Assembly: GCF_000949475.1 (NCBI RefSeq)
Contig: NZ_JRHC01000001.1
Coordinates: forward strand, 1,178,001 to 1,242,000
Direction of reading: 5' to 3'
DNA: 64,000 bases
Source: Draconibacterium sediminis
Lineage (GTDB): Bacteria; Bacteroidota; Bacteroidia; Bacteroidales; Prolixibacteraceae
Below are positions 1 through 64,000 of the stretch, in pieces. The translations under genes were made by a program, and so were the position numbers. Position 1 is the stretch's first letter; each line of letters opens with the position of its first letter. Under the pieces are notes generated by a model that did no database searches, was not told the origin of the DNA, and worked only from the letters and a program-made list of their open reading frames with translations.

Positions 1-62
1 GAGAGATAAGAATCGACGATCAGTCGCTGGGTTACATCGATAAAATGACGGTTGGATCTTAA
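1..62 (+). CDS. C-terminal tail of an unidentified upstream gene (partial)
   Basis: The frame beginning at base 3 is open from the window edge and ends in a TAA at 60-62, encoding a tail ending DKMTVGS. Its stop overlaps the ATG of the next gene by one base (TAATG), a common sign of translational coupling within an operon. Only about 19 residues are visible, so the family cannot be named. It could also be a chance open frame. Confidence 0.45.
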   Translation, partial: EIRIDDQSLGYIDKMTVGS

Positions 63-793
63 TGGCAGCTCTTCCTTACAAGCAATCAAAACAATCCAAG
101 AAAGGTCAGGTAGAGGAGATGTTCGATAATATCTCTCACCGTTATGATTTCCTGAACCATGTACTATCGTTGAATATTGATAAAATATGGCGCAGAAAAA
201 CCATTAATAAACTACGACCATATCAGCCCGAAAATATTCTGGATATTGCAACGGGCACCGGCGATTTTGCTGTTGCCGCGTTAAAACTGGGCGATGTAAA
301 AGTTACCGGTATCGACATTTCAGAAGGAATGCTGAATGTTGGACGGGAAAAAATAAAGGCAAAAAAACTGGAAGACAGAATCAGCTTTCAAAAAGCCGAT
401 TCGGAAAACCTGCCTTTCAATGATGGAGCTTTTGATGCCGCCATTGTTGGTTTTGGCGTTCGTAATTTCGAAAATCTGGAAAAAGGGCTTTCTGAAATAA
501 AGCGCGTTTTAAAACCCGGAGGTGTGTTTTTTGTTCTCGAATTCTCGAAACCGGTGAGTTTCCCTTTCAAGCAGATATACATGTTTTATTTTATGCGCAT
601 TTTGCCCTTAATTGGCCGAATGGTTTCGAAAGACAGCAGGGCCTATACCTATTTGCCCGAATCGGTAAATGAATTCCCCGATGGTGACAGATTTTTAACT
701 ATTTTAGCCGATGTTGGTTTTGTTCAGAATGAATGTTATCGACAAACTTTTGGAATTGCCTCAATTTATATGGCACATAAACCCAACAATTAA
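62..793 (+). CDS. ubiE: Demethylmenaquinone methyltransferase (UbiE/MenG)
   Basis: SAM-dependent C-methyltransferase of 243 residues that makes the last step of menaquinone synthesis, methylating demethylmenaquinone. The SAM-binding motif I (DIATGTGDFA) is at residues 61-70, an acidic motif (GIDIS) follows at about 84-88, and the family's N-terminal YDFLNHVLS signature lies at about 28-36. Length is normal for the family. Bacteroidota use menaquinone, so the menaquinone role is more likely than ubiquinone synthesis. The ATG overlaps the stop of the preceding frame. The next gene downstream is porT, an arrangement known in other Bacteroidota. Confidence 0.95.
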   Translation: MAALPYKQSKQSKKGQVEEMFDNISHRYDFLNHVLSLNIDKIWRRKTINKLRPYQPENILDIATGTGDFAVAALKLGDVKVTGIDISEGMLNVGREKIKAKKLEDRISFQKADSENLPFNDGAFDAAIVGFGVRNFENLEKGLSEIKRVLKPGGVFFVLEFSKPVSFPFKQIYMFYFMRILPLIGRMVSKDSRAYTYLPESVNEFPDGDRFLTILADVGFVQNECYRQTFGIASIYMAHKPNN

Positions 794-852
794 AACAAAG
801 CAAACAATAAATTATTTGTTTTTTTGTTTTTCATAAAAGCAACTTTAAGAAG

Positions 853-1605
853 GTGAAAAAAGTTTTAATCTCAATCATATTCCTTATTGCAGCTTGTAGT
901 GTTTTTGGGCAAAAGCAAAAAATTAACTACCTGACAACTTTTGATGATAAACTTTTTCATTTTGGTTTTACTATAGGGATGAACACCCTCGATTTTAATG
1001 TGGTGAATTATAATCCTATCGGCGAAAATCCTGATTTTGTACCTTACCCGCTCGATCGAATAATCTGGGATAGTCAAATCCGTTCTGATGTGGCTACTTT
1101 AATTCCCGGCTTTACCGTTGGAATTGTAACAAGTATGAGGCTTTCAAAAGACTTTAACCTGCGTTTTCTGCCGGGCTTATCGTTTGGCGAGCGGCAGTTG
1201 ACTTTTAATGTGCCGGTAAAAGATATTAATGTTTACGATGAAGATCTTTCATTCTACACCATTCGATCAACCTTTCTTGATTTTCCGCTATTGGTAAAAT
1301 ACAAGGCCCGACGTATTAACAACGACCGGCCTTATGTTATTTTTGGAGGAGCCTATCGTCACGATATTTCCCGAACCGCGCAAGAAGATTTGATTAAGTT
1401 AAAGAGCGGTGGTTTTTATGCCGAAGTTGGTGGTGGCTGGGACCATTATTTTGCGTTTTTCAGGTTTTCGCTGGAAGCCAAATTTAGTTTTGGATTAAAC
1501 AATCAGCTGGGCGATCTTCCGGAACCAACACAACGTTTGTATTACGCGCAATCGATAAAAAATCTGCGATCGAAGATTTTTACCCTATCCTTTCACTTTG
1601 AATAG
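853..1605 (+). CDS. porT: PorT-like outer membrane protein of the type IX secretion system
   Basis: A 250-residue protein with a signal peptide (residues 1-20, ending SVFGQ) followed by alternating beta-strand-like segments and a C-terminal aromatic strand (FTLSFHFE), as expected for a small outer membrane beta-barrel. Placement directly after ubiE is the known genomic position of porT/sprT, so I assign PorT from context plus length and character. PorT is needed for type IX secretion and gliding-related export. The start is a GTG at 853; no ATG exists in frame that would keep the signal peptide, so the non-ATG start is forced. The last 13 bases overlap the convergent RNA methyltransferase gene. 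A generic PorT-family barrel remains possible. Confidence 0.75.
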   Translation: MKKVLISIIFLIAACSVFGQKQKINYLTTFDDKLFHFGFTIGMNTLDFNVVNYNPIGENPDFVPYPLDRIIWDSQIRSDVATLIPGFTVGIVTSMRLSKDFNLRFLPGLSFGERQLTFNVPVKDINVYDEDLSFYTIRSTFLDFPLLVKYKARRINNDRPYVIFGGAYRHDISRTAQEDLIKLKSGGFYAEVGGGWDHYFAFFRFSLEAKFSFGLNNQLGDLPEPTQRLYYAQSIKNLRSKIFTLSFHFE

Positions 1606-2363
1606 GCACGTTTAAATTCGGAGCAAAGTATTGCTGTTGCAACCGATACATTTAAAGATTCGGCTTTTATTTCGTTTTCCGAAAAATTAGGGATACTCAA
1701 TTTGTTCGTTATTCGTTTTTCAACTGCAGGTCTTATTCCGTTTCCTTCGTTGCCCATAACCAGTACGGCTTGTTTAGGTAGTTGCTGTTGGTAAATGTTA
1801 TCGCCATTCATAAATGCGCCAAACACGGGGGCTTCAGCATTTTTTGCCAGCACACTCAGTTCTTCAAAATCACATTCATGCAGTTTAATCCGGCTGAACG
1901 ATCCCATGCTGGCCTGGATTACTTTCGGATTATACAAATCAACCGAATCGGGCGAGCAGAAAACATGTTGAATGCCATACCAGTCGCAAATTCGTACAAT
2001 GGTGCCCATATTGCCGGGGTCCTGAACTCCGTCGAGATAAATGGATAAGCCTTCGGGCAGTGATTTGGGGAAATCCGCCTTCTCCGGAATTTCACAAATA
2101 GCCAGGCTGTTTTGCGGATGTTGCAGCAGGCTTACCTTTTTCAGCTCTTTTGCATCGGTTTCGATAATTCTTTCCGCATCGGTTTGCGAAATTGAGAAAC
2201 GACTTGTGAACTGATCGGTAACGATTAACAGCTTAATTCTTAAATCTGAATCCAGCGCTTCTTTCACCATTTTATCCCCTTCAATAAGAAAGCAGTTTTC
2301 TTTTGTACGGTATTTTTTTAAAGCCAGCGAATTAATAAGTTTTGTTGTACTTTTACCAATCAT
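1593..2363 (-). CDS. SpoU/TrmH-family RNA 2'-O-methyltransferase
   Basis: A 256-residue SPOUT methyltransferase. An N-terminal RNA-binding region of about 100 residues (LIEGDKMVKEAL) precedes the trefoil-knot SpoU domain. The three family motifs are visible: QDPGNMGTIVR (about 116-126), MGNEGNGI near residue 205, and SLNVSVATAI near the C-terminus, which together form the SAM pocket. Such proteins methylate the ribose of rRNA or tRNA; the exact target cannot be read from sequence, though the N-terminal substrate-binding domain favours rRNA (RlmB-like). It is convergent with porT and divergent from the TamL gene. Confidence 0.9.
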   Translation of the reverse strand: MIGKSTTKLINSLALKKYRTKENCFLIEGDKMVKEALDSDLRIKLLIVTDQFTSRFSISQTDAERIIETDAKELKKVSLLQHPQNSLAICEIPEKADFPKSLPEGLSIYLDGVQDPGNMGTIVRICDWYGIQHVFCSPDSVDLYNPKVIQASMGSFSRIKLHECDFEELSVLAKNAEAPVFGAFMNGDNIYQQQLPKQAVLVMGNEGNGIRPAVEKRITNKLSIPNFSENEIKAESLNVSVATAILCSEFKRAYSK

Positions 2364-2455
2364 TTATTTTTGAACTGAATTCATAAAATATTTGTGGTAA
2401 AGTTACTGTTTCTATAAAACACAGGGTTATTTTTGATCAATAAAAGTTGTAGGAT

Positions 2456-4804
2456 TTGGCAACGAAGTATTACAGGCAAAAAATAGGAAGCTTCAAGTGG
2501 ATATTAGTTTTATCAGCAATGCTGCTTGCATCGTGTTCTCAAACTCGTTTTGTTCCTGAGCAAGAGTATTTGTTACAAAAGGTGGAACTCGAAATCGATA
2601 ACCAGGATGTGAGCCGTGAAGAAGCCAAATCTGTTCTACGACAAAAGGAGAATTACAAGATCCTCGGTTTTATTAAATTCTATCTGTTGCTGTACAATAT
2701 GTCGTCGAAGAAAAAGACCGACGATTGGCTAAAACGAATTGGAGAAGCCCCGCAGTTGTACGATAGAGCTATGGCCGAACGTTCGGCCGAACAGCTGGAA
2801 GGGTACATGGGGCAACGTGGCTATTACCAGGCAAATGTTACGGAGGAAGTACAGTTCAATGAAAAAAAGCGTAAGGCAAAACTGAAATTTTCGGTTGAGG
2901 CCGGCGATCAGTATAAAATACGACGGGTAAATTACCACTTCGAAACGCCCGAGTTACAAAAGATATTTTATAACGACTCGGCGAAATACCAAATGAGGCC
3001 CGGCACCGCATTCGATATTTATGAACTGGAAAAACAGCAGAAACGAATCGTTAGTTTATACCAAAACAACGGGTATTATTATTTTTCGAACAACCAGGTA
3101 CGTTATCTTGCCGATTCAACATTGTACAACAAACAGGTAATTCTCGATCTTTTTATTGGCGAACCCCAGGCGAGCCAGGTCGACAGTACAAGATTATTAA
3201 AACCGTATTACCTGAATAACTTTTACTATTCGGTGATGCCCGGGAATACACCCGTAACATCAAACCGTAAACAAGAATTTAATTTCTCCGATACGCTGTT
3301 TTGGGACAACTCAATACTTTATGCTAACGAAAAGGTTTCGTATCCGCCCGGGCTTTTTATTCGCACAAACCAAATGCAAAGCGGCGACCTGTATAATATT
3401 ACCGAGGTTGAAAATACGTTTAATGCGCTGAACCGGTTACGCCAGTTCCGGTTTGTTGATATTCAGTTTGAAGAGGCTTACCCTAAGCAGGATACCAATT
3501 TGCTCGATTGTAAAATTCGCCTGGCACCTTTAAATAAACAATCCACTTCGTTTGATATCGAGGGAACCAACACGTCGGGGAATTTGGGTGTGGCCGGAAA
3601 TATTTATTACCAGCACCGAAACCTGTTTAAAGGTGCCGAGGTCTTTCAGGTTCGGTTAAAAGGGGCAACCGAACGTCTGCACAGGTCGGTAGGCGACGGA
3701 ACTTCGGAAGCTTTTAATACCCGCGAATTTGGTGTTGAAACCAGTTTAATGGTACCAAAACTTTTGGGGCCGGGTACATACATAAAAAGTTTTGGGAAGT
3801 ATTTGCCCAAAACCGTTTTTAACGCAGGTTATAACTTTCAGCGCCGGCCCGAGTACACCCGAACTATTACCAACTTTAAGATTGGTTACGACTGGAAAAC
3901 TTCTCAAAACTATCAACATCTTTGGAATTTTCTCGATATGAACGTGGTCCGTTTGTATGAGTTTGATCCGAAGTTTATCAATTCCATTCAGGATTTATAT
4001 ATTAAAAGTAGTTTTACCGACCACCTTATATTTGCCATGAACTACTCGTTGATTTTTAACAATCAGCGGCTTTCATCAAATAAAAATTATACGTACGCCA
4101 GACTGAATGTCGAGTCGTCGGGAAATTTACTTTGGGCAATTTCTGAGCTTGCCAACCGAGATCTTACCTTTGAACAAGACTCCGTTACGAACGAAATTTC
4201 TGACTATTACAAAGTTTTTAATATTCGTTTTGCCCAATACATTAAAGCCGACCTTGAATTAAGGAAGGCATTTCAGATTGACCGATATAACTACGTTGTG
4301 GGGCGGTTGTTTGGCGGTGTCGGGCTGCCTTACGGAAACTCTCCTTTTTTACCCTTTGAAAAGCAGTATTTCGCCGGCGGAGCAAACGGCATTCGGGCAT
4401 GGCAGGTTCGTTCGCTGGGGCCGGGTACTTATACTCCGGAAGATGAAAATGCATATCCCAATCAATCGTCGGATATTAAACTGGAGGCCAATATCGAATA
4501 CCGCTTTCGTTTGTTAGGATCGCTGGAAGGCGCCCTGTTTTTAGACGCCGGAAACATTTGGGCAATGAACAGTAATGATAACCGCGAAGGTGCCGTTTTC
4601 AAAGTAGATAAGTTTTACCGGCAGTTTGCTGTTGGTACCGGAACCGGTTTCCGTTTCGATTTATCGTATTTTATTCTCCGTACTGATATTGGTATGAAAC
4701 TGCGCGATCCTGCAGCACCTCAGGGAGAAAGATGGATTATTGGCAACCGGGGCTATAAAGGAAGCGACTTTACTTTTTCGTTTGCCATTGGTTACCCATT
4801 TTAA
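2456..4804 (+). CDS. tamL: TamL-type BamA/TamA-like outer membrane lipoprotein
   Basis: A 782-residue outer membrane protein. Residues 1-26 form a lipoprotein signal peptide with lipobox LASC (acylated Cys27). POTRA-like regions follow (about 40-330), then a 16-strand-type barrel in the Omp85 superfamily, with GGANGIRAW near 645 and the C-terminal strand FTFSFAIGYPF. A lipid-anchored BamA paralogue is the hallmark of TamL, which with TamB handles outer membrane assembly in Bacteroidota. The start is TTG at 2456: an in-frame TAG lies at 2450-2452 and the next Met is inside the signal peptide, so a non-ATG start is forced. It is divergent from the RNA methyltransferase. Confidence 0.85.
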   Translation: MATKYYRQKIGSFKWILVLSAMLLASCSQTRFVPEQEYLLQKVELEIDNQDVSREEAKSVLRQKENYKILGFIKFYLLLYNMSSKKKTDDWLKRIGEAPQLYDRAMAERSAEQLEGYMGQRGYYQANVTEEVQFNEKKRKAKLKFSVEAGDQYKIRRVNYHFETPELQKIFYNDSAKYQMRPGTAFDIYELEKQQKRIVSLYQNNGYYYFSNNQVRYLADSTLYNKQVILDLFIGEPQASQVDSTRLLKPYYLNNFYYSVMPGNTPVTSNRKQEFNFSDTLFWDNSILYANEKVSYPPGLFIRTNQMQSGDLYNITEVENTFNALNRLRQFRFVDIQFEEAYPKQDTNLLDCKIRLAPLNKQSTSFDIEGTNTSGNLGVAGNIYYQHRNLFKGAEVFQVRLKGATERLHRSVGDGTSEAFNTREFGVETSLMVPKLLGPGTYIKSFGKYLPKTVFNAGYNFQRRPEYTRTITNFKIGYDWKTSQNYQHLWNFLDMNVVRLYEFDPKFINSIQDLYIKSSFTDHLIFAMNYSLIFNNQRLSSNKNYTYARLNVESSGNLLWAISELANRDLTFEQDSVTNEISDYYKVFNIRFAQYIKADLELRKAFQIDRYNYVVGRLFGGVGLPYGNSPFLPFEKQYFAGGANGIRAWQVRSLGPGTYTPEDENAYPNQSSDIKLEANIEYRFRLLGSLEGALFLDAGNIWAMNSNDNREGAVFKVDKFYRQFAVGTGTGFRFDLSYFILRTDIGMKLRDPAAPQGERWIIGNRGYKGSDFTFSFAIGYPF

Positions 4805-4943
4805 ATCTTTCTTTTTAAAAGTAATTCTTACTCGTTTTTTTATTTGCCGTGCTTGTTATGAATTATTTTTTTGCATTTTTGGGGCTTAAATTTTTTCATA
4901 TTGTTAGTTAAAAGAGGGTACGGCTCTCAAAATATTAGTTTTT

Positions 4944-6308
4944 ATGTCAAATCTTCCTTCGGGTAACCGCGATTCTTTTAGTTCAAAATTTGGTGTTATA
5001 GCAGCCGCCGCCGGTTCGGCAGTTGGTTTAGGTAATATTTGGAAATTTCCATACATCGCCGGAGTTTATGGCGGTGCAGCTTTCCTTTTTGTTTACCTTG
5101 CTTTTATTCTGGCTATTGGCTTGCCCGTTATGTTGTCGGAGCTGATTATAGGTCGGAGCTCAAGGAAAAATGCTTTTGGAGCATTTAAAGTTCTTGCTCC
5201 GGGTACTCCATGGCGTTATATTGGTATTTTGGGGGTAGGGGCAGCATTTCTGATTTTGTCCTTTTACGGTGTTGTAGCCGGCTGGAGCATCGAATATATT
5301 GTTCTTTCGCTGAAGAATGGATTCTCGGCCAAGAGCCCGGATGAGATAGGATTGTTATTTACCACTCTTATTGAGTCGCCTGTTAAGCCGGTAATATTCC
5401 AGCTAATATTTATGGTTTTGAGTGCCGGAATTGTAATTGTAGGTATTCAAAAAGGAATTGAGAAGTACACAAAGATTTTAATGCCGCTGTTGGTGATTAT
5501 TTTGGTGTTTTTGTGTGTAAAATCTGTATCGCTTGAAGGAGCCAAAGCCGGCCTGAACTTTTTATTTAAACCCGATTTTTCAAAGCTTACCGCCGATGGT
5601 ATTTTAAGTGCATTAGGGCATGCCTTTTTTACGCTTAGTTTGGGAATGGGTACGCTTATTACATACGGTTCGTATATTCAGAAGGATAATAACCTTGTAA
5701 ATACTGTAATAAATGTAACCGTTGCCGATACGGTAATTGCTCTAATGGCAGGGATCGCAATTTTTCCGGCGGTGTTTGCCTTTGGCATCGAGCCAAGCCA
5801 GGGACCTGGCCTTATTTTCGTGACACTGCCTAATGTATTTCACCAAATGCCGGGAGGCTATGTTTTTTCAATCCTGTTTTTTGTACTTCTTTCTGTAGCG
5901 GCATTAACCTCATCAATTTCAATTCTTGAAGTTGTGGTGGCCTATTTTAAAGAAGAGTTTAATATGGGCCGAAAAGCATCAACAATTTTGGCAACAGTTC
6001 TTATATCAATTTTGGGAGTTTTATGCTCGTTGTCTATGGGCGTATTATCGCCCTATACATTTATGGGATTGAATATTTTCGATTTAATGGACTGGATTTC
6101 AGCTAACTTGTTCCTGCCGGTTGGCGGAATGTTTATTGCATTATTTGTGGGTTGGTATTTAGGACGTAAGAAAGTTAAGGAAGAAGTGGCACAGGGCGGA
6201 ACACTTTCCGGTGCTCTTTTGTCAATTTTTATGTTCCTGGTGAAATTTATTGCTCCTATTGCCATTGCCATTGTAATGCTAAATAATTTCGGGCTGTTGA
6301 AATTCTAA
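4944..6308 (+). CDS. Sodium-dependent neurotransmitter-symporter-family transporter (NSS/SNF)
   Basis: Inner membrane permease of 454 residues with about 11-12 hydrophobic segments. The N-terminal signature SAVGLGNIWKFPY (about 25-37) carries the unwound TM1 region that coordinates sodium and substrate in LeuT-fold proteins. The helix breaks expected in TM6 also appear (AFFTLSLGMGTLITYGSY). The family imports amino acids or similar small molecules by sodium symport; the substrate cannot be told. It stands alone between tamL and a HhH-protein gene. Confidence 0.92.
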   Translation: MSNLPSGNRDSFSSKFGVIAAAAGSAVGLGNIWKFPYIAGVYGGAAFLFVYLAFILAIGLPVMLSELIIGRSSRKNAFGAFKVLAPGTPWRYIGILGVGAAFLILSFYGVVAGWSIEYIVLSLKNGFSAKSPDEIGLLFTTLIESPVKPVIFQLIFMVLSAGIVIVGIQKGIEKYTKILMPLLVIILVFLCVKSVSLEGAKAGLNFLFKPDFSKLTADGILSALGHAFFTLSLGMGTLITYGSYIQKDNNLVNTVINVTVADTVIALMAGIAIFPAVFAFGIEPSQGPGLIFVTLPNVFHQMPGGYVFSILFFVLLSVAALTSSISILEVVVAYFKEEFNMGRKASTILATVLISILGVLCSLSMGVLSPYTFMGLNIFDLMDWISANLFLPVGGMFIALFVGWYLGRKKVKEEVAQGGTLSGALLSIFMFLVKFIAPIAIAIVMLNNFGLLKF

Positions 6309-6476
6309 TTATCAGGCACCCCACTTGGGCTTTCAACTGTGAATGGTACAACCCTCTCATTCCGTTTCTTTTTGTATGTGGAAGCAGAAAGCTACGATTG
6401 TATTTTTTGCTAACTTAATTTCGATATTGTAACTTAGCAAAACGTCAATCTCTTTAAACTATTTAGCCCGGATGCA

Positions 6477-7580
6477 ATGAGAAAAGCCTGGCTCAAAATA
6501 AAAAATGGATTTCTTTCTTATACCAGGGGCGACCGGGTTGGTGTTATTGTATTATCCGTTTTGATTTTGATGTTGCTGGGCGCCAATGCTTATCTAAAAA
6601 GAATAGCTCCTAAACCTTATTATACGCCGGAACAATTTGCCGAAATTCAGGCGCAATGGAAAGCGGCCTGGCAGACAAATAAAAATAGCGCGTCATTGAC
6701 TCTTTTCCATTTTAATCCGAATACCATTACAGAAAGTGCCCTCGATTCGTTGGACATGCCCGACCCGATAAAACGAAACATTATAAAGTATCGTGCTGCC
6801 GGCGGAAGTTTTAAATCGAAAACTGATTTACTGAAACTTTACGGAATGAGTGATTCGGTGTATCGGCATCTTGAGCCATTTCTGGACTTACCCGAAGCTA
6901 TAGCAAAAGCGCAAACCAAAAAGATCAGCAGGCCAGAACCGGAAAAACCATCAGGATTTTTTGATCCGAATACGGCAAGTAAAGAGGAATTGCAAAAGTT
7001 TGGATTTAGTTCCTATCAGGCCAGTAATATTGTGTCGTACCGAAACAGTGGCGGAAGTTATCATCAGCCAGAGGACCTTTTAAAGATCTATGGACTTGAT
7101 TCGACTACTTTGGCAAGCATTTCCCCTTATCTGAAAATAGAGGCTGTTATGGAGCCGCCAGGAGACTTCTCAAACGAATTGTATGTTGTTGAACTAAATA
7201 GTGCCGATACTTCCGATCTTATTAAGCTAAATGGAATTGGTTCAGTTTATGCGTCTCGTATAATAAAGTACCGCGATTTACTTGGTGGCTTTTGTAATGT
7301 AAATCAGTTAATGGAAGTTTATGGATTTTCGGAAGAACTTTTTGCCACAGTAAAACCTGCCGTTACTGTTGATACAACTGCCATTAAACCCATTCGGATC
7401 AACTACGCTGAATTTTCAGAATTGATCAGGCACCCATATTTTGATAAGTCGAATGTAAAAGCAATACTTAATGAAAAGGATAAAAACGGACCCATAAAAA
7501 AGTTGTCGGACCTGGAGGCTCTTGAATCTGTTGACGCTGAGTTTATTGATAAAATAAGGCCTTATGTTACCTGTCGTTAA
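6477..7580 (+). CDS. Membrane-anchored helix-hairpin-helix (ComEA-like) repeat protein
   Basis: A 367-residue protein with one N-terminal membrane segment (about residues 23-40) and at least three ComEA-type helix-hairpin-helix repeats with GG-turns and conserved KYR/SYR (near YRAAGGSFK, YRNSGGSYH and YRDLLGGFC), plus a diverged fourth repeat at the C-terminus (about 305-367). HhH repeats bind DNA backbone without sequence specificity. The family is common in Bacteroidota and is usually labelled ComEA-like; a role in DNA uptake is possible but unproven. The ATG start is preceded by 168 bases of spacer in which I see nothing else. Confidence 0.85.
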   Translation: MRKAWLKIKNGFLSYTRGDRVGVIVLSVLILMLLGANAYLKRIAPKPYYTPEQFAEIQAQWKAAWQTNKNSASLTLFHFNPNTITESALDSLDMPDPIKRNIIKYRAAGGSFKSKTDLLKLYGMSDSVYRHLEPFLDLPEAIAKAQTKKISRPEPEKPSGFFDPNTASKEELQKFGFSSYQASNIVSYRNSGGSYHQPEDLLKIYGLDSTTLASISPYLKIEAVMEPPGDFSNELYVVELNSADTSDLIKLNGIGSVYASRIIKYRDLLGGFCNVNQLMEVYGFSEELFATVKPAVTVDTTAIKPIRINYAEFSELIRHPYFDKSNVKAILNEKDKNGPIKKLSDLEALESVDAEFIDKIRPYVTCR

Positions 7581-7632
7581 AAAAGTGAAAACTATTTTTT
7601 CTCGATAGGAAATATTATTTTTTTGCTTTAAA

Positions 7633-7663
7633 TTTGAAATACTATGAAATATTTCTAAATTTG
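7633..7663 (+). promoter_or_regulatory. Bacteroidota-type promoter for rpsU-xerC-hpf
   Basis: TTTG at 7633-7636, a 19-base spacer, then TAAATTTG at 7656-7663. This matches the sigma-ABfr consensus TTTG-N19/21-TAnnTTTG. Transcription would start near 7670, leaving a leader of about 30 bases before rpsU. Confidence 0.75.
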
Positions 7664-7698
7664 CGCCTCAATTTTTAAAAAATGTAAATCCGAAAGAT

Positions 7699-7890
7699 AT
7701 GATTATTATTCCGGTAAAAGAAGGCGAAAATATTGAAAGAGCTTTAAAAAGGTTCAAGAGAAAATTCGAGAAAACTGGCGTTATCAAAGAGTTACGTGAT
7801 CGTCAGAAGTTCACCAAGCCTTCTGTAAGAAGAAGGGAAGAATTGAAAAAGGCAGCATACGTACAAGGTCTGCAGCAACAGGAAGACTAA
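7699..7890 (+). CDS. rpsU: 30S ribosomal protein S21
   Basis: A 63-residue, strongly basic protein with the S21 pattern: MIIIPVKEGENIERALKRFKRKFEKTG followed by a Lys/Arg-rich tail (spoken of by position: residues 1-27 and 28-55). S21 sits on the 30S platform next to the anti-Shine-Dalgarno end of 16S rRNA and affects initiation. In Bacteroidota it typically precedes xerC and hpf, as here. A consensus promoter lies 36 bases upstream. Confidence 0.96.
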   Translation: MIIIPVKEGENIERALKRFKRKFEKTGVIKELRDRQKFTKPSVRRREELKKAAYVQGLQQQED

Positions 7891-7932
7891 AGTTTTCTTT
7901 GGTGATTCCTGAATTATTAGTTTAGATGGCCA

Positions 7933-8829
7933 ATGAGTTATCAGGAATCGTTTATCAATTTTTTGAAGTATGAGAAGAGATACTCTCCTCATACGGTGAA
8001 AGCATATGAAAAAGACCTCGATCGGTTTGTGGAATTTTGCACAAAAATGGTCGGGGATTTTGTTGTTAAAGATGTTGATCTCAAACTACTGCGTTCTTGG
8101 GTGGTAGACTTAATGGAACACGATTATAATCCGAGTTCGGTAAGCAGGATGATGACGGCGGTAAAGTCGTTCTATAACTTTTTGCTTCGCGAGCAGGTTG
8201 TTGATGTTAATCCGGCTATAAATGTTCCGCTTCCGAAAATAAGGAAGAAACTGCCATATTTTGTTGAGGAGAATAATCTGAACCATTTATTGGACGATGA
8301 TTTGTTTGATAATGGATTCAGAGGGAGGAGAGATAAATTAATCATTTCGTTATTTTACGGAACCGGCATTCGTTTGGCAGAGTTAATTAACCTGAAAGAC
8401 CGGGATTTTAACACTGCCGAATATTTAATAAAAGTGCTGGGGAAACGTAATAAAGAAAGGATTATTCCATATCCAAGAGAAATTAACCAATTGTATATCG
8501 ATTACGTAGATGTTAGAAACAACGAAATCGTAAACAATAGTGGCTATTTATTTGTAACGGAAAAAGGAAAGCAGATTTACGAAAAACTGGTTTACCGCGT
8601 TGTCAAAAATAATTTAGCCAGGGTAACGTCTCTTGAAAAAAAGAGTCCGCATGTTTTGAGGCATACTTACGCAACACATTTATTGAATAATGGTGCCGAT
8701 CTTAATGCAGTAAAAGAATTGCTGGGGCATGCAAATTTGGCGGCAACTCAGGTGTATACTCATACCACATTCGAGAAGCTGCAACAGAGTTATAAACAGG
8801 CCCACCCCCGTGGTGGTAAAAACGATTGA
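7933..8829 (+). CDS. xerC: Tyrosine recombinase XerC
   Basis: Site-specific recombinase of 298 residues that resolves chromosome dimers at dif with a XerD partner. The N-terminal SAM-like core-binding domain (residues 1-85, YSPHTVKAYEKDL) precedes the catalytic domain. The catalytic residues are all visible: Arg in GTGIRLAEL, a Lys in the beta-hairpin region (KVLGKRNKER), HxxR in HVLRHTYATHLL, the second His in LLGHANLAATQVYTH, and the nucleophilic Tyr in the same motif. It follows rpsU and its stop overlaps the region of the hpf start, suggesting cotranscription. Confidence 0.95.
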   Translation: MSYQESFINFLKYEKRYSPHTVKAYEKDLDRFVEFCTKMVGDFVVKDVDLKLLRSWVVDLMEHDYNPSSVSRMMTAVKSFYNFLLREQVVDVNPAINVPLPKIRKKLPYFVEENNLNHLLDDDLFDNGFRGRRDKLIISLFYGTGIRLAELINLKDRDFNTAEYLIKVLGKRNKERIIPYPREINQLYIDYVDVRNNEIVNNSGYLFVTEKGKQIYEKLVYRVVKNNLARVTSLEKKSPHVLRHTYATHLLNNGADLNAVKELLGHANLAATQVYTHTTFEKLQQSYKQAHPRGGKND

Positions 8830-8831
8830 TT

Positions 8832-9134
8832 ATGGAAGTAAAAATTAATTCAGTGCATTTTAACGCCGACCAGAAGTTGGTGGAATTCGTGAACAAAAAA
8901 GTAAACAAACTGGATACTTTTTTTGATGGGATATTAAAGGCTGAGGTAATCCTTAAGGTTGCAAAGCCCGAGGCAGCAAACAATAAAGTTTCTGAGTTAA
9001 AAATTTCCATTCCTTCAAAGGAGAATCTTTTTGCAAAAAAGCAGGCAGATACATTTGAAGAAGCGACAGATTTAGCTATCGATGCTATTAAGAAACAGCT
9101 TGTTAAATACAAGGAAAAATTGAAGAGTAAATAA
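8832..9134 (+). CDS. hpf: Ribosome hibernation promoting factor / RaiA-like
   Basis: A short HPF of 100 residues with the beta-alpha-beta-beta-beta-alpha S30AE/YfiA fold (KINSVHFNADQKLVEFV... KKQLVKYKEKLK at the C-terminus). It binds the 30S decoding centre and promotes ribosome dimerisation or inactivation in slow growth. I chose the ATG at 8832 over a TTG two codons upstream, because the ATG is three bases after the xerC stop and is the normal N-terminus of the family. The long C-terminal dimerisation domain of long HPF is absent, as is usual in this phylum. Confidence 0.92.
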   Translation: MEVKINSVHFNADQKLVEFVNKKVNKLDTFFDGILKAEVILKVAKPEAANNKVSELKISIPSKENLFAKKQADTFEEATDLAIDAIKKQLVKYKEKLKSK

Positions 9135-9181
9135 TATTTAAAAATTAAAGCTTAAATTTTAGTTTTTTAAAATAATATTTT

Positions 9182-9189
9182 TACATTTG
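9182..9189 (+). promoter_or_regulatory. TAnnTTTG -7 box upstream of the tRNA cluster (first of two)
   Basis: TACATTTG matches the -7 consensus and is followed by GCACAC, a typical start region. The -33 region is a poor match (T-rich, no TTTG at the right spacing). It lies about 207 bases before the first tRNA, so either it gives a long leader or it once drove genes now lost. Confidence 0.45.
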
Positions 9190-9359
9190 CACACCCTTTT
9201 TAGGGGCGTTCTGAAGACAGCTGAAAATAGAGTGCTTTGCAGAGAATTGAAGCTTTTGAAATGGTTTTTTGAATTTCGCTTTGCAAAAAGAAAAATGAGA
9301 AAAATTGAAAAAAAAGCACACGAGTAGTGAAAAATATTCGGTTGTTTGGAAAAAAGTTG

Positions 9360-9367
9360 TAATTTTG
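9360..9367 (+). promoter_or_regulatory. TAnnTTTG -7 box directly upstream of tRNA-Gly
   Basis: TAATTTTG followed by GCACGG, 29 bases before tRNA-Gly. A -33 element is degenerate (TTCG at 9337-9340 at the usual spacing, or TTTG at 9345-9348 too close). Position and start-region sequence suit a stable-RNA promoter for tRNA-Gly, tRNA-Thr and tuf. Confidence 0.5.
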
Positions 9368-9395
9368 CACGGCATTTTTTGCCAGTAGACTATAA

Positions 9396-9468
9396 GCGGG
9401 AATAGCTCAGTTGATAGAGCATTAGCCTTCCAAGCTAAGGGTCGCGGGTTTGAGTCCCGTTTCCCGCT
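9396..9468 (+). tRNA. tRNA-Gly(TCC)
   Basis: Cloverleaf read by eye: acceptor GCGGGAA (9396-9402) pairs with TTCCCGC (9461-9467), D arm AGCTC/GAGC, anticodon stem TTAGC/GCTAA around loop CTTCCAA giving anticodon TCC, and T arm GCGGG-TTTGAGT-CCCGT. Discriminator base is T, as expected for bacterial tRNA-Gly. CCA is not encoded. Confidence 0.95.
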
Positions 9469-9533
9469 CAGAACAGAGACTGGAATTTTGGACAAGCAGT
9501 TGTTCTAAATTCCCGTCTCTTTGTGTGTTTAAG

Positions 9534-9605
<72 letters not shown>

Positions 9606-9644
9606 CAGATGATTTAAAAGATAATAAATTAAAATTTTGCAATT

Positions 9645-10829
9645 ATGGCTAAAGAACATTTTAACAGGGACAAGGACCATGTGAACATTGGTACTATCGG
9701 CCACGTTGACCATGGTAAAACTACCTTAACTGCTGCTATTACTACTGTTTTAGCAAAAAAAGGCTTTTGCGAAGTAAAAGCATTTGATCAAATTGATAAC
9801 GCTCCTGAGGAAAAAGAAAGGGGTATTACAATTAATACTGCTCACGTTGAGTACGAAACAGCAACTCGTCACTACGCACACGTTGACTGTCCGGGTCACG
9901 CCGACTACGTAAAGAACATGGTAACTGGTGCTGCCCAGATGGACGGTGCTATTATCGTTGTTGCTGCTACTGATGGTCCTATGCCACAGACTCGCGAGCA
10001 CATTCTTCTTGCACGTCAGGTAAACGTTCCTCGTTTGGTTGTATTCCTGAATAAAGTGGATATGGTTGACGACGAAGAGTTGTTAGAACTTGTTGAAATG
10101 GAAGTTCGTGAACTTCTTGATTTCTACGAATTCGACGGCGACAACACTCCTGTTATTATGGGATCTGCTCTTGGTGGATTGAACGGAGAGCCAGAGTGGG
10201 AAGAAAAAATTCTTGAGTTGATGGAAGCTTGTGATACTTGGATTCCACTTCCTCCACGTGATGTTGAAAAACCATTCTTGATGCCTGTTGAGGACGTATT
10301 CTCAATCACAGGTCGTGGTACTGTAGCAACTGGTCGTATCGAAACAGGTATCATTCACACAGGTGATGAAATGCAGTTGATCGGTTTAGGTGCTGAAGGT
10401 CGTAAGACTGTTTGTACTGGTGTTGAGATGTTCCGTAAGATTTTGGACGAAGGTCAGGCTGGTGACAACGTAGGTTTGTTGTTGCGTGGTGTTGACAAGA
10501 AAGAAATCAAACGTGGACAGATTTTGGCAAAACCTGGTTCAATCACTCCTCACAACAAATTTAAAGCTGAGGTTTACGTGTTGAAAAAAGAAGAAGGTGG
10601 TCGTCACACTCCATTCCATAACAAATACCGTCCTCAATTCTACTTGCGTACGCTTGACGTAACTGGCGAAATTCACTTAGAAGAAGGTCGCGAAATGGTT
10701 ATGCCTGGTGATAACGTAACTATTGAAGTAGATTTGATTTATCCGGTAGCATTGAACTTAGGTCTTCGTTTCGCAATCCGCGAAGGTGGTCGTACAGTAG
10801 GTGCTGGTCAGATAACTGAAATTCTTTAA
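9645..10829 (+). CDS. tuf: Elongation factor Tu
   Basis: A 394-residue GTPase that delivers aminoacyl-tRNA to the ribosome. G1 GHVDHGKT (near residue 19), effector region [11 protein letters not shown] (near 60), G3 DCPGHADY and G4 NKVDMVD (near 136) are intact; domains 2 and 3 follow, ending in [13 protein letters not shown]. Length and sequence are typical. Codon use in this gene is noticeably biased toward frequent codons, as expected of a highly expressed gene. It lies downstream of two tRNA genes and upstream of a strong hairpin. Confidence 0.98.
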
Positions 10830-10852
10830 TATTAAGATATAAAGAAATAGAT

Positions 10853-10880
10853 TTAATCCCGGGTTACGGCCCGGGATTAA
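10853..10880 (+). terminator. Hairpin after tuf
   Basis: An 11-bp perfect stem (TTAATCCCGGG / CCCGGGATTAA) with a six-base loop (TTACGG), followed by only three T residues. It can act as a terminator or attenuator between tuf and secE; the weak T-run suggests partial readthrough. Confidence 0.6.
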
Positions 10881-10882
10881 TT

Positions 10883-10945
10883 TCGGTTGAAACTCAATAG
10901 TGGGAGTGGTTGGATAAACAGTAAGTTCGAACCTTACCTTCCGAG
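10883..10945 (+). pseudogene. tRNA-like remnant, probably decayed tRNA-Trp
   Basis: The slot between tuf and secE usually holds tRNA-Trp in this phylum. Here an intact T arm (GTAAG-TTCGAAC-CTTAC, 10921-10937), a D-arm (ACTC/GAGT, 10892-10907) and acceptor halves TCGGTTG / CTTCCGA (5 of 7 pairs) remain, with discriminator G as in tRNA-Trp. The anticodon arm is cut to about 11 bases (GTTGGATAAAC) with no CCA anticodon, so it cannot decode Trp. Total length is about 63 instead of 73. A functional trnW must lie elsewhere. Confidence 0.6.
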
Positions 10946-10963
10946 CAAAACAAGTTATACTAA

Positions 10964-11155
10964 ATGAAACTAAAAGTATATATACAAGAGGCCTATGATG
11001 AACTGGTACATAAGGTTACATGGCCAACTTGGAAAGAGCTACAAAGTAGCGCCTTGGTAGTAATGATTGCTTCCTTTATAATATCATTAGTTATTTTCGT
11101 TATGGATCTGTCTTTCAGAAACATAATGGATTTTATTTATGGATTATTTTATTAA
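10964..11155 (+). CDS. secE: Preprotein translocase subunit SecE
   Basis: A 63-residue protein with one C-terminal transmembrane helix (about 28-48, ALVVMIASFIISLVIFV) preceded by the conserved VTWPTWKELQSS amphipathic segment. It is the short single-helix form of SecE that clamps SecY in the inner membrane. Position between tuf and nusG is universal in the phylum; it ends 19 bases before nusG. Confidence 0.96.
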   Translation: MKLKVYIQEAYDELVHKVTWPTWKELQSSALVVMIASFIISLVIFVMDLSFRNIMDFIYGLFY

Positions 11156-11174
11156 TCAAAACCCTTAAGGCTTT

Positions 11175-11723
11175 ATGAGCGAAAATAGTAAAAAATGGTA
11201 TGTTCTGCGTGCTATTGGCGGCAAAGAGAAGAAGGTTAAAGAATATATCGAGAACGAAATCGCGGTAGGAGACCTCAAAGGGTATGTAGATCAGGTTCTA
11301 ATACCAACCGAAAAAGTTTATCAGATCCGAAATGGTAAAAAAATCAGTAAGGAGCGAAACTTTTTTCCGGGGTATGTTTTAATCGAAGCTGCTTTAGTGG
11401 GTGAAGTTACACACACACTAAGGAATTTTCCTAACGTAATCGGGTTTTTAGGCGACACCAAAGGTGGAGATCCGGTGCCGATGCGGCAAAGCGAGGTAAA
11501 CAGGATTTTGGGTCGGGTTGATGAATTGGCAGAAACCGACGAAGAAATCAATATCCCATATGTGGTAGGAGAAACTGTAAAAGTAATCGACGGACCATTC
11601 AACGGCTTTAACGGAACCATTGAAGAAATCAATGAGGAGAAGAAGAAGCTGCAGGTGATGGTGAAGATTTTTGGACGTAAAACTCCTTTGGAACTTAGCT
11701 TTATGCAAGTCGAAAAGGAATAG
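11175..11723 (+). CDS. nusG: Transcription elongation/antitermination factor NusG
   Basis: A 182-residue protein with an N-terminal NGN domain (KWYVLRAIGGKEKKVKEYIE, FFPGYVLIEA, residues about 6-110) and a C-terminal KOW domain (GETVKVIDGPFNGFNGTIEEIN, about 127-150). NusG binds the clamp of RNA polymerase, raises processivity and links it with Rho or the ribosome. It lies between secE and rplK, cotranscribed by spacing. Confidence 0.97.
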   Translation: MSENSKKWYVLRAIGGKEKKVKEYIENEIAVGDLKGYVDQVLIPTEKVYQIRNGKKISKERNFFPGYVLIEAALVGEVTHTLRNFPNVIGFLGDTKGGDPVPMRQSEVNRILGRVDELAETDEEINIPYVVGETVKVIDGPFNGFNGTIEEINEEKKKLQVMVKIFGRKTPLELSFMQVEKE

Positions 11724-11743
11724 TAACGCTTTAATTTATTGTT

Positions 11744-12187
11744 ATGGCGAAAGAAGTTGCTGGATTAATTAAATTACAGATCAAAGGTGGTGCTGCTAAT
11801 CCTTCACCACCGGTGGGACCAGCATTGGGTGCCAAAGGGGTAAACATTATGCAGTTCTGTAAACAGTTTAATGGTCGTACACAAGACCAGGCAGGAAAAG
11901 TACTTCCTGTTATTATTACTGTTTATGCAGACAAGTCTTTTGACTTCATAATCAAACAACCCCCTGTGGCTGTTCAATTATTAGAAGCTGCGAAACTGAA
12001 AAGTGGTTCACCAGAGCCTCACATTAAAAAAGTGGGTGCGGTAACCTGGGATCAGGTAAAGACAATTGCCGAAGGCAAAATGGCTGACCTGAACTGCTTT
12101 ACAGTAGAATCAGCGATGAAAATGGTAGCTGGAACTGCCAGAAGTATGGGAATCACTGTAAAAGGTGCTTCACCATTCAATAACTAA
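11744..12187 (+). CDS. rplK: 50S ribosomal protein L11
   Basis: A 147-residue protein with the L11 N-terminal domain ([23 protein letters not shown], thiostrepton-site proline-rich loop) and the C-terminal rRNA-binding domain ending [13 protein letters not shown]11 forms the base of the GTPase stalk on 23S rRNA. First gene of the rplKAJL block, 20 bases after nusG. Confidence 0.97.
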
Positions 12188-12201
12188 AAATATCTTTTAC
12201 G

Positions 12202-12897
12202 ATGGGCAGAATTACGAAAAATCAAAAAGCGTCTTTGGATAAACTCGAAAAAGGAAAAGTTTACTCTATCGATGAAGCAGCAGAGCTGGTGAAAGAAATT
12301 ACATTTACCAAATTTGATGCATCAGTTGATATCGATGTAAAGCTTGGAGTTGATCCTAGAAAAGCTAACCAGATGGTTAGGGGCGTAGTTTCGTTACCCC
12401 ATGGAACAGGTAAAGAGGTACGTGTTTTGGCAATGGTTACTCCTGACAAAGAGCAGGAAGCCAAAGATGCCGGAGCCGACTATGTAGGACTTGACGAGTA
12501 CGTTGAGAAAATAAAAGGTGGTTGGACCGATGTAGATGTTATTATTACCATGCCTCCTGTAATGGGAAAAGTTGGGCAGTTAGGACGTATTTTAGGTCCT
12601 CGGGGCTTAATGCCAAACCCAAAGAGTGGTACAGTAACAATGGAAGTTGGAAAAGCTATCTCCGAAGTAAAACAGGGTAAGATTGATTTTAAAGTTGATA
12701 AATTTGGTATTGTTCATACTTCAATCGGGAAAGTTTCATTCTCTCCTGCTAAGATTAAAGAAAATGCCGTTGAATTTATTAACATGATCAACAAATTAAA
12801 ACCTGTTGCTGCAAAAGGAACCTACATTAAGAGTATCTATTTATCAAGTACCATGAGCCCTGGTATTCAAGTAGAAGCTAAGTCGTTTGCAGAATAA
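12202..12897 (+). CDS. rplA: 50S ribosomal protein L1
   Basis: A 231-residue protein with the L1 signature (MPNPKSGTV, near residue 136) and the two-domain pattern of L1. It forms the mobile L1 stalk that handles E-site tRNA, and in many bacteria represses its own operon by binding the leader of rplK. I did not identify a convincing L1 mimic site in the 20-base nusG-rplK gap. It follows rplK by 14 bases. Confidence 0.97.
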
Positions 12898-12909
12898 AAA
12901 TGAGGAATT

Positions 12910-13428
12910 ATGAAGAGTTCAGAGAAACAAGTTATTATTAATCAGTTACAAGAACAGATAGATTCATACGACCATTTTTACCTGACCGACATTGCCGGCT
13001 TAAATGCTGAAAATACCAGTGATTTAAGGAGACTATGTTTCAGCCAAGATGTAAAACTGGTTGTTGTTAAGAATACTCTACTACGAAAAGCTCTTGAGAA
13101 CTCTAATAAAGAGGCTGAAGAGATTTTTGATGCGCTTAAGGGAAACACCACAGTAATGTTTTCTTCAAACGGTAATACACCGGCTAAATTGATTAAAGAC
13201 TTCGCTAAAAAGCATAAAAAGCCTGTTTTAAAGGCAGCTTATGTTGAAGAATCAATTTACATGGGTGCTGACCAATTGGAGGCATTAATAGCCGTTAAAT
13301 CTAAAAACGAGCTTATTGCTGATGTTGTTGCTCTGTTACAATCACCAATGAAAACAGTTCTCGGACAGTTGCAGTCTGGTGGTAATATAATTCACGGTGT
13401 TCTTGATACACTGAAGGAGAAAGAATAA
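12910..13428 (+). CDS. rplJ: 50S ribosomal protein L10
   Basis: A 172-residue L10 with the N-terminal rRNA-binding domain (YLTDIAGLNAENTSDLRRLC, VVVKNTLLRKAL) and a C-terminal helix that carries L7/L12 dimers. It is followed by rplL after 33 bases, the universal pairing. Confidence 0.97.
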   Translation: MKSSEKQVIINQLQEQIDSYDHFYLTDIAGLNAENTSDLRRLCFSQDVKLVVVKNTLLRKALENSNKEAEEIFDALKGNTTVMFSSNGNTPAKLIKDFAKKHKKPVLKAAYVEESIYMGADQLEALIAVKSKNELIADVVALLQSPMKTVLGQLQSGGNIIHGVLDTLKEKE

Positions 13429-13461
13429 TTTTTTAGAAATAATATTTAAAAAGAAATAAAA

Positions 13462-13839
13462 ATGGCAGATTTAAAACAGCTTGCAGAAGAGTTAGTAAAC
13501 TTGACTGTTAAAGAGGTTAACGAATTAGCTGGTATTCTAAAAGACGAATATGGTATCGAACCAGCTGCTGCTGCAGTAGCAGTTGCAGGACCAGCTGCAG
13601 GTGGTGGCGAAGAGGCTGCTGCTGAACAAACTGAATTTGACGTGATCTTAAAAGCTGCTGGTGCATCGAAACTTGCAGTTGTTAAACTCGTTAAAGAACT
13701 AACTGGCCTTGGTCTGAAAGAAGCCAAAGCAGTTGTAGATGAAGCTCCAAAAGCGCTTAAAGAAAAAGTTTCGAAAGACGAAGCTGAAGCTTTAAAAGCA
13801 CAGTTAGAAGAAGCTGGAGCTGAAGTTGAAGTAAAATAA
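13462..13839 (+). CDS. rplL: 50S ribosomal protein L7/L12
   Basis: A 125-residue acidic stalk protein: N-terminal dimerisation domain (about 1-32), an Ala/Gly-rich hinge ([21 protein letters not shown]), and the C-terminal factor-binding domain ([24 protein letters not shown]). It recruits EF-Tu and EF-G. It is the last gene before a strong hairpin that separates it from rpoB. Confidence 0.97.
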
Positions 13840-13866
13840 GCAAAGATACCTATTTATAGGTAATAC

Positions 13867-13905
13867 GGTTTAGAGCCCTACGGAAGTAGGGTTCTAAACC
13901 TTTTT
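13867..13905 (+). terminator. Intrinsic terminator/attenuator between rplL and rpoB
   Basis: A 15-bp stem (13867-13881 with 13886-13900, one G-T wobble) closed by a GGAA tetraloop and followed by TTTTT. This is an unusually strong hairpin and should lower transcription of rpoBC relative to ribosomal protein genes, or end it if rpoB has its own promoter. Confidence 0.8.
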
Positions 13906-13943
13906 GTGTATTTATATTTTATATAATTAACCTGTATAAATGC

Positions 13944-16900
13944 ATGTCAGTACAAGCAAAAATAGAGAGGATTAATTTTTCCTCAACACAAACCAGGTTT
14001 GATTACCCTGACTTCTTAGAAGTACAAGTTAAATCATTTAAAGATTTTTTTCAGTTAAAAACCACACCTGACAAAAGAAAAGGGGAGGGTTTATACAGAG
14101 TTTTTGAAGAAAACTTTCCAATATCGGATACTCGAAACAATTTCGTGTTGGAATTTATCGACTACCAGGTCGATCCTCCTCGATACTCAATAGACGAGTG
14201 TATAGAACGTGGTTTAACTTTTAGCGTGCCGCTAAAAGCAAAGCTGAAACTGTATTGTACCGATCCGGAACACGAAGATTTTGATACCGTGGTTCAGGAC
14301 GTATATTTAGGGACTGTGCCATACATGACCAACCGAGGTACCTTTATTATTAATGGTGCCGAGCGTGTTATTGTTTCGCAGCTGCACAGGTCTCCGGGTG
14401 TATTCTTTGGTCAAAGTTTACATGCTAACGGTACAAAATTATATTCTGCACGTATTATTCCTTTCAAAGGATCGTGGATTGAATTTGCTACCGACATCAA
14501 CAGCGTGATGTTTGCGTACATTGACAGGAAAAAGAAATTACCTGTAACCACTTTATTGCGTGCAATTGGCTATGAAAGCGATAAAGATGTTCTTGAAATA
14601 TTCGATCTGGCTGACGAAGTAAAAGTTTCAAAGTCAGGTTTAAAGAAAGTAATCGGTAGAAGACTGGCAGCCCGTGTATTAAAATCGTGGGTAGAAGACT
14701 TTGTTGATGAAGATACCGGTGAAGTTGTATCGATCGAGCGTAACGAAGTAATTATTGATCGTGAAACAGAAATTGAAGAAGATCACATTGAAGAAATTCT
14801 TGAATCGGGTGTAAAAACCATTCTGTTGCACAAAGAAGATCAAAACCAGCAAGACTTTGCTATTATTTACAATACGCTTCAAAAAGATCCATGTAACTCG
14901 GAAAAGGAAGCCGTTCTTCACATCTACCGTCAGTTGCGTAACGCAGAACCGCCCGATGAAGCTACTGCACGCGACGTTATTGATAAACTGTTCTTCTCGG
15001 ATAAGAGATACGACCTTGGAGAAGTTGGTCGTTACAGAATCAATAAGAAATTAGGAATCGATGTGGACATGGAAAACCGTGTCCTAACAAAAGTCGACAT
15101 CATTGAGATTATCAAAAACCTGATTCGTTTGGTAAACTCAAAAACCGATGTTGATGATATTGACCACTTAAGTAACCGTAGGGTACGTACGGTAGGCGAG
15201 CAAATGTACAACCAGTTTGGTGTAGGTTTGGCGCGTATGGCACGTACAATCCGCGAGCGTATGAATGTTCGTGATAACGAAGTGTTTACGCCGATTGATT
15301 TGATTAACTCGAAAACATTGTCTTCGGTTATCAACTCATTCTTCGGAACAAACGCATTGTCGCAGTTTATGGATCAAACCAACCCACTGGCTGAAATGAC
15401 GCACAAACGTCGTATGTCGGCTTTAGGTCCTGGTGGTCTTTCTCGCGAACGTGCAGGTTTCGAGGTTCGTGACGTTCACTTTACGCACTACGGTCGTTTA
15501 TGTCCGATTGAAACACCTGAAGGTCCAAACATTGGTTTGATCTCTTCTTTATGTGTTTTCGCAAAAATTAACGACCTCGGATTTATTTCAACACCATACC
15601 GAAAAGTAGAAAACGGAATCGTTGACTTGTCAGAAACGGGTTCTGTGTACTTAACTGCTGAAGAAGAAGAAGGTAAAATTATCGCACAGGCAAACGCGCC
15701 AATTGGCGAAGACGGTAAATTCATTAACGATCGTGTTAAAGCACGTTTAGATGGTGATTACCCTGTTGTTGAAGCCGGCGAAGTTGAGTTGATGGACGTT
15801 GGTCCTAACCAGATTGCTTCTGTTGCTGCATCACTTATTTCGTTCCTGGAGCACGATGATGCGAACCGTGCATTGATGGGATCGAACATGATGCGCCAGG
15901 CAGTACCACTGCTTCGTCCTGAAGCACCAATTGTAGGTACAGGTTTGGAGGCAAGTGTTGCCAAAGACTCAGGGGTAATGATTTGTGCCGAAGGAGATGG
16001 TGTTATTGAATTTGTTGATGCAACACAGATTATTGTTCGTTACGACATGACGGAAGAAGATCGCTTCGTGAGCTTCGATCCTGAGGTGGTAACTTACAAT
16101 CTGCAAAAATATACTAAAACAAACCAGGGAACTACAGTTGACCTAAAACCAATTGTAGTTAAAGGCCAGCGTGTAACTGAAGGTGAAATTCTTACCGAAG
16201 GTTACGCAACCGACAAAGGTGAGTTGGCACTGGGGCGTAACCTGCAGGTGGCATTCATGCCTTGGCAGGGTTATAACTACGAGGATGCGATTGTAATTTC
16301 AGAACGTATTGTTCGCGAAGATGTATTCACTTCGGTACACGTTGATGAATATACTTTGGAAGTGCGCGACACAAAACGTGGAGTTGAAGAATTTACTTCT
16401 GATATCCCTAACGTTAGTGAAGAAGCTACCCGTAACCTCGATGAAAATGGTTTGATCAGAGTTGGAGCCAATGTAAAACCTGGCGACATTCTTATTGGTA
16501 AAATTACACCAAAAGGAGAATCTGATCCATCACCTGAAGAAAAACTTTTACGTGCAATCTTTGGCGACAAAGCCGGTGATGTAAAAGATGCTTCATTAAA
16601 AGCATCTCCATCTTTAAAAGGTGTTGTTATCGATAAAAAATTGTTCTCTCGCGTTGCGAAAGACAAAAAAGGTAAAGCAACAAAAACATTGCTCGACCAA
16701 ATCGATGAGAAACTGGAAAAGGATATTGCAGCACTTCGCGTAAAACTCGAGGATAAACTGTTCACTTTGGTTAATGGTAAAACTTCGCAGGGAGTGAAAG
16801 ACTATTACGGAACTGAGTTTATTCCGAAAGGCGTTAAATTTACACTGAAGCAATTACAGGAACTGGACTACCTGAATATCGATCCTTCAAAATGGACCAC

Positions 16901-17753
16901 CGATAAAGCTAAAAACGATTTGATTTTTAGATTGGTGAACAACTTCATTATGAAGCAGAAAGAGGCAGAGGCTGTTTCACGCCGCGAGCGTTACAACGTA
17001 ACTATCGGTGATGAGCTTCCTGCAGGTATTATCCAGTTGGCAAAAATTTATATTGCTAAAAAACGTAAACTGCAAATTGGTGATAAAATGGCTGGACGTC
17101 ACGGAAACAAAGGTATTGTTTCGCGTGTGGTACGTGCCGAAGATATGCCATTCCTTGCAGACGGAACACCGGTTGATATCGTATTGAACCCACTTGGTGT
17201 ACCATCGCGTATGAACCTTGGACAGATTTACGAAACTGTATTGGGTTGGGCAGGTAAAGAGCTTGGTTTGAAATTCGCTACACCTATTTTTGATGGTGCT
17301 AGTTTGGATGAGGTTTCTGAATACACCGACAAGGCAGGTATTCCTCGTTACGGAGAAACACGCCTGATTAACGGTGAAACCGGAGAACCATTCGACCAGC
17401 CGGCAACTGTAGGTATCATTTACATGCTGAAACTGGGGCACATGGTAGAAGACAAAATGCACGCCCGTTCAATCGGACCTTACTCATTAATTACGCAGCA
17501 GCCATTAGGTGGTAAAGCACAGTTTGGTGGTCAGCGTTTTGGTGAGATGGAAGTTTGGGCACTCGAGGCATTTGGTGCTTCTCATATCCTTCAGGAAATT
17601 CTTACCGTTAAGTCGGATGACGTAATGGGACGTGCAAAAGCTTACGAAGCTATCGTGAAAGGTGAGCCAATGCCACAACCGGGAATTCCTGAATCGCTGA
17701 ATGTACTGCTTCACGAATTACGCGGACTTGGTCTGAGCGTGAGAATGGAGTAG
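13944..17753 (+). CDS. rpoB: DNA-directed RNA polymerase subunit beta
   Basis: A 1269-residue subunit with the expected landmarks: the rifampicin region ([25 protein letters not shown], near residues 467-491), the catalytic-side [21 protein letters not shown] segment, [15 protein letters not shown], and the C-terminal clamp region [21 protein letters not shown]. The rifampicin-site residues appear wild type (Gln and Asp of SQFMDQ, His of THKRR). Length is typical of Bacteroidota. It pairs with rpoC 42 bases downstream. Confidence 0.98.
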
Positions 17754-17795
17754 AATAAGTTAGGTGCAGTTTTAAAACGTTAGTTAATTTGAATT

Positions 17796-20700
17796 ATGGC
17801 ATTCAAAAAAGATAATAAAGCAAAAACTAGTTTCTCAAAAGTTTCAGTAAGCCTTTCTTCTCCAGAAGAAATTCTGGAAAGATCGTATGGTGAAGTACTG
17901 AAGCCAGAAACAATTAACTACAGAACATATAAACCAGAACGTGATGGTTTGTTTTGTGAGCGTATTTTCGGACCGGTAAAAGACTACGAATGTCACTGTG
18001 GTAAATACAAGCGAATCCGTTATAAAGGTATCGTTTGCGACCGTTGTGGTGTTGAAGTAACCGAAAAGAAAGTACGTCGTGAGCGTATGGGACACATTTC
18101 TCTTGTGGTACCGGTTGCTCACATTTGGTATTTCAAATCGTTGCCTAACAAAATTGGTTACCTGCTTGGTTTACCTACCAAAAAGCTGGATACCATTATT
18201 TATTACGAACGCTATGTTGTTATCCAGCCTGGTGTAAAACATCAGGATGGTGTTAAAGAATTAGATTTCCTAACTGAAGAAGAGTACCTGGATATTCTGG
18301 ATACGCTTCCAAAAGAAAATCAATTCCTTGACGACGACGATCCAAACAAGTTTATCGCAAAAATGGGTGCCGAGGCGCTGTTTGATATTCTAAGCCGTTT
18401 GGAGTTGGATGATTTGTCATTCACATTGCGTCATAAAGCAAACACCGAAACATCGCAGCAGCGTAAAAACGAGGCGTTAAAACGTCTGCAGGTTGTTGAG
18501 GCTTTCAGGGCAAGTAAAAACCTTAACCGTCCGGAATGGATGATCGTTAGGGTGGTGCCTGTAATTCCTCCTGATTTGCGTCCGTTGGTGCCATTGGATG
18601 GTGGTCGTTTCGCAACGTCAGATTTGAATGACCTTTACCGAAGAGTAATTATCCGTAACAACCGTTTGAAACGATTGATCGAGATTAAAGCTCCTGAGGT
18701 AATTTTAAGAAACGAGAAACGTATGCTACAGGAAGCTGTAGATTCGTTATTCGATAACTCAAGAAAATCTAATGCCGTTAAAACAGAAAACAACCGTGCT
18801 TTAAAATCACTGTCTGACAGTTTGAAAGGAAAGCAAGGTCGTTTCCGTCAGAACCTTTTGGGTAAACGTGTTGACTATTCGGCACGTTCGGTAATCGTTG
18901 TTGGTCCTAAACTAAGGATTCACGAATGCGGTATTCCAAAAGATATGGCAGCAGAACTTTACAAACCTTTCGTAATCCGTAAGTTGATTGAAAGAGGAAT
19001 TGTAAAAACTGTAAAATCGGCAAAGAAAATCGTTGACAGAAAAGATCCTGTAGTTTGGGAAATTCTTGAAAACGTGCTGAAAGGACACCCTGTAATGTTG
19101 AACAGGGCACCTACTCTGCACCGTCTGTCAATTCAGGCATTCCAGCCTGTTCTTATTGAAGGTAAAGCAATTCAGCTGCACCCGTTGGTATGTACCGGTT
19201 TTAACGCCGACTTCGACGGTGACCAGATGGCGGTTCACTTACCATTAGGTAATGCTGCAATTTTGGAAGCTCAGTTGTTAATGCTTGCTTCGCACAACCT
19301 GTTGAACCCTGCTAACGGTGCGCCTATTCAGGTGCCATCGCAGGATATGGTTTTGGGTCTGTACTACATGACCAAACCACGTAAAGGTTGTCGTGGCGAA
19401 GGAATGACTTTCTATTCAGCAGAAGAAGTAACTATTGCATACGAAGAGAAAGCAATCGACCTTCACGCTATTATTAAAGTTAAAGTTGAAGATATCGATG
19501 AGAATGGAGAATACTTCAATCATATCATCGAAACAACTGTAGGTCGTGTTCTTTTCAACGAATATGTACCACGTCAGGCAGGTTACGTAAACCAGATTTT
19601 GACTAAAAAATCGTTGCGTAGCATTATTACCGACGTATTTAATAAGAGTGGTAACGCAATTACTGTTAAATTCCTTGATGATATTAAGAACCTGGGTTAC
19701 ACAATGGCATACCGTGGTGGTCTGTCGTTCAACTTAGGCGACGTTATCATTCCTGAGGACAAAACCGAAATTGTTGCTAACGGTTACCAGGAAGTTGAAG
19801 AGGTAATCAACAACTATAACATGGGTTTCATTACCAATAACGAACGTTACAACCAGGTTATTGATATTTGGACACATGCGAATGCGAAACTTACCAACTC
19901 GGTAATGAAGACCATTAGTACCGACCGCCAGGGATTCAACTCAATTTATATGATGCTTGACTCAGGTGCGAGGGGTTCTAAAGAGCAGATTCGCCAGTTG
20001 TGCGGAATGAGGGGTTTGATGGCAAAACCACAAAAATCTGGTTCTACAGGTTCTCAGATTATTGAAAACCCGATTTTGGCAAACTTTAAAGAAGGTCTTT
20101 CGGTACTTGAGTACTTTATTTCTACTCACGGTGCTCGTAAAGGTTTGGCGGATACCGCACTTAAAACAGCTGATGCGGGTTACTTAACACGTCGTTTGGT
20201 AGACGTTGCTCAGGATGTTATCATCTCGGAAGACGACTGTGGAACTTTACGTGGTTTGGTAGCCAGCGATGTTAAAAATAACGAAGAGGTTGTAGCATCA
20301 TTATTCGAAAGAATCATTGGTCGTACAACAGTTCACGATATTTACCACCCGTTAAATGGTGAATTGATCATCAAATCGGGTGATGAAATTACTGAAGAGA
20401 TTGCTAAAGTAATCGAAGACTCGCCAATTGAAACTGTCGAAATTCGTTCGGTATTAACCTGTGAATCAAAAGTTGGTGTTTGTGCCAAGTGTTACGGACG
20501 TAACCTGGCTACCGGCAAAAAAGTTCAGAAAGGTGAAGCTACCGGAGTTATTGCAGCACAATCGATCGGTGAGCCGGGGACACAGCTTACACTTCGTACC
20601 TTCCACGTAGGGGGTATCGCGGGTAACATCTCAGCACAATCAACAGTTGAATCAAGATACGATGGATACTGTGAGATTGAAGAGCTTCGTTCGGTACCGT

Positions 20701-22055
20701 ACAAAGATGACGAAGGAAATGACGTTGAGATTGTAGTAAGTCGTTTGGCCGAATTAAAGATTATCGATAAAAACACCAATATTCCACTTTCTACCCACCC
20801 ACTTCCATACGGTTGTAAGCTGTATGTGAAAAACGGTCAGGAAATCCGTAAAGGAACTATGATCTGTGATTGGGACCCATTTAACGGTGTAATTATTACC
20901 GAGTTCGATGGTAAAGTAGAGTTCGAGAACCTGATCGAAGGTATTACTTTCCGCCAGGAATCGGATGAGCAAACAGGTTATAGCGAGCGTGTAATTATCG
21001 AAACAAAAGATAAGACCAAAAACCCAACGTTGAAGATTATGGACGATGCCGGTGAAATGATCCGCTCGTACAACCTTCCGGTTGGAGGTCACATCTCTGT
21101 TGATAACGGACAAGAGGTTAAAGCAGGTAAGATTTTGGTTAAGATTCCTCGTGCTGCCGGTAAAGCAGGCGATATCACAGGGGGTCTGCCACGTGTTACC
21201 GAGTTATTCGAGGCACGTAACCCATCTAACCCTGCGGTTGTTTCTGAGGTTGACGGTGAAGTTTCATTAGGTAAGATCAAACGTGGTAACCGCGAGATCA
21301 TTGTAACCACTAAAAACGGCGATGTGAAGAAGTATCTTGTACCGCTGTCGAAACAGATCCTTGTTCAGGAGAATGACTACATCAGAGCAGGTATACCTTT
21401 ATCTGACGGAGCAACAACTCCTTCTGATATTCTTGCAATTAAAGGGCCGACTGCTGTTCAGGAATACATTTTGAACGAAGTACAGGATGTGTACCGTATG
21501 CAGGGGGTAAAAATTAACGATAAACACTTTGAGATTATCATCCGTCAGATGATGCGTAAAGTAGAAATCGTTGATCCGGGTGATACTCGTTTCCTTGAAA
21601 AGCAAGTGGTTGACAAAAACGAATTCATGTCAGAAAACGACTGGATCTACAACAAAAAAGTTGTAGTTGATCCGGGAGATGCTGAAGGGCTTAAAGCCGG
21701 ACAGATTGTTTCTTCACGTCGTTTGAGAGACGAGAACTCGCAACTCCGAAGAAAAGATAAAAAACTGGTAGAGTCGAGGGATGCAATTCCTGCAACATCA
21801 AGCCAGATTCTTCAGGGTATTACAAAAGCAGCGTTACAAACACGCAGCTGGTTGTCTGCCGCATCGTTCCAGGAAACTACAAAAGTTCTTAACGAAGCCG
21901 CTATCAACGGTAAGATGGATTACCTTGACGGACTGAAAGAGAACGTAATTTGTGGTCACCTGATACCGGCAGGTACCGGATTGAAAGAATACAAAAACCT
22001 TGTTGTTGGTTCTAAATCAGAATACGACAGGTTGGTTGATATGAGACATGATTAA
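17796..22055 (+). CDS. rpoC: DNA-directed RNA polymerase subunit beta'
   Basis: A 1419-residue subunit. The N-terminal zinc ribbon has CHC...CDRC spacing (near residues 66-84), the active-site [12 protein letters not shown] motif binds the catalytic magnesium (near 470), and the second zinc site has C...CAKCYGR near 900. The bridge-helix and trigger-loop region includes [16 protein letters not shown]. It forms the clamp and active site with RpoB. It is followed by the small DUF3467 gene after 18 bases. Confidence 0.98.
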
Positions 22056-22073
22056 TAGCTAAAAAGGATTACC

Positions 22074-22400
22074 ATGGAAGATAAAAAGCATAAATCGCAA
22101 CAAATAAACATTGAATTGAACGAAGAAGTAGCTCAGGGAACCTATTCGAACCTTGCTGTTATTACTCACTCAACTTCTGAATTTGTAGTTGATTTTGTAC
22201 GGATTATGCCAGGTATTCCAAAAGCGAATGTAAAGTCTCGTATTATTCTTACACCGGAACATGCCAAACGTTTATTAATGGCTTTGCAGGACAATATTGC
22301 AAAATTTGAAGCTCAGCATGGCCCCATTAAAAACGTTACGCCGGGTTCCGATCCGAATTTGCCACCGATGAATTTTGGTGGACCTACAGCTCAGGCTTAG
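22074..22400 (+). CDS. DUF3467-family small protein
   Basis: A 108-residue protein with the DUF3467 pattern (INIELNEEVAQGTYSNLAVITHS, FVRIMPGIPKANVKSRIILTPEHAKRLLMAL) and a low-complexity Pro/Gly tail. It lacks a signal peptide. It sits directly behind rpoC and is probably cotranscribed with it, a conserved position in Bacteroidota; its function is not known. An intrinsic terminator follows. Confidence 0.9.
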   Translation: MEDKKHKSQQINIELNEEVAQGTYSNLAVITHSTSEFVVDFVRIMPGIPKANVKSRIILTPEHAKRLLMALQDNIAKFEAQHGPIKNVTPGSDPNLPPMNFGGPTAQA

Positions 22401-22419
22401 TAATTTACAAGCATAATAT

Positions 22420-22455
22420 TTAAAGAGGAATCATTAGTGGTTCCTCTTTTTTTGT
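22420..22455 (+). terminator. Intrinsic terminator of the rpoBC-DUF3467 unit
   Basis: Stem AAAGAGGAATC (22422-22432) with GGTTCCTCTTT (22439-22449), one T-G wobble, loop ATTAGT, followed by a T-run to 22454. Confidence 0.85.
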
Positions 22456-23053
22456 ATTATAACTGGTTAATGTCGATGAAATAAATTCGGGCTTGGGCGA
22501 CATTCTTGAAACTCATCAGAAAAACAAATTGAGGTTTGCCTGGGCATAAAAAAACCGGCCCGTAATTAACGAACCGGTTCTCTGAATTAATTTGGTTAGA
22601 TTTGGTTTGAAATCCGCCGATGAAGGTAATAAAATTATCCAAATGCAACAATCCGTAAATTATACAATTTGGTATGAACGATGTTGTTGTTCCTTAATCA
22701 TTTGAAAACGGCGTTTTGTGCTTAACTTGAAGCTCTCAATGTTTGACTTAAAGTTTCTTCTGGATGAAAAGTAACAAAACACCGGAAGAAAATGGAGGTT
22801 TATTCAAATCACATAGCGAGACCTTTTCTACTAAAAATGGCTGGTTGAAACGCCTGAAAACAGTCATAATTCGCCTATTTTTAATTAAAATGGTTTTAAA
22901 TTAAATGTCACTTTCCCTCCTCAGAATTTTGGAATATTAAAGGCGATTGTTTTAAAGCATTGTCAGTATTGCGTTTGGACGGGTGTGTAAGTGCTGAATG
23001 CCTTGACAGCTCTGCTATTTAACAAACATTAAAGGTCTGTGAGTCCTAATCTC
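22456..23053. other. Gene-poor spacer between rpoBC unit and etf operon
   Basis: Roughly 600 bases with no convincing ORF. It holds a minus-strand terminator (22548-22579) and AT-rich sequence. No TAnnTTTG promoter on the minus strand with a proper -33 partner was found that could explain the orphan terminator. A small RNA is possible but unproven. Confidence 0.5.
22548..22579 (-). terminator. Orphan minus-strand intrinsic terminator
   Basis: On the minus strand AACCGG (22579-22574) pairs with CCGGTT (22558-22553), with an inner CGT/ACG pairing, followed by seven T residues (22554-22548). No minus-strand gene long enough to name lies upstream of it, up to the etfB start. Confidence 0.6.
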
Positions 23054-23085
23054 TTTGGTTAGTTTTGTACCGATTTTTATATTTG
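23054..23085 (+). promoter_or_regulatory. Bacteroidota-type promoter of the etfBA-acd operon
   Basis: TTTG at 23054-23057, spacer of 20 bases, TATATTTG at 23078-23085: a full match to the consensus. The start would be near 23092, leaving a leader of about 87 bases before etfB. Confidence 0.8.
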
Positions 23086-23178
23086 TTAGCTTTCAAATTG
23101 AAGGAGTGGTTAAATTGCTCCGGCAATAGATCGAAAAAATAAAGAAATTATATATCAATCAATAAAAAATCTTACTGA

Positions 23179-24054
23179 ATGAAGGCTTATAACATTATTG
23201 TTTTGGCGAAGCAGGTTCCCGACACACGAAATGTGGGGAAAGATGCGATGAAGGCTGACGGGACGATAAACAGGGCTGTGCTTCCTGCCATCTTTAATCC
23301 CGAGGATTTGAACGCCCTCGAACAAGCACTACGCATTAAAGATCAATTTCCTGAATCAAAAATCAATATTCTAACCATGGGGCCGGGTAGGGCTGCCGAC
23401 ATTATTCGCGAAGGTTTATATCGCGGTGCCGACGGTGGTATTCTGCTAACCGACCGTGCTTTTGCCGGTTCGGATACTTTGGCAACATCGTATGCCATTG
23501 GACAGGCGTTGAAAAAAATGGGTAAAATTGATATGATCATCGCAGGTCGTCAGGCTATCGATGGTGATACTGCCCAGGTTGGCCCTCAGGTGGCCGAAAA
23601 GCTCGGTATGTTGCAAATAACATACGTTGAAGAGGTGCTGGAGGTAACAGACAAAACGGTTACCGTAAAACGCCGTTTAGAGAATGGTGTGGAAACAGCA
23701 AAATGTCCGATGCCTTTGGTGATGACAGTTAACGGATCAGCTCCTGATTGCCGCGCACGTAATGCCAAACGAATCATGAAATTCAAAAAGGCACGTACAG
23801 TTACCGAACTTCAAAAGGAAAATGAAGACTATACTGCATTGTACAACGAACACCCCGACCTGATGATTCAGGAATGGACCGTTAACGACATTGAAACCGA
23901 TGCATCGCAGCTTGGTCTTACCGGCTCGCCAACCAAAGTTAAAACGGTTGAGAATGTTGTTCTTCAGGCTAAAGATTCGAAAATAATTTCGGCAGCCGAC
24001 GACGAAATTGAAGCCATGATGGTTGAGTTAATTAAGAGTCACACAATCGGCTAA
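23179..24054 (+). CDS. etfB: Electron transfer flavoprotein subunit beta
   Basis: A 291-residue EtfB with an adenine-nucleotide-binding Rossmann-like fold (NIIVLAKQVPDTRNVGKDAMKADG at the N-terminus; IIAGRQAIDGDTAQVGPQVAE near residues 120-141). It carries electrons from acyl-CoA dehydrogenase with EtfA. The operon order etfB-etfA-acyl-CoA dehydrogenase and tight spacing point to fatty acid or amino acid-derived acyl-CoA oxidation, or the reverse reduction in anaerobes. Confidence 0.95.
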   Translation: MKAYNIIVLAKQVPDTRNVGKDAMKADGTINRAVLPAIFNPEDLNALEQALRIKDQFPESKINILTMGPGRAADIIREGLYRGADGGILLTDRAFAGSDTLATSYAIGQALKKMGKIDMIIAGRQAIDGDTAQVGPQVAEKLGMLQITYVEEVLEVTDKTVTVKRRLENGVETAKCPMPLVMTVNGSAPDCRARNAKRIMKFKKARTVTELQKENEDYTALYNEHPDLMIQEWTVNDIETDASQLGLTGSPTKVKTVENVVLQAKDSKIISAADDEIEAMMVELIKSHTIG

Positions 24055-24087
24055 GGCCATTAAATGAATAGTTAAAAATTTGAAGAA

Positions 24088-25107
24088 ATGAGCAGCGTAT
24101 TTGTTTATTGCGAAATTGAAGATGGCCAGGTAGCTGATGTTAGTCAGGAACTGCTAACCAAGGGACGTACCCTGGCAAATGAATTAAAATGTAAACTGGA
24201 AGCCATTGCTATCGGGAGCAAACTCGATAAAGTTGGCGATCAGATAATTCCTTACGGTGTAGATACACTTTACATTGCAGACGATGAGCGTTTGTTCCCC
24301 TACCAGACTTTGCCGCACACATCAATTGTGGTGAACCTGTTTAAAGAGCAAAAGCCTCAGATCGCTTTGATGGGAGCTTCGTCGATTGGTCGTGATTTAG
24401 GACCACGCGTTTCGTCGGCATTGCACAGTGGTTTAACTGCCGACTGTACCAGCCTTGTAATTGGCGATCATTACGATAAAAAACAAGACAAGAATTACGA
24501 AAACCTTCTTTACCAGATTCGTCCGGCATTTGGAGGAAACATCATTGCAACCATTATCAACCCCGATTGCCGTCCGCAAATGGCAACCGTGCGCGAGGGT
24601 GTAATGAAAAAAGAAATTCTTGATCCGAAATACAAAGGAAAAGTTGTAAAACTTGATGTAGCTAAATATGTAAGCGACGAAGATTTCGTAGTTGAGATTA
24701 TCGAGCGCCACATGGAAAAAAGCAAGGTGAACGTTAAAGGTGCACCTATTGTTGTTGCCGGTGGTTACGGTGTAGGATCGAAAGAGAACTTCAAGTTGTT
24801 ATACGATTTGGCAGAAGTGCTGGGTGGCGAAGTTGGTGCTTCGCGTGCTGCGGTCGACTCTGGTTTGGCAGGTCACGAGCGTCAGATTGGGCAAACAGGT
24901 ATTACCGTTCGTCCGAAACTGTACATAGCCTGCGGTATCTCGGGGCAAATTCAGCACCGTGCCGGAATGGAAGAATCGGCACAGATCATTGCGATCAATA
25001 CCGATCCTGAAGCTCCGATTAATTCAATAGCCGACTATGTAATTACCGGAGATGTGGCAGAGGTCATTCCTAAAATGATCAAGTATTATAAAAAGAACAG
25101 CAAATAG
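24088..25107 (+). CDS. etfA: Electron transfer flavoprotein subunit alpha
   Basis: A 339-residue EtfA. The N-terminal domain resembles EtfB; the C-terminal FAD-binding domain shows GGYGVGSKENFKLLYDLAEVLGGEVGASRAAVDSG and the flavin motif ERQIGQTGITVRPKLYIACGISGQIQH. It forms a heterodimer with EtfB. Start at 24088 lies 33 bases after etfB; a purine-rich site (TTTGAAGAA) precedes the ATG. Confidence 0.95.
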   Translation: MSSVFVYCEIEDGQVADVSQELLTKGRTLANELKCKLEAIAIGSKLDKVGDQIIPYGVDTLYIADDERLFPYQTLPHTSIVVNLFKEQKPQIALMGASSIGRDLGPRVSSALHSGLTADCTSLVIGDHYDKKQDKNYENLLYQIRPAFGGNIIATIINPDCRPQMATVREGVMKKEILDPKYKGKVVKLDVAKYVSDEDFVVEIIERHMEKSKVNVKGAPIVVAGGYGVGSKENFKLLYDLAEVLGGEVGASRAAVDSGLAGHERQIGQTGITVRPKLYIACGISGQIQHRAGMEESAQIIAINTDPEAPINSIADYVITGDVAEVIPKMIKYYKKNSK

Positions 25108-25128
25108 TCACGACTTAAAATTGAAAAA

Positions 25129-26838
25129 ATGGCAAATTATTATACAGATAACAGCGAGTTAAAATTTCACCTGAATCACCCTTTAATGAAAGAGATCGTT
25201 CGTTTGAAAGAACGTGAATATACTTTCAAGGATGAATTTGATTTTGCTCCACTGGATTACGAAGATGCAATTGACAGTTACGATCGTGTGCTGGAGGTTG
25301 TTGGCGAAATTTGCGGAAACATTGTTTCTGAAAATGCAGAAAGTATTGATGCTGAAGGGCCGGAAGTAATCGACGGACACGTAAAATATGCCCGCGGAAC
25401 CGAGGAGAACATTAAAGCATTAAACCAGGCCGGTTTGATGGGAATGTCGTTGCCTTACAAATACGAAGGTTTGAACTTCCCGATTGTGCCTTATATTATG
25501 GCTGCCGATATTGTATCGCGCGCCGATGCCGGTTTTGTAAACATTTGGGGTTTGCAGGATTGTGCCGAAACCATTAACGAATTTGCTTCGGAAGAGCAAA
25601 AAGAAAAATATCTTCCACGTGTTTGCAATGGCGACACTATGGCAATGGACCTAACCGAGCCGGATGCAGGTTCCGACCTTCAGGCGGTGCAGTTAAAAGC
25701 TACCTGGAACGAGGAGAAACAAGTTTGGTTGCTGAATGGTGTGAAACGTTTCATCACCAACGGCGACGGCGATATTTCGCTTGTTTTGGCCCGCTCGGAA
25801 GCCGGAACATCTGACGGTCGTGGTTTGTCGATGTATATTTACGACAAACAATCGGGCGGAGTAACCGTCCGTCGTATCGAGCACAAAATGGGTATTATTG
25901 GTTCGCCAACCTGCGAGCTGGTATTCAAAGATGCTCCGGCCGAATTGGTTGGATCGCGTAAAATGGGACTAATTAAATACGTTATGGCATTGATGAACGG
26001 TGCCCGTTTGGGTATTGCAGCGCAGTCGGTAGGTGTTTGCGAAGCAGCTTACCGCGAAGCTTTGGAATACGCCAAAGAACGTATGCAGTTCGGTAAAGCG
26101 ATCATCAAATTCCCGGCTGTTTACGAAATGCTTTCGCTGATGAAAGCCAAACTGGATGCATCGCGTACTTTACTTTACGAAACTTCGCGTTTTGTTGATA
26201 TGTACAAAACTTACATGCACATTGCCGAAGAGCGTAAACTGGAGAAAGAAGAGCGCGACGAAATGAAAAAATACCAGCGTTTGGCCGATATCTTTACTCC
26301 GCTTGTAAAAGGTATGGCGAGCGAATACAGTAACCAGCTGGCTTACGATGCAGTTCAGATCCATGGTGGATCGGGTTTTATGAAAGACTACCCGGTTGAA
26401 CGGATTTACCGCGATGCGCGTATTACTTCAATTTACGAAGGAACTACACAGCTGCAGGTTGTGGCTGCCATCCGTGGTGTAACTACCGGCGGTTACCTGA
26501 ACCAGATTCGTGCATACGAAGCTGAAAAAGTTTCGCCAACATTAGAGCACCTGAAACGTACGCTTATTATTCTTACTGCCGATTACGAAGAAGCGGTTAA
26601 GAAAGTGACAGCTGCCGGCGACAACGAGTTTGTTGATTTCCACGCACGTCGTTTGGTTGAAATGGCAGGCCACATTATTATGAGCTACCTGTTGTTGCTG
26701 GATACCAACCGCGAGGCTTCATTCCTGAAATCGACGAAAAACTATATCGCCTTTGCAAAAGCTCAGGTGAAAGCACACGCCGAGTTTATCCGTGCGTCGG
26801 AATTAAGCGACGTAGGTGATTACAAATTTGAAATGTAA
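25129..26838 (+). CDS. Acyl-CoA dehydrogenase
   Basis: A 569-residue flavoenzyme of the acyl-CoA dehydrogenase superfamily in the longer ACAD form. N-terminal helical domain, middle beta domain (MAMDLTEPDAGSDLQAV near 170), and C-terminal helical domain with the flavin/substrate signature DAVQIHGGSGFMKDYPVERIYRDARITSIYEGTTQLQ. It oxidises acyl-CoA at C2-C3 and passes electrons to the EtfAB pair encoded just upstream. The C-terminal extension of about 100 residues is a known variant. Substrate chain length cannot be inferred. Confidence 0.93.
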   Translation: MANYYTDNSELKFHLNHPLMKEIVRLKEREYTFKDEFDFAPLDYEDAIDSYDRVLEVVGEICGNIVSENAESIDAEGPEVIDGHVKYARGTEENIKALNQAGLMGMSLPYKYEGLNFPIVPYIMAADIVSRADAGFVNIWGLQDCAETINEFASEEQKEKYLPRVCNGDTMAMDLTEPDAGSDLQAVQLKATWNEEKQVWLLNGVKRFITNGDGDISLVLARSEAGTSDGRGLSMYIYDKQSGGVTVRRIEHKMGIIGSPTCELVFKDAPAELVGSRKMGLIKYVMALMNGARLGIAAQSVGVCEAAYREALEYAKERMQFGKAIIKFPAVYEMLSLMKAKLDASRTLLYETSRFVDMYKTYMHIAEERKLEKEERDEMKKYQRLADIFTPLVKGMASEYSNQLAYDAVQIHGGSGFMKDYPVERIYRDARITSIYEGTTQLQVVAAIRGVTTGGYLNQIRAYEAEKVSPTLEHLKRTLIILTADYEEAVKKVTAAGDNEFVDFHARRLVEMAGHIIMSYLLLLDTNREASFLKSTKNYIAFAKAQVKAHAEFIRASELSDVGDYKFEM

Positions 26839-26881
26839 TAAAAGCTTCGAGCCGTAAGCTCATCGCTTTTAGCAAAATAGT

Positions 26882-26920
26882 AAAGCCACTTTCTGTCAGT
26901 TGACAGAGGGTGGCTTTTTG
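26882..26920 (+). terminator. Intrinsic terminator of the etf operon
   Basis: A 16-bp stem (26882-26897 with 26902-26917, two T-G wobbles) with an AGTT loop, followed by TTG TTTT. Confidence 0.85.
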
Positions 26921-26961
26921 TTTTGGGAGTCTCCATCTTTTTATGAGTATTGCAGTATGAA

Positions 26962-27077
26962 TTTCGTCCGGAAGAACCACTTGGCTTCGATCGGCTTACT
27001 TCGCCGGACGATTTCTCTTCGGTTGTTTAACCCCGGCGCTATGCACCGGGTTATTCACATTCGCCGCTTTCAGCGCC
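26962..27077. repeat. REP-like repeat, partial copy of a dispersed element
   Basis: This stretch shares an ordered set of words with 37340-37453: TTTCGTCCGG, CTTCGCCGGACGA, CTTCGG, CCCCGGCGCTA-GCACCGGG and a TTCGCC-CTTT tail. It lacks the right inverted half present in the second copy. It lies in the spacer after the etf operon. Confidence 0.65.
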
Positions 27078-27546
27078 ACAAAGCTTATTAAAACGATAGC
27101 ACAAGGAATTGGTCTTTACCTATAAATCGTTTCAACATCCCGAAGGGATGAAATATTAATAACCGCGGGTGAAACCCGGGGTAGATGTGAAGATATATCA
27201 AAGGCGCAACCGGTAAGTTCTTTGAAATGCAATGATGGCTTGCGCCGTAATTCTCTGACGTCGGTGAAATAATCCCCACCAGATATTTCATGTGATCCAG
27301 TTTTCCCTTTGTAAGGGAACCTTGCCTACTGGAAGGCAGTAATGTCGACAGACAAAAGGGTAGGGCCACTTTCAAACCCTGTTTGTTTTGGGAGTACTCC
27401 CAAAGCAAGAAACATGCGTTGGTGGAGCTTTGGGAGTACTCCCAAAAGAGCCGCAAAACAAAAGTCGAACAAGCCACATTCGTTATTTGTTAAAGAAGAC
27501 AAGCGTAACGACCTAAGGATATACGCGTTATAAAACAAATAATTCA
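27078..27546. other. Repeat-rich spacer before the amidase gene
   Basis: No real gene is supported here; short ORFs on both strands overlap repeats. It contains CATCCCGAAGGGATG (palindromic), GCGGGTGAAACCCG, an inverted pair GGCGCAA (27203-27209)/TTGCGCC (27240-27246), and the doubled palindrome at 27386-27447. Confidence 0.6.
27386..27447. repeat. Two identical 18-bp palindromes in inverted-repeat arrangement
   Basis: The 18-mer TTTGGGAGTACTCCCAAA occurs at 27387-27404 and 27429-27446, centres 42 bp apart. The flanking bases make a perfect 21-bp inverted repeat (27386-27406 with 27427-27447). Its position 100 bp before the amidase gene allows an operator role; a repeat-element origin is equally possible. 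Confidence 0.8.
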
Positions 27547-28977
27547 ATGCCGGGAAAAATGAGAATTCAACAAACTATAATTGCGCTGTTTGTTACTTCT
27601 TTGTTTTTATTTCTGCCGCAACACAGGGGCGTTCTGGCATCTTCAACCTTTAAATTGCAAAAAGGGAAAACCCTGATTTACGGGCACAACCTCAACGAAG
27701 GCGATATCGGTGTGCCGGGTCTGGTGTTCATTAACAAACGCGGAATGTTTAAAACAGGCCGAACATGGAGCGAGATCATTACACGAGGGCGGATAAATCC
27801 TTCTTCGCACACCTGGATTTCGCGCTACGGATCGGTTACTTTCAATAATTTCGGGAAAGATTTCCCCGATGGCGGAATGAACGAAGCGGGTTTGTTTATT
27901 TGGGAGATGAACGAAGAGGCCGATTATCCGAAAAACGATAGCCTGCCCAAACTGAACCAAATGAACTGGATGCAGTATATTCTCGATAACTATTCAACTA
28001 CTGAAGAGGCTATTCGTTGTGCCTCGGAATTTGAGATCGATGGCTGGGCCTGTCATTTTTTTGTTGGCGATGCCGAGGGAAATACGGCAGCAATTGCCTT
28101 TATAAATGGCGAAGTGGTAGTGCACACCGGAGATGAAATGCCTGTTCCGGCACTTTTTAATTCTCCGTATGATCGTGAGCTGGAGTTGTCTAAATATTTC
28201 CGTGGTTTTGGTGGCGAATACCAGCCCGACGAAACGGATCCGAATGTGCCCCGTTTTGTGCGTACAGCGGTGATGATCGATAACTACCAAAAAGAAGATG
28301 ACCCCATTGACTATGGTTTTTACATGCTTAAAACCTTGCGGGTTTTCAACGATCCTGAGTGGTCGATCCTGTTCGATGCCCAAAATCGAACGGTTCATTT
28401 TCGCACCCGTATCAATCCCGAAAGAAAGACCCTGGTAATGGATGAAATTGATTTTAGTAATAACGAACCGGCGCTGGTATTGAATATGGCCACCGCTTTT
28501 AGTGGCAATATTCTGTCGGTGTTTAAGCCCTATTCCAAAAGCATCATGCAGCATTTTATCCGGTTTGAGTTATTGCCCGTACTGCCCAAGGATTTTTATA
28601 CCCATGGCGACTTATCCGCCAGGCAGTTTACTGATCGGATTGTTAATCATACCGATTCTTACACCGACAGTACGAATCACTTTTTTAAGGGCACCTGGGA
28701 AAGCAGTCGAACAGAAGATGAAGATGAACCGCACTTTTTAATAAACTTTGACGTGGAAGGCAATGCCGTTACCGCTGTTATTTCCCCGGATTCCGGGGAT
28801 GCGCCATATAATGTCGATAATCTCAGAATGTCAGGACATCAATTCTGTTTTACCTTTCAAACAAAATCGGGTAAAATACTGGAAGTTAAAGGCACTATTC
28901 GCGATAATGAAATGCTTGTTAATCTTCAGGGAATTGAAGATTCCTACGGAGATTACACCTTAAAAAGAACGCATTGA
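27547..28977 (+). CDS. Secreted Ntn-type linear amide C-N hydrolase (choloylglycine hydrolase/penicillin acylase-like) with Ser at the nucleophile position
   Basis: A 476-residue protein with a signal peptide (about 1-31) and a choloylglycine hydrolase-like domain (about 32-320): STFKL...LIYGHNLNEGD aligns with the family's CTTF...FGRNLD start, and GMNEAGL with its GMNEKGL motif. The family cleaves amides such as bile salts, penicillin V or acyl-homoserine lactones using an N-terminal Cys. Here that position reads Ser32 right after the likely cleavage site (LA-SS). Either serine acts as nucleophile or the protein is inactive. A C-terminal beta-rich domain (about 375-476) is extra. A second ATG at 27559 with GGGAAAA upstream is an alternative start. 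The substrate is unknown. Confidence 0.75.
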   Translation: MPGKMRIQQTIIALFVTSLFLFLPQHRGVLASSTFKLQKGKTLIYGHNLNEGDIGVPGLVFINKRGMFKTGRTWSEIITRGRINPSSHTWISRYGSVTFNNFGKDFPDGGMNEAGLFIWEMNEEADYPKNDSLPKLNQMNWMQYILDNYSTTEEAIRCASEFEIDGWACHFFVGDAEGNTAAIAFINGEVVVHTGDEMPVPALFNSPYDRELELSKYFRGFGGEYQPDETDPNVPRFVRTAVMIDNYQKEDDPIDYGFYMLKTLRVFNDPEWSILFDAQNRTVHFRTRINPERKTLVMDEIDFSNNEPALVLNMATAFSGNILSVFKPYSKSIMQHFIRFELLPVLPKDFYTHGDLSARQFTDRIVNHTDSYTDSTNHFFKGTWESSRTEDEDEPHFLINFDVEGNAVTAVISPDSGDAPYNVDNLRMSGHQFCFTFQTKSGKILEVKGTIRDNEMLVNLQGIEDSYGDYTLKRTH

Positions 28978-29142
28978 CACATTGTAGGATAATATTTTCC
29001 TTATTCTTTGCGATTATATTACATACGTTCGAAATTGTTTTGCGGCAAAATATTGCATTAGGCAATTGTTTTTCAATGTGTTGTAAAAGTTGTATATTTA
29101 GGTGATTGTGATACGTTCGAAAACCAAAATGAATTGAGCCTT

Positions 29143-31011
29143 ATGCCTGAGCTTTTCATTACTAAAGCCAAACAATTTATCCTCGATAACCTCGAGAATG
29201 ATAAATTTGGTGTTAGTGAACTGGCTGCCGAAATGGGATTGAGCCGTTCGCAATTTCTTCGCAAAATAAAGTCCGAAACTGGAAAATCTGCCAACAAGTT
29301 TATTCGCGACATCCGATTGGAAGAATCCATTTCGCTTATCGAAAAAGACGATCATACAGCCTCCGAGATTGCCTATAAAGTGGGCTTTAGCAGTCCGTCG
29401 TATTTCAATAAATGTTTTCACGATAAATACGGATGTACACCGGGCGAATATAAAAAGCAGGCCGGGGAGGAAGGATTTTCGGCGATTGAAACAAAAGCAG
29501 CTTCAACACCAAATAACCGGATGAAGGTGGCCGGAATGTTTCTGCTATTTATAATTGTAACGGTTGGGTTTGGTTATTGGGGTGCCAAACTGGCAAAACC
29601 CGGTGAAGCCGAAACGGAAGAAATCGCGATAGCTGTTTTGCCGTTTCTCGATCTTTCGGAGATGAATAACCGGTCGCACCTGGCGTTGGGGTTGACCGAT
29701 AATCTGATCACCGAACTGTCGAAAATGAAAGGATTTCGGGTAACCTCACGTGGTTCGGCAATGATTTTTCGCGACTCGGTACGCATTTATTCCGAGATTG
29801 CAGAGTACCTCGGCGCCGACCTGTTGTTGGAAGGCAGTGTGTTAACCGAAGACGACAGTATGCTGGTGAATGTGCAGCTGATAAATCCTTTTCCGCAGGA
29901 AGACCACATTTGGGCCAATCAATATTATCAACGAACAACAAAAATATTACAGGTAGTTAGCGACCTGAGTTATAATATCGCCACTGAAATTCTGCATGCC
30001 ACTCAGCCGGCAGCGCCACAAGAATTGCCGGCAGTTGATGGGCAAGCCCACGAGTTGTACCAAAAAGGAAGAATGTTGTGGTTAACGCAGGATATCAGGA
30101 AAGATAAAATGAAAGATGCTGTTGAGTACCTGACAGCATCGGTAACGATCGATCCGGATTTTGCTCCGGCCTATTTAACGCTGGCTGAATGTTACATGGC
30201 GCTCGACCGGCTGGTGTATGACCATGCAGAAGAGCAGGTTTACCGCACCAATGCAAGGGCTGCCGTTGATAAAGCCCTGGAATTGGATGCAACGCTTGCC
30301 GATGCCTACACAACAAAAGCCAACCTGGTTGGAAAACTCGACTGGGATTGGGAACAAATGAAACAACTCGCTGAAAGGGCGCTGGAATTGCAACCCAGTA
30401 ACTCGGATGCACACCTTGTTCTCTCGAACTATTTTACGGTGAAGGGCGACTATAAGAATGCGATAAGCGAGGCACTGACTGCAAAGTTGCTGGACCCGCT
30501 GAATCCGCGAACGCTGAGTTTTTTGGCCGAACGCTATTACATTGTGGGCGAATATGAAAAGTCGATTGCTACCTACAACGAGGTGCTTGAGTTGTTTCCC
30601 ACCTTTGGTTTTGCCATGCATAGTTTGGGTTATGTATATCTGCAACAAGGTTTCCCTGAAAAATCGATTGAAATATGGACCGAACTGCAAGACCTGATGC
30701 GAAATGAGGCAGTTGCCGAGTATTACAGAACCGGCCCTTCGTTTGAAGACTGCATAAGGTTTTATATGAAAGGGGCATTAACCGGACAGGATAAATACTG
30801 TTGTAACCAGTCGGTGGTATCGGGTTTATTTATGATGGTTAATGATATTGAAGGCACCATCGATTACCTTAAAGTTGCCTACGAAGTGCGGAATGAAGAC
30901 CTGCCTTTTGTTTTGTCGTATCCGCTTTATTATCCGCTGCATAATCATCCCGAATTTCAGGAATTGGTGAATGATGTTGGTGTTGTTTTTCCGCAAACCA
31001 ACCCGCTTTAA
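29143..31011 (+). CDS. Membrane-anchored AraC-type regulator with TolB/CadC-like and TPR domains
   Basis: About 622 residues. Order: AraC/XylS DNA-binding domain (residues about 3-107, LAAEMGLSRSQFLRKI and GFSSPSYFNKCFHDKYGCTPGEYKK), one transmembrane helix (about 130-150), a domain like that of CadC/adenylate-cyclase-type proteins (IAVLPFLDLSEMNNRSHLALGLTDNLITEL; DLLLEGSV), then several TPR repeats to the end. Such architecture suggests a one-component sensor: cytoplasmic HTH, extracytoplasmic TPR part. I use the ATG at 29143 over TTG three codons upstream. Neighbours are the secreted amidase before it and three secreted small proteins after it, possible targets. Confidence 0.85.
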   Translation: MPELFITKAKQFILDNLENDKFGVSELAAEMGLSRSQFLRKIKSETGKSANKFIRDIRLEESISLIEKDDHTASEIAYKVGFSSPSYFNKCFHDKYGCTPGEYKKQAGEEGFSAIETKAASTPNNRMKVAGMFLLFIIVTVGFGYWGAKLAKPGEAETEEIAIAVLPFLDLSEMNNRSHLALGLTDNLITELSKMKGFRVTSRGSAMIFRDSVRIYSEIAEYLGADLLLEGSVLTEDDSMLVNVQLINPFPQEDHIWANQYYQRTTKILQVVSDLSYNIATEILHATQPAAPQELPAVDGQAHELYQKGRMLWLTQDIRKDKMKDAVEYLTASVTIDPDFAPAYLTLAECYMALDRLVYDHAEEQVYRTNARAAVDKALELDATLADAYTTKANLVGKLDWDWEQMKQLAERALELQPSNSDAHLVLSNYFTVKGDYKNAISEALTAKLLDPLNPRTLSFLAERYYIVGEYEKSIATYNEVLELFPTFGFAMHSLGYVYLQQGFPEKSIEIWTELQDLMRNEAVAEYYRTGPSFEDCIRFYMKGALTGQDKYCCNQSVVSGLFMMVNDIEGTIDYLKVAYEVRNEDLPFVLSYPLYYPLHNHPEFQELVNDVGVVFPQTNPL

Positions 31012-31083
31012 TTTATTTCCAAAATTATCAAACTACCATAAGGTTTCCTTGGCATGCTGCAAAATTGCAAAGGGTGCGCCAAT

Positions 31084-31158
31084 TTTTAAAGTTTATGCTT
31101 CATGGCTGATAAGTTGTAAAAGCCTTTTCACAGGAACTTTGTAGCATAAACTTTAAAA
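31084..31158. repeat. 16-bp perfect inverted repeat before the small secreted protein gene
   Basis: TTTTAAAGTTTATGCT (31084-31099) is repeated inverted as AGCATAAACTTTAAAA (31143-31158), with a 43-base loop containing GGCT/AGCC. It ends nine bases before the ATG at 31168, so it overlaps the place where a ribosome would bind. Operator or mRNA hairpin are both possible. Confidence 0.8.
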
Positions 31159-31167
31159 CTAATTGTC

Positions 31168-31542
31168 ATGAAAAATCTCAAAATTATCTTAATCATTTTT
31201 AGTTTGTGTTTCCTTACATATACAGCAGGAGCACAGAGCGAAAAATCGCAGGCTAAATCAGAAAGAATCGAAGAAGAAGTACACATACAATGCTTATGTG
31301 CCGGAGAATTACTTGTAGGTACTGTAACATGGAACCATGTTGTAAATAAGAATAGTGAGCACTGGAACGTGCAGTTTGGTGAAATGACCGGACAAACTTC
31401 TCATGAAAAATACCGGTTTGTATATGTTGAAAGTATTGGCAAGCTGGTCATTTTCAGAGTAATTGGAGAAAAGGGTTTGGTTACTTACATGCAATGGAAT
31501 GCAGCTACCGGAGAATATACTTTTTACTGTACCTCATGGTAG
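31168..31542 (+). CDS. Small secreted protein of unknown function
   Basis: A 124-residue protein with a clear signal peptide (MKNLKIILIIFSLCFLTYTAGA, about 1-22). The mature part has no domain I recognise; it holds three cysteines (CLC near residue 42, CTSW at the end) and is predicted beta-rich by eye (VEHIQ, VTWNHV, KYRFVYVE, KLVIFRV, YTFYC). It is followed after 35 bases by a lipoprotein gene and probably belongs to the same transcript. An inverted repeat precedes it. Confidence 0.75.
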   Translation: MKNLKIILIIFSLCFLTYTAGAQSEKSQAKSERIEEEVHIQCLCAGELLVGTVTWNHVVNKNSEHWNVQFGEMTGQTSHEKYRFVYVESIGKLVIFRVIGEKGLVTYMQWNAATGEYTFYCTSW

Positions 31543-31577
31543 AGATAGTTGATACATAATTCTATAAAAAAGCAATC

Positions 31578-32273
31578 ATGAAAAAATTAATTCTAATACT
31601 TGCAATAGCACTGGTTTTTGCCGGGTGCGAAAAGGACTTTGTTGACGAGCCAACTGGCAACATGGAACTAAAAAGTGGAAATTCTGATAAAGTAACCGGA
31701 GTTGATGAGTACGGCTATAACTGGAACGCACATCATTTTAATGGAAGTTTTTATAATGCTATTGTTGGCGACAATTTGTATGCATTTGCTCCATGGTCGC
31801 ATACAACACCTTACATGGGCGTAGATGAAGAGATTACTCCGGCCGATCCCGGTGACCTTATGTATGATTTGTGGAGTATTGCCTGGTATTTAAGAGACGT
31901 TAATTTACTTATGCGCTGGAATGAGGCATTAATTTCAAAAGAAGGTGTTTATCCTGGCAGCCTCGACGAATGGATTGGTTCGGATGCATGGATTACCTTT
32001 CAATTTAGTGGGGTAGATGAGAATGGTAAGCAGTGGTCGCAATTCCAGAAAATGGTTGCAGCAAATCACGATGATCAGCTAAAAACAGAAGGAGAGTGGT
32101 ATCCGGTAGGTGTGTGGTATAACAATAACGATGAAGAGATAGGTATTTTTAACGACTGGACCCAACTAATTTTGGTTCAGTGTGTGAAAACCGGGGAACC
32201 GCCATTTCCTTTTTCAACCATACCGGCGTATAAGAATACTGCACGATTGGGATTCGGAATTACAAAGAAATAA
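31578..32273 (+). CDS. Secreted lipoprotein of unknown function
   Basis: A 231-residue lipoprotein; lipobox FAGC (Cys17) follows a hydrophobic MKKLILILAIALV segment. The mature sequence is rich in Trp, Tyr and Asn, with GVDEYGYNWNAHHFNG near residues 36-51, MRWNEALISKEG near 112, and a second VDENGKQWSQF motif. This pattern resembles a group of secreted proteins with GYNYxAHxFxG and WNDAWLS motifs, function unknown. It probably attaches to the outer membrane. It lies in an operon-like tandem with the preceding small secreted protein. Confidence 0.75.
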   Translation: MKKLILILAIALVFAGCEKDFVDEPTGNMELKSGNSDKVTGVDEYGYNWNAHHFNGSFYNAIVGDNLYAFAPWSHTTPYMGVDEEITPADPGDLMYDLWSIAWYLRDVNLLMRWNEALISKEGVYPGSLDEWIGSDAWITFQFSGVDENGKQWSQFQKMVAANHDDQLKTEGEWYPVGVWYNNNDEEIGIFNDWTQLILVQCVKTGEPPFPFSTIPAYKNTARLGFGITKK

Positions 32274-32348
32274 GAACTAAAATTATTCAACAGTATAACT
32301 TTTACTAATGGATTACGTATTCCTCCATGTTTATAAAAAATCGCAACA

Positions 32349-32384
32349 TGAGACTCGTCCTGTAGCGCGCAGGGCGGGTTTCTT
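32349..32384 (+). terminator. Hairpin after the lipoprotein gene
   Basis: A 13-bp stem with several G-T wobbles (32350-32362 with 32370-32382), seven-base loop, followed by TTCG. A weak terminator or REP-type hairpin between 32273 and 32414. Confidence 0.45.
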
Positions 32385-32413
32385 CGTTCCAATTTCACAT
32401 TAAAACCAGACTT

Positions 32414-32923
32414 ATGAAAATTCTGACTATCATTTTTGCGGTATTATTATCCGCCTCAACACTTTGTGCACAGGAATCATTTACAGTTCCTCAACTTACT
32501 CCGGAGCAGGAAACGGAAGTGCTTTACAATCATGTTTATGCGTATTTTGCTGCGGGGCTTAGCATGGCAAAAGAAAAAGGCGTTTCACCTGAAGCGTATG
32601 GAGAATATATTGGCGAGCAGTTTAAGGTGTTTTGGGATCCGGAATCAGGTTTTCCGTTTTTCGTTAACCAGATCATGTTTATTTTGCAGGGAGTAAATCC
32701 GTATAGCGAAATGAAAATTGTTGAGCAAAACGAAAAGATGATTCGCTTTACAATGAGTAATATGAATAAGCTTTTTATACAGGGACCGGCTTACGGAATT
32801 TCGTATAACGAGTTTCTGGCCTGCTCCGACGGACTGTTAAAAACGGTTGCCAACCACATGAAAACCAATTTCTCGTACAAGGATACCGATGGTTTATACG
32901 AGGTTACGCTCACCGCGAAATAA
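32414..32923 (+). CDS. Secreted protein of unknown function
   Basis: A 169-residue protein with a signal peptide (MKILTIIFAVLLSASTLCA, about 1-19). The mature protein is mostly helical by eye with PQLTPEQETEVLYNHVYAYFAAGLSMAKEKG at its N-terminus, and no recognised domain. It may be distantly like steroid-cyclase or globin-like all-alpha sensors, but I do not assign this. It lies 140 bases after the lipoprotein gene and ends two bases from the convergent SDR stop codon. Confidence 0.7.
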   Translation: MKILTIIFAVLLSASTLCAQESFTVPQLTPEQETEVLYNHVYAYFAAGLSMAKEKGVSPEAYGEYIGEQFKVFWDPESGFPFFVNQIMFILQGVNPYSEMKIVEQNEKMIRFTMSNMNKLFIQGPAYGISYNEFLACSDGLLKTVANHMKTNFSYKDTDGLYEVTLTAK

Positions 32924-32925
32924 AG

Positions 32926-33672
32926 CTAAACGTAAATCATCTTTTTGGTCATTCCTCCGTCAATTACAAAATTCTGTCCGGTAATAAAGTCGTTCTCCTT
33001 TTTTAGCAGGAAAAGAACCATGGCGGCAATGTCTTCTGCTTTGCCAACGCGCCCAGCCGGATGTTGCGCGTGGTCTTCTTTTGTTAGTTTTTCCTGATGG
33101 GCAAGGGAGCGCTTTTTTGTTGCCGATACATCAATCCAACCGGGACTAATGGCATTAACTTTTATTTGCGGGCCAAGACTAGCCGCCAGTGCGTGTGTAA
33201 GTGCAAGGATGCCTCCTTTGCTTGCCGAGTAAGCTTCTGTGTCAGGCTCCGATTGTAAAGCGCGGGTGGATGCCATATTAATAATCCTTCCTCCGTATGG
33301 TTTCATAAACGGCGCTACGTACTTCGAGCACAAAAAAGCGCCGGAAAGATTGGTTCCAATTACTTTGTTCCACTCCCCGAAAGAAAGTTTCTCCAATGGT
33401 TTGTCGATACTAATTGCCGCATTGTTTACCAGTGCATAAATGTTTCCGTGCTGTTTCGCCGATTCTTCTACCGCCGTCTCAACCGATTTCTCATCGGATA
33501 CATCTACCTGATAAACCTGAACTGTTTCATCGGTAAATTCCTCTTGAAACTCCGCAATTGCTTCTTCGTTAATCTCAAAAACCGATACTGCATAATTGTT
33601 GTTCAGTAAATCAACAACCAGGTGTTTGCCAATTCCCTGGGTGCCTCCGGTTACTATTACATGTCTTTTCAT
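32926..33672 (-). CDS. Short-chain dehydrogenase/reductase
   Basis: A 248-residue classical SDR. The NAD(P)-binding motif TGGTQGIGK is near the N-terminus, NNAA near residue 83, catalytic Ser in NMASTRA, the Tyr-x-x-x-Lys pair in YSASKGG, and the C-terminal GQNFVIDGGMTKKM. This resembles 3-oxoacyl-ACP reductase/FabG-like oxidoreductases; the exact substrate is unknown. I chose the ATG at 33672, six codons inside the longest frame, since the residues before it are not conserved and AAGAAG lies just upstream. It is convergent with the secreted protein gene and divergent from the NifX-like gene. Confidence 0.9.
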   Translation of the reverse strand: MKRHVIVTGGTQGIGKHLVVDLLNNNYAVSVFEINEEAIAEFQEEFTDETVQVYQVDVSDEKSVETAVEESAKQHGNIYALVNNAAISIDKPLEKLSFGEWNKVIGTNLSGAFLCSKYVAPFMKPYGGRIINMASTRALQSEPDTEAYSASKGGILALTHALAASLGPQIKVNAISPGWIDVSATKKRSLAHQEKLTKEDHAQHPAGRVGKAEDIAAMVLFLLKKENDFITGQNFVIDGGMTKKMIYV

Positions 33673-33939
33673 ACTACAAATCTTCTTCAATAAAATTAAT
33701 CAAATTTCAATTGTATCATTTCTGTGGATGGGGCAAAAATGAATGTCGCCACAAACTTCCTTTTAGCAAAACTTATCGAAAGCAGAAAACACTACATTTT
33801 TGTAGGATCGTCACATTTTTCTTACAAAAAAGAAATGTTGAGCTGTAGTTCAGTTTTTCAAATCGCTGGTTTCCAGCAATCTGATTTTTTTGGTATTTCA
33901 TTTGCCCGGTTCATACCAAACAATTTAAATGTGCAGGAT

Positions 33940-34338
33940 ATGAGAGTGCTATTACCCGTTGCCGGAAAAGAAACAGGAAGAGAGAAAATCGCACGAGGTT
34001 TTCATAATGCTAAATTGGTGTGTATCTACGATTCGGAGTCGAAAGCTTTTGAGTGGAAAGAGACTTCAGAGATCAGCCCCAACCCGGGCGATCTGACCCA
34101 CGAGTTAAAACGTTTGCAAATAAATACCATTATCAGCGGCTATATTCCGCCCATGGTTTTGCAAATTTTTACCCGAAACGGTTTTTCAGTATTAAAAGCA
34201 CGCGGCCGAAATGTACACGAAAACATCAGCTTTTTTACCCAAAACCAATTGGAATCGTTTACCTCGCAGGCAGCACGCGAATTGTGGGGCTGTGAGAGTG
34301 GATGTAATTCATGCAGTTCAACATCGTGTAAAAATTAG
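33940..34338 (+). CDS. NifX/NifB-like iron-molybdenum cluster-binding domain protein
   Basis: A protein of about 132 residues. The domain starts MRVLLPVAGKETGREKIARGF and continues with NTIISGYIPPMVLQIFTRNGFSVLKA, the pattern of dinitrogenase iron-molybdenum cofactor domains (NifX/NafY/C-terminal NifB) that bind metal-sulfur clusters. The C-terminus is cysteine-rich (CESGCNSCSSTSC), which suggests metal or cluster binding. The frame stays open up to a GTG at 33724, adding 72 residues without recognisable features; I take the ATG at 33940 as the start because the domain begins exactly there. It is followed after 6 bases by a Nif11-like gene. No nitrogenase genes are in view. Confidence 0.75.
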   Translation: MRVLLPVAGKETGREKIARGFHNAKLVCIYDSESKAFEWKETSEISPNPGDLTHELKRLQINTIISGYIPPMVLQIFTRNGFSVLKARGRNVHENISFFTQNQLESFTSQAARELWGCESGCNSCSSTSCKN

Positions 34339-34344
34339 TGGCTT

Positions 34345-34566
34345 ATGGCAATCGATAAAGCAATAACATTTGTAAAACGGGCAACTTCCGAAAGCGATTT
34401 TCGGAAAGCTTGTTACCGGGCCCCGTCGAGAGAGAGCCTGCTGGAAGAAAAAGGTTTTACTGAGGTAGAGTTCGACGATGCTATAAATATGCAGCTGGTA
34501 AAATGCCAGACCTACGAGCAGGCCGAAGTGTATCAGCAGATACGCATGTGGTTTTTATCCCTATAA
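34345..34566 (+). CDS. Nif11-like small protein
   Basis: A 73-residue protein with a Nif11-type helical pattern: an N-terminal helix (AIDKAITFVKRATSESDFRK), a hinge with LLEEKGFTEVEFDDAIN, and a C-terminal helix ending QQIRMWF. Nif11 domains occur beside nitrogen fixation genes and as leader regions of some peptide products; the role is unclear. There is no GG cleavage site and no core peptide, so a natural product precursor is unlikely. It lies 6 bases after the NifX-like gene and 7 before the next, so a three-gene operon is likely. Confidence 0.7.
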   Translation: MAIDKAITFVKRATSESDFRKACYRAPSRESLLEEKGFTEVEFDDAINMQLVKCQTYEQAEVYQQIRMWFLSL

Positions 34567-34573
34567 TTATTTA

Positions 34574-34921
34574 ATGAACCCGAATAAAGGAGCAGCTGTA
34601 TTCGGACAAAAAATTTATACTATGAATTACAGAGACCTGGAAGCCGTTAGGCAAATTGTAAACGAAGCAACCGGATTAGATATTAGCTATGCCTACGAAG
34701 ATCTTGTTTTTCCGGAGCATGGCGCATTTATTATACAGTTTAACGAAGAAAGTACCGATAAACTACATTGTTACTTTCATGAAGATTGTATTGCAAAAGA
34801 TGCTGCAACGATTTTTGCCAACCTAAAAAACGAGACCGAAAAACGTAAATGCGAACTTCTGCGCGAGGGAGCCTACAATTTTGAGCAGGTTGGAGACAAC
34901 ATTCAAATTCGATTTTTATAG
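34574..34921 (+). CDS. Small protein of unknown function in the NifX-like operon
   Basis: A 115-residue protein without a signal peptide or recognised domain. It is charged, with LVFPEHGAFIIQFNEESTDKLHCYFHEDC in the middle and a CELL-EGAYNFEQVGDNIQIRF end. Cys, His and acid residues (CYFHEDC) could bind metal. The start is uncertain: ATG at 34574, or ATG at 34622 (MNYRDLEAVRQI), which may be the true N-terminus. Tight spacing to the Nif11-like gene supports cotranscription. Confidence 0.7.
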   Translation: MNPNKGAAVFGQKIYTMNYRDLEAVRQIVNEATGLDISYAYEDLVFPEHGAFIIQFNEESTDKLHCYFHEDCIAKDAATIFANLKNETEKRKCELLREGAYNFEQVGDNIQIRFL

Positions 34922-35383
34922 CTGCAAATCAACCAATTCTACATGGTTAGTCAATAATATATCGGGCTAAAACGACGTAATTTTCTTACATATTCGAAAA
35001 TATTGCTACTTGCCGGCAATTGAATTGTCATAAATGTTGCCGATTTGTTAACAGTTTGATTAATACAGGGGTGTTTGTTAAAACTTTTTATCTGTGATCC
35101 CTGTTAGGGTGTGTTGTGGAAATATATACTTTTTTTAATCGCTATGCTGTCATTTTTTAGGGGGTAAACGAAAAAAGAAATAAAACATGAAGAACATGCC
35201 TTGTCGAGAAGGGGGTGATTGTATAATATAAGATTATTAAAATGTTTTATTAATTGCTATTAAAGTCCTAAAAAGATAGCTAAATGTTAATTTAAGTAGA
35301 AATTTGTCAATAATAATTTTGCAGTATTGACAAAGTGATTATTTTTGACACAAAATATTTGACAGCTAAGAAAATTTACGAAT
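34922..35383. other. Spacer before asnB with promoter and operator-like sites
   Basis: About 460 bases with no gene. The last 80 bases before asnB hold an inverted repeat over a -7 box and three copies of TTGACA. The rest is AT-rich with nothing I can name. Confidence 0.6.
35303..35334 (+). promoter_or_regulatory. Operator-like inverted repeat overlapping the asnB promoter
   Basis: TTTGTCAATA (35303-35312) and TATTGACAAA (35325-35334) form a perfect 10-bp inverted repeat with a 12-base spacer. The -7 box TAATTTTG (35314-35321) lies in the spacer. Further copies of the half-site TTGACA are at 35345-35350 and 35359-35364. Repressor binding would block the promoter. Confidence 0.65.
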
Positions 35384-37072
35384 ATGTGTGGAATTGTTGG
35401 AGCATTTGATTTAAAAGTTAAAGCTGAGGATCTCCGCCCTCAGGTGCTGATGATGAGTAAAAAAGTTCGTCACCGCGGACCGGACTGGTCGGGTATTTAT
35501 TGTGGCGAAAAAGCGATAATAGCTCACGAGCGTCTTTCAATTGTTGACCCGGAGTCGGGTGGACAACCTTTATATAGTAAAGATGGAAATCTTATTTTGG
35601 GTGTTAACGGCGAAATTTATAATCACCGTGAAATTCGTAAGCGTTACGAAGGGAAATACGAATTTTTAACCAAGTCGGACTGTGAGGTAATTTTAGCCCT
35701 CTATAACGACAAAAAGGAAAAATTCCTGGATGAGATGAACGGTATTTTTGCTTTTGCCCTTTATGATGAGGTAAACGATTCCTATCTGATTGGTCGCGAC
35801 CATATCGGTATTATTCCGTTGTACCAGGGATGGGACAAGTGGGGGAACTACTATGTAGCATCCGAATTAAAATCGTTGGAAGGATTTTGTACCAAGATAG
35901 AGGAATTTCCTCCGGGACATTATTTATACAGCAAAGATGGCGAACTTAAAAAATGGTATGTTCGCGAGTGGGAGGAATTTGACAATGTTAAAGATAATCC
36001 GGCAAGTGTTGAAGAGTTGTCGCAAGCTCTGGAAGATGCTGTACAGCGTCAGTTAATGTCGGATGTGCCATACGGAGTACTGCTTTCGGGTGGTTTAGAC
36101 TCATCGATAACTTCGGCCCTGGCTAAAAAATTCTCATCAAAACGTATTGAAGATGGTGGCGAAAAAGACGCCTGGTGGCCACAATTACACTCGTTTGTAA
36201 TTGGTTTGGATGGCTCGCCCGATTTGGCTGCTGCACGTAAAGTTGCCGATCATATCGGAACGGTTCACCACGAAATTAATTATACCATCCAGGAAGGTTT
36301 GGATGCTATCCGTGATGTAATTTACCATATCGAAACATACGATGTAACTACCGTTCGTGCATCAACACCCATGTACATGCTGTCGCGTGTTATAAAATCG
36401 ATGGGTATTAAAATGGTGCTAACCGGCGAGGGTGCAGATGAAATTTTTGGAGGATACCTGTATTTCCACAAAGCACCAAATGCCGAAGAATTCCACAAAG
36501 AAAGTGTGCGAAAAGTGAGCCGACTGAATATGTACGACTGTCTGCGTGCCAATAAATCGTTGGCTGCATGGGGCGTTGAAGGTCGTGTGCCATTCCTTGA
36601 TAAAGAATTTGTTGACGTGGCAATGCGTTTTAACCCGGAGGCCAAAATGGCCAAAGACGGTAAAATGGAAAAACATTGTCTGCGTGAAGGATTTGCCAAA
36701 TACCTGCCCGAAGAAGTGGCATGGCGCCAGAAAGAGCAATTCTCTGACGGTGTTGGCTATGGTTGGATTGACACGCTGAAACAAATTGCAGAAGACAAGG
36801 TGAGCGACGAAATGATGGAAAATGCAAAATATCGTTTCCCGGTAAACCCACCACGAAACAAAGAAGAATATGTGTACCGCGAAATTTACAGCGAACACTT
36901 CCCGTCGGATGCGGCTGCAGCTTGTGTGCCGTCTGAAGCTTCAATTGCATGTAGTACGGCTGCTGCTCTTGAGTGGGATGCTTCGTTCCAGGGAAATGCC
37001 GACCCATCAGGTCGTGCGGTTAACACGGTTCATGCACAAGGAGCGACATTTAGGGACATTAAGAAGAAATAA
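35384..37072 (+). CDS. asnB: Asparagine synthetase B (glutamine-hydrolysing)
   Basis: A 562-residue enzyme: N-terminal class II glutamine amidotransferase with Cys2 as nucleophile (MCGIVGAFD) and RHRGPDW near 30; C-terminal ATP-PPase synthetase domain with the pyrophosphate loop LLSGGLDSS near residue 236 and the EGADEIFGGY motif near 350. It makes asparagine from aspartate, ATP and glutamine. An Ala/Ser-rich tail of about 40 residues ends the protein. The gene is monocistronic and its promoter region carries an inverted repeat. Confidence 0.96.
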   Translation: MCGIVGAFDLKVKAEDLRPQVLMMSKKVRHRGPDWSGIYCGEKAIIAHERLSIVDPESGGQPLYSKDGNLILGVNGEIYNHREIRKRYEGKYEFLTKSDCEVILALYNDKKEKFLDEMNGIFAFALYDEVNDSYLIGRDHIGIIPLYQGWDKWGNYYVASELKSLEGFCTKIEEFPPGHYLYSKDGELKKWYVREWEEFDNVKDNPASVEELSQALEDAVQRQLMSDVPYGVLLSGGLDSSITSALAKKFSSKRIEDGGEKDAWWPQLHSFVIGLDGSPDLAAARKVADHIGTVHHEINYTIQEGLDAIRDVIYHIETYDVTTVRASTPMYMLSRVIKSMGIKMVLTGEGADEIFGGYLYFHKAPNAEEFHKESVRKVSRLNMYDCLRANKSLAAWGVEGRVPFLDKEFVDVAMRFNPEAKMAKDGKMEKHCLREGFAKYLPEEVAWRQKEQFSDGVGYGWIDTLKQIAEDKVSDEMMENAKYRFPVNPPRNKEEYVYREIYSEHFPSDAAAACVPSEASIACSTAAALEWDASFQGNADPSGRAVNTVHAQGATFRDIKKK

Positions 37073-37099
37073 TTTTAATTTATTATCAATCAACTCAGG

Positions 37100-37131
37100 G
37101 AGCCATTCGTTTTATACGGATGGCTTTTTTG
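37100..37131 (+). terminator. Intrinsic terminator of asnB
   Basis: Stem AGCCATTCGT (37101-37110) with ACGGATGGCT (37116-37125), one wobble, loop TTTAT, followed by six T residues. Confidence 0.85.
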
Positions 37132-37339
37132 TTGAAAGTCACTTTGGTAAAAACAAAAAAGTTCACGCAGAGATCACTAAGTTTTTGCAAAGCACGCAAA
37201 ACAGATTCTATGTCTTTGCGAATTTTGCGCTTCTTCTTTTCTTTGCGTGAATCAATATTGATATCCTTTCAACCCTGTTGGTGATCCCGGGAATCATGAC
37301 TGTTTTTTCTGAAAGTCGATAAAGGAAAAGACAGCTGTT
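37132..37339. other. Non-coding spacer after asnB
   Basis: Contains an imperfect inverted element GTTCACGCAGAGA...CTTTGCGTGAATC between about 37160 and 37252, typical of scattered Bacteroidota palindromes. No gene. Confidence 0.5.
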
Positions 37340-37596
37340 TTTCGTCCGGGACAAGAAACAAGCATTGATAAGCTTTCTTCGCCGGACGAATATCCTTCGG
37401 CCATTTCATCCCGGCGCTACGCACCGGGCAATTGCCTTCGCCCCTTTGGGGCTATCTATGAGAGCGCTGAAAGTGCGTTTTATTTTAGCCCGGGGCAGAG
37501 TAATTCAAAGAATTACATCGCCCCGGTTAAGGAAGTAGAATCTGAATCGTCCGGCGAAGAAAATTGGATGGAGGCAGTTCGTTGTCCCGGACGAAA
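37340..37596. repeat. 257-bp nested inverted-repeat element (REP/MITE-like)
   Basis: Outer 15-bp perfect inverted repeats (37340-37354 with 37582-37596, TTTCGTCCGGGACAA and its complement) enclose inner 16-bp perfect inverted repeats (37374-37389 with 37547-37562). Between lie CCCGGCGCTACGCACCGGG and other palindromic runs. No ORF inside. The left half is related to 26962-27077. Confidence 0.75.
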
Positions 37597-37601
37597 TTTT
37601 A

Positions 37602-37804
37602 GGATTGTTGTTTTGTGTACAAACCGTGAAAAAATGATTAGAATGGACATTTTCCACACAAAATATAAATCTGAACCATCAGGATTGTTGTTTTACGGAC
37701 AAAACGCGAAAAAAAATCATCAGGATGGACATTTTGCACACAAAATATGAATCTGAACCGCCAGGATGGGTATTTTGCGCACAAAATATAAGTCTGAATT
37801 ATCA
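37602..37804. repeat. Tandem repeat of 80-82 bp (two copies and a half)
   Basis: Unit 1 at 37602-37681 and unit 2 at 37682-37763 both begin GGATTGTTGTTTT and end near AATCTGAACC; a 41-base partial unit at 37764-37804 repeats the second half. It lies in a spacer between asnB and the GATase gene and codes for nothing convincing. Confidence 0.75.
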
Positions 37805-37826
37805 GATTACAGGAGTCGTGATCTGA

Positions 37827-38390
37827 TTAGCCACACAAGGCAATAAAATTCAGGATTAGCCGGTGGTTATAAAACTCGGGATGAAACTGGCAGGTATATA
37901 AAGGTTTGTTTTTGTGTTTCATCAGTTGGTTTTTGCATGTTGATGAAGTAAGCAGCAATTCAAAATCGTTGGGTACAGTTATCGAGTCGTTGTGCATTTG
38001 CCTCACGGTAAACTTTTGAGGCAGCTCATTAAAAAGCGGATCGGTCTTAACGATTTCCACCTCAAAATCGCCCGACTCCGGTTCCTGGCTTCGCAGCAAT
38101 TCCGATCCGTATAAATAACCGGTAACGTGGTGTCCGGCGCAAATACCAAGTACCGGTTTTTCAAAGTCCTTAATCCATTGAAAATAGGGGGCGTGGTGCT
38201 CCACAATATCGTCGCCTTGTGGCGATCCGCTTAAAATTATACCGTCAAAAGCATTCAAATTTGTAGCGGGGCACTCTGCGTATTCAATAAAAGCGGGTGT
38301 TGATCCTGCATCCGAAATAATTTGTACTATTGGTTCGGCAAACTCCCTAATTCCGGGTTCGGCATTATTTACAACAACTATTTTAGCCAT
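37827..38390 (-). CDS. Class I glutamine amidotransferase-like protein
   Basis: A 187-residue protein with the class I GATase triad: nucleophilic Cys in GICAGHH (near residue 85), and His/Glu in the C-terminal QFHPEFYNH. The oxyanion region IILSGSPQGD is present near 50. There is no synthetase domain, so it is a free-standing GATase; the partner and product are unknown. I chose ATG at 38390, where the Rossmann-like MAKIVVVNN begins, over a TTG eight codons upstream. The start overlaps the patatin gene by 8 bases (38383-38390), suggesting translational coupling. Confidence 0.88.
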   Translation of the reverse strand: MAKIVVVNNAEPGIREFAEPIVQIISDAGSTPAFIEYAECPATNLNAFDGIILSGSPQGDDIVEHHAPYFQWIKDFEKPVLGICAGHHVTGYLYGSELLRSQEPESGDFEVEIVKTDPLFNELPQKFTVRQMHNDSITVPNDFELLLTSSTCKNQLMKHKNKPLYTCQFHPEFYNHRLILNFIALCG

Positions 38391-39264
38391 TAAATTCTGC
38401 TTTATCGAGTTCAAGAACAGCTGAATGGCGCCCGATTTCGATCACCTCTTTGGCCTTGTAAAAGTCGTAGGTTCCGCAAACATCGCGCGATACGTTAATA
38501 ACCACATCGGGTTTTCCTTTTTCAATGGCATAGTCTACCTGTTTTAACATTCCGGTAGCCAAGGCCTGATCCATAAGTGAAAGCATTCCGAGTTGCTCCT
38601 TTTTCTCTTTCGGATGGTTAATATTCAGAAAATCGTAAAACTCGTTCAACCATTTTTTGTATTTCGATTCCTTTTCTGTCTCGTCTTCTGTCTCGTAAAA
38701 CTTTTGTGGAAGCGGAATGGCTGCGTTTACATGAACGGCAATAAGCACATCGCCCTCGGTGCGTTTTACGTTCGAAATAGGCAGGTTGTTCATAACGCCA
38801 CCATCAACCAAAACGGAGTTCTCGCTGGTAACTGGCGTAAAAACAGAAGGAATTGATATTGAAGCACGAATGGCATTAAACAAACTGCCTTTGGTAAACA
38901 CCACTTCTTCACGGTGTTTTAAATCAACGGCAGTTGCCGAAAACGGAATAGGCAAATCTTCGATAAGCGCATCGGGGATGAATTCCTGAATTTTTGTCAA
39001 TACCTTTTCTCCTTTAATCAGTCCGTTTCCTCCAAACGAAAAATCTACCATTCGAAACATATCATGCCGCTCCAGCGATATGGCCCACTCTTTAAACTCC
39101 GGCAATTTACCCAGAGCATAAATTCCGCCAATCAGAGCACCCATCGATGTGCCGGCTACTGAGGTGATGTTGTACCCCCGGGCCTCTAATTCTTCAATTG
39201 CACCAATATGTGCCATTCCGCGGGCAGCTCCGCCCGAAAGTACCAAGGCAACGTTTTTACTCAT
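38383..39264 (-). CDS. Patatin-like phospholipase (RssA-like)
   Basis: A 293-residue serine hydrolase. The oxyanion-hole motif GGAARGMAHIG is at residues 10-20, the nucleophile Ser in GTSMG (about 39-43), and the catalytic Asp in the DGG of VDGGVMNNLP. There is no signal peptide, so it is likely cytoplasmic or membrane-associated. The family removes acyl chains from lipids, but the natural substrate is unknown. It overlaps the downstream GATase gene by eight bases. Confidence 0.92.
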   Translation of the reverse strand: MSKNVALVLSGGAARGMAHIGAIEELEARGYNITSVAGTSMGALIGGIYALGKLPEFKEWAISLERHDMFRMVDFSFGGNGLIKGEKVLTKIQEFIPDALIEDLPIPFSATAVDLKHREEVVFTKGSLFNAIRASISIPSVFTPVTSENSVLVDGGVMNNLPISNVKRTEGDVLIAVHVNAAIPLPQKFYETEDETEKESKYKKWLNEFYDFLNINHPKEKKEQLGMLSLMDQALATGMLKQVDYAIEKGKPDVVINVSRDVCGTYDFYKAKEVIEIGRHSAVLELDKAEFNG

Positions 39265-39390
39265 TTTGCTTTTTTTGTTAAGCTATGCAAATTAATTAAA
39301 TTCCGGAGTATAATTCAAACTAATCATTTTTAAGGAATCTACAGAATGATTATATTCGACCCAAATTCAATAAATAGAAAAAACTGTACG

Positions 39391-40488
39391 ATGAGAAAAT
39401 TATTAGTTGTTATTATAGGTTTAGCCTTGTTTGCCTGTTCGCAGCCACAGGATGGTTTTAAAATTACCGTTAAACTGGATGGTGCAGATGGAAACGTGAT
39501 GTTGGAGCAACGTGGAGCCAGCCAGTGGATTGGCATTGATACTGCCGAGGTGGTTGATGGTGTTGCTGTTTTGGAAGGAGAAGTGGATTTCCCGGGTGTA
39601 TATTATTTGTCGGTAAACGGAGAACGCAACAAAGCTGTTGTGTTTGTTGAAAATACCAGCATGTCGATAACCGGAAAAGCCGATTCAATTGCGGGTATTC
39701 AGGTTAGTGGTTCTGCTTCGCACGATGAGTTTAAAACGATAAACGATAAAATTCAGAAAATTAGCGAAGAGTACATGGCTATTTACCAGGAAGCTCGCAC
39801 AGCAAGCGCTTCAGGCGATACAGCCAAAGCCAGTGAATTGATGAAACAGGTTGAAGATTTGTACGCCAGTGTTGGTGTAATTCAGGAAGATTTTGTGAAA
39901 GAAAATCCGGCTTCGTATGTTACTCCGCTGCTGTTAAGCCAAATTCAGTACGAAAAAGAAGTTGACGAACTGGAAGCTTTAGTGAGTAATCTGGATGCAA
40001 AATTAGACTCTGTTCCTGCCATTGTTGATTTGAAAACAAAGATCGAAAAACTGAAAACCGTAGCTGTAGGAAAAATTGCTCCTGATTTTACTCAAAACGA
40101 TGCAGATGGAAATCCGGTGAAGTTTTCTGATATCTATTCAAAAAACGAACTGACTTTGCTCGACTTCTGGGCATCGTGGTGTGGACCTTGCCGTGCCGAG
40201 AATCCGAATGTTGTAGATACGTATAACAAATACAAAGATCAGGGTTTTAGCGTGTTTGGCGTTTCGCTCGACCGTGATAAAGATGCATGGTTAGAGGCTA
40301 TCGAGGCTGACGGTTTAACATGGGATCACGTATCAGACCTTGCTTACTGGAACAACGCTGCAGCAAAAATGTATGCGGTTAATTCAATTCCATCGAGTTT
40401 GTTGGTTGATAAAAACGGAATGATCGTTGCAAAAAACAAAAGAGGCGAAGAACTAGGAGCAACAGTTGCCGAGTTTTTGAGCAAATAG
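39391..40488 (+). CDS. TlpA-family thiol:disulfide oxidoreductase lipoprotein
   Basis: A 365-residue lipoprotein: MRKLLVVIIGLALFAC gives lipobox LFAC at Cys16. An N-terminal DUF4369-like domain (residues about 20-120) and a helical linker precede a TlpA/thioredoxin-like domain with the redox motif WCGPC (near residue 262) and cis-Pro in NSIPSS. It likely reduces or isomerises periplasmic cysteines from an outer- or inner-membrane anchor. I chose ATG 39391 over an upstream frame extension because the signal peptide starts there. A strong terminator follows. Confidence 0.92.
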   Translation: MRKLLVVIIGLALFACSQPQDGFKITVKLDGADGNVMLEQRGASQWIGIDTAEVVDGVAVLEGEVDFPGVYYLSVNGERNKAVVFVENTSMSITGKADSIAGIQVSGSASHDEFKTINDKIQKISEEYMAIYQEARTASASGDTAKASELMKQVEDLYASVGVIQEDFVKENPASYVTPLLLSQIQYEKEVDELEALVSNLDAKLDSVPAIVDLKTKIEKLKTVAVGKIAPDFTQNDADGNPVKFSDIYSKNELTLLDFWASWCGPCRAENPNVVDTYNKYKDQGFSVFGVSLDRDKDAWLEAIEADGLTWDHVSDLAYWNNAAAKMYAVNSIPSSLLVDKNGMIVAKNKRGEELGATVAEFLSK

Positions 40489-40510
40489 AACAACTTAAGT
40501 TCAACAAAAG

Positions 40511-40549
40511 AAAACCGTTTTAAGGATGATTACTTAAAACGGTTTTTTT
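40511..40549 (+). terminator. Intrinsic terminator of the TlpA-family gene
   Basis: A 14-bp perfect stem (AAAACCGTTTTAAG 40511-40524 with 40533-40546), eight-base loop, then T-run. Confidence 0.9.
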
Positions 40550-40806
40550 GTGGCTCGTTGTCAGACAGTAATTTAATTTGGTCAGTAAAAAAGAAGTTAA
40601 AATTCAGCTTTTTAGGCTGGTTGAATCAGCAATAGTTTTTACGCTGGTGCCATTCCGAAATATATATTGTGTAAGCACAAACCATAAGTGTATTGAAGAT
40701 TAGGATTGTTGAGGTAATTGGTTAAGTTGTGATAGAAGGAAGAGGTGGAGGACCAATTATGAATGTGTGACCAATTAAAAGTTGCTTTTTAAGACTAGAG
40801 AGGAGG
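40550..40806. other. Spacer between two intrinsic terminators
   Basis: 257 bases without a supported ORF. It contains a short direct repeat (GACCAATTA near 40753 and 40769). Because terminators lie on both sides, a small independent transcript is possible; no consensus promoter was found inside. Confidence 0.45.
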
Positions 40807-40842
40807 AAAAGATCCTGGCATTTTTGTCAGGATCTTTTTTTA
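40807..40842 (+). terminator. Orphan plus-strand intrinsic terminator
   Basis: Stem AAAAGATCCTG (40807-40817) with CAGGATCTTTT (40828-40838), ten-base loop, followed by T residues. No gene lies directly upstream: the preceding gene already ends in its own terminator at 40511. Confidence 0.75.
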
Positions 40843-40899
40843 TGTTAGGCCTGATTTTTTCGGCTAAAAGAAATCGGTAAATACATTGGTTGTATTTAG

Positions 40900-40907
40900 T
40901 ACATTTG
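40900..40907 (+). promoter_or_regulatory. TAnnTTTG -7 box at the EamA gene start
   Basis: TACATTTG, five bases before the ATG at 40912. A transcription start about seven bases downstream would fall on or beside the ATG, giving a leaderless mRNA. The -33 region (TTGG near 40885) is a weak match. Confidence 0.45.
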
Positions 40908-40911
40908 CCGC

Positions 40912-41823
40912 ATGCAAAATCATTTTGGAGAAATAGCCGGAGTTCTTACTGCCGTATTTTGGACAGTAACATCACTGGCATTCGAATCGGCAGGGAAAAA
41001 GGTTGGTTCGCTTGCGGTTAATCTCATTCGTTTGGTAATTGCCTTCTTTCTGGTTGGCACCTACAGTTGGATAGCCCGTGGGTTTTTCTTCCCCACCGAC
41101 GCAAGCATGTACGCCTGGAAATGGCTGGCTTTTTCCGGATTGGTTGGTTTTGTTATTGGCGATTTATTACTTTTTCAGTCCTTCGTTTTGATAGGTGCAC
41201 GAATTGCCATGTTGTTAATGGCGCTGGCACCACCATTTGCCGCGCTTATTGGCTGGCTGCTTTTGGGGGAGGTTCTTGCCCCACAAAGTTGGTTGGGAAT
41301 GGCCGTTACCATGACCGGGATAATTATCGTTATCCTGAAACGAGAGAAATCGGAAGAGAACGGTGTGAAGATCCGAAGGTTTAAATCGTCGTACCCCATA
41401 CAAGGAATTCTACTCGCGCTGGGTGGTGCCATGGGGCAGGCGGCCGGTTTGGTAATCAGCAAAAAGGGAATGGGCGATTATGATGCATTCTCGGCTACCC
41501 AAATACGAATTCTGGCGGGAACTGTTGGGTTCTCTATTCTTTTTGTTTTTATAAAACGCTGGCCACGTGTTTGGGCAGCCTTAAAAAACGGATCTGCCAT
41601 GAAACGGATTACACTGGGAGCTTTCTTTGGCCCTTTCCTTGGTGTGTCCTTTTCGTTATTGGCAGTTCAGCATACGCAGGCCGGAATTGCAGCAACACTG
41701 ATGGCTATTGTTCCGGTATTGATTATCGGACCTTCAATATTATTGTTTAAAGAAAAGGTAAACTGGAAAGAAATTCTGGGGGCCGTAATTACTGTTGGGG
41801 GTGTGGCCATGTTCTTTTTATAG
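40912..41823 (+). CDS. EamA/DMT-superfamily permease
   Basis: A 303-residue inner-membrane protein with about ten hydrophobic segments forming two EamA repeats (residues about 5-140 and 162-302). Members export amino acids, metabolites or nucleotides; substrate unknown. The N-terminal GEIAGVLTAVFWTVTSLAFE is typical of the start of an EamA repeat, which supports the ATG at 40912. It is convergent with the S37-type peptidase gene across an inverted repeat. Confidence 0.92.
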   Translation: MQNHFGEIAGVLTAVFWTVTSLAFESAGKKVGSLAVNLIRLVIAFFLVGTYSWIARGFFFPTDASMYAWKWLAFSGLVGFVIGDLLLFQSFVLIGARIAMLLMALAPPFAALIGWLLLGEVLAPQSWLGMAVTMTGIIIVILKREKSEENGVKIRRFKSSYPIQGILLALGGAMGQAAGLVISKKGMGDYDAFSATQIRILAGTVGFSILFVFIKRWPRVWAALKNGSAMKRITLGAFFGPFLGVSFSLLAVQHTQAGIAATLMAIVPVLIIGPSILLFKEKVNWKEILGAVITVGGVAMFFL

Positions 41824-41825
41824 AT

Positions 41826-41886
41826 CGTCAATCTGAGCGAAGTAGAAGACTGTTGAGATGACACTTCGACTTCGCTCAGTGTGACG
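41826..41886. terminator. Palindromic repeat between convergent genes, possible bidirectional terminator
   Basis: Left arm 41826-41848 and right arm 41864-41886 pair over most of 23 bases (core CTGAGCGAAGT / ACTTCGCTCAG), with a 15-base loop. The word CTGAGCGAAGTCGAAG is a common dispersed palindrome in Bacteroidota genomes (recalled, not searched). Confidence 0.65.
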
Positions 41887-41904
41887 TTTTTAGGTTGAAA
41901 ACTA

Positions 41905-43206
41905 CTAAATCTCGATATTCACTTTCATATCCAGCCACTTTTCGAGCGTTTCTTTTACCTGCTGTTTTTGTTCTTTAGGCAAATTTCCGATTCGGGTGCT
42001 GTGGCTTCCTTTTGGTTTTACAATTTTCAGGAAATTGGGTTTGTTCGGGACTTCAAATGCCGAAGCCGACCACGGATCCCACTCCCCGTAAATAAACAGC
42101 ATTTTCGCATCGGTTTTTTTGATGAATTTTTCTACCTCTTTAGCGGTCTTTTTGTTGTATTTAATGGCTAGTTCGGGCAGGTAAATGCGGTTCAGCCAAC
42201 CTTCTGCACTTTTAATCGACAAATAGTCTTTAAACGGTTCTACATCGTAACCGTAATAACCCAATTCGTGCGCCGCCTGCACAAAGAATGATTTAAAAAC
42301 TTCCACACCTTCACTCGATAAGTACATGGGCGACGATACTTTAACCAACTCCGCAAACAAATCTTTAGCCGGTGCATCCAGTGGTGGAATATCATCCAAT
42401 GAATTGTCGTATTGCCAAAATCCGTAAGAGAATTCGAGTACTACATAATCCAGCATCTCGTTGTTATTTAGCAGCGGATGCAAATTCTGATCCTTGAAAT
42501 ATTGCTCAAGAAGAGGCAGGTAAGTCTCACGGTTTTTGAGAATTTGCAGTTGGAATGCCTGTACTTTTGCCCGGCCTTCCGGTGTTCCTGTTGTATGGGC
42601 AATAAACGGCTCATGTCGGCCATCCTCAACACCAAAGTTAAGTGGCGCCACATACGGTACCGAAACATCAACATCGTTGGGGTAAAGCCAGCGGTGATAG
42701 GCTGTTGTTTGTCCGCCTTTGCTAATGCCGGTGCTTACCCATTTCCCCGAATAATATTTTTTCATCATTTGAATAATGTGGTGATGATCGGCAGCGGCAT
42801 TACGCACGGTCAGGTAATTCCAGTTTAAAGGCTCCGGCATCGATTCGCCAAAATAACGATGATCCATGCAAATTTGATTGGCCCCTAAAATCGGGCATAG
42901 CTCGTTTATATAATTTGGGTTTTCAGAATAGCCGCCGTTGTAGCCTTCGGTAATAAAAACTACGGGCTGGTCAACACCTTTGTCGGCGATCAGCACCCGT
43001 TGCAAAAATGTTCCTTTCGATGAATCGGAATGATCAACAGGCTGCTCCACCATTATTTTGTATTTAACTGCAAAAAAATCGGTGCAGTTCATTTGTTCAA
43101 CACTTTTAACCTCGGGTTGACTCTCGAGAAAGGCTTTTAGTGTGGTTTGCGAAAAAGTTACTGCCGAAAGCAACAGCAGAACCAGTAACAGTTGAAATTT
43201 CTTCAT
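41905..43206 (-). CDS. Secreted S37/S28-type serine peptidase
   Basis: A 433-residue alpha/beta-hydrolase with a signal peptide (about 1-19). The nucleophile elbow is GISKGG (near residue 162), the catalytic Asp likely in GEWDPWSA (near 377), and His in KGSHSTRIG (near 404). The TTAYHRWLYPNDVDVSVPYVAP stretch fits the S37 prolyl tripeptidyl aminopeptidase group. Such enzymes trim peptides from the N-terminus after Pro. It is convergent with the EamA gene and divergent from the cyclophilin gene. Family S28 is an alternative label. Confidence 0.85.
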   Translation of the reverse strand: MKKFQLLLVLLLLSAVTFSQTTLKAFLESQPEVKSVEQMNCTDFFAVKYKIMVEQPVDHSDSSKGTFLQRVLIADKGVDQPVVFITEGYNGGYSENPNYINELCPILGANQICMDHRYFGESMPEPLNWNYLTVRNAAADHHHIIQMMKKYYSGKWVSTGISKGGQTTAYHRWLYPNDVDVSVPYVAPLNFGVEDGRHEPFIAHTTGTPEGRAKVQAFQLQILKNRETYLPLLEQYFKDQNLHPLLNNNEMLDYVVLEFSYGFWQYDNSLDDIPPLDAPAKDLFAELVKVSSPMYLSSEGVEVFKSFFVQAAHELGYYGYDVEPFKDYLSIKSAEGWLNRIYLPELAIKYNKKTAKEVEKFIKKTDAKMLFIYGEWDPWSASAFEVPNKPNFLKIVKPKGSHSTRIGNLPKEQKQQVKETLEKWLDMKVNIEI

Positions 43207-43255
43207 GAGTTTTTTGAATTATGCATTGGCTCTGGTTATCCAAAACCGTTTTTTG

Positions 43256-43263
43256 TACATTTG
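43256..43263 (+). promoter_or_regulatory. TAnnTTTG -7 box upstream of the cyclophilin gene
   Basis: TACATTTG about 34 bases before the ATG. No good -33 TTTG at 19-21 bases; CTGG near 43232 is a weak match. Confidence 0.45.
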
Positions 43264-43296
43264 ATTGCAATTAAAAAATAATATTCAAATTAAATT

Positions 43297-43875
43297 ATGA
43301 GGAAAGCCATAATCTTTTTGATTCCTGCTCTGGTGTTGGTGTTTCAAACCATCGCTCAGGAACTTCCCCGCGTTGAAATGAAAACCGTTCTTGGAGACAT
43401 TGTGGTTGAAATTGATACCATAAATGCGCCGCTAACCGCAACAAATTTTCTACAGCACGTTAAGGCCAATACCTATGAAAATGCCTGGTTTTACCGTGTG
43501 GTGCGAATGGATAACCAGCCTAATAATGATGTGAAAATTGAAGTAATACAGGGAGGAATATACACCGAACCACGTTTTGAGACTATAAAACCAATTGAAC
43601 ACGAAACAACCGAAACCACCGGAATAAAACACCTTGACGGCACACTGTCGATGGCGCGAATGGAGCCGGGCACAGCATCAACGGAGTTTTTTATTTGTGT
43701 GGGCGATCAGCCGGAGTTGGATTTTGGTGGCAAACGAAATCCTGATGGACAGGGTTTTGCCGCTTTCGGGCAGGTGGTTTCGGGAATGGTGGTGGTGCGT
43801 AAAATTCAGCAACAAAAGGATGAGCAGCAAACGCTTGTGGAAAAAGTAAGGATTAAAGAAATGCGGGTGCAGTAA
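43297..43875 (+). CDS. Secreted cyclophilin-type peptidyl-prolyl isomerase
   Basis: A 192-residue protein with a signal peptide (about 1-20, ending IAQ) and a cyclophilin domain: KTVLGDIVVEIDTINAPLTATNFLQHV near its start, the FYRVVR catalytic Arg region, STEFFICVGDQPELDF, and GFAAFGQVVSGM. It speeds folding of periplasmic proteins at Pro bonds. Followed by an acetyltransferase gene after 10 bases. Confidence 0.92.
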   Translation: MRKAIIFLIPALVLVFQTIAQELPRVEMKTVLGDIVVEIDTINAPLTATNFLQHVKANTYENAWFYRVVRMDNQPNNDVKIEVIQGGIYTEPRFETIKPIEHETTETTGIKHLDGTLSMARMEPGTASTEFFICVGDQPELDFGGKRNPDGQGFAAFGQVVSGMVVVRKIQQQKDEQQTLVEKVRIKEMRVQ

Positions 43876-43885
43876 AACAGCAAGG

Positions 43886-44446
43886 ATGAGTAACGCAGAA
43901 ATAAATACTCTGGAAACCGAACGTCTAAGTTTAATCGAGATCGAAGCGAAAGATCTTGAAAAGCTTCATCGGCTGCATTCTATGGCCGAAGTGGATGAAT
44001 TTAATACGCTTGGCATCCCGCAATCGATAAAAGACACCGAGCAATTTTTACAGCAACAGTTGGAGGCCAAAAGAAAAACTCCACGCAGTTCGTACATGTG
44101 GAAAATTGTATTGAAAGAATCAGGAACTTTTATTGGTGTGGCCGGATTTTCATTGTCGAACAATAGGTTTAAGTTGGGTGAAATTTACTATAAACTTGAT
44201 CCGGCATATTGGGGAAACGGTTATGCAACGGAATTGGCAAAGAGACTGGTGTTGCTGGGATTTAACACTTTTTGCTTACACAAAGTGGAAGCAGGTGTTG
44301 CCACCGAAAATATAAAATCTGTAAAAGTGCTCGAGAAAATTGGAATGACCCGCGAGGGATTGCGCCGAAAAATTTTGCCCATACGCGGAGAGTGGAAAGA
44401 CAATTACCATTACGCCATTGTTGAGGACGATCCGCGCGATTATTGA
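43886..44446 (+). CDS. GNAT N-acetyltransferase (RimJ/RimL type)
   Basis: A 186-residue acetyltransferase with the RimJ/RimL-like start LETERLSLIEIEAKDLEKL and acetyl-CoA motif A region YWGNGYATELAKRLV near residue 111, followed by HKVEAGVATENIKSVKVLEKIGM. It moves an acetyl group to a primary amine, possibly a protein N-terminus; substrate unknown. Spacing of 10 bases from the cyclophilin gene suggests cotranscription. Confidence 0.92.
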   Translation: MSNAEINTLETERLSLIEIEAKDLEKLHRLHSMAEVDEFNTLGIPQSIKDTEQFLQQQLEAKRKTPRSSYMWKIVLKESGTFIGVAGFSLSNNRFKLGEIYYKLDPAYWGNGYATELAKRLVLLGFNTFCLHKVEAGVATENIKSVKVLEKIGMTREGLRRKILPIRGEWKDNYHYAIVEDDPRDY

Positions 44447-44525
44447 AAAACATTTAAAGGTATACGCAACCATTCCGGTTTTGCCTCCATCATCTAATAA
44501 ACATAAATCTCAACAATTAGGCCGT

Positions 44526-44918
44526 ATGAAAAAATTGCTTTTGCTTCTGAGTTTATTTGCCATTCTATCGTGCTCAAAAGACACCCCGATTGGTTTGTGG
44601 GATGATAACATAAAACTGTCTCAAAAAGAAGTTGAATTTGATGCTAAGGAAAATACCATTGTCATAACCACGGAAGGAGCGTGGTGGTGGATTGATGCTC
44701 TGAAGCTTAATGGTTCATATATTAATATTGATGACATGGACACTGCCGCTGATAACTTTGTGATTGAAGAGCCTGAATTTAAGATTGAGCGAAAAAACGC
44801 CACTGAAATTCATATTTCAATGAGCGAAAACCTAAGTGATAATAAGAGGGTGTTGATTATCGGTCTTGAAGCCGGTGATTATTTTGACGGCATTAGGGTA
44901 ACTCAATCCGCACATTAA
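44526..44918 (+). CDS. BACON-like lipoprotein of unknown function
   Basis: A 130-residue lipoprotein: MKKLLLLLSLFAILSC gives lipobox ILSC at Cys16. The mature part is one Ig-like domain with BACON-like features (KEVEFDAKENTIVITTEGAWWWID near the start and YFDGIRVTQSA at the end). BACON domains often bind glycans or mucin but the role here is unknown. A longer frame extends upstream to 44418 and overlaps the acetyltransferase gene; the ATG at 44526 is chosen because the signal peptide begins there. Confidence 0.8.
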   Translation: MKKLLLLLSLFAILSCSKDTPIGLWDDNIKLSQKEVEFDAKENTIVITTEGAWWWIDALKLNGSYINIDDMDTAADNFVIEEPEFKIERKNATEIHISMSENLSDNKRVLIIGLEAGDYFDGIRVTQSAH

Positions 44919-45020
44919 AGAAAGTTTGTTTCAAACACATTCACCTCTTTAATTCCTGAACTTTTATCGAATCACAACAAATGCTTGTCCTTAAGGGTTA
45001 TAGATTACTAAAAAAGGGCA

Positions 45021-45731
45021 ATGAAAAAGATGATTCAATTTATAGCTAGTGTTGTACTACTTGCATTTGTTAGCTGTGCAGATAAACCCACCATTGAAGG
45101 GCTTTGGATAGTTGAACGGGTAAAAGTCGGCGATCAGGAAATGACTCCAAATGCACGGTGGATGCGTTTTAATTCTGATTTCTCACAGCAATCAGGGAAC
45201 GGATGGTTGCAACATTCTTACGGAACATGGAACTTTAATGCAGAAACAAACCAACTATCGGTTGTTAATGAAAACGGCATAAAAGATCCGGCCGAACCGT
45301 TTAAAGTTACTTTGGAAAACGATCGGATGACCTGGAAAAGAAGTGAAGATGGGGAGAGTGTTGAAGTAACTTTAAAACGCTCGGATCATCTGCCCGCAAC
45401 GTATGGCGACGAACTTCTTGGTTTATGGAAACTGGAGGATGCGGTTGGCGATGGAGATTATTTCGGGACAGAGGATGCAAAAGTTGGTAAAGCCAACATT
45501 TTCTTTCGTTGGGATGGCCGCTTTGATATTCGCTCCGGAAAGGGTAGAATTCATGGGGTTTACAATGTTCATGGTCACAAGCCAGAAGTGGAGTTAATAC
45601 CATACGGAGACAATGTGAACAGAGCTTTTTGGACAATCGATTTTAACAAAAATAGAATTACCCTGCAGTTATTAAATTCAGAAAACATTGTAGAACGAAA
45701 ATTTAGCCGGATACACGAATTTCCGGAATAG
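45021..45731 (+). CDS. Lipocalin-like lipoprotein
   Basis: A 236-residue lipoprotein with lipobox VSC (Cys19). The mature part contains two related lipocalin-like beta repeats (about 25-125, starting IEGLWIVERVKVG, and 130-236, starting LLGLWKLEDAVGDG). Such proteins bind small ligands in the periplasm or at the surface; ligand unknown. It is convergent with the SusCD locus and ends in a bidirectional terminator. Confidence 0.8.
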   Translation: MKKMIQFIASVVLLAFVSCADKPTIEGLWIVERVKVGDQEMTPNARWMRFNSDFSQQSGNGWLQHSYGTWNFNAETNQLSVVNENGIKDPAEPFKVTLENDRMTWKRSEDGESVEVTLKRSDHLPATYGDELLGLWKLEDAVGDGDYFGTEDAKVGKANIFFRWDGRFDIRSGKGRIHGVYNVHGHKPEVELIPYGDNVNRAFWTIDFNKNRITLQLLNSENIVERKFSRIHEFPE

Positions 45732-45734
45732 AAA

Positions 45735-45762
45735 AGGGCTGCCTTTCAGGCAACCCTCTTAA
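45735..45762. terminator. Bidirectional terminator between lipocalin-like and SusCD loci
   Basis: Stem AGGGCTGCC (45735-45743) with GGCAACCCT (45749-45757), loop TTTCA; on the minus strand the mismatch becomes a wobble pair and TTTTC follows. Serves convergent transcripts. Confidence 0.75.
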
Positions 45763-45785
45763 GTGTTTATCTTTGGTTAGATTCG

Positions 45786-46544
45786 TTATGGTAAAGTCAA
45801 AACCTCAACCGATGAATCCCATGCATACACATCAGGAATAAAGTGTGTTAGCGTTACTGAAATAACATTACCGTCAATGGTGCCGCTACCTTCAACATAT
45901 ACTTCGCCGTATTCATCGTCGTAGTACCATGCAGGTTGGGCATTCACGGTTACATTCGTTCCGTCCACAATGAAAATAATATCGTAACCACTTTCATACA
46001 AGCCTATTGTTTTGTACAACTGCACTGTGCCAAGGCTGGCTTCGTACATCTCAGGTTGCAATACCTCGCCCCAAAATGGCGAGTCGAATGTTCCCGTGCC
46101 AATTGCTGTGAAATCAAGTTTAAGTGTAGCTTTGTATGTCGTTGTTCCAAAAAACTCCGATACCGTTGCATCGCTTAAACTCAGGTTAAAATTAAAAGTA
46201 ACACCCGGTGCAATTCCGGTAGGAGGTACCAGCGGAACAATTTTGGCATAAGCAACTGTTTCACCATCATTAAAAGTTACCGTATTGCTTTCCAACTCAA
46301 AAACGCCATCAATGTTATCGTTTGGTTCAAGGCTGATGCCAACCGTTTCTGTTCCGGTTCCATCAGTACGCACAACCTGAACGTTTACTGAATAATTGTT
46401 TTCGGCTGTAAGGAGATTGTTGACCACGATGGAAGAGCTAAAAGCTACATACGCATCGGTTTCGTAAAGTTCTCCGATATTGTCCTGGTCGCATGCTGTT
46501 AAGGCCAGAACAAAAACCAATAGTGCTAATTGTATTTTCTTCAT
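45786..46544 (-). CDS. Lipoprotein of a SusCD locus, Ig/Calx-beta-like (DUF1735-like)
   Basis: A 252-residue lipoprotein with lipobox LTAC (Cys18). Residues about 30-125 look like a DUF1735/Calx-beta-type domain (VAFSSSIVVNN, GVFELESNTVTFNDGETVAYAKI), and the second half is a beta-rich domain near YYDDEYGEVYVEGSGTIDGNVISV. It follows susD after 12 bases and is presumably a surface glycan- or peptide-binding accessory. No enzyme is encoded in the locus, so the substrate cannot be told. Confidence 0.8.
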   Translation of the reverse strand: MKKIQLALLVFVLALTACDQDNIGELYETDAYVAFSSSIVVNNLLTAENNYSVNVQVVRTDGTGTETVGISLEPNDNIDGVFELESNTVTFNDGETVAYAKIVPLVPPTGIAPGVTFNFNLSLSDATVSEFFGTTTYKATLKLDFTAIGTGTFDSPFWGEVLQPEMYEASLGTVQLYKTIGLYESGYDIIFIVDGTNVTVNAQPAWYYDDEYGEVYVEGSGTIDGNVISVTLTHFIPDVYAWDSSVEVLTLP

Positions 46545-46555
46545 AATCGTAATTT

Positions 46556-48136
46556 TTAATTGTCAGCCCATGGATTTTGATCACTCACCTCGTCCATATT
46601 TTTATTCCCGTCAAATTCCGATTGTGGTATCGACATCACAAAATCAGGATATTCCGGGTCGAGTGTATTGCGCGACAGTAATTTTTGCGTGTGGTTACTG
46701 CCTTCGAAATCGCGCGAGAAACCCGTTTTTAACCGTTTAATATCATGAATACGGCCTACCTCGCCCCACAATTCAATGCGTCGTTGCAGGATAATTTCGT
46801 CGAGTAAGGTTGATGAACCTCCAAGCGGAGTTGTTGGGCCGTTTGCATCGTTTACGGTTAGTGTACTGGCATCTGTCAATCCTGAAATATCGTAATTCGG
46901 ATCGCGTTCTTCCATCAGTTCTGTAAGAATGGTTCGTGCTTCACCAAATCGGTTTTGCATACAAAGTGCTTCTGCTTTTATCAACATCATTTCTTCGTGA
47001 CGCATCAGAATATAATCGCCCAAAGCATTTGTAGGATCTGAGAAACGGAATTTAAACTGGTTGTAACTCAACTGAGTTCCCAGTGGTTCATCTACTTCCA
47101 GCGGGCCGTTCCACCACATTTGTTTTCTTACATCGGAGTCCGCCATTTGGTCGTATAACCACGAGCTCACACATTTTCGTGCGTTTTCGGCATACGATGA
47201 TGTACTGGCATCCATGTGTCCAAACAAGGATTCGGTGTCAGATATTTGCTCGGCAATAATTTGCAGGCCCCAAAGCACTGCTCCTGCGTTGGCATCGTTA
47301 AATCCAAAACCGTTTGCCAGATTCTCGCGCGAAAGCATTGTTGTACCTCCGCTCATGGCCATTGTAGCTGCCGATTCGGCGGTTGGCCAATCTTGTTTTT
47401 CCAGGGCAACCTGCGCTTTTAATCCGTTGGCCACGTAATAATCGATATGCGACGGATGAATTCGTGGTGCTGCCACATCTGGATCAAGCAATGTTAATGC
47501 CTGCTGAAGATCAGCATCAATTTGTGTGTAAACATCTGCTACCGTTCCTCTCGGACTTCCTTCCGAAGCGTTGGTAGTTGGTTCGGTATAAATTGGAACT
47601 CCCGGAGCATTTTCGTTACCCACATAAGTTTGCTGATAGAAACGGATAAGACTGAAATAAGCATAAGCACGCAAAGCGTAGGCCTGCCCGATAAGGCTGC
47701 TGATCTCCGATGGTGCACCGGTTAAAACATCCTGTGATGCAATAATTGAGTTGGCATTTGAAATTACCGTGTAGTAGAAAAACCACACCGAATAAGGACG
47801 GCCGCTTTTGTGTGTATAATCCGATTTTACATTGTACATATAATCGAACCAGAACCATCCGCTACCACCTTCGTTTTGTACCATATCGTCGCCCATAAGG
47901 TCGTAGGTAAGCAAAAATGCTGTAACTCCGAACTCTTCGTCGGCCCAGTTTACCGACCACTCGTCGGCCACGTACATGGCGCGGTAAATTCCGTTAAGCG
48001 CCACATTCGCTTTCTGAACATCGGAGAATAAAACATCTCCCGATGTACTGTCTGTAGGGTTTGTGTCCAGTTCATCCTGGCAGGCAAATCCTGCAACCAC
48101 CAGAAATAACAGGATAAGGATTTTATCTATTTTCAT
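46556..48136 (-). CDS. SusD/RagB-family outer membrane nutrient-binding lipoprotein
   Basis: A 526-residue SusD-type lipoprotein with lipobox FAC (Cys19) and the TPR-bearing SusD fold; N-terminal features DELDTNPTDSTSGDVLFSD and ANVALNGIYRAMY, and the C-terminal RRIELWGEVGRIHDIKRL motif. It forms the lid of the SusC channel and binds glycans or peptides at the surface. It follows susC by 12 bases. Confidence 0.95.
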   Translation of the reverse strand: MKIDKILILLFLVVAGFACQDELDTNPTDSTSGDVLFSDVQKANVALNGIYRAMYVADEWSVNWADEEFGVTAFLLTYDLMGDDMVQNEGGSGWFWFDYMYNVKSDYTHKSGRPYSVWFFYYTVISNANSIIASQDVLTGAPSEISSLIGQAYALRAYAYFSLIRFYQQTYVGNENAPGVPIYTEPTTNASEGSPRGTVADVYTQIDADLQQALTLLDPDVAAPRIHPSHIDYYVANGLKAQVALEKQDWPTAESAATMAMSGGTTMLSRENLANGFGFNDANAGAVLWGLQIIAEQISDTESLFGHMDASTSSYAENARKCVSSWLYDQMADSDVRKQMWWNGPLEVDEPLGTQLSYNQFKFRFSDPTNALGDYILMRHEEMMLIKAEALCMQNRFGEARTILTELMEERDPNYDISGLTDASTLTVNDANGPTTPLGGSSTLLDEIILQRRIELWGEVGRIHDIKRLKTGFSRDFEGSNHTQKLLSRNTLDPEYPDFVMSIPQSEFDGNKNMDEVSDQNPWADN

Positions 48137-48148
48137 GATCTGTTTGTT

Positions 48149-51100
48149 TTAAAATTTTAATTCAATTCCGAAAAGACTCGTTCTCACCGGAGTGTATGAA
48201 AAATCTGTAGTTCCGGTAAAGTCAAACTGCGGATTCATTCCGTCGAGATGAGAGAAAATGGCCAGGTTGTCGACTGCCACATAAGCACGCACACTTTCGA
48301 TACCCACATTTTGCAGAATGGTTTTAGGAAGTGTATAACCTACCGTAATATTCTTGATTGAGAAATAAGAGGCATCGATCAGTTGGCTGTCGGTAAACGG
48401 ACGCGAGAAACCGGTTCCGTTTTGAATGCGCGGAATATCAGTTACATCGCCGGGTTTTCTCCAGGCGCGTTCTACATTTGCTGCGTAGTTGGTACCGATG
48501 TAAATCGGGTTCATCAGGTTTGAATAAACACTCTCATACACTTCTCCTCCAACCGAGAAAGTGGTCATGAACGAAACGTCAAAGTTTTTGTAGATTTTGA
48601 AGTTACTGCCAAAACCACCGTAAAAGTCGGGGATACGGCTGCCCGATATCCGTTTACTTTGCGACGCTTTCTGGAAATCATCAGAAAGATAGGAGTCGCC
48701 GGGTTTTCCATCAGCATCAAGGTCGTAAACCCAGTACAGCTGCGCTCCGGTAGCCGGATCCACTCCGGCAGATTGTGCCAGGTAGTACGAGTTAATTTCT
48801 GCACCTTTTCGCTGAATAATATTACCGTTAACAATTTGATCTGTTTCGCCATCCAGCTCAACAATTTCGTTGCTTAAAGTGGTAAGGTTAAGGTTGGCAT
48901 TCCAAACAAAGTTCGGATTGGTGATGATATTCAGGTTCGCATTGAACTCAAAACCTGTGTTCAGCATCTCGCCAACATTGGCCCAGTAGCTGTCGAAACC
49001 AAGCGATGTAGCCATTGGTTTTTCCATAAGCATATCCACGGTGCGGCGGCGGTAATATTCAAAACTAATATCAAAACGATCGAAAAGAACGGCATCAACA
49101 CCTACGTTAAAGTTGTTGTTTTCTTCCCATTTAATCGATGTATTTTCAAGCGATGAAAGTAGCGCTCCATTGAGGTTGGCATTGGCCCAGTCGAGGTTAT
49201 AAAGCGACTGCCAGCCATAATAAGTACCAATATTGTCGTTACCCTGTTTTCCGTAACTGGCTTTCAGTTTCAGGTTGTCGATGAAAGTCATTTCTTGCAT
49301 AAAACTTTCTTCGCTGATACGCCAAGATCCACCAACCGACCAGAAGTTACCCCAGCGGAAATCTTTGTGGAAACGCGATGAACCATCGGTACGGAAACTT
49401 GCCGAGAGGTAATATCGGTCAGCAAAGTCGTAAGTAACATTGCTCAGGAACGATTCGATGGAATAATTATCCTCGAACGAAGTAAGTCCCGAAGTGGTTG
49501 ATCCCGGAGCCAGTTCTTTAATTCCTGAGTAGGGGAAGCCCGATTTTGAACCTTCCAGTTCGTTAATGGTAAGTTTATAAAACTCGTGACCAGCCAACAC
49601 CTTAATACTATGTTTACCAAAGTCTTTTTCGTAACGCAACAGTTGGTTAATGGTGTACGACAGGCTACGGGTGTTCGTTTTATCGAGGTAACCGCCAATA
49701 TTGGCTGCATTACCAAAATCAGGATTCCAGTATACGGTTTGATTGGTATTTATGTAATCGAAACCTACGTTTGTGGTAAATGATACTCCGTCGAAAGAAC
49801 TGCCAAGTCCAATACCCAACAGATTTAAATGGAATCTTCCCGACAGGTTGTCGGCAGTAGTTTCGTAAGCATCTTCATACAAAGTTGCCACAGGGTTCCA
49901 GTTCGGGTTGGCACCCGACGGACGGGTTAAACCATAGTCAAACTGTTTCTCGCCTGTTTCCGAGAGTATAGGACTGCCATTTTCATCTTGCAGATAAACC
50001 GGGTAAATAGGTGCCATAAACTGCGCCGAATACCAAACGTTAGAGTTGGATGTGGTACCATCGTAACCCAGGTAATTGGTTTCTGTTTTTGAGAAGTTGA
50101 CATTACCGCCGTATTTAAACCAGTTTTTCGGAGTCAGCTCTGCGCCAATTCTTCCGGAGATACGTTCGAAATCGGTGGTTTTCAGCAAACCTTCATCTTT
50201 TAGGTAGGCTACTGATGCGTAAACCTGCGAGTTATCGGAGCCACCATTTATAAACAGCTGGTATTCCTGACGTGTTGCATTGTCGTTGGTCACTTCATCA
50301 AGCCAGTTTGATTCGTAAAGCAATTTAGCCGAAGGATTAACCCGGCCGGTTTGCGGATCGATCAATTCTGAAACGGGCATATTGTATGGATTGTACATTT
50401 CGTTGGCACCAAAAATACCGCTGCTTCCTCTTAAGGCATCAACGGCCATTGGGCCGGCCAAATCAGGATGAACACCATCGGTGTAGATCAACGCATTTTT
50501 ATAACCCTGGAACGAAGCTTCGATAAAATCGGCGGTGCCAAGTGTTTCGTATGGTTTAATAGCACGGTTCGAAAATCCGTAAGTGGCTTTTAGCTCCACC
50601 GACAATTCTTTCGACTGTCCTTTTTTAGTGGTAATCACTACCACTCCGTTGGCACCTCGCGATCCGTATAGCGCACCGGCCGAAGCATCTTTCAAAATGG
50701 TCATCGACTCAATATCGCCCGGATTTATCGAGTTCAGGTTACCATCGAAAGGCACACCATCAACTACATACAGCGGATTGTTGCTGGAGTTAATGGAGCC
50801 AAAACCTCGAATAACGATTTCCGCTCCTTCGCCGGGTTGTCCGGTTCCGGAGGTGGTTTGAACACCGGCTACCTGTCCTTCCAAAGCCTTCGAAATATCG
50901 GCAACGGGCCGCTTTTGCAGCATTTCGTTGTCAACCACCTGGGCCGAGCCTGTAAACGATTCCTTTTTAGCAGTACCGTAGGCCACAACCATAACTTCAT
51001 CAACACCAATTACATCAGGTTCAAGTGTAACGTTGTAAACCATAGCATCGGTGACGGGTACTTCCTCGCGTTTCATTCCAACAAAGGAGAAAATAAGGAT

Positions 51101-51304
51101 TTCATCGACAGGCACGGTTAACGTATAGTTACCGTCCAGGTCGGTAGTGGTTCCGGTAGTAGTTCCTTTTACGGCAACCGAAACACCGGGAATGGGTAGT
51201 CCATCTTCGGATGAAGTAACCGTTCCCCTAATTTGCTTTGTTTGGGCGAATAGTATTCCCACTCCACAAAACAAAGCCACAACTAATAGAAGTAGTTTTT
51301 TCAT
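48149..51304 (-). CDS. SusC/RagA-family TonB-dependent outer membrane transporter
   Basis: A 1051-residue protein with a signal peptide (MKKLLLLVVALFCGVGILFAQ), an N-terminal carboxypeptidase-like regulatory domain (RGTVTSSEDGLPIPGVSVAVKGTTTGTTTDLDGNYTL), the plug domain (VADISKALEGQVAGVQ; VIRGFGSINSSNNPLYVVDGVPFDG) and a 22-strand barrel ending FGIELKF. It imports oligosaccharides or peptides with its SusD partner using TonB energy. I use the ATG at 51304; a TTG three codons upstream is less likely. No sigma/anti-sigma or hybrid regulator lies beside it in this window. Confidence 0.95.
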   Translation of the reverse strand: MKKLLLLVVALFCGVGILFAQTKQIRGTVTSSEDGLPIPGVSVAVKGTTTGTTTDLDGNYTLTVPVDEILIFSFVGMKREEVPVTDAMVYNVTLEPDVIGVDEVMVVAYGTAKKESFTGSAQVVDNEMLQKRPVADISKALEGQVAGVQTTSGTGQPGEGAEIVIRGFGSINSSNNPLYVVDGVPFDGNLNSINPGDIESMTILKDASAGALYGSRGANGVVVITTKKGQSKELSVELKATYGFSNRAIKPYETLGTADFIEASFQGYKNALIYTDGVHPDLAGPMAVDALRGSSGIFGANEMYNPYNMPVSELIDPQTGRVNPSAKLLYESNWLDEVTNDNATRQEYQLFINGGSDNSQVYASVAYLKDEGLLKTTDFERISGRIGAELTPKNWFKYGGNVNFSKTETNYLGYDGTTSNSNVWYSAQFMAPIYPVYLQDENGSPILSETGEKQFDYGLTRPSGANPNWNPVATLYEDAYETTADNLSGRFHLNLLGIGLGSSFDGVSFTTNVGFDYINTNQTVYWNPDFGNAANIGGYLDKTNTRSLSYTINQLLRYEKDFGKHSIKVLAGHEFYKLTINELEGSKSGFPYSGIKELAPGSTTSGLTSFEDNYSIESFLSNVTYDFADRYYLSASFRTDGSSRFHKDFRWGNFWSVGGSWRISEESFMQEMTFIDNLKLKASYGKQGNDNIGTYYGWQSLYNLDWANANLNGALLSSLENTSIKWEENNNFNVGVDAVLFDRFDISFEYYRRRTVDMLMEKPMATSLGFDSYWANVGEMLNTGFEFNANLNIITNPNFVWNANLNLTTLSNEIVELDGETDQIVNGNIIQRKGAEINSYYLAQSAGVDPATGAQLYWVYDLDADGKPGDSYLSDDFQKASQSKRISGSRIPDFYGGFGSNFKIYKNFDVSFMTTFSVGGEVYESVYSNLMNPIYIGTNYAANVERAWRKPGDVTDIPRIQNGTGFSRPFTDSQLIDASYFSIKNITVGYTLPKTILQNVGIESVRAYVAVDNLAIFSHLDGMNPQFDFTGTTDFSYTPVRTSLFGIELKF

Positions 51305-51313
51305 ATGATTCAA

Positions 51314-52065
51314 ATTGTAGATGTTAAACTATCATGTGGAACGTGCATTTCTCTCCTTGCTTTAGGGTAAGAATGTCCATGATCGTTTCACCGATAAAAC
51401 TTATATTCATACTCAAGCGTTATTACCCTTCGCTTTTGTAATTTCCAAAAGAAAACTCCCGTCGGGGAAACGGGAGTTTATTATCTGCCAGCCGGCCAGA
51501 TAATTGCACTTTTTACATTTTAAATGCTGTTTAATTCTGTTTCTATGTAAAAAAAATGGAGTGCCGCTGTTAACGTTTCTAATTCCCCGAATCCCCTGTT
51601 TAATGTTGTTTACGTGCCGGTTTGAGCTGTTTAGCGTTTGCCGGATTTTTAGCTTTTTGATCAAACTTACAGAATGCTGCAATACGCCGTAATTTTTATC
51701 AACCAACGGTAAGCACAAAGCTATAAATGGAAAAAAACGGTAGATATGAGAACAAAAGCCGAAAAGGATGTTGTTGACAGACATAAAAGGGGTATTGGCA
51801 GACGAAAGAATGTTGGTAACCGTAAAACGGGTGTGTTTCGTGGTCAATTTTAAATGGATAAGCCAAATTAACGATTCATATAGATTTGCCGAACCTGCGA
51901 AATGTATGGTGATAATATTTTTTGATGTATCATAAAATCCATTATTTTTAAATCCATAATGAATTATAGTGCAAAATAAGCGTTTGTCGTAAACGCACAC
52001 TTCGATAATCCTGTATATTGAAGGTGTTATAACTTCAGGGGTACATATCCGATAATGTTTGAAAA
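51314..52065. other. Spacer between susC and an acetyltransferase gene
   Basis: About 750 bases with no supported gene. A 195-codon minus frame (51413-52000) is present but has no domain, no recognisable signal, and runs through the hairpin at 51453; I do not accept it. No consensus promoter for susC was clear. Confidence 0.5.
51453..51479. terminator. Hairpin in the spacer upstream of susC
   Basis: A 10-bp stem AAACTCCCGT/ACGGGAGTTT with a seven-base loop. On the minus strand it is followed by TCTTTT. It may end a minus-strand transcript from upstream or be an insulator before susC. Confidence 0.5.
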
Positions 52066-52542
52066 ATGAAGATTAGAAAAGTCCAAAAATCCGATAATAA
52101 ACAATTAGCCGATTTAATAAGAGCAGCTTTTATTGAGTACGATGCTCCGCGGCAAGGAACTGTCTTTTCCGATCCAACTACCGATAACTTGTATGAGCTG
52201 TTTCAGAATGAGAAATCGGTTCTCTGGGTAGCAGAGAAGGATGGAGAGATATTAGGATGTTGCGGCATTTACCCTACCGTTGGTTTGCCCAAAGGCTGCG
52301 CTGAATTGGTAAAGTTTTATCTGTTGGCAAAAGCCCGGGGAAAAGGTTTGGGCACGGTATTAATGGAACAAAGTATCGAGTCGGCAAAAGAACTGGATTA
52401 TTCCGAAATATACATTGAAACCTTGCCAGAGTTTGATAATGCGGTGGGAATGTACGAACGGGCAGGATTTGAACAACTGGATAAGCCATTAGGTGATTCG
52501 GGGCATACGGGCTGCGATATTTGGATGATTAAAAAACTTTGA
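52066..52542 (+). CDS. GNAT-family N-acetyltransferase
   Basis: A 158-residue GNAT protein: N-terminal IRKVQKSDNKQLADLIRAAF, GCCGIYPTVGLPKGCAELVKFYLLAKARGKGLGTVLMEQS carrying the acetyl-CoA motif RGKGLG (near residue 102), and a C-terminal MYERAGFEQLD. It acetylates an amine-bearing small molecule or protein; substrate unknown. Single gene between susC and a small minus-strand gene. Confidence 0.92.
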   Translation: MKIRKVQKSDNKQLADLIRAAFIEYDAPRQGTVFSDPTTDNLYELFQNEKSVLWVAEKDGEILGCCGIYPTVGLPKGCAELVKFYLLAKARGKGLGTVLMEQSIESAKELDYSEIYIETLPEFDNAVGMYERAGFEQLDKPLGDSGHTGCDIWMIKKL

Positions 52543-52545
52543 AAC

Positions 52546-52572
52546 ATAAAAAAGGCGGGATAAAATCCCGCC
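52546..52572 (-). terminator. Intrinsic terminator of the 63-residue protein gene
   Basis: On the minus strand GGCGGGAT/ATCCCGCC with a three-base loop (stem 52554-52561 with 52565-52572) is followed by six T residues. It points along the minus strand. Confidence 0.85.
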
Positions 52573-52583
52573 CGGTTAATACT

Positions 52584-52775
52584 TTAAGCCGCGATGCCGG
52601 CAAATGCTTCTGCCAGTACATCGGGGTACATCTCTTTAAAATTTTCATAACACCAGTTGCGTAAGTTCTGCAACTGATCGGGCTCTACCCAGTTAATGCA
52701 TTTGGATAACTCTTTACTGAACAATTCTTTGCTAAAACTAACTTTGGGTAGAATTACTTTTGCGTATTCTAACAT
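52584..52775 (-). CDS. Small conserved protein of unknown function
   Basis: A 63-residue protein (MLEYAKVILPKVSFSKELF...) with a clear purine-rich ribosome site (AAGAAG) before the ATG and its own terminator. It is cytoplasmic and helix-rich, with no domain I recognise; WCYENFKEMYPDVLAEAF is its densest conserved-looking part. Small proteins of this type occur in other Bacteroidales, by recollection. Confidence 0.75.
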   Translation of the reverse strand: MLEYAKVILPKVSFSKELFSKELSKCINWVEPDQLQNLRNWCYENFKEMYPDVLAEAFAGIAA

Positions 52776-52975
52776 GGCTTCTTCTTTTATTGTTCGTTAC
52801 TAAAAATAACATCCAAAATTGAATAAAAGTATGCTGTAAAATATCCTTTAACACTAATTAACGAGTCTTTTTCAGCGATCATATTCTATTACGCTGAGCA
52901 TGTGTTATTTAGATCGGTTCTACCTAAATCATGTTTCAGAACATTTATTTTTGTTAAACTTTTAGCAGTCAAACA

Positions 52976-53758
52976 TTAGTCGGCCGTTAGCATGTTTTTT
53001 ACAAATTGGGCAACCGAATCGGCGATTTTTACCTCCTCGTTAAATGAACTTACAAAGGCACTTCCGATAATGGCTCCGCTGGCATATTTACAGGCATTTG
53101 TAAAGGTGGCATTATCCGAAATTCCAAACCCGATAAGGCGCGGATTTTTGAGATTCATGCTCTGAATGCGCTCAAAATAGTCCGCATGGAAATCTTCCAC
53201 TTTTTTGCCGGCACCTGTTGTCGACGACGATGACACCATGTATATGAATCCTTTGCTGGCATCATCTATTTGACGAATGCGTGCTTCCGACGTTTGTGGC
53301 GTAATCAGCAATATGTTGTGCAGGTTGTTCTGCTCAAAAATAGTTTTGTAGTTTGCTTCAAACTCATCCAACGGGAGGTCGGGCAGGATAGTGCCGTCAA
53401 TGCCAATTTCGTTACACTTTTGGCAAAACTTTTCTACGCCATATTGATAAACCGGATTTAAGTATCCCATTAAAACCAGCGGTATAGAAACCGATTCGCG
53501 AATGGTTTTTAATTGTTCGAAAAGCACTTTGATTGACATGCCGTTTTTTAAGGCAATTTCGCTGGTGCGCTGAATGGTTGGTCCGTCAGCCGTAGGATCG
53601 GAAAAAGGCATGCCAATTTCGATGAGGTCGACGCCATTTTTTTCCAGCTGCTGAATAATTTCAACGGTATCGTTCAGGTTGGGGAACCCGGCAGTAAAAT
53701 ATACCGAGAGTATGTAAGCTTTTTTTCTTGCGAAAAGTTGATTGATTCTGTTGTTCAT
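52976..53758 (-). CDS. trpA: Tryptophan synthase subunit alpha
   Basis: A 260-residue TIM-barrel enzyme that cleaves indole-glycerol phosphate and passes indole to TrpB. The acid pair is seen in DLIEIGMPFSDPTADGP (Glu near residue 46, Asp near 57), plus FIYMVSSSSTTGAG near 180 and the phosphate site GFGISDN. Last gene of the trp operon, 102 bases after trpB. Confidence 0.96.
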   Translation of the reverse strand: MNNRINQLFARKKAYILSVYFTAGFPNLNDTVEIIQQLEKNGVDLIEIGMPFSDPTADGPTIQRTSEIALKNGMSIKVLFEQLKTIRESVSIPLVLMGYLNPVYQYGVEKFCQKCNEIGIDGTILPDLPLDEFEANYKTIFEQNNLHNILLITPQTSEARIRQIDDASKGFIYMVSSSSTTGAGKKVEDFHADYFERIQSMNLKNPRLIGFGISDNATFTNACKYASGAIIGSAFVSSFNEEVKIADSVAQFVKNMLTAD

Positions 53759-53860
53759 GATAATAGTTTTAATAGAACGCAGATTACGCTGATTTTGCAG
53801 ATTTTCGTTGATAACTATCTGTGGAAATCAAATAAATCTGTGTTGTCAGTGTTCGTTTTT

Positions 53861-55042
53861 TTAATATCCAAAATAATCCAGGTAGGTTTCCATATCCTTG
53901 TTTCCACTGCCCGAAAGGTTAATCACATTCACATCATCAGGATTCATTTTTATTTTATCCAACGCCGCAAGTGCGTGAGCTGATTCCAGTGCCGGAATAA
54001 TGCCTTCTTTTTGTGTTAGCAGCAACACTGCCTGTAAAACTTCCTCGTCGGTGGCAGCCAGAAACTTTGCTCGACCAGTTTTAAAAAGGTGCGCATGTAA
54101 TGGCCCGATTCCCGGGTAATCCAGTCCGGCAGAGATGGAATATGGTTCGGTAATTTGTCCGTCCTCATTTTGCATCAACACGGTTCTGCTTGAGTGTAAC
54201 ACTCCGGGCGTTCCAACCGTTAAAGTTGCTGCAGTTTCATCGGTGTCGACTCCTTTTCCGGCAGCTTCCACTCCGATCAGTTCCACCTGCTCGTCATCCA
54301 GGAAATGATAAAAAGCACCTGCGGCGTTACTTCCTCCTCCCACACACGCCAAAATACGTGTCGGGAATTCCGATCCGGTTTGTTCCAGCAATTGCTTTTT
54401 CATTTCGGCACTGATAACCGATTGGAAACGTGCAACCATATCGGGGTAGGGGTGCGGGCCAACCACCGAGCCGATAATGTAATGCGTGTCTTCCGGATTG
54501 TTGATCCAGTCGCGCATAGCTTCGTTGGTGGCGTCTTTCAGTGTTTTGTTTCCACTGTGCACCGGAATTACTTCGGCACCCAGCATTTTCATTTTTTTTA
54601 CGTTTGGTGCCTGGCGCGATACATCCAAAGCTCCCATGTAAACGATACACTTTATTCCTTTCAGTGCACAAACCGTTGCAGTTGCCACACCGTGCTGTCC
54701 GGCACCGGTTTCGGCAATAATGCGGGTTTTTCCCAGTTGTTGTGCCAAAAGAATTTGTCCGATGGTGTTATTCAGCTTATGCGATCCCGTATGATTCAGA
54801 TCTTCCCTTTTCAGGTAGATTTTGCTGCCGTAATGCTCCGAAAGCCGGCTGGCATAATACAGCGGCGACGGACGCCCCACATAATCTTTTAACAGCTGAT
54901 CGAATTCTTTTTTGAATGCTTCTGATTCTATAATTTCAAGGTAACGGCGCTTGAGTTCATCAACATTGGTGAACATCATTTCGGGTATCCATGCCCCGCC
55001 AAATTCGCCGTAATATCCTTTTTCGTCTACTTGATATTTCAT
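53861..55042 (-). CDS. trpB: Tryptophan synthase subunit beta
   Basis: A 393-residue PLP enzyme that joins indole and serine. The PLP lysine is in HTGSHKLNNT (near residue 88) and the phosphate-binding Gly-rich loop in CVGGGSNAAG (near 231). I chose the ATG at 55042 (MKYQVDEKGYYGEFGG); a longer frame adds 38 residues of repeat-derived sequence. It is followed by trpA. Confidence 0.96.
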   Translation of the reverse strand: MKYQVDEKGYYGEFGGAWIPEMMFTNVDELKRRYLEIIESEAFKKEFDQLLKDYVGRPSPLYYASRLSEHYGSKIYLKREDLNHTGSHKLNNTIGQILLAQQLGKTRIIAETGAGQHGVATATVCALKGIKCIVYMGALDVSRQAPNVKKMKMLGAEVIPVHSGNKTLKDATNEAMRDWINNPEDTHYIIGSVVGPHPYPDMVARFQSVISAEMKKQLLEQTGSEFPTRILACVGGGSNAAGAFYHFLDDEQVELIGVEAAGKGVDTDETAATLTVGTPGVLHSSRTVLMQNEDGQITEPYSISAGLDYPGIGPLHAHLFKTGRAKFLAATDEEVLQAVLLLTQKEGIIPALESAHALAALDKIKMNPDDVNVINLSGSGNKDMETYLDYFGY

Positions 55043-55152
55043 ATGATTAAAATTTATCGATTTTAATTTCCCCCTGTCGTCCGTCAGCTGACGGACTCCT
55101 GTCCCCCTGGGGGGACAATCGAATCCCGGTTTGTCGGGATGAGAAGGGGGGA
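55043..55152. repeat. Palindromic repeat in the trpF-trpB gap
   Basis: Contains GTCCGTCAGCTGACGGAC (an 18-bp perfect palindrome), GTCCCCCTGGGGGGAC and ATCCCGG-TTTGTCGGGAT. It has the same word types as 59767-59829, in the same operon. Confidence 0.65.
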
Positions 55153-55779
55153 TCATATTCTGATTTCTTCAATAAAATGTTTTAGTTTTTCAATGTTTTT
55201 TAATCCGGGCTCGTCTTCAAAACCACTGTTCAGATCTACTCCTGCCAGCATCGGATGATTTAACTCTTTTATCTCAGCTACATCATCAGGACCAATTCCG
55301 CCACTTAGAAAAAAGGGTGTATTCCCGGTGTAATTTTCCAGGATCTGCCAGTTGAACTTTTTACCCGAACCACCGTGCTCTTTGGTTTTGGTGTCGAATA
55401 AAAAATAATCCACGTTTTCCTCATAGGCAGCTGTTGTCGCAAATTTAAAATCATCATCCATAGGGAAGGCTTTTAAAACCTGCAGCCCCTGATTTTTTAA
55501 CAATCCACATGTTTTGGGATTTTCCTTGCCATGCAATTGAATGTATTCAAAATCGAAGTTCTTTGCCAGTCCCAGAATTTCAAACGCATTCTCGTTTACA
55601 AAAACACCCACTTTAGGTCTGTCCGATTGAAAGAGTCCGGCATCGGGTGTGTCACCTACAAATCGTTTCGACGGGCCGTAAAAAATATAGCCCAGCAGAT
55701 CAACTCCAAGCGCTTCTACCTGTTCCCGATTTTGGGTGAATTTCATCCCGCAAACTTTTATTTTTAGATTTTTTGTCAT
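55153..55779 (-). CDS. trpF: Phosphoribosylanthranilate isomerase
   Basis: A 208-residue TIM-barrel isomerase, third step of tryptophan synthesis. The catalytic Cys is in KVCGMKF (residue 10), general acid Asp in FLFDTK, and the phosphate-binding loops are FLSGGIGPDD and GVDLNSGFE. It is free-standing, not fused to trpC. Between trpC and trpB. Confidence 0.95.
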   Translation of the reverse strand: MTKNLKIKVCGMKFTQNREQVEALGVDLLGYIFYGPSKRFVGDTPDAGLFQSDRPKVGVFVNENAFEILGLAKNFDFEYIQLHGKENPKTCGLLKNQGLQVLKAFPMDDDFKFATTAAYEENVDYFLFDTKTKEHGGSGKKFNWQILENYTGNTPFFLSGGIGPDDVAEIKELNHPMLAGVDLNSGFEDEPGLKNIEKLKHFIEEIRI

Positions 55780-55830
55780 CTCTTCATTTGTTATGTTTCA
55801 CCCCTTTAATCCCCTCAAGGTGTGTGATTA

Positions 55831-56619
55831 TTAATCTCTAAGCTCCCCAATTAACTTCTTACACGCTGCGCCGGGATCACCCGTTTTCATAAAAGTCTCA
55901 CCAATCAGGAAGCCTTTAAATCCATGCTCTTTCAGGTAGTTGATCTCGGCAGCTCCTGCCAAACCACTTTCCGATATTTTTACAAATTTGGCCGGAATAA
56001 GTTGCGAAAGCTCCACCGAAGTTTCAACGCTCACTTCAAAGGTCTTCAGGTTGCGGTTGTTTACGCCCACAACATCAACGTAGTCGTTTACGATCTCCAA
56101 TTCTTCGGCATTGTGTATTTCCATTAAAACATCCAGCCCCAGTTCTTTGGCTTTTTTTGCCAGTTCCAGTGCCTCTTCTTTCGAAAGACAGGCGGCAATT
56201 AAAAGAATCACATCGGCACCAAAAGCTTTGGCTTCCACAATTTGGTAGGTGTCGATCATAAAATCTTTTCGCAGAATCGGGATATCAGGATTGGCTTCAC
56301 GTGCTTTCGCCAGGTTCGCCAATGTGCCACCAAAATATTCAAAATCGGTAAGTACCGAGAGACACGAAGCGCCCGCAGCGTTGTAGGCCTTGGTAACTTC
56401 TTCCACTTTTGCCGAAAAATTGATTTCACCTTTTGAAGGCGATTTCTGTTTGAATTCGGCAATAATTCCGGAAGCACCTTTTTTCAGCAGGTTTTCTTTT
56501 AGCGAATTACACTTTCGCGTAAAACCCGGGTATTTCTTTAGTTGCTCAATGCTAACCACTTTTTTTTGCGCAGCTACTTCCTCTTTTTTTGTTGCTACTA
56601 TTTTATCAAGAATATTCAT
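55831..56619 (-). CDS. trpC: Indole-3-glycerol phosphate synthase
   Basis: A 262-residue TIM-barrel that closes the indole ring. Catalytic Lys in IAEFKQKSPSKG (near residue 55), the Lys/Glu of ILRKDFMI, and Glu in KISESGLAG are present. Only 20 bases separate it from trpD. Confidence 0.95.
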   Translation of the reverse strand: MNILDKIVATKKEEVAAQKKVVSIEQLKKYPGFTRKCNSLKENLLKKGASGIIAEFKQKSPSKGEINFSAKVEEVTKAYNAAGASCLSVLTDFEYFGGTLANLAKAREANPDIPILRKDFMIDTYQIVEAKAFGADVILLIAACLSKEEALELAKKAKELGLDVLMEIHNAEELEIVNDYVDVVGVNNRNLKTFEVSVETSVELSQLIPAKFVKISESGLAGAAEINYLKEHGFKGFLIGETFMKTGDPGAACKKLIGELRD

Positions 56620-56639
56620 TGTCTTTTATTTGTTCTGCC

Positions 56640-57635
56640 TTAAAAGGATTTGTTCGTAACTGCTTCCATCTTTTTCAACGCGTTTCCGCTTAGTAAAGAT
56701 TCGCGTGCCATTTCAACACATTCAATCAATGTTTTATCAGGGAAAACAACATGCAAACCAACGGCTGCGTTGGCAAGAACAACATTGGTTTGTTCGGTAG
56801 TACCTTTGCCTTTTAATACATCGATAAATATTTTTGCGGCATCTTCTACCGATTCGCCACCGTAAAGTTTTTCAGGCTCAAGCTGCTGCATTCCAAATTC
56901 TGATGCTGACACCAGTTTATCTTCCGATTTTGTTGCAAAGTGCGTGTCGGCAGTCAGCGAAATTTCGTCATAGCCATCAACACTGTTTACAATGGCAAAG
57001 TTAACATTCAGTGTTTTATACACATTCTTGTAGTAATCGAAATTTAAACTGTTATTTACTCCAAGCAACTGATATTTTGGTTCCGACGGGTTGATCATCG
57101 GCCCAAGAATATTAAAGAAGGTTGGCACTTTTAAGGCCCTGCGAACCGGAGCAATGTGTTTCATGGCGGGGTGGAAGAGCGGAGCATGTAAAAAGCAAAA
57201 TCCTCCTTTTTCCAGATCGCTTTTTAGTTTGTCGGTTTCGTTACTGAATTCGTAGCCCAGAAATTCCAAAACGTTTGATGAGCCGCTGTTTGAAGTGGCG
57301 GCATAATTGCCATGTTTGGTAACATTCACACCTGCACCTGCAACAACAAAACACGAGAGCGTAGAGATGTTGAACGTGTTTTTGCCGTCGCCACCGGTGC
57401 CCACAATATCGATTGCGTTGTAGTCTGACAGATCAACTTTTTTGCTAAGTTCCACCATGGCATCGCGAAAACCTCCCAGTTCTTCCGACTGCAAAGGACG
57501 CATTTTAAAAACGGTGAGAAATGCAGCGAATTCAGCTTCAGAATAAAGGCCTTTCCCAACGCCGGTTAAGGCAGCTTTTGCTTCTTCGCGCGTGAGTGTG
57601 TTTCCTTCAAATAGGTATTGTAATGTTTCTTTCAT
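56640..57635 (-). CDS. trpD: Anthranilate phosphoribosyltransferase
   Basis: A 331-residue transferase that joins anthranilate and PRPP. PRPP-binding motifs IVGTGGDGKNTFNIST (near residue 80) and the KHGNYAATSNSGSSN motif (near 107) are present. It is separate from trpG, not fused as in enterics. Located between trpG and trpC. Confidence 0.95.
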   Translation of the reverse strand: MKETLQYLFEGNTLTREEAKAALTGVGKGLYSEAEFAAFLTVFKMRPLQSEELGGFRDAMVELSKKVDLSDYNAIDIVGTGGDGKNTFNISTLSCFVVAGAGVNVTKHGNYAATSNSGSSNVLEFLGYEFSNETDKLKSDLEKGGFCFLHAPLFHPAMKHIAPVRRALKVPTFFNILGPMINPSEPKYQLLGVNNSLNFDYYKNVYKTLNVNFAIVNSVDGYDEISLTADTHFATKSEDKLVSASEFGMQQLEPEKLYGGESVEDAAKIFIDVLKGKGTTEQTNVVLANAAVGLHVVFPDKTLIECVEMARESLLSGNALKKMEAVTNKSF

Positions 57636-57723
57636 ATCTAAGTAATTAGTATTGAGATTTGAGTAGTGAGTATTGACTCAATTAGTTATGCGAGATTTGT
57701 TTTAAGCCTGATCTCATTTCTCA

Positions 57724-58308
57724 CTACTTTGTACTATTATCTGAATTCAACCAGTTCTCGATCATTTTTTCGCCCATCGGAGTGAGTACCGATTCCGGGT
57801 GGAACTGCACACTTTGCACATCGTATTCCTTGTGCTGCATCGACATTACCAGTCCATCTTCGTCGTAGCTGGTAACTTCAAAACATTCGGGCAGTTGTTC
57901 ATCCTGAACGATCCAAGAGTGGTAACGGCCCACATCGAAAGATTCCGGTAATCCCTCAAATAACGGCGATTTAATTCCGGTTTGTTTTACGGGGGTGGCA
58001 ATTCCATGCAAAACACGGTTCATGTTGTGCAATTTCCCACCAAAAGCTTCGCCAATAGCCTGGTGACCTAAACAAACGCCCAGCATACTTTTCTTTGGTG
58101 CGTAGGCTTTTATAATGTCGAGTAAAAGACCTGCTTCTTCAGGAATCCCCGGACCCGGAGAAAGAACGATCTTGTCGTATTTGTCAATCTCTTCCAATGC
58201 AATCTGGTCGTTGCGAAACACATCAACCGGCTGGCCGGATATCTTTTTTATGGCATGTACCAGGTTGTAGGTAAATGAGTCGTAATTATCGATAACTAAT
58301 ATCTTCAT
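57724..58308 (-). CDS. trpG: Anthranilate synthase glutamine amidotransferase component
   Basis: A 194-residue class I GATase: Cys in GVCLGHQ (near residue 80) and the His/Glu in QFHPESV. It feeds ammonia to TrpE; such subunits sometimes also serve PabB. It starts 12 bases after trpE. Confidence 0.95.
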   Translation of the reverse strand: MKILVIDNYDSFTYNLVHAIKKISGQPVDVFRNDQIALEEIDKYDKIVLSPGPGIPEEAGLLLDIIKAYAPKKSMLGVCLGHQAIGEAFGGKLHNMNRVLHGIATPVKQTGIKSPLFEGLPESFDVGRYHSWIVQDEQLPECFEVTSYDEDGLVMSMQHKEYDVQSVQFHPESVLTPMGEKMIENWLNSDNSTK

Positions 58309-58320
58309 CGTTTCAAGTTT

Positions 58321-59730
58321 TTAATTAATTCCTTTAGCCATTTCAATAGCTTTTTTCAAAGCAGCCAGTTTGTTATTCACTTCCTGCAATTCACTCTCTT
58401 CCTGCGAATCGGCAACAATACCTGCACCCGCCTGATAAAACAGCTTTTTGTCTTTGCTCAAAAACGAGCGAATCATAATCGCATGGTTCACCGAATTATC
58501 AAAACCAAGATAACCAATACAACCGCCGTAATAACCACGGTTCTGGTTTTCGTATTTGTCGATCAGTTCCATGGCTTTATACTTTGGTGCACCCGAAAGT
58601 GTTCCGGCAGGGAAGGTTTCTCCCAGTACTTTTATCAGGTTGGTATCTGGGGTAATTTCTCCCGAAACCTGCGAAACCAGGTGAATAACATGCGAAAAGA
58701 ATTGTACCTCGCGGTACGTTTCAACAATTACATTATCGGCGTTTCGGCTTAAATCGTTACGGGCAAGATCAACCAACATTACGTGCTCGGCATTTTCTTT
58801 GGGGTCTTTGCTCAGCTTTTCTGCCAGCTCACGATCCTGATCATCATTTCCGGTTCGTTTAAAAGTGCCGGCAATGGGGTGAATGTATGCTTTGTTGTTT
58901 TTAATTCTGATTTCAGCCTCAGGACTCGATCCGAAAATACTGTAAGTCCCATAATCAAAATAGAACAGGTAAGGCGATGGATTTATTGAACGAAGTGCGC
59001 GATACACATTAAAATCGTCGCCAACAAATTCCTGCGAGAACTGGCGGCTCAAAACGATTTGGAAAACATCGCCACGGTAGCAGTGCTCTTTGCCTTTGGT
59101 TACCATGTGCATGTATTCTTCATCAGTGATATTCGATTTTTCTTCGCCGCGGACATCGAAACTTGCCGTTGAGAAGTTGAGGTTCACCAACAAGTGATGC
59201 ACGTAATCCATTTGCGACTCTTCGCCTTCCAACAAGTTTTCTACAATGTGGATCTGGTTTTTGTGGTGATCGATGGCAACTACATATTTGTAAAAGCTGT
59301 AATGTACTTCCGGCGTTTGGTATTCTGCGGTTTTTGGCGACGAAAAACGAATGCTTTCGAAATGTTGAATGGCATCGAAATTCAGGTAGCCAAATAAACC
59401 GTTGGCCGGCAATTCAATTTCATCCGAATCAACATTAAATGTTTTGAAGAACTTGTCCAGCTCATCGTGCAATTTCTTTTCGGGAGAAAGGCCAAAGTTT
59501 TCTTGCGCACGGCCCGGCAAATCGATGCCAACCTCGCCGTTTGTGACTTTAAAATTGGCAATTGGGTTAAAAGCAATAAATGAGTAAGCATTTTCAACTC
59601 CGTGGTAATCGGAGCTTTCCAGCAATATCGACTTAGGATAAAGCGTGCGAAGTCGTAAATAAATGCTAACCGGAGTTACGGTGTCGGCAAGTATTTTACG
59701 TACGACAGGTTTAAAATTGAGTTTTTCCAT
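58321..59730 (-). CDS. trpE: Anthranilate synthase component I
   Basis: A 469-residue chorismate-utilising enzyme that makes anthranilate with TrpG. The C-terminal catalytic domain shows the PIAGTFKRTG and HVMLVDLARNDLSR motifs, and ETFPAGTLSGAPKYKAMELID. The N-terminal LLESSDYHGVENAYSFIAF carries the tryptophan-feedback LLES element. It is the first structural gene of the operon; the leader upstream carries trpL and an attenuator. Confidence 0.96.
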   Translation of the reverse strand: MEKLNFKPVVRKILADTVTPVSIYLRLRTLYPKSILLESSDYHGVENAYSFIAFNPIANFKVTNGEVGIDLPGRAQENFGLSPEKKLHDELDKFFKTFNVDSDEIELPANGLFGYLNFDAIQHFESIRFSSPKTAEYQTPEVHYSFYKYVVAIDHHKNQIHIVENLLEGEESQMDYVHHLLVNLNFSTASFDVRGEEKSNITDEEYMHMVTKGKEHCYRGDVFQIVLSRQFSQEFVGDDFNVYRALRSINPSPYLFYFDYGTYSIFGSSPEAEIRIKNNKAYIHPIAGTFKRTGNDDQDRELAEKLSKDPKENAEHVMLVDLARNDLSRNADNVIVETYREVQFFSHVIHLVSQVSGEITPDTNLIKVLGETFPAGTLSGAPKYKAMELIDKYENQNRGYYGGCIGYLGFDNSVNHAIMIRSFLSKDKKLFYQAGAGIVADSQEESELQEVNNKLAALKKAIEMAKGIN

Positions 59731-59766
59731 TTTGTTTTTTATGTTTTGTTCTTTGTTTATTTTTTT

Positions 59767-59829
59767 GCCCCCCTTTATCCCCCGAAGGGGGAAATTTCCT
59801 CTCCGCCAACTGGCGGACGGTCAGGAGGG
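59767..59829. repeat. Palindromic repeat in the trp leader downstream of the attenuator
   Basis: Contains CCCCCGAAGGGGG and TCCGCCAACTGGCGGA palindromes, related in word type to 55043-55152. It lies between the attenuator and the trpE start, so it is transcribed in the trp mRNA leader. Confidence 0.65.
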
Positions 59830-59854
59830 GTGTTGTTATATTCTGGCTAAAACT

Positions 59855-59886
59855 AAAAACGGCTCACCGTGAAATCCGATGAGCCG
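59855..59886 (-). terminator. trp attenuator terminator
   Basis: On the minus strand a 10-bp stem CGGCTCATCG/CGGTGAGCCG (59886-59877 with 59869-59860, one T-G wobble) with loop GATTTCA is followed by TTTTT. It lies 31 bases after the trpL stop and 124 bases before trpE, as expected of an attenuator. The 3' arm can alternatively pair with 59917-59924. Confidence 0.85.
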
Positions 59887-59917
59887 CTTTTAATTTATGC
59901 AATGACGTATCCTCTCT

Positions 59918-59974
59918 TCACGATATTTGTAAAAAGTTGCTATGCCACCACCAAATGTTATTGTTTGTTCTCAT
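59918..59974 (-). CDS. trpL: trp operon leader peptide (TrpL)
   Basis: An 18-residue ORF MRTNNNIWWWHSNFLQIS ending in TGA, with three consecutive Trp codons (59945-59953). Its position directly upstream of a terminator and trpE makes it a tryptophan leader peptide. Its 3' end and stop codon (59917-59924, ATCGTGAA) can pair over eight bases with TTCACGGT in the terminator (59866-59873). Ribosomes stalled at the Trp codons would leave this pairing free and let transcription continue. It is too short for ordinary ORF calling; there is no strong Shine-Dalgarno site. Confidence 0.88.
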   Translation of the reverse strand: MRTNNNIWWWHSNFLQIS

Positions 59975-59993
59975 AATAATTTATCTATTAAAC

Positions 59994-60021
59994 AAAAAAA
60001 CCTGCTTTTGTTAGAAGCAGG
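59994..60021 (-). terminator. Intrinsic terminator upstream of trpL
   Basis: On the minus strand CCTGCTT/AAGCAGG (60021-60015 with 60007-60001) with loop CTAACAA, followed by seven T residues (60000-59994). It lies between sprA and trpL. It may end sprA transcription or be an extra control point in the trp leader. Confidence 0.85.
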
Positions 60022-60043
60022 CCTGTCATATCTTTAAAAATAG

Positions 60044-60101
60044 CAATATGGCTCTTAACTCCTAACTTACGTAAGAAGACCCCACCACGGAAGCCATATT
60101 G
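60044..60101 (-). other. Long-range stem near sprA end, possible structured leader RNA
   Basis: CAATATGGCT (60044-60053) pairs perfectly with AGCCATATTG (60092-60101), closing a 38-base loop that contains the self-complementary CTTACGTAAG. It precedes the terminator at 59994. A minus ORF of 11 codons (60062-60097, MASVVGSSYVS) lies inside; no ribosome site supports it. Confidence 0.45.
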
Positions 60102-60222
60102 TATTTATTTTTTGCATTTTTTAATTTTAATCTTCTGCAAGAAAAACGTTTTTTTTGAAATATCAAAATATTGTTGACAGAAGCTTCAAAAAACTATTTC
60201 TCAAATAAAGTTGGTTTAACAA

Positions 60223-63200
60223 TTAGTTAGCCAGGGTGAAACGGAAACTCACACCAAAATTAGCATTGGTTGTACGGTATGATAGCGAAGTAAACGGATC
60301 ATTAATAATACGATCGTAATAAACACGCATTTCAAATTTATCACTCAAACGGTAGTCGGCATAGGTTTTTAAGGTAAAGTTACCTTGTCCTGCCGTAATC
60401 TGGTTGCTGTCATCGTCTAATTGGCGTAAAATTGTTTTTGTTTTACGGTACGAAATATCAGCGCGAACATTCAGATCGTTCGAGTAAGCCTGTTGCGAAT
60501 TTTTTGTTTTAATAATCAAATCCATTCGTGTAAATCGATAGCCTAATCCTATAGTATATTCATTGCTCAGAATTTCGGTTAGCTGGTTGTTCGATAACGA
60601 CAGGTTTAGGTTGCGTGAACGTTTGATATCTCCACGTGTAGTCAGGTCGCTTAGCCACATAATGTCGATATTAATCAGCGGGTTGAAAGCTTCAACAATA
60701 CTCACGCTATTAAAATCGTAGGCCGGAACAAAGTTGTCGGCCAGGTCGCGCACCATGGTGTAGCCATCTTCGGCAGCAATAAAATTCAGGTTGGTGGCGT
60801 ACGAACCAACGTTGTAGCTTGAACGGTAGGCATGTTGGAAATTCAACGAACGCATTACTTTATTCAGGCCCGGAATTCGCGAAACCATTCCTTCGTAACG
60901 AATACTCCAGTTCGGACGGATATATTTTAATGACGGGAACATTCCCAGGCTAACCTTTTCCGGATCTTTACCTTGATATGCCGCAAGGAATGCCGGAACA
61001 AGAACTTCCACCGAGTTTGGTCCGTAACCATCGGGGTATCCCGGATAGTTTTCGTTCGGAGCATTCGGATCATAACCTGCACTTGTGCCACGCTGTTGAG
61101 CCAGACGTCTGGCTATAGTGAGGCGGTTCTCTTTCATTTTTTCGAAAGCATCAGAGCTGGTTACTTCTTCTTTTCCTATTTTAAAGAAGGCAGTTCCCAA
61201 TGTTAGTGTCGACATACTAAAGTTTCCGCTTTCGGAATAGCTGTTGGCAACAAAACTACCGGAGTTTGTATCGTAATTGTAGAACTCAGTAATATTTTTC
61301 GATATCGAGCGGTTGGCATTGATGTCAATTCGCAAATCGGGCAGCGGTTCCCACAATGTACGCAAATTAATCCGCTCGTTTTCCATAATCTGGAACGGTT
61401 GATTTAACGTTGAGTCGATGGTTAGCCAGCCATTTTCTGCCGCTTTTAATGCAAAGTCGCGGTCTTGCCAGCCAAATAGGAATGGAAGTCCCGGAGCCAG
61501 CTTCGGATCGGGTATTTGCGTTCCCCATTGCGGATCGCCATTAAATTTACCTGTTCCAAACAATGTTGGTTCAGGCAGGAAGCCCGGCAAAACAGTACCT
61601 CCGTTTTTGCTGTAGTTCACCGTGAATGTACGCACTCCAATCACCATTCTTGTGGTCAGGTCCAACATGTCTTTCATGAATGACTGATCGCCCCGTTTTC
61701 CTGTAACGGTAAGCATGGCCTGCTGCACATCAACCGATGGAACAAACTCGATGGTATTGGCATCAATAATATTAGTTCGTCCCGGAACAGTTTTCCCGTT
61801 CACATCAGTAACCAGAACTTTTACTTTTTTGGTATTTAGCTTGTGGGCAAATTGCTGGCCCTGATCGGCCGTAAATCTTGCACTTCGGCTAAACGTTTCT
61901 TCCTGTTTTCGTTGCAGTGGTTCGGTTTGCTGGTTTGTTCTTCCTCGTGTACTCCGGCTGTTGAGGCTGCCACGCCCGCGACCTGTTCGTCTGAATTTCT
62001 GGTCGACCTCTTTAAAATAAGGCACCTTGTTAAACAGGGTTTGGAAATTAGCATTACCGGTAAGCGTAAGGTTGCGCGAGTTGGTAATTATGTTTCCAAT
62101 GTTAATGTCATCGTCGGTTAACGATCCGGCTATCCACTCGTAAGTTCCCGAATAGCGAACAGTTCCGCTCATAAAATTTAATGCACGGATACTCCGGAGT
62201 GGCACCTGGTAAGTGGCATTAAAACTGTGATTGTATATTGTTGGCCGTCCTAAATCCCAGAGGTTGGTAAGAATCGAATCGCGTTTCCATTCGTAATCGT
62301 CGTCGTTTTTATTAATCCGTCCTTCGGGTTCATCAATTCGTGAAGTACCGCGTGATGAGAAATCGAACTTCAATGACCGGGTAACATCGTAACGGATATC
62401 GAGGTAACGGTTCCAAAGGAAATCCTTATCGAAAGTAGCCGGCAGAATCAGGTTCGGATTGGTAATATTCCGTGACTGGCGCTCGTGGTACTTACGGAAG
62501 AGATCGGTACGATATGAAATTTGTGTTGGCAGCGGATAGAAATTAAAGTCGCCAATTAATTTTAAAGGCCCCTTTTGCAGCAGCTGAACTTTGCTAAATG
62601 GCTGAATCAATTTTGGCCGGCTGCTGTAATTGTACGAGAACATAAAACGGTGCGTTCTGTTCACGTTGTACTCCGTTGTAATGTTTCGTTTCGATGTTTC
62701 GTTGTAAGAATAGGTAACGGCAAAATTTTCCGGATCCCACAAATGTGTTTTCTCTTTCTGGCGCTGTGGTTCCACTTTTACGTTGGTAAAGTTGAGGCTT
62801 TTTCGTTCAATCACATCCTGCGATATGTTTTTTATCGAATCCTTCTCGCTGCCGGTTCGGGCATGCGATAGTGATTCTTTTAACTCGATATCCGGATTTA
62901 CCGGGTCGTATTTTGGTGTTGCTGTACTGTTGGAGTAACCGTAGTACATCGGAATCCGAACACCGGCCCGTTCAGGGAAGAAGCGACCCCAGTCTATTGA
63001 TGCCGACACATCGATTTCATCCAGGTCGTCTATCATCCTGTTGTTAATATTCTCATCAATACTTCCGAAACCCGCAGTACGTTTGCGCCCGGCAACCACC
63101 ACGCTACCCAGGTCGGCTAAACGTGTTGAAACACGTGCATTAGCTGCCCATCCGCCTTCATCGTCAAAATCGGTAAGGCGTAATTCGTTCGCCCAAACAA

Positions 63201-64000
63201 TTACTGATTTTGGCCCCGTATTTACCTGCCCCCGCTTGTTGCGAACACCCATCATCATTACCTCAACATTACCCAGGTTAGGGCTTCCTTTTACTTTCAC
63301 CCGGTTTTTACCGTCGTTCCAGCCAGGGTGCGAACCTTCATAAACATCCTGCATTGAAATGGATGAGCCTTCCACTCTTATGGCATCGTTGCGTTCCAGT
63401 TTCAGGTTGGTAAATAGTTCGAGTGGAATATTAATCCGGTTTTGATCGGGCCAAACAATATAACGGTCGCTTTCAATATCTCCATTGTAAATGCCTTCTG
63501 GAGTAAGCGTTAATGGCACCTCGTATTCGTAATAGTTGTAATTGTAATCCGATCCCAAACGAATAAAGAAATACAGTTCATCGTCTTCCAGCGGGTATTC
63601 TTCAATTTCTTCGGCGTGCACATCCATTTTCAGGGTTTTGTACCTTCTGAAATCCATGTACAACGATTTGTATGCCGCACGTGCGTCGCCTGTTTCCAGC
63701 TGGGTTACTTTCATTTCAATCGACTGCTCGTTTAGCTGGCGCAGCTGCGGGTTGGCTGGGTCGATTACCCGTGATACTCCCGGAGGCAAAATGTAGTTAA
63801 TCGGTGAACGGCCCGAATTTTCCTCAATACTTACTGCCGAAATATCGAATTGCGCATTTGGTGAGGGAGTTCCGCCATTTTCCAGAATATCGCCGGTGTA
63901 TCGCCGCCAATCGGCACGAACAAGGTCGAGTGTGGCAAAACGCATAACGGCAGAATCCTGGAAACCGTGCATGAACATTCGCATAAAACGAATGGAACTA
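60223..64000 (-). CDS. sprA: Cell surface protein SprA (C-terminal half, cut by the window edge)
   Basis: At least 1258 residues on the minus strand, open at the window edge, ending FGVSFRFTLAN. The visible start, FMRMFMHGFQDSAVMRFATLDLVRADWRRYTGDI, matches the internal region of SprA/Sov, the giant outer membrane translocon of the type IX secretion system (about 2400 residues in full). Barrel-like alternating strands fill the remainder, with many aromatic and RSxNF segments. SprA acts with PorT (encoded near the other end of the window) to move type IX substrates across the outer membrane. Confidence 0.92.
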   Translation of the reverse strand, partial: SSIRFMRMFMHGFQDSAVMRFATLDLVRADWRRYTGDILENGGTPSPNAQFDISAVSIEENSGRSPINYILPPGVSRVIDPANPQLRQLNEQSIEMKVTQLETGDARAAYKSLYMDFRRYKTLKMDVHAEEIEEYPLEDDELYFFIRLGSDYNYNYYEYEVPLTLTPEGIYNGDIESDRYIVWPDQNRINIPLELFTNLKLERNDAIRVEGSSISMQDVYEGSHPGWNDGKNRVKVKGSPNLGNVEVMMMGVRNKRGQVNTGPKSVIVWANELRLTDFDDEGGWAANARVSTRLADLGSVVVAGRKRTAGFGSIDENINNRMIDDLDEIDVSASIDWGRFFPERAGVRIPMYYGYSNSTATPKYDPVNPDIELKESLSHARTGSEKDSIKNISQDVIERKSLNFTNVKVEPQRQKEKTHLWDPENFAVTYSYNETSKRNITTEYNVNRTHRFMFSYNYSSRPKLIQPFSKVQLLQKGPLKLIGDFNFYPLPTQISYRTDLFRKYHERQSRNITNPNLILPATFDKDFLWNRYLDIRYDVTRSLKFDFSSRGTSRIDEPEGRINKNDDDYEWKRDSILTNLWDLGRPTIYNHSFNATYQVPLRSIRALNFMSGTVRYSGTYEWIAGSLTDDDINIGNIITNSRNLTLTGNANFQTLFNKVPYFKEVDQKFRRTGRGRGSLNSRSTRGRTNQQTEPLQRKQEETFSRSARFTADQGQQFAHKLNTKKVKVLVTDVNGKTVPGRTNIIDANTIEFVPSVDVQQAMLTVTGKRGDQSFMKDMLDLTTRMVIGVRTFTVNYSKNGGTVLPGFLPEPTLFGTGKFNGDPQWGTQIPDPKLAPGLPFLFGWQDRDFALKAAENGWLTIDSTLNQPFQIMENERINLRTLWEPLPDLRIDINANRSISKNITEFYNYDTNSGSFVANSYSESGNFSMSTLTLGTAFFKIGKEEVTSSDAFEKMKENRLTIARRLAQQRGTSAGYDPNAPNENYPGYPDGYGPNSVEVLVPAFLAAYQGKDPEKVSLGMFPSLKYIRPNWSIRYEGMVSRIPGLNKVMRSLNFQHAYRSSYNVGSYATNLNFIAAEDGYTMVRDLADNFVPAYDFNSVSIVEAFNPLINIDIMWLSDLTTRGDIKRSRNLNLSLSNNQLTEILSNEYTIGLGYRFTRMDLIIKTKNSQQAYSNDLNVRADISYRKTKTILRQLDDDSNQITAGQGNFTLKTYADYRLSDKFEMRVYYDRIINDPFTSLSYRTTNANFGVSFRFTLAN

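Follow-up and report, generated by a model that had tools for sequence, protein, structure and literature searches.

The trp operon of Draconibacterium sediminis is very probably controlled by two ribosome-mediated attenuators arranged in series, both of which would read charged tRNA-Trp, a mechanism that is well supported by sequence. Direct support comes from the anatomy of the region, its conservation, covariation and predicted alternative folds. An earlier note had described the downstream unit as a ribosome-mediated Trp attenuator ahead of trpE, a reading that the sequence bears out, except that the unit does not stand alone but is the second of two, preceded by a further Trp leader with three Trp codons and its own pause stem, antiterminator and terminator. 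Scanning both strands of the window (the whole 64-kb stretch of DNA analysed) for short ORFs that contain a cluster of Trp codons and are followed within 80 nt by a terminator returned exactly two units, each lying upstream of trpE. Dinucleotide shuffles of 59731-60222 yielded at least one unit in 1 of 1000 cases and two units in 0 of 1000, and since shuffles of the region almost never give them, the two units are not a product of chance. The features, in order along the minus strand, are as follows.

60138..60167, minus strand: promoter-like pair, TTTG (60167-60164) and TTTTCTTG (60145-60138) 18 nt apart, 20 nt before the leader-1 ATG
60067..60117, minus strand: leader 1 ORF, MQKINTIWLPWWGLLT and stop, Trp at codons 8, 11 and 12, near-identical in 25 genus sequences
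60044..60101, minus strand: stem P1, CAATATGGC (60101-60093) with GCCATATTG (60052-60044), enclosing the Trp codons and an inner hairpin
60059..60066, minus strand: region 2 of attenuator 1, GTTAGGAG, the 5′ strand of the antiterminator directly after the stop codon, pairing with 60017-60010
60010..60017, minus strand: 3′ strand of antiterminator 1, CTTCTAAC, comprising the end of the terminator-1 5′ arm and the loop (from covariation and folds)
59994..60024, minus strand: terminator 1, AGGCCTGCTT-CTAACAA-AAGCAGGTTT and T run (from a terminator scan and conservation)
59918..59974, minus strand: leader 2 ORF, MRTNNNIWWWHSNFLQIS and stop, Trp at codons 8-10, the leader of the earlier note
59914..59936, minus strand: pause hairpin 1:2 of attenuator 2, CTTTTTAC (59936-59929) with GTGAAGAG (59921-59914)
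59917..59924, minus strand: region 2 of attenuator 2, ATCGTGAA, the 5′ strand of the antiterminator, overlapping the stop codon
59866..59873, minus strand: 3′ strand of antiterminator 2, TTCACGGT, comprising the terminator loop and the top of the 3′ arm (from covariation, swaps and folds)
59855..59886, minus strand: terminator 2, CGGCTCATCG-GATTTCA-CGGTGAGCCG and T run (from folding and pairing in genus sequences)
59757..59839, minus strand: dispersed repeat carrying two GC-rich hairpins, located between terminator 2 and trpE
58321..59730, minus strand: trpE, anthranilate synthase component I, first gene of the operon (Pfam PF00425 and PF04715)

Anatomy of the two units and their surroundings

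The elements that the earlier note had assigned to the downstream unit were recovered as described. Leader 2 reads 18 codons and a TGA on the minus strand (59974-59918) ahead of trpE, with three adjacent TGG codons at 59953-59945, and its stop lies 31 bases before the terminator-2 stem, which consists of 10 bp (59886-59877 with 59869-59860) followed by five T (59859-59855). The eight-base pairing between 59924-59917 and 59873-59866 is likewise present, one of its pairs being G-U. The sequence 59850-59990 folded far better than its shuffles (z −7.2), and 59992-60130, which holds unit 1, did so less strongly (z −3.2). Region 59924-59914 combines three roles, as partner in the pause hairpin, as the stop site covered by the ribosome and as a strand of the antiterminator. 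The classical 2:3 pairing of region 2 with the 5′ arm was considered for unit 2 and set aside, as the best helix joined region 2 to the loop and 3′ arm in most loci, if not in all.

Scored against TTTG, TAnnTTTG, which we take to be the Bacteroidota promoter consensus, the promoter-like pair before leader 1 has two mismatches and is weak evidence alone. The best match lay 18-21 nt before the leader-1 ATG in 24 of the 33 tandem genus loci, and of the 51 tandem loci, 46 had a site with at most two mismatches ahead of leader 1 and 4 had one ahead of leader 2, compared with 33% of shuffles; a sigma-70 promoter scan gave no match. The gap from terminator 1 to leader 2, ~20 nt in the window, had a median of 21 nt across the 51 tandem loci (range −39 to 636, negative values marking cases in which the scan took an upstream ATG). 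Such a short gap leaves little room for a second promoter, and one transcript through both gates is the simplest reading. At two loci from two genera (L034 and L109), a nucleotidyltransferase and HepT-like gene pair, assigned by Pfam on L109 only and by likeness on L034, where the second ORF is shorter, lies between terminator 1 and leader 2 and separates the units by ~630 nt.

The trp genes downstream of trpE were named by reading their ORFs. The dispersed repeat at 59757-59839 has six partial matches (36-83 bases) elsewhere in the genome and is missing from most of the 27 aligned genus loci; it is probably an insertion, outside the switch. At the trpF-trpB junction (55043-55156), another GC-rich hairpin stretch, CCGTCAGCTGACGG, falls within a 5′-extended part of the trpB ORF; translation of trpB probably begins at a later ATG, before KYQVDEKGYYG.

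Covariation and conservation of the tandem

The check that the earlier note had proposed, a comparison of related trpE leaders, found that the Trp codons and the pairing of unit 2 are both kept across relatives, and the pairing of the stop-codon region with the loop and 3′ arm of terminator 2 covaries. This antiterminator was paired in 92.6% of cells, with seven double-change cells in two pairs, and 0 of 500 shuffles equalled it on cells paired, double-change cells or covariation score; shuffles reached its number of double-change pairs in 13 of 500 and its number of pair types in 498 of 500. The unit 1 antiterminator was paired in 88.5% of cells with six double-change cells, again equalled on cells paired, double-change cells and score by 0 of 500 shuffles, which matched its pair types in 2 of 500 and its double-change pairs, in this respect unexceptional, in 99 of 500. 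Terminator 2 was 100% paired with three double-change pairs in 27 genus sequences, and terminator 1, of which seven inner pairs were counted, was 100% paired in 25. P1 was invariant and 100% paired in 25 genus sequences, making it uninformative on covariation; a stem at its place was predicted in the minimum-energy structure for the majority of 31 sequences (6 from the genus, 25 from elsewhere in the family), L138 being an exception. The pause hairpin of unit 2, with 99.5% of cells paired in the inner helix and 96.3% in the outer, showed one-sided changes only, no better than shuffles, and thus gains no support from covariation.

Across genera, the antiterminator helices of both units were rewritten on both sides, as in ATCGTAAA with TTTACGAT (L040), ACCGTGA with TCACGGT, and TCGGAAGTT with AACTTCCGA (L125). 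Swapping terminators between lineages, which are not fully independent, worsened antiterminator pairing on average: for unit 1 (17 hand-picked lineages), 0 of 20000 permutations were as good, and for unit 2 (27 lineages), 27 of 20000 did as well in helix score, and 4 of 20000 in duplex energy. The unit-2 helix was weak or not the best match in L104, L106, L116, L122 and L127, and the unit-1 helix in L104.

The tandem arrangement is conserved in the genus, taken here as Draconibacterium/Maribellus, in which 37 searched genomes gave 36 trpE loci (L008-L043), genome G015 having a weak match only. Both leaders and both terminators were present at 33 of the 36 loci. A single unit was found at L040, whose genome has a unit-1 match on a different contig, and at L043, which has a divergent trpE; the one remaining locus, L032, has almost no upstream sequence. 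Among 40 family loci, chosen from covariance-model matches and not at random, 18 carried both leaders and terminators, 17 carried one unit and five none, so that 51 of the 76 scanned genus and family loci were tandem, 19 single and six without a unit. Tandem loci occurred in 10 of 23 family genera (g1, g2, g3, g5, g6, g7, g9, g10, g15 and g18). Covariance models built from the genus, whose members make up 21 of the 120 family genomes, matched 81 of the 120 in 15 of 23 genera for unit 1, and 97 in 22 of 23 genera for unit 2; second matches on the opposite strand at the terminators look like self-complementary matches and were disregarded. NCBI taxonomy places Draconibacterium in the family Prolixibacteraceae, order Marinilabiliales, class Bacteroidia, and the order and class of our surveys follow a GTDB-based scheme instead.

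Searching named records for an exact pattern of the unit-1 core gave 58 matching stretches, including ones from Draconibacterium, Maribellus, Mariniphaga, Sunxiuqinia, Mangrovibacterium and Gaoshiqia. The pattern was also seen in records named Anaerovibrio, Clostridiales, Paraprevotella, Chitinophaga and others (L150, L160, L163, L168, L173, L188 and L196), which may reflect chance, contamination or misnamed bins.

Within the genus, the leader 1 peptide is nearly invariant, more so than that of leader 2, which would fit an arrest peptide whose IWLPWWGLL nascent chain stalls on free Trp or another ligand instead of sensing tRNA codon by codon. Other genera, however, carry WLWWG, WSWWQ, WSWWR or WLWWWG, in which Trp is kept and the rest is not, and P1 and the inner hairpin partly explain the nucleotide conservation. 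We therefore consider an arrest peptide highly improbable and favor codon-wise reading of charged tRNA-Trp.

At six family loci, the unit-1 core (P1, the CTTCCGTGGTGGGG strand and the inner hairpin) is almost unchanged in sequence while terminator 1 is absent (L110, L114, L115, L134, L135 and L136; five from genera g14, g21 and g23, one from g18), and two gates are thus not indispensable. Five of the six have no ATG, GTG or TTG to open the Trp frame ahead of its first TGG, and in L135 the frame is opened only by an ATG 30 codons upstream; for g14, g21 and g23, the search for a non-ATG start of unit 1 gave no firm candidate. A different frame, from an ATG inside P1, reads into leader 2 in L114, L135, L136 and, in another genus, L132 (46 codons each), and stops early in L110, L115, L134 and L117. 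Because the core persists without terminator 1 and mostly without a start codon, we keep open a role beyond classical attenuation: that it is a structured RNA with its own job beyond the Trp codons and terminator is unlikely but deserves some weight, and such a job could be to bind a factor or ligand, or to direct ribosomes to leader 2.

The same six loci, together with the position of terminator 1 ~200 nt after the end of the upstream SprA-like gene (at 60223), as could be the case for an ordinary gene-end terminator, would suit a reading in which only the downstream unit attenuates trpE, terminator 1 is the end of that gene and leader 1 is a chance ORF. Given that the Trp codons and the covarying antiterminator of leader 1 are kept far beyond the genus, and that a promoter-like site is commoner before leader 1 than before leader 2, we judge this very unlikely and retain two attenuators in series. 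Terminator 1 as part of the upstream gene was set aside on grounds of conservation.

Predicted folding and the proposed series mechanism

To follow the alternative structures by ribosome position, we folded the RNA left free by the ribosome, on the assumption that the RNA becomes free 15 nt past the first nucleotide of the A-site codon. In unit 1, with a ribosome stalled at Trp11/12, the predicted antiterminator probability was 0.99-1.00 until the terminator was nearly complete, and with the ribosome at the stop codon, the terminator reached 0.96-0.98. The terminator was also predicted to form without a ribosome, and termination was predicted for a stall at Trp8, where the inner hairpin re-forms. 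At full length, unit 1 was merely balanced (antiterminator 0.40-0.53). In unit 2, a stall at Trp9/10 gave an antiterminator probability of 0.95-0.98 while the 3′ arm emerged, but at full length, terminator 2 won in every ribosome state, so that gate 2 needs kinetic trapping. The earlier note's reading is incomplete on this point: with the leader omitted, the antiterminator does not win at equilibrium, because the complete terminator 2 is far more stable, and the switch of unit 2 must therefore be kinetic. The models thus predict that unit 1 switches near equilibrium and unit 2 only by timing.

The pair carries the marks of attenuation, namely clustered codons for the regulated amino acid (three TGG per leader, kept in relatives), two predicted and conserved terminators between the leaders and the first structural gene and, judging by the sequence, antiterminators that exclude the terminator and are uncovered by a stalled ribosome only, an exclusion that in unit 2 holds only during transcription and not at equilibrium. 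From these features, we infer the transcription start, stalling, termination and the multiplicative effect of the gates. A single transcript would begin upstream of leader 1. When Trp-tRNA is low, the ribosome would stall at Trp11/12 of leader 1, opening P1 and the inner hairpin and freeing GTTAGGAG, which would pair with the end of the 5′ arm and the loop of terminator 1 and let the polymerase continue. Leader 2 would repeat the test ~20 nt on, where a ribosome stalled at WWW would free the stop-codon region to grab the loop and the top of the 3′ arm of the emerging terminator 2. With ample Trp, or no translation, both terminators would form. As RNA polymerase would have to pass both gates, leak would multiply down and induction would be steeper than with one gate, as in a double lock.

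Distribution and comparison with known attenuators

The earlier note had held a complete Trp leader with antiterminator to be rarely annotated in Bacteroidota, a view not borne out by the survey of other trpE upstream regions, in which the same architecture was present in 33 of 54 from the order and 27 of 34 from the class, nor by the existence of an Rfam family of Bacteroidetes Trp leaders (RF01692). Together, 60 of these 88 regions carried at least one unit and three carried two. In the order (54 regions, one belonging to the same family), 30 had one unit, three had two and 21 had none, with units in 1 of 54 reverse complements and 0 of 324 shuffles; in the class (34 further regions, one of the same order and two only ~300 bases long), 27 had one, none had two and seven had none, the control giving 0. 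A class-wide tandem pattern was thus found in 0 of 34 regions. The unit-1 model matched 1 of 149 order genomes, only the window's own, and the unit-2 model 42 of 149. Operons starting with trpB escape a trpE survey, and RF01692 matches show such cases. A single Trp leader with terminator precedes a trpB-like ORF, named by reading, in L127 of the family and in L202, L203, L205, L206, L207, L209, L210, L211 and L241 of the order. Single Trp leaders with terminators are ordinary, and the unit of the earlier note, taken by itself, would belong to an established type.

Two Trp leaders with terminators ahead of trpE were also observed in L254, L276 and L287, from three other families of the order, which suggests that tandem units arose more than once. 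Between 6 and 15 of 500 shuffles reached the best helices of both L254 units and of L276 unit 1, compared with 108 to 129 of 500 for L276 unit 2 and both L287 units, which makes the three loci weaker tandem cases with only partly convincing antiterminators.

That a single unit is enough in most class-level regions (of 34, 27 are single, 7 have none and 0 are tandem), and that some family genera are without terminator 1, could also mean that the tandem is a duplicated attenuator in decay, with one unit still responsive. The Trp codons and covarying helices of both units are, however, constrained in the same genomes, which leaves decaying redundancy quite unlikely and favors two working gates.

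In the E. coli trpL attenuator, Trp codons in the leader peptide are coupled to pause, antiterminator and terminator structures by the same logic as in the window, and the antiterminator of the classical trp scheme pairs with the terminator 5′ arm. The window differs in having two units in series and in placing the antiterminator of attenuator 2 on the loop and 3′ arm.

The known relative is RF01692, the Bacteroid-trp leader RNA (Weinberg et al. 2010, PMC2864571), a Bacteroidetes Trp leader whose matched loci have, like the window, clustered Trp codons and a terminator before trpB-like or trpE-like genes. Unlike the window, each of the 11 order-level loci scanned showed, on the matched strand, a single unit or none that was clearly in tandem. 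In the window, RF01692 scored 27.8 bits at unit 1, below its cut-off of 49, with no match to unit 2 among those listed, and RF00513 (Trp_leader) scored 25.2 bits (E 0.0071) against a cut-off of 41 at unit 1 only; at the gathering threshold, Rfam found two tRNAs only. Weak Rfam matches near the element (RUF1, GibS, Thr_leader and others) were judged to be chance. Seven of 149 order genomes reached the RF01692 cut-off, as did 1 of 20 family loci, and among 20 further unit-carrying loci (19 from the order, one from the class) none did. The RF01692 match at L125 (G057; 49.8 bits) overlaps a unit-2 model match (E 2e-4), and on G252:C11, RF01692 and the unit-2 model (E 3.4e-8) match one place.

Among tandem systems, the Salmonella mgtCBR leader mRNA is described as having two leader ORFs and tandem attenuators that sense different signals, ATP and proline, and as differing from the metE leader with its two terminator sites (PMC3641672); the window differs in that both units have Trp codons, each with its own terminator. 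In mefA/msrD, two leader peptides for the same signal are reported to form a 'double lock' for msrD, mefAL controlling mefA and msrD, and msrDL msrD alone, in antibiotic sensing (PMC10314930), whereas in the window the operon serves an amino acid and both leaders precede its first gene. Tandem glycine riboswitches, described as common, place two sensors of one ligand before one operon (PMC3766115); these are ligand-binding RNAs and not translation-coupled, unlike the units in the window. In the open-access literature, to which the search was confined, the matches listed included neither a tandem attenuator for an amino acid nor a description of this family. We thus regard the tandem arrangement as a new variant, a single Trp attenuator and the Bacteroidetes Trp leader being already known.

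Taken as a whole, the survey suggests that in the sample from class Bacteroidia trpE is usually preceded by a translation-coupled Trp attenuator, although the existing RNA family model misses most cases. Textbook attenuation has one gate per operon; here, a conserved pair of gates would answer the same signal. With gates that differ in their predicted switching, the pair may offer a natural system in which to ask whether stacked attenuators sharpen the response and cut leak, as has been suggested for the double lock of msrD.
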